DNA from: Nitrososphaerales archaeon | Lineage (GTDB): Archaea; Thermoproteota; Nitrososphaeria; Nitrososphaerales; UBA183 | Length of the DNA: 8,890 nucleotides | Direction: 5' to 3' | Assembly (NCBI GenBank): GCA_030042335.1 | Contig: JASHZW010000148.1 | Span: 1-8,890, forward strand | Part shown: positions 1 through 8,890 of the stretch, one piece after another | Layout of the letters: each line of letters begins with the position of its first letter | Position numbering within the stretch: position 1 is the first letter of the stretch | The notes under the pieces: model-generated | What the model was told of the DNA's origin: nothing | The model's input: the letters and a program-made list of their open reading frames with translations, nothing else | Databases searched by the model: none | Position numbers and translations under genes: made by a program

Positions 1-929
1 GTGTGGCAGACGCGATAAGACGGATGGTGGTCCGTGGTGCACCGGCTATAGGGGTGGCGGCTGCGATGGGGCTCGCTGTTGCAGCTCACAACTCAAAGGC
101 GAAAAGTGAAGAGGAACTGCTCAAGGATATCAACCGCGCGGCGGCTGGACTCCGCGCGACAAGGCCCACCGCGGTCAACCTCTTCTGGGGGATTGACAGG
201 GTCGTCGCTGCCGCAACAGCCTCCAGGGGTGGCGTCGACAGAATGGTCCGTACGGTTGTCAGTACGGCTGTCGAGATGGCCGAGGAGGACGTGGAGACAA
301 ACCGGCGGCTTGGCAAGGTTGGGGAGCCACTCATCGAGGACGGTGATGTCGTGATGACCCAGTGCAATGCGGGCGCTCTTGCCACGGTAGGATACGGGAC
401 CGCTCTCGGGGTGATAAGGGCAGCAAGGGAGGCGGGAAAGTGCGTAAAGGTTGTTGTGAACGAGACGCGACCCGCGCTTCAGGGTGCCCGTCTCACGGCC
501 TTCGAACTTGTCCGGGACGGCTTCCATTGCACACTCATCTCCGATACGGCTGTAGGCCACATGATGAGCTCCGGGAGGGTGGACAAGGTCATCGTCGGTG
601 CAGATCGCATAACGAAGGACGGCTACGTCTTCAACAAGATAGGCACCTATCAGGTCGCGGTCTTGGCCAACAGGCATGGGGTGCCTTTCTATCCTGCTGC
701 GCCCTACTCGACCTTCGATATGCAAAAGACCCACGACAAGGTGGTGATAGAGGAGAGAGCCGCCGAGGAGGTCTTTCAGGTAAGGGGCAGACGGGTCGCG
801 CCCAAGGGGATAGTGGTCGCGAATCCGGCGTTCGACAGCACCCCACCGGAACTCGTCTCCGCCATTGTCTCCGACAAAGGGTTGATTGGGCGCCCTATCG
901 AAGATAATATCTCTTCGGTGATTCGCTAG
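1..929 (+). CDS. mtnA: S-methyl-5-thioribose-1-phosphate isomerase (5'-truncated by window edge)
   Basis: Isomerises the aldose 5-methylthioribose-1-phosphate to the ketose methylthioribulose-1-phosphate in methionine salvage, in the cytoplasm; the family is homologous to eIF2B subunits and ribose-1,5-bisphosphate isomerase. Reading from base 3 (numbering the GTG codon there as 1), the diagnostic blocks are present in order: VRGAPAIG at 10-17, TRPTAVNLFWGIDR at 53-66, QCNAGALATVGYG at 120-132 holding the catalytic Cys121, NETRPALQGARLTAFEL at 153-169, GADRI at 199-203 with catalytic Asp201, NKIGTY at 211-216, and NPAFDSTPPELV at 274-285. Family members are about 340-350 residues, so roughly 35-45 N-terminal residues lie upstream of the window; the GTG at base 3 is an internal valine, not the start. 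The 3' end faces the next gene across a 30-bp gap with a small CCGC/GCGG stem. Some archaeal paralogues differ in substrate, but the MtnA-specific motifs are strong. Confidence 0.93.
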   Translation, partial: VADAIRRMVVRGAPAIGVAAAMGLAVAAHNSKAKSEEELLKDINRAAAGLRATRPTAVNLFWGIDRVVAAATASRGGVDRMVRTVVSTAVEMAEEDVETNRRLGKVGEPLIEDGDVVMTQCNAGALATVGYGTALGVIRAAREAGKCVKVVVNETRPALQGARLTAFELVRDGFHCTLISDTAVGHMMSSGRVDKVIVGADRITKDGYVFNKIGTYQVAVLANRHGVPFYPAAPYSTFDMQKTHDKVVIEERAAEEVFQVRGRRVAPKGIVVANPAFDSTPPELVSAIVSDKGLIGRPIEDNISSVIR

Positions 930-959
930 CTTCCGCAACCCCGCGGCAGGTCGGCTCTG

Positions 960-2177
960 CTACGCGAAGAAGCCATACACGAACGAGAGAATTACCCAGA
1001 AAGACGCGAGTACGCAGAGAACTCCGTAGACAACCAGCTGCCATCTCTTCCTCAGCATCATCGAGTAGCCAACGAAAATCGGGAAGGACGCCAGCATCAG
1101 CCGGGGGATCGAGTAAACGGGAGTCCCGACGACGAAGAACAGCGGGGTCGCTAGGATTGCAGAGTACAAAACGTACAGCCACTTCCTCGGGTCTGCGATT
1201 CTCGTCAGCAGGAAGATTCCACCGAATAAGAACGACTCGAAGATAAGATTGCGTTCGAGCCAGTATCCTGGCGTGAGTTTCAACCCGAGGATGACGTAGC
1301 GTCCGCTCGCAATCGAGCCTGATTCGTTGTGGGTCAGCAGCCACTGCACTTGGCCGATGGGGTTGCTGAGGTGAACTCCCCACAGAGTTCTCTCCAGTGA
1401 AAAGAACGTGAAGGGACTCCCCGTCGTAATCTGGTATGCAGCGAGCACGGAGATTCCCGCTATCAGCACCGGCACAAGAACCCCGATGTAGGTCCTGACC
1501 CTCCTCTCCTTCTCGAACAGGACCATGTAGACCAGGAAGGGCACCACTGCCAGGAACAGGTCGTACATCACGAGGGCCGCGGCGCTTATTGCAAGACCCG
1601 TGAACAGATAACGGCGTCTGAAGAAGCAGATGAAGGCCAGTCCAAGGAAGAGCAGAGCCAGGGCGTCGGAGTATCCGACGGTCGAGTAAACCAGGTATGT
1701 GGGAAAGAGCTCGACCAAGAGTGCCGTCCTAAAGCCCATCACCCTCAATAGTACCAGCGGGAAGGCAAAGCTCAACAGGTTCGTCACCATAAAGGCAGAC
1801 GTCAGGAAAGATCCTGTCAGATAGTGTCCCAGATATATCAGCGCCGGGTAGAAGGGCGAGAAGGCGTAGAGCTTCGACGCTGACAGCGGGTCGTACGGCG
1901 GGTAGCCAAAATGGGCTATCTTGACGTAGTTTGCCGCATCCCACAGGTTTGCGAAGGCGGCGACGAGAGAACTGAACCCGTTCGAGTCAGGAAAGGACTG
2001 AGGAACTCTCGTGACCGACGCGGGAGGGAGCAGATAGACGAGGAGCAGGATGGCTGTCTTGCCTGTCGCTAACGCAGAGACTAGGACGAGTACATTACGA
2101 AGGTTGAATGCCCTCTTCGAGAGATTGCGAGTACGCTCTAGTGGGATTGTTATGGTCGATGTCGATGTTCGATTCAA
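960..2177 (-). CDS. PIG-V-like (GPI mannosyltransferase II family) polytopic membrane glycosyltransferase
   Basis: A 405-residue, very hydrophobic protein with about 8-10 predicted membrane segments. Near the N-terminus after the first membrane helix it has LWDAANYVKIAHFGY at 78-92 followed by AFSPFYPAL at 105-113. This WD..Y..IA..GY plus FxPxYP pattern is the hallmark of the PIG-V / Mannosyl_trans2 family of GT-C glycosyltransferases, where Asp80 would be the lumenal/extracytoplasmic catalytic-type acid. A C-terminal IPRLMLASFPIF at 357-368 also fits the family. Eukaryotic PIG-V adds the second mannose of GPI anchors from dolichol-P-mannose; prokaryotic relatives presumably glycosylate lipids or surface polymers, but the substrate cannot be read here. 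The start taken is TTG at 2177 with a GAGG-like ribosome site about 12 nt upstream; no ATG precedes the first membrane helix in frame. Another polyprenyl-phosphate-dependent GT-C function is possible. Confidence 0.75.
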   Translation of the reverse strand: MNRTSTSTITIPLERTRNLSKRAFNLRNVLVLVSALATGKTAILLLVYLLPPASVTRVPQSFPDSNGFSSLVAAFANLWDAANYVKIAHFGYPPYDPLSASKLYAFSPFYPALIYLGHYLTGSFLTSAFMVTNLLSFAFPLVLLRVMGFRTALLVELFPTYLVYSTVGYSDALALLFLGLAFICFFRRRYLFTGLAISAAALVMYDLFLAVVPFLVYMVLFEKERRVRTYIGVLVPVLIAGISVLAAYQITTGSPFTFFSLERTLWGVHLSNPIGQVQWLLTHNESGSIASGRYVILGLKLTPGYWLERNLIFESFLFGGIFLLTRIADPRKWLYVLYSAILATPLFFVVGTPVYSIPRLMLASFPIFVGYSMMLRKRWQLVVYGVLCVLASFWVILSFVYGFFA

Positions 2178-2336
2178 CTTGCAGGATTCCTCGCGACCAA
2201 TCCATTTCGGCGGATGACCAATTGACTAACGCAAGAAAATTACTGTGCCACTCGACAGGCAGCCTGCGACAGTTAGTGTGGCTGCTGCCTTGGGACTCTC
2301 GTCACGTCATACCCGCTCATTCAGGCCAATTCGTAG

Positions 2337-2344
2337 TTTTATAT
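2337..2344 (+). promoter_or_regulatory. TATA box of the tRNA-Arg gene
   Basis: TTTTATAT lies 26-33 bp before the first base of the tRNA, the standard archaeal distance for a transcript starting a few bases ahead of the mature 5' end. The 2178-2369 gap holds nothing else I can support, apart from the upstream region of the leftward membrane-protein gene. Confidence 0.75.
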
Positions 2345-2369
2345 CGCCCGAGAAATCCGCCCTCTTTTT

Positions 2370-2465
2370 GGGCCCGTAAGTTAGTATGGATAGACTGCCG
2401 GCCTTCGGACCGTCCGAAGGGAAGAAAGCCGGATGTCGCGGGTTCAAATCCTGCCGGGCCCGCCA
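2370..2465 (+). tRNA. tRNA-Arg (anticodon TCG) with intron and encoded CCA
   Basis: The gene folds into a complete cloverleaf. The acceptor is GGGCCCG (2370-2376) with CGGGCCC (2455-2461), 7/7 Watson-Crick. T8/A9 follow, then D stem AGTT/GACT (2379-2382/2393-2396) with A14, G18G19 and A20 (an arginine identity base) in its loop. The anticodon stem is CCGGC/GCCGG (2398-2402/2428-2432), the variable region has 5 nt, and the T stem GCGGG/CCTGC flanks the loop TTCAAAT (2443-2449). The spliced anticodon loop reads C-T-TCG-G-A, anticodon at 2405-2407, decoding CGA. The discriminator is G2462 and CCA is encoded at 2463-2465. An 18-nt intron interrupts the gene after position 37. A near-copy of its last 22 nt occurs at 8543-8564. 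Confidence 0.95.
2409..2426 (+). other. Intron of tRNA-Arg (canonical 37/38 site, bulge-helix-bulge)
   Basis: The 18-nt insertion separates position 37 (G2408) from position 38 (A2427). CTTC (2403-2406) pairs with GAAG (2421-2424) as the 4-bp central helix. The 3-nt bulges GGA (2407-2409) and AAA (2425-2427) place both cleavages after the second bulge base, as the archaeal splicing endonuclease requires. The outer helix is short (CC/GG). A competing register exists in which CCTTCGGA (2402-2409) pairs perfectly with TCCGAAGG (2413-2420). Confidence 0.88.
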
Positions 2466-2486
2466 CCGCTCAAGTTCCCTGAGTGG
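2466..2486 (+). terminator. Hairpin immediately after the tRNA (possible terminator or 3'-processing element)
   Basis: CCGCTCA (2466-2472) pairs with TGAGTGG (2480-2486), 7 bp including one G-T pair, around a 7-nt loop, starting at the base after the encoded CCA. No strong T-run follows, so a terminator role is only tentative. The rest of the gap to 2582 shows nothing supportable. Confidence 0.35.
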
Positions 2487-2582
2487 GATTCTTCATGTAC
2501 TGAAGTGTCCGGAGAGTTTTCTCACAGGCTATTCGCCCACAGCGAAAACAGTGCAGCGAGCGCGAACATATGAGTTCTGAGC

Positions 2583-4598
2583 TTAATTCAGGACTACCCT
2601 CACGTCAACGGCAAATGCACCCTCTGTGTTGACGATAACCGGATTGAGGTCGATCTCCTTGATCTGCAGGTCAACAATCATCCGAGAAAGGCGAAGTATA
2701 CTTTCAACCAGTGAGTCTTGGTCGTAGTCCCTCCTCCGCGCGTGCAGCAGGTCGTACACCTGACTCTCACGCAGCATTTCTTCGACTTCGTCCTTAATGA
2801 CGGGAGCAAGCCTATAGGATGGTCGTCCCAATGCCTCGACATAGACGCCTCCGGCAGACGCGAGGACGGTTTCACCGAATGTATCGTCGTCGAGTCCGCC
2901 CAGGAAGACCTCCAGGCCCGCAATCTGTCTTTGAATCATAACCCTAGGCGAGAACCTCGACAGGGTAGTGAACACCTCCGACGCCTGCTTTGCCTGGACG
3001 ACGTCAACGACGACTCCGCCGACCTCCGTCTTGTGGATGGGCTCGTCAGGGGAAATCTTCATCACGACCGGATATCCAATCTTATCCGCGACTTTCGCCG
3101 CTTGCTCAGGGGAGCTGGCAAAACCATACTCCGGGACTCTGACCCCGTAGACCTCCATCAATCGGAGCGCCTGGCTGTCTGTGAGAACACGCCTGCCCGA
3201 GACGAGTTTCTCTGCCTCGGGTATGGGCTGGGAAGTCCTCACCTTATGCCTTGGCAGAGGCCGAGTGACCAGTCTGCTTATCGCCCTGACTGCCTCTTCC
3301 GGAAACCTGAAGCTTGGTATGTCATCTGAATCAAGGATTCTCGCTGCAGCGTCTTCGTCCGTACCCATCAAGACACCCACCACGCCCTTGCCTTTGAACT
3401 CGCTTAGGACCTTGGCGACCTCGACACCCCTCAGGAGGGGCAGCGCCTGCACGAGGACCAGCTTGGTGCACTCAAGAGACCCCAACTCAGTCATTGCAGT
3501 CCGGTATCTCTCAGCGTTAGCGTCCCCGGAAAGGTCGAGCGGGTTTGCAGGACGAACCTGTGGCGGCATCAGCGTCGCAAGGCTCATTTTTGTACGCTCC
3601 GACAGCGACACAAGATTGAGGGAAGGGTGCCTCTCTATCTCGTCAGCCGTGATCACGCCATGACCTCCCGAGTTCGTGACCACCAAGAGGTCCGGCTTGA
3701 TTGCCTCTTCGCCGATTAAAAGCCTAGCTAGGTTTAGCGAATCCTCGAGGTCGTCAACGAGCATGCCTCCGACGGCGTTTACTGCGGCTCTGAACACATC
3801 GGCTGATCCCGCTAGGCGGCCGGTATGGGTCCTTGCAGCTTCGGACCCCCTCACTCCGAGGCCGCCCTTCAGGAAGATTACAGGCTTTTTCTTGGCCACC
3901 CTCGGGACGAGCTCAAGGAACTTCCGGCCATCATGGACACTTTCGAGATAGACGAAGACCACGCCCGTTTCCGCATCGTCCGCGAGGAAATCGAGGACCT
4001 CTGCTTCGGTTACGTCAGCCTGGTTTCCTAGGCTCACAAAGTAGCTTATCCCGGTCCCGGTTCTCTGGGCCCACTCCAGCATGTAGGCGCCGAGGCCGCC
4101 GCTTTGTGCGACTAGCGCCACCTTGCCCTTCGTGACCTCCGGAGAGGCGAAGGTGGCATTGAACGATGGCGTGATGAGGCCGAAGGTGTTGGGCCCAAGA
4201 AGTCTGATTCCAGCTTCAGTGGCGATGCCTCGCACCTTCTCTTCGAGCTCCGCGCCGTGGGCGTCGGCCTCGCTGAAGCCTGAGGAGATAACCACGACCC
4301 CGCCGACCTCCTTGCGCGCGGCCTCCAGCATCACTTGCGGGACGGAGTCTCTCGAGACTACCACCACGACTAGATCAACCTCATCCTTAACCGAGGACAG
4401 TGACGGGTAGGTTGGTCTTCCTTCGACGTCCCCTCCGCTCGAGTTGATCGGGTAGAGCCTACCGACGAAAGTGGCCGCAAGATTTCTGAATATTATGTTC
4501 CCCACCTTCTCTCTTTGCCTCGAGGCGCCGACCACCGCAATTGCCCTCGGGTTGACGAGTTTTGCTACCGAACTCGGCGACTGATAGCCGACGCTCAA
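2583..4598 (-). CDS. Acyl-CoA synthetase, NDP-forming (ADP-forming acetate-CoA ligase type, fused alpha-beta)
   Basis: Interconverts acyl-CoA + ADP + Pi and free acid + CoA + ATP by phosphohistidine transfer. In archaea this conserves energy from acyl-CoA, or activates acids when run in reverse. The 671 residues show the fused order: CoA-binding Rossmann domain (about 10-135, with AVVGAS at 21-26), succinyl-CoA-ligase-like domain with AQSGGLGAYMLEW at 164-176, and a TGRLAGS block after the candidate phospho-His258 in ARTHTG. A third domain spans about 300-445, and an ATP-grasp domain about 471-671 with His522 in IHKTEVGGV and EIDLNPV at 648-654 for metal binding. All catalytic signatures are intact. 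The start is TTG at 4598; an in-frame stop lies just upstream and no ATG is available. With a TATA box centred near 4631, the transcript would be nearly leaderless. The acyl specificity cannot be told from sequence. Confidence 0.92.
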   Translation of the reverse strand: MSVGYQSPSSVAKLVNPRAIAVVGASRQREKVGNIIFRNLAATFVGRLYPINSSGGDVEGRPTYPSLSSVKDEVDLVVVVVSRDSVPQVMLEAARKEVGGVVVISSGFSEADAHGAELEEKVRGIATEAGIRLLGPNTFGLITPSFNATFASPEVTKGKVALVAQSGGLGAYMLEWAQRTGTGISYFVSLGNQADVTEAEVLDFLADDAETGVVFVYLESVHDGRKFLELVPRVAKKKPVIFLKGGLGVRGSEAARTHTGRLAGSADVFRAAVNAVGGMLVDDLEDSLNLARLLIGEEAIKPDLLVVTNSGGHGVITADEIERHPSLNLVSLSERTKMSLATLMPPQVRPANPLDLSGDANAERYRTAMTELGSLECTKLVLVQALPLLRGVEVAKVLSEFKGKGVVGVLMGTDEDAAARILDSDDIPSFRFPEEAVRAISRLVTRPLPRHKVRTSQPIPEAEKLVSGRRVLTDSQALRLMEVYGVRVPEYGFASSPEQAAKVADKIGYPVVMKISPDEPIHKTEVGGVVVDVVQAKQASEVFTTLSRFSPRVMIQRQIAGLEVFLGGLDDDTFGETVLASAGGVYVEALGRPSYRLAPVIKDEVEEMLRESQVYDLLHARRRDYDQDSLVESILRLSRMIVDLQIKEIDLNPVIVNTEGAFAVDVRVVLN

Positions 4599-4620
4599 GA
4601 ATACCGCATCGGTTGGTGGT

Positions 4621-4639
4621 AGACATAGTTAAAATGTCT
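4621..4639 (-). promoter_or_regulatory. TATA box bracketed by a palindrome, promoter of the acyl-CoA synthetase gene
   Basis: On the minus strand ATTTTAACTA (4635-4626) is centred about 33 bp before the TTG start, fitting a TATA box with a start site about 6 nt ahead of the codon. It is enclosed by the inverted repeat AGACAT (4621-4626) / ATGTCT (4634-4639) with a 7-nt spacer. A dimeric regulator bound there would cover the TATA box, so repression is the natural inference. Confidence 0.55.
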
Positions 4640-4994
4640 CGGCGCAGCGCGGGAAGAAGTTGCGGCTTCGGTCTAGAGCTCACGACAGCAAGCTGACACC
4701 TCGACGGTCTAGAGTAAACGAGCAAGGCTTCGCAGCGTTGATACGCCTTTGTCCGCCTGCCTCGGTACCAGCGAAGGAGGTGGTGCGCGATTCTACCATG
4801 TTGGCTAAAAATCCCGGTGGGAAGCGAACACCATCATCTGCTCCCTCACCGTAGTCCTAGGTTCCTTCCGACACTCAGTTCAAAATCACTCAGAACATAC
4901 TCCGTCTGCTGAGGTAGATATAATGTAATTTGACCTGTTCAATACAGTCATCCGAGCAACTTTGCTTTGATACCATAAGCATACCATTCTAGAA
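4640..4994. other. Gene-free stretch between the acyl-CoA synthetase and regulator genes
   Basis: About 355 bp with no coding region I can support: the small ORFs here have no recognisable composition or start signals. Apart from the direct repeats at 4669-4714 it holds an AT-rich patch at 4913-4931 (a TATA-like GATATAATG) and GTTC/GAAC half-sites around 4878-4897. No RNA gene fold was recognised. An undetected small RNA cannot be excluded. Confidence 0.4.
4669..4714. repeat. Pair of 10-bp direct repeats upstream of the acyl-CoA synthetase promoter
   Basis: CGGTCTAGAG occurs at 4669-4678 and again at 4705-4714, 36 bp apart, and each copy holds the palindrome TCTAGA. They lie 30-85 bp upstream of the minus-strand TATA box, on a spacing that is not an exact multiple of a helical turn. 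They may be regulator sites or chance. Confidence 0.35.
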
Positions 4995-5711
4995 TCAGAG
5001 TTCTCTCAACATTTCGGTTAGCAGCCTCCATTCAGCCTTTCTTATATGCGCCGAGAATGTCGACTTCACTAGGTTGAGCCTTTCCGCCAATTCCTCGGCG
5101 GTTACCTTTCGGGGAACGTCGTAATATCCCAATCTGTACGCCGTGATTAGAACCCGCCGCTGCTTTTCCGTCAGGCGTCCCACCGGCGAGTTGGGCGGGA
5201 ACTTCGCGTCCCCCAGCGAGGTCACCCTGTATCTGATTCGTGATTGTTTCGAGAGACGAGCGAGGACCGCAAGGAGTCGCCTTATCTGCGACGAGCTACC
5301 AAGGTAAGCTACTCGAAGTTTACCATTCCTATATTCGAAGGGAGTGGCGACGTATGGTATCGAACTTCTTTGCTCGATCCGGCGAAGGTAGGGTCGCGCG
5401 CTCGACTTCATGAGATACGTAGATGTGGTGTCGGATTCTTTGTCCAGAAGTTCCATCTCGAATTTGGAACCCTGTATTCCCTCCGTGGGGAAGATCTCCT
5501 CGATTTTGAACCTTGGGTCCTTGACCTCGACTCTGGCCACAGCAGCAAACTCCCCTGGAACCATTTTGAGGACGTAAAGCGTCTCGAGCGACTCGACCTT
5601 CTCCAGCAGGTTGGTCAGGTGAGGTGGTATCGCCTGGCCCCTGTCCTTAAGTTGTTCCAGCGGGAGTTCGAGGACGAGTCTGCGCAACGTGCGACCAGCA
5701 CCCTTGTCCAC
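4995..5711 (-). CDS. Transcriptional regulator with C-terminal bacterio-opsin-activator (HTH_10) domain
   Basis: DNA-binding regulator of the archaeal Bat-like class, about 238 residues from the chosen start. The C-terminal LTEKQRRVLITAYRLGYYDVPR block, followed by TAEELAERLNLVKSTFSAHIRKAE, is the characteristic HTH_10 domain in the last 60 residues. The N-terminal part, beginning RRLVLELP with KVESLETLYVL and GEFAAVARVEVKDP, matches the uncharacterised ligand/regulatory region seen in single-domain archaeal members. An ATG at 5777 would extend the protein by 22 residues, but it falls inside the shared promoter repeat and adds an unfamily-like charged tail. GTG at 5711 (or TTG 5714 / 5684) is preferred, helped by an A-rich TATA-like patch near 5740. 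It is divergent from the SnoaL-like gene across the operator-like repeat, so autoregulation and control of its neighbours are likely. Confidence 0.8.
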   Translation of the reverse strand: MDKGAGRTLRRLVLELPLEQLKDRGQAIPPHLTNLLEKVESLETLYVLKMVPGEFAAVARVEVKDPRFKIEEIFPTEGIQGSKFEMELLDKESDTTSTYLMKSSARPYLRRIEQRSSIPYVATPFEYRNGKLRVAYLGSSSQIRRLLAVLARLSKQSRIRYRVTSLGDAKFPPNSPVGRLTEKQRRVLITAYRLGYYDVPRKVTAEELAERLNLVKSTFSAHIRKAEWRLLTEMLREL

Positions 5712-5751
5712 CAAGATGTGCTTTTCTCCGTAACGGTGTTTTTCTGCGTTA

Positions 5752-5783
5752 TGGCGAACTTGTTCGCCTACACACATATTAGC
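5752..5783 (+). promoter_or_regulatory. Shared operator-promoter block, copy A (upstream of SnoaL-like gene)
   Basis: A perfect 6-bp inverted repeat, GCGAAC-TT-GTTCGC (5754-5767), is followed by CTACACACATATTAGC. The ACATATTA at 5773-5780 is a TATA-like box about 25-28 bp before ATG 5805, so the downstream mRNA is probably leaderless. The block matches copy B (7001-7032) at 29 of 32 positions while the flanks differ. A palindrome just upstream of TATA fits an activator site in archaea. It sits between the divergent regulator and SnoaL-like genes. Confidence 0.8.
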
Positions 5784-5804
5784 CGGACAACCTTCTCTCC
5801 CTGT

Positions 5805-6227
5805 ATGTCTGCCGGATCGCTGTCCGTTGATAGAATGAAAGAGACAGCGAGAAAGTATCTGGAGATTGTCGATTCGGGACGATATGACGAGCTACTCCCG
5901 ATTGTCTCAGAAAAAGTGGTGTATCAGACGATTGGTCCACCCATTGTGGGAGCTTCCAAGCTGATCCAGTACTACAAAGCGACAAGAGTGGCAGGATACG
6001 GATCTCATGAGGTGACAGGCATTATTGCTGAGGCAAACAAGGCTGCCGTTTTGTTGCGAATGAAGGCAAACATGAAAGACGGGAGCAAGAAAGAGTTTGA
6101 AGCAGTAGACCTTTTCACATTTGAGGGAGACCGGATCATTGGAGTCCGAACCTTCACCGACTTCCCGCCCGCCATATCATTCGAAGCTTTCTCCTCTTCC
6201 CGTTCTTCCCATTCGTCTTCTAGCTGA
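5805..6227 (+). CDS. SnoaL/NTF2-like fold protein (nuclear transport factor 2 family)
   Basis: A 140-residue protein. Residues 11-122 have the layout of SnoaL/NTF2-like proteins: an amphipathic helix KETARKYLEIVDSGRYDELLPIVSEKVVYQT, a loop IGPPIVGASKLIQYY, then alternating strands ending EAVDLFTFEGDRIIGVRTFTD. The fold hosts small-molecule isomerases, cyclases and dehydratases (for example ketosteroid isomerase, polyketide cyclase) as well as ligand-binding proteins; the reaction here cannot be read. ATG 5805 is chosen because the TATA-like box at 5773-5780 places the transcript start next to it; ATG 5835 is the alternative. The reading frame continues open upstream to 5244, but that part is antisense to the regulator gene and not real. 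The C-terminus is a serine-rich tail (126-140) after the fold should have ended, lying where the gene overlaps the opposing membrane-protein gene. Confidence 0.78.
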   Translation: MSAGSLSVDRMKETARKYLEIVDSGRYDELLPIVSEKVVYQTIGPPIVGASKLIQYYKATRVAGYGSHEVTGIIAEANKAAVLLRMKANMKDGSKKEFEAVDLFTFEGDRIIGVRTFTDFPPAISFEAFSSSRSSHSSSS

Positions 6228-6967
6228 ACACAACTTCGGAATTCTTCATCGGTCTCACCAATATCTCGGCGACTTGCGTCAACCGAAATGAGCCCATCGG
6301 AACCGTTCCGATGATCCGACAAACAGGACATTTGGAATTGGTCGATGATTTCGGGTGTCGAACGTATGCCAATGCCACCTATGCCCGGCTTTAGCTTCTT
6401 GCGTAAGAGCGGTGCCACGAGAATGACGCTTATCAGCACCATGTACGACGGGAAAGCGACTGAAGGGAGGTTCCATGAAGTCACCGCGGTGAACGCGGAG
6501 AGTCCGCTCACAATTCCTCCTAGGTACGCGGCGACTGACTCGGTCTCTGGGTTGCGCCATTCCTTGACGATGGTCGGTGCCGCGCCGAGCCCGCTGGTCG
6601 TGATAGACAAAACTATCGCAATCGATGGGTCCGAGGTGATGGCCCAGAGCGCCAGCGCCAGAAAGGCACATGCACCACACGCATAGTCTAGGGTGTGAAG
6701 CTTCCAGTATGCCTTTGCGTTCGCGAAGGAGGCGATGAGGACGAGGAGCGGCCCGAAACCAGCCATGAACGTCGGCAGCGCCGCCCATCTCACCCCTGAC
6801 TCCCATGATGCGGCGAATGCGGTGAGCGGGGCAACACACCAAACGAGCCACGAGACCCTGTCGGGCTCCGTGCCTCCGAACAGAGTATCGCTCAGATACA
6901 CGAGGGTGCCGGCGAAGCCTATGAGCGAACCTATCACGACTATCACCGGGAACACGGCGTCACACAT
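6005..6967 (-). CDS. PQ-loop/SemiSWEET-like integral membrane protein with long C-terminal extension
   Basis: Residues 1-190 form about seven hydrophobic segments arranged as two similar halves. Each has a PQ-loop-like signature: TEPDRVSWLVW at 33-43 in the first and APTIVKEWRNPETES at 129-143 in the second. This resembles bacterial and archaeal uncharacterised PQ-loop-related (SWEET/MtN3 clan) proteins, suggesting facilitated movement of a small solute, unproven. Such proteins usually stop soon after the last membrane helix. Here about 130 further residues follow (191-320), and residues from about 247 are antisense to the SnoaL-like gene, overlapping it by 223 bp. The extension is probably read-through after loss of the old stop and may not be functional. 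ATG 6967 follows a GATATA box (6993-6988) by about 23 bp, so it is likely leaderless. The gene is divergent from the hydrolase gene around operator copy B. Confidence 0.65.
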   Translation of the reverse strand: MCDAVFPVIVVIGSLIGFAGTLVYLSDTLFGGTEPDRVSWLVWCVAPLTAFAASWESGVRWAALPTFMAGFGPLLVLIASFANAKAYWKLHTLDYACGACAFLALALWAITSDPSIAIVLSITTSGLGAAPTIVKEWRNPETESVAAYLGGIVSGLSAFTAVTSWNLPSVAFPSYMVLISVILVAPLLRKKLKPGIGGIGIRSTPEIIDQFQMSCLSDHRNGSDGLISVDASRRDIGETDEEFRSCVQLEDEWEEREEEKASNDMAGGKSVKVRTPMIRSPSNVKRSTASNSFLLPSFMFAFIRNKTAALFASAIMPVTS

Positions 6968-6987
6968 CGGTTGATGCCCAGCTAGCG

Positions 6988-6993
6988 TATATC
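6988..6993 (-). promoter_or_regulatory. TATA-like box of the PQ-loop membrane protein gene
   Basis: GATATA on the minus strand is centred about 23-24 bp before ATG 6967, consistent with a leaderless transcript. It lies 11 bp from operator copy B, so one protein bound there could act on both divergent promoters. Confidence 0.5.
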
Positions 6994-7000
6994 AGCATCC

Positions 7001-7032
7001 TGACGAACATGTTCGCCTACACACGTATTAGC
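7001..7032 (+). promoter_or_regulatory. Shared operator-promoter block, copy B (upstream of alpha/beta hydrolase gene)
   Basis: A perfect 12-bp palindrome, CGAACATGTTCG (7004-7015), is followed by CCTACACACGTATTAGC. From 7004 to 7032 it matches copy A at 27 of 29 positions. ACGTATTA (7023-7030) is the TATA-like box, predicting a start near 7052, about 12 nt before the hydrolase ATG. Palindrome-to-TATA distance is the same in both copies. The two palindrome-centre changes (T/A at the centre) keep the symmetry. Confidence 0.8.
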
Positions 7033-7064
7033 GACCAATTGAAAATCACTTGCAGGGAAAACAA

Positions 7065-8318
7065 ATGAGCGAGAAAATCGAGAAGAAGGAAGAAAAACAG
7101 GAGCTAGTATTTCGCCTTACGGCGGGCCAGGCGAATAGGTTTGGGAGTAACTTCGATTCTTACTTCACGAGAGTGATGGGGAGGGGCAACTACGGCGGGT
7201 CGGCGGTGGGGGAATGTTACGAAACGGCCAGCCGGATTGTCGATGGAGATTTCCAAAGCTTCACCAATGCGTGGGAGGTGACCGCGAAGCGGGTCGAGGC
7301 GATTGGGTGGGACTGTCTCAAAAAGGGGCATCGGGTGAGCGCTCGCGATGCATTCTTGCGCGCCACGACCTACTGGGGAGCCAGGAACATGTACGCCAAC
7401 CCTGCGGATCCGAGCTATAACGCATCGTACGAGAAAGAGAGAGGGTGCTTCCGCCAGGCCGCTAAACTCTTCGACCCACAACTCGAACTCGTGAGCATCC
7501 CCTACGAAAATGGCAGGACGATGCCGGGTTACTTCGTTCCCGGCGGTCCTCCAGGTGAGAAGAGACCGACGGTTCTTGTGCTCGGCGGAGGCGATAGCGC
7601 GCTCGAGGAACTCTATGGTGTGGTCCCGGCGGGCGCGCAGAGAAGGGGTTACAATGCGCTCATGTTCGAGATCCCGGGACAAAAGGCGATGTTCTATGAC
7701 TACCCAGACCTGTTCTTCCGTCCTGATGCTGAAGTTCCGATTCGCTATGTCCTGGATTACGTCCTCGGCCGTCCCGAGGTCGATAAAGACAGAGTCGCCT
7801 TGATCGGCGCCAGTTTCGGTGGCTATTTCGGTCCAAGGGCTGCTGCTTTCGAGAAGCGTTTGGCAGCGGTGATAGCACTCCCGCTTTTTACAGATATTCA
7901 GGAGATGTTCATCGAACTACTGGGCTTTGACCCGACAAAGCCGTATCCGCGCGATCTGGAGTCACGCCTCGACACGTCTCAATCTTTCATCAGGCTGGCC
8001 GCTACCTCCGACTTTCGAGCCCGGTGTGGATACGCCAACGCCCCAATAGCGGAGTGGCTGGACGCCTTGCATGCGTTTAGGTTGAATGGGCTTGAACAGG
8101 ACATAACTTGTCCACTGCTCATTCTTGCAGGCGAGAGCGAGTTCAGTCCCACGAGAATGGAAACGGAAAAGATTCAATGGAAGAAGTTCATGAACCATCC
8201 TAAGAGCCAGATAAGGATCGGAACGACCGCTGAGGGCGGCGAGGGGCACAGCATGGTCAACAACCTGCTCTTGAAGAACCAAATAGAGATGGATTGGCTC
8301 GATGACGTGCTCGGATGA
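7065..8318 (+). CDS. Alpha/beta hydrolase, FrsA / 2,6-dihydropseudooxynicotine hydrolase-like
   Basis: A 417-residue hydrolase. Residues 20-140 form the helical N-terminal region typical of this family, with GDFQSFTNAWEVTAKRVE, the GHRVSARDAFLRATTYW block and CFRQAAKLFDP. The alpha/beta core follows, with PGYFVPG, the oxyanion-side LVLGGGDSALEE, and the nucleophile elbow GASFGG carrying Ser250. The catalytic His395 is in GGEGHSMVNN. The acid position is in LAGESEFSP, with Glu where an aspartate is usual. Relatives include C-C bond hydrolases acting on 2,6-dihydropseudooxynicotine and various esterases/acyl hydrolases, so hydrolysis of a ketone, ester or amide is expected, substrate unknown. 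ATG 7065 is chosen for the AGGGA ribosome site 6 nt upstream; the in-frame TTG at 7050 coincides with the predicted transcript start. It shares its promoter block with the SnoaL-like gene. Confidence 0.85.
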   Translation: MSEKIEKKEEKQELVFRLTAGQANRFGSNFDSYFTRVMGRGNYGGSAVGECYETASRIVDGDFQSFTNAWEVTAKRVEAIGWDCLKKGHRVSARDAFLRATTYWGARNMYANPADPSYNASYEKERGCFRQAAKLFDPQLELVSIPYENGRTMPGYFVPGGPPGEKRPTVLVLGGGDSALEELYGVVPAGAQRRGYNALMFEIPGQKAMFYDYPDLFFRPDAEVPIRYVLDYVLGRPEVDKDRVALIGASFGGYFGPRAAAFEKRLAAVIALPLFTDIQEMFIELLGFDPTKPYPRDLESRLDTSQSFIRLAATSDFRARCGYANAPIAEWLDALHAFRLNGLEQDITCPLLILAGESEFSPTRMETEKIQWKKFMNHPKSQIRIGTTAEGGEGHSMVNNLLLKNQIEMDWLDDVLG

Positions 8319-8329
8319 ACTCTTGATCG

Positions 8330-8343
8330 TCAGCATCTGCTGA
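8330..8343. repeat. 14-bp inverted repeat after the hydrolase gene
   Basis: TCAGCA-TC-TGCTGA, 6-bp perfect arms with a 2-bp spacer, starts 12 bp past the hydrolase stop. The 6-2-6 layout resembles operator copies A and B in shape but not in sequence. A transcript hairpin would need a larger loop, so a protein site or chance is more likely than a terminator. Confidence 0.35.
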
Positions 8344-8542
8344 ATCCCCCATCATTTTCAAGTCATTATACGAGCAGGATGACCTCACGATACTTGCCCC
8401 CTATTGCCTGCTCTGGCGGCTCACAGTAGGAACGCCGAGCGAAGAGTCCTCGCGAAGATAATCAATGGTTGAGGGACGCGAGCGCAGGAATTTAACGGGC
8501 GTCCAGTTCTCCCGGCTTTCTCGGATTCGCTTAATTGTTTAA
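8344..8542. other. Gene-free stretch upstream of the tRNA-like fragment
   Basis: No coding region is supported. The stretch holds TATA-like patches at about 8365-8371 and 8488-8495, and the inverted repeats CTCGCG/CGCGAG (8449-8454/8477-8482) and CCCGGCT/AGCCGGG (8511-8517/8551-8557), the latter reaching into the tRNA-like fragment. No complete tRNA or known RNA fold could be built. Confidence 0.4.
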
Positions 8543-8564
8543 TCAAATCCAGCCGGGCCTGCCA
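8543..8564 (+). repeat. Displaced copy of the tRNA-Arg 3' end (candidate attachment-site repeat)
   Basis: These 22 nt match 2444-2465 of tRNA-Arg (T-loop from its second base, T-stem 3' strand, acceptor 3' strand, discriminator and CCA) at 20 positions. The differences are A for T at 8551 and T for C at 8560. Upstream bases cannot form the 5' half of the T stem, acceptor or anticodon arm, so this is a fragment and not a tRNA gene. Same-orientation tRNA tail copies are what tRNA-targeting integrases leave at the far end of an insertion. Confidence 0.6.
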
Positions 8565-8600
8565 TCAACTCATCGGGGGTTTCCATTTCACTTCCAAACG

Positions 8601-8890
8601 TCAGAACCATTTTGTCTTGATGCTGAGCATCTTGTAATGCGGGTCGTCCGTCACGACGTACTCCGCTATTCCCGTCTTGACGAAGGAGCCAATCAGTGCA
8701 TCCGCAATTGGGACATCCTGATGAGACAAAAGGAGTTCCCCCGCAGCAGTTGCCTCCTCTTCCTCCAGGGCGGCTATCCGCATTCCCCTGTCTTTTAGCA
8801 GCCCGAGTCGTGCCTTCGCACCGTCCCTTCCTAACCTCGGTCCTGCGACTTTGATAAATTCTGTCAGGACAATTGGAGGTGCGAGAAGGT
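8601..8890 (-). CDS. PIN-domain protein, VapC-like (5' part beyond window edge)
   Basis: Reading leftward from the window edge, the frame is open without a stop for 95 residues to TGA at 8603-8601. It contains VLTEFIKVAG with a conserved acidic Glu, SHQDVPIADALIGSF with the central Asp, and EYVVTDDPHYKML, the TxDxxF-like C-terminal metal-binding block of PIN ribonucleases. Together these are three of the acidic positions that bind the catalytic metal; the first Asp lies in the missing N-terminal part. VapC toxins are about 125-150 residues, so roughly 35-50 residues are outside. An antitoxin gene, if there is one, would be expected upstream beyond 8890. An ATG at 8783 could give a 60-residue piece but would discard half of the fold. 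A stand-alone RNA-processing PIN protein is the alternative. Confidence 0.82.
   Translation of the reverse strand, partial: LLAPPIVLTEFIKVAGPRLGRDGAKARLGLLKDRGMRIAALEEEEATAAGELLLSHQDVPIADALIGSFVKTGIAEYVVTDDPHYKMLSIKTKWF

What the first reader, a model, noticed from the sequence alone, without database searches (positions are those of the whole stretch)
5752..7032. Duplicated operator-plus-TATA block defines a mini-regulon next to a Bat-type regulator
Two 32-bp blocks 1.25 kb apart agree at 29 positions while their flanks do not. Each is a perfect inverted repeat (GCGAAC-TT-GTTCGC and CGAAC-AT-GTTCG) followed at the same distance by a TATA-like box and a rightward gene (SnoaL-like, alpha/beta hydrolase). 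Both sit in divergent gaps, the other partners being the regulator and the PQ-loop membrane protein. The central difference (TT versus AT) leaves the palindrome arms unchanged, as expected for selection on a dimer site. The inference is that the adjacent HTH_10 regulator binds both, activating from just upstream of TATA and controlling four genes. Site and target sequence for such a regulator are seldom this explicit.
Basis: partly seen in the sequence, partly recalled or inferred. Interest (0 to 1): 0.7.

Follow-up and report, generated by a model that had tools for sequence, protein, structure and literature searches.

The report
Shared switch beside archaeal gene regulator
Two near-identical mirror-symmetric DNA sites lie between pairs of outward-facing genes beside an archaeal regulator, and a distant relative keeps both in the same places, so they are very probably the regulator's landing sites; this is a clear example of a known kind of gene control, not a new kind.

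Summary
In detail: blocks 5752-5783 and 7001-7032 match at 29 of 32 positions, and the pattern never appears in shuffled DNA. The operator reading is largely supported. A distant genome (L001) keeps all four genes (63-82% identical) and both sites; each site is the best-conserved 25 nt of the aligned stretch. In L002 the regulator's relative faces an MFS transporter instead, yet keeps the palindrome, so the site follows the regulator. In five related genomes the composite (up to 3 mismatches) occurs once, at the L001 locus, so it is no dispersed repeat there. Both dyads sit 42-56 nt from all four starts. More widely, 28 of 29 regulators examined (window included) have a divergent neighbour, often an exporter, and kin pairs share a near-palindrome; two of three automated tests of that wider claim failed. 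Gene content and G+C suggest transfer of the cassette between archaeal lineages. Not shown: binding, activation versus repression, transcript starts, signal, or the host's own regulon (genome not held). 'Bat-type' fits the DNA-binding domain only. A well-documented new member of a known kind: a local archaeal regulator with a palindromic box upstream of TATA.

The parts
5753..5768 (.). Operator copy 1: dyad GGCGAAC-TT-GTTCGCC, centre 5760/5761, in the regulator/SnoaL gap
   Evidence: conserved in L001 and L002
5777..5781 (+). TATA-like TATTA of the SnoaL gene, 16.5-20.5 nt from the dyad centre, 28 nt before ATG 5805
   Evidence: read; TATCA at the same place in L001; function inferred
7002..7017 (.). 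Operator copy 2: dyad with perfect 12-mer CGAACATGTTCG (7004-7015), centre 7009/7010, in the membrane-protein/hydrolase gap
   Evidence: GCGAATATGTTCGC in L001
7026..7030 (+). TATA-like TATTA of the hydrolase gene
   Evidence: read; CGTATCAA in L001; function inferred
4995..5714 (-). HTH_10 regulator; likely start TTG 5714 (GTG 5711 also possible); the 5777 start of the longest ORF would place the operator inside the gene
   Evidence: start matches L001 TTG 8061, both 46.5 nt from the dyad centre
5805..6227 (+). SnoaL-like protein (PF12680)
   Evidence: 66% identical in L001 with aligned ATG
6281..6967 (-).
   Evidence: no Pfam match; 69% identical in L001; relatives
7065..8318 (+). FrsA-like alpha/beta hydrolase; ATG 7065 matches the L001 start, TTG 7050 is an alternative
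   Evidence: 82% identical in L001

Best explanation
The two blocks are operators of the adjacent HTH_10 regulator. A regulator dimer most likely binds the GCGAAC-NN-GTTCGC dyad midway between two divergent core promoters and acts on both: copy 1 controls the regulator and the SnoaL-like gene, copy 2 the membrane protein and the hydrolase. The dyad lies just upstream of the rightward TATA-like boxes and does not cover them, so ligand-dependent activation by helping TBP/TFB bind weak promoters is more likely than repression. The four genes with both sites form a small self-contained cassette that appears to have moved between archaeal lineages. Shown: sequence, palindromes, conservation, spacing, synteny. 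Inferred: binding, dimerisation, activation, ligand sensing by the N-terminal domain, and substrate handling or export by the target genes.
For: Both sites and all four genes are kept in L001; identities SnoaL 66%, membrane protein 69%, hydrolase 82%, regulator 63%. Best 25-nt match 23 and 19, against means of 14.2 and 13.5 over the aligned stretches. Dyad-to-start distances, computed: regulator 46.5 and 46.5 nt (window, L001), SnoaL 44.5 and 46.5, membrane protein 42.5 and 42.5, hydrolase 55.5 and 58.5. L002's relative (58%) faces an MFS transporter but keeps GGCGAACATGTTCGC; dyad identity to the window is 14 of 16 against 18 of 60 in the flanks. TGTAGCGMACMTGTTCGC, a pattern drawn from L002, L003 and L005, has 4 exact places in five genomes, all beside such regulators (G002 C61, G003 C21 and C57, G004 C18); the hits at L002, L003 and L005 follow from how the pattern was made, what counts is that no unrelated exact place exists. 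28 of 29 regulators examined, window included, have a divergent ORF. Published precedent: XylR of S. acidocaldarius and the Ara-box AACATGTT (PMC7264815); block 2 contains AACATGTT.
Against: No binding or expression data. The host genome is not held. Only one genome with the full cassette could be read as DNA. The TATA-like boxes are weak, and the regulator-side promoter in the window has no clear TATA. Per-sequence palindrome tests across the wider family were significant in only 5 of 44 (the window itself p=0.11, L001 p=0.64, L002 p=0.003), and the best-conserved 16-mer of kin pairs is usually not the dyad. The bare 12-mer is enriched genome-wide in G001 (23 against 2 for the reversed control) and G003 (13 against 2), so it alone is not specific to this locus.
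Confidence: 0.77

Rival explanations
1. Same operator and regulator, but the protein represses both divergent promoters until a ligand releases it, as TetR or MarR local regulators of exporters do.
For: Relatives are often divergent from exporters (MFS, MMPL, ABC: 12 of the 20 partners checked), the usual layout of local repressors (recalled); in L016 the dyad lies only 12 nt from the regulator start.
Against: Dyads here do not cover the TATA-like boxes or starts; Bat and DmsR, regulators with this type of HTH in a paper seen here, are activators (PMC1447603 passages).
Confidence: 0.33
2. The dyads are bound by a different regulator encoded elsewhere, and the adjacent HTH_10 gene is only one of its targets.
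For: G001-G004 have 4 to 12 HTH_10 matches each.
Against: The palindrome stays beside this regulator while the partner gene changes (L001 against L002); no exact half-composite away from such regulators in five genomes.
Confidence: 0.12
3. The blocks are a dispersed repeat or the ends of a mobile element, with no regulatory role.
For: 29 of 32 identity with weaker flanks; the cassette looks transferred.
Against: Same orientation, near-equal distance to four start codons, one composite hit in five relative genomes at up to 3 mismatches; none of the three Pfam-recognised cassette proteins is a transposase.
Confidence: 0.03
4. The dyads act as RNA hairpins (terminator or leader structure) and not as protein sites.
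For: Inverted repeats of 5-7 bp read.
Against: They lie upstream of TATA-like boxes and so outside likely transcripts; a loop of two bases is too tight for a stable RNA hairpin (general knowledge; no fold was computed).
Confidence: 0.03

Closest known systems
XylR (Saci_2116) and the Ara-box of Sulfolobales (PMC7264815: passages and Discussion read)
   Same: Activator with an HTH domain; palindromic promoter element needed for induction; core AACATGTT equals 7006-7013 of block 2
   Different: Sugar regulon; block 1 has AACTTGTT. Whether XylR belongs to HTH_10 was not tested (recalled only; one search lists S. acidocaldarius among genomes with an HTH_10 match, not which gene)
Bat and the bop UAS of Halobacterium (PMC1447603: passages read)
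   Same: Activator with a C-terminal HTH (that it is the HTH_10 type is recalled); regulatory site UAS 5' of several co-regulated genes, with an atypical promoter element at bop
   Different: Bat carries GAF and PAS domains; here only HTH_10 is recognised. The UAS letters were not seen in any call, so site sequences were not compared
HTH_10 regulators divergent from MFS, MMPL or ABC exporters in MAGs labelled Nitrososphaerales, Bathyarchaeota and Thermoplasmata
   Same: Same protein family, divergent gene, near-palindrome 43-60 nt before the start in 22 of the 23 rows aligned by eye
   Different: Window and L001 carry SnoaL in place of the exporter plus a second operator serving a hydrolase and a membrane protein

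Membership tests
HTH_10 (PF04967) regulators | C-terminal HTH_10 domain above the curated cut-off | tested here: met
   74.4 bits against 23.1, E 6e-21
Bat (bacterio-opsin activator) proper | GAF and PAS sensor domains before the HTH | tested here: not met
   No such Pfam or NCBIfam match; domains of Bat from PMC1447603
Bat/UAS-like arrangement | Site upstream of a TATA-like box at several genes | tested here: met
   Two sites, TATTA 16.5-20.5 nt from each dyad centre; co-regulation and activation not tested
Ara-box promoters (XylR) | Palindrome AACATGTT | tested here: inconclusive
   Present in block 2 and L002; block 1 and L001 site 1 read AACTTGTT, L001 site 2 AATATGTT
Autoregulated local operator | Site conserved upstream of orthologous regulators | tested here: met
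   L001, L002; near-palindromes elsewhere are by-eye placements with mixed statistics
Autoregulated local operator | Regulator binds the site and alters transcription | not testable with these tools
   needs bench work
Dispersed repeat | Many copies at unrelated loci | tested here: not met
   1 hit in 5 relative genomes at up to 3 mismatches; own genome not held

The most novel reading that the evidence does not exclude
A large class of archaeal one-component HTH_10 regulators each carries its own readable operator: a clade-specific dyad at a near-fixed place between its start and the divergent gene's TATA-like GGATTA (TAATCC) element, changing together with the recognition helix. The window shows such a unit that gained a second operator and new target genes and then moved across archaeal lineages as a cassette. 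If true, DNA specificity of dozens of uncharacterised regulators could be read from sequence.
Probability: 0.45. Interest if true: 0.55.

Novelty: new member of a known kind. Interest (0 to 1): 0.42.

Why it matters
The paper searches made here (open-licence library only, not exhaustive) listed no paper whose title or abstract start describes an operator for an HTH_10 regulator of this clade. This locus gives a protein, two natural copies of its likely site, four likely targets and conserved relatives, which makes a direct binding test easy. It also suggests transfer of a regulator together with its operators as one unit.

Tried and rejected
Own genome: not held, so no regulon scan in the host. 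Dispersed repeat: rejected for five relatives. The bare 12-mer CGAACNNGTTCG is enriched in G001 (23 against 2 for the reversed control) and G003 (13 against 2) but not in G002 (4, 3), G004 (4, 2) or G005 (0, 8). All 23 G001 copies were looked at: each falls within some long stop-free frame, which says little in a G+C-rich genome, and three pairs are tandem; they were not counted as targets, and the G003 copies were not examined.

Family-wide palindrome claim: three tests. Per-sequence shuffles gave p<0.05 in 5 of 44. The position test put the highest mean best palindrome 38-52 nt upstream (5.35 of 8 against a median of 4.41, sd 0.34 over 47 overlapping windows, 34 representatives; in that script the start offsets of L001 and L002 were 1 and 3 nt off). 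The unbiased best-16-mer test did not favour dyads: both copies at least 6 of 8 in 1.7% of 229 pairs, against 4.9% of single 16-mers; by eye the conserved stretch often takes in the GGATTA element and the left arm. Kin-pair identities (dyad 13-16 of 16, flanks 15-56 of 60, 11 pairs chosen by me) use dyads placed by eye in 23 of the 44 rows; the other 21 were left out and the register had no shuffle test. One search covered 29 of the 49 non-redundant rows (170 bits or more, L004 excluded as cut off); 20 of its 28 partners were checked by Pfam.

Cassette elsewhere: hydrolase P0087 was found in 0 of 300 genomes of the order of G002 and 1 of 103 of the family of G001, G001 itself. A third contig (23,753 bp) probably holds the regulator (P0002), hydrolase (P0087) and part of the membrane protein (P0326), judged only from equal contig lengths. 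PADLOC gave one weak match over the HTH only. Fold search: the only match below E 0.001 is Ta1207 (5m86, TM 0.37, weak), and the HTH resembles sigma region 4 (3vfz, TMt 0.71), so the ligand stays unknown.

Full report
OBSERVATION. Blocks 5752-5783 and 7001-7032 match at 29 of 32 positions; their common pattern is found only at these two places in the window and never in 200 shuffles. Block 1 is GGCGAAC-TT-GTTCGCC; block 2 contains the perfect palindrome CGAACATGTTCG. Each is followed by CTACACACRTATTAGC. Block 1 lies between the HTH_10 regulator (-) and a SnoaL-like gene (+); block 2 between a small membrane protein (-) and a FrsA-like hydrolase (+). The longest regulator ORF (to 5777) would contain the operator; many orthologues start near the RRL motif and the likely start is TTG 5714.

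CONSERVATION. A protein search listed 86 regulator proteins, the query included. L001 (63% identity, a MAG labelled Thermoplasmata) keeps all four genes in the same order and orientations and both sites: CGAACTTGTTCGCCTACAGACGTATCAG and GCGAATATGTTCGCCGATGTGCGTATCAA. In window/L001 alignments that span each gap and a little coding sequence, the block is the best 25-nt stretch, 23 and 19 matches, against means of 14.2 and 13.5. SnoaL is 66%, the membrane protein 69% and the hydrolase 82% identical. L002 (58%, Nitrososphaerales) has an MFS transporter as divergent partner and still carries GGCGAACATGTTCGC in the gap. The site therefore travels with the regulator and not with one target.

SPACING. 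From the dyad centres lie 46.5 nt (regulator), 44.5 (SnoaL), 42.5 (membrane protein) and 55.5 (hydrolase ATG) from the starts; in L001 46.5, 46.5, 42.5 and 58.5. TATTA lies 16.5-20.5 nt from each dyad centre on the rightward side. One dimer between two core promoters is the simplest reading.

NOT A REPEAT. The composite with up to 3 mismatches occurs once in five related genomes, at the L001 locus itself; the hydrolase-side copy of L001 differs by 4 and is not counted. A shorter half-composite, TGTAGCGMACMTGTTCGC, drawn from L002, L003 and L005, occurs exactly at four places, all beside relatives of this regulator (G002 C61, G003 C21 and C57, G004 C18); with up to 3 mismatches, counts are near the reversed control except for forward hits in G003 (10 against 2). 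The bare 12-mer is common in G001 and G003 (23 and 13 against 2 each), so the flanking promoter part is needed for specificity.

WIDER FAMILY. 28 of 29 regulators examined, window included, have a divergent ORF, chosen as a long ORF starting within 400 nt. Of 20 divergent partners checked by Pfam, window and L001 included, 8 are MFS, 1 MMPL, 3 ABC, 6 enzyme-like or SnoaL, 2 without a match. Near-palindromes with clade-specific letters appear at a similar place; in 11 chosen kin pairs the 16-nt dyad is 13-16 of 16 identical, against 15-56 of 60 in the flanks (dyads placed by eye in 23 of 44 rows). Automated tests were mixed: 5 of 44 individually significant, a positional peak 38-52 nt upstream, and no preference for dyads among the best-conserved 16-mers. 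The wider statement is therefore a lead; the clade with window, L001 and L002 is solid.

ORIGIN. The window's MtnA is 75% identical to G003 (Gagatemarchaeum, by the L003 title) and 49% to G001; the acyl-CoA ligase is at best 38% (G001). The cassette is 63-82% identical to G001. In L001 the cassette is 60.1% G+C between flanks of 64.9 and 66.3%; 18 other G001 pieces, fetched because they hold the 12-mer, are 60.1-70.2%, one of them (L119) as low as the cassette. The simplest reading is horizontal transfer of regulator, targets and both operators as a unit, into G001 at least; mis-binning of that contig is less likely because its flanks match the rest of the MAG in G+C, but it is not excluded.

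MECHANISM. Bat and DmsR are activators with a similar C-terminal HTH in Halobacterium (PMC1447603, passages; that this is the HTH_10 type is recalled). XylR and the Ara-box AACATGTT show a palindrome-dependent activator in Sulfolobus (PMC7264815, passages and Discussion); block 2 contains the same eight letters. That XylR belongs to HTH_10 is recalled and untested. The predicted model (mean pLDDT 80.9, pTM 0.61) has a beta-rich N-terminal domain without a convincing solved relative and a C-terminal HTH like sigma region 4. I put activation at about two to one over repression, because the dyads lie upstream of the TATA-like boxes; this is judgement, not a result.

VERDICT. Ordinary in kind, unusually clear in evidence, with two extras: a second operator copy that recruits two more genes, and signs of transfer as a cassette.

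Noticed in passing
L111 (G001 C73), L113 (G001 C77), L041 (G001 C10): Pairs of CGAACNNGTTCG palindromes starting 17-19 bp apart, in two cases close to another HTH_10 gene (C73, C77); G001 holds 23 such 12-mers against 2 of the reversed control. Possibly operators of another regulator.
   Followed up: partly
window 6005-6227: The membrane-protein ORF runs on antisense across the last 223 nt of the SnoaL gene; in L001 it stops before reaching SnoaL.
   Followed up: no
L001 5453-8780: Four-gene cassette lower in G+C (60.1%) than its flanks (64.9 and 66.3%), suggesting transfer into this Thermoplasmata MAG.
   Followed up: partly
L003, L002, L005-L010, L012, L013, L016, L056, L062, L065, L070, L072: GGATTA-like element at a near-fixed distance left of the by-eye dyad in these 16 of 23 rows even where dyad letters differ; probably the divergent gene's TATA box read on the other strand.
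   Followed up: partly
window 2370-2465: tRNA gene of 96 nt (probably with an intron) whose anticodon the program left open.
   Followed up: no
L014, L015, L076, L077: HTH_10 regulators divergent from an epimerase/NmrA-like gene (Pfam checked for L014 and L076) share CTAGCGGATATGCTCGCTAG while other gap sequence diverges.
   Followed up: partly
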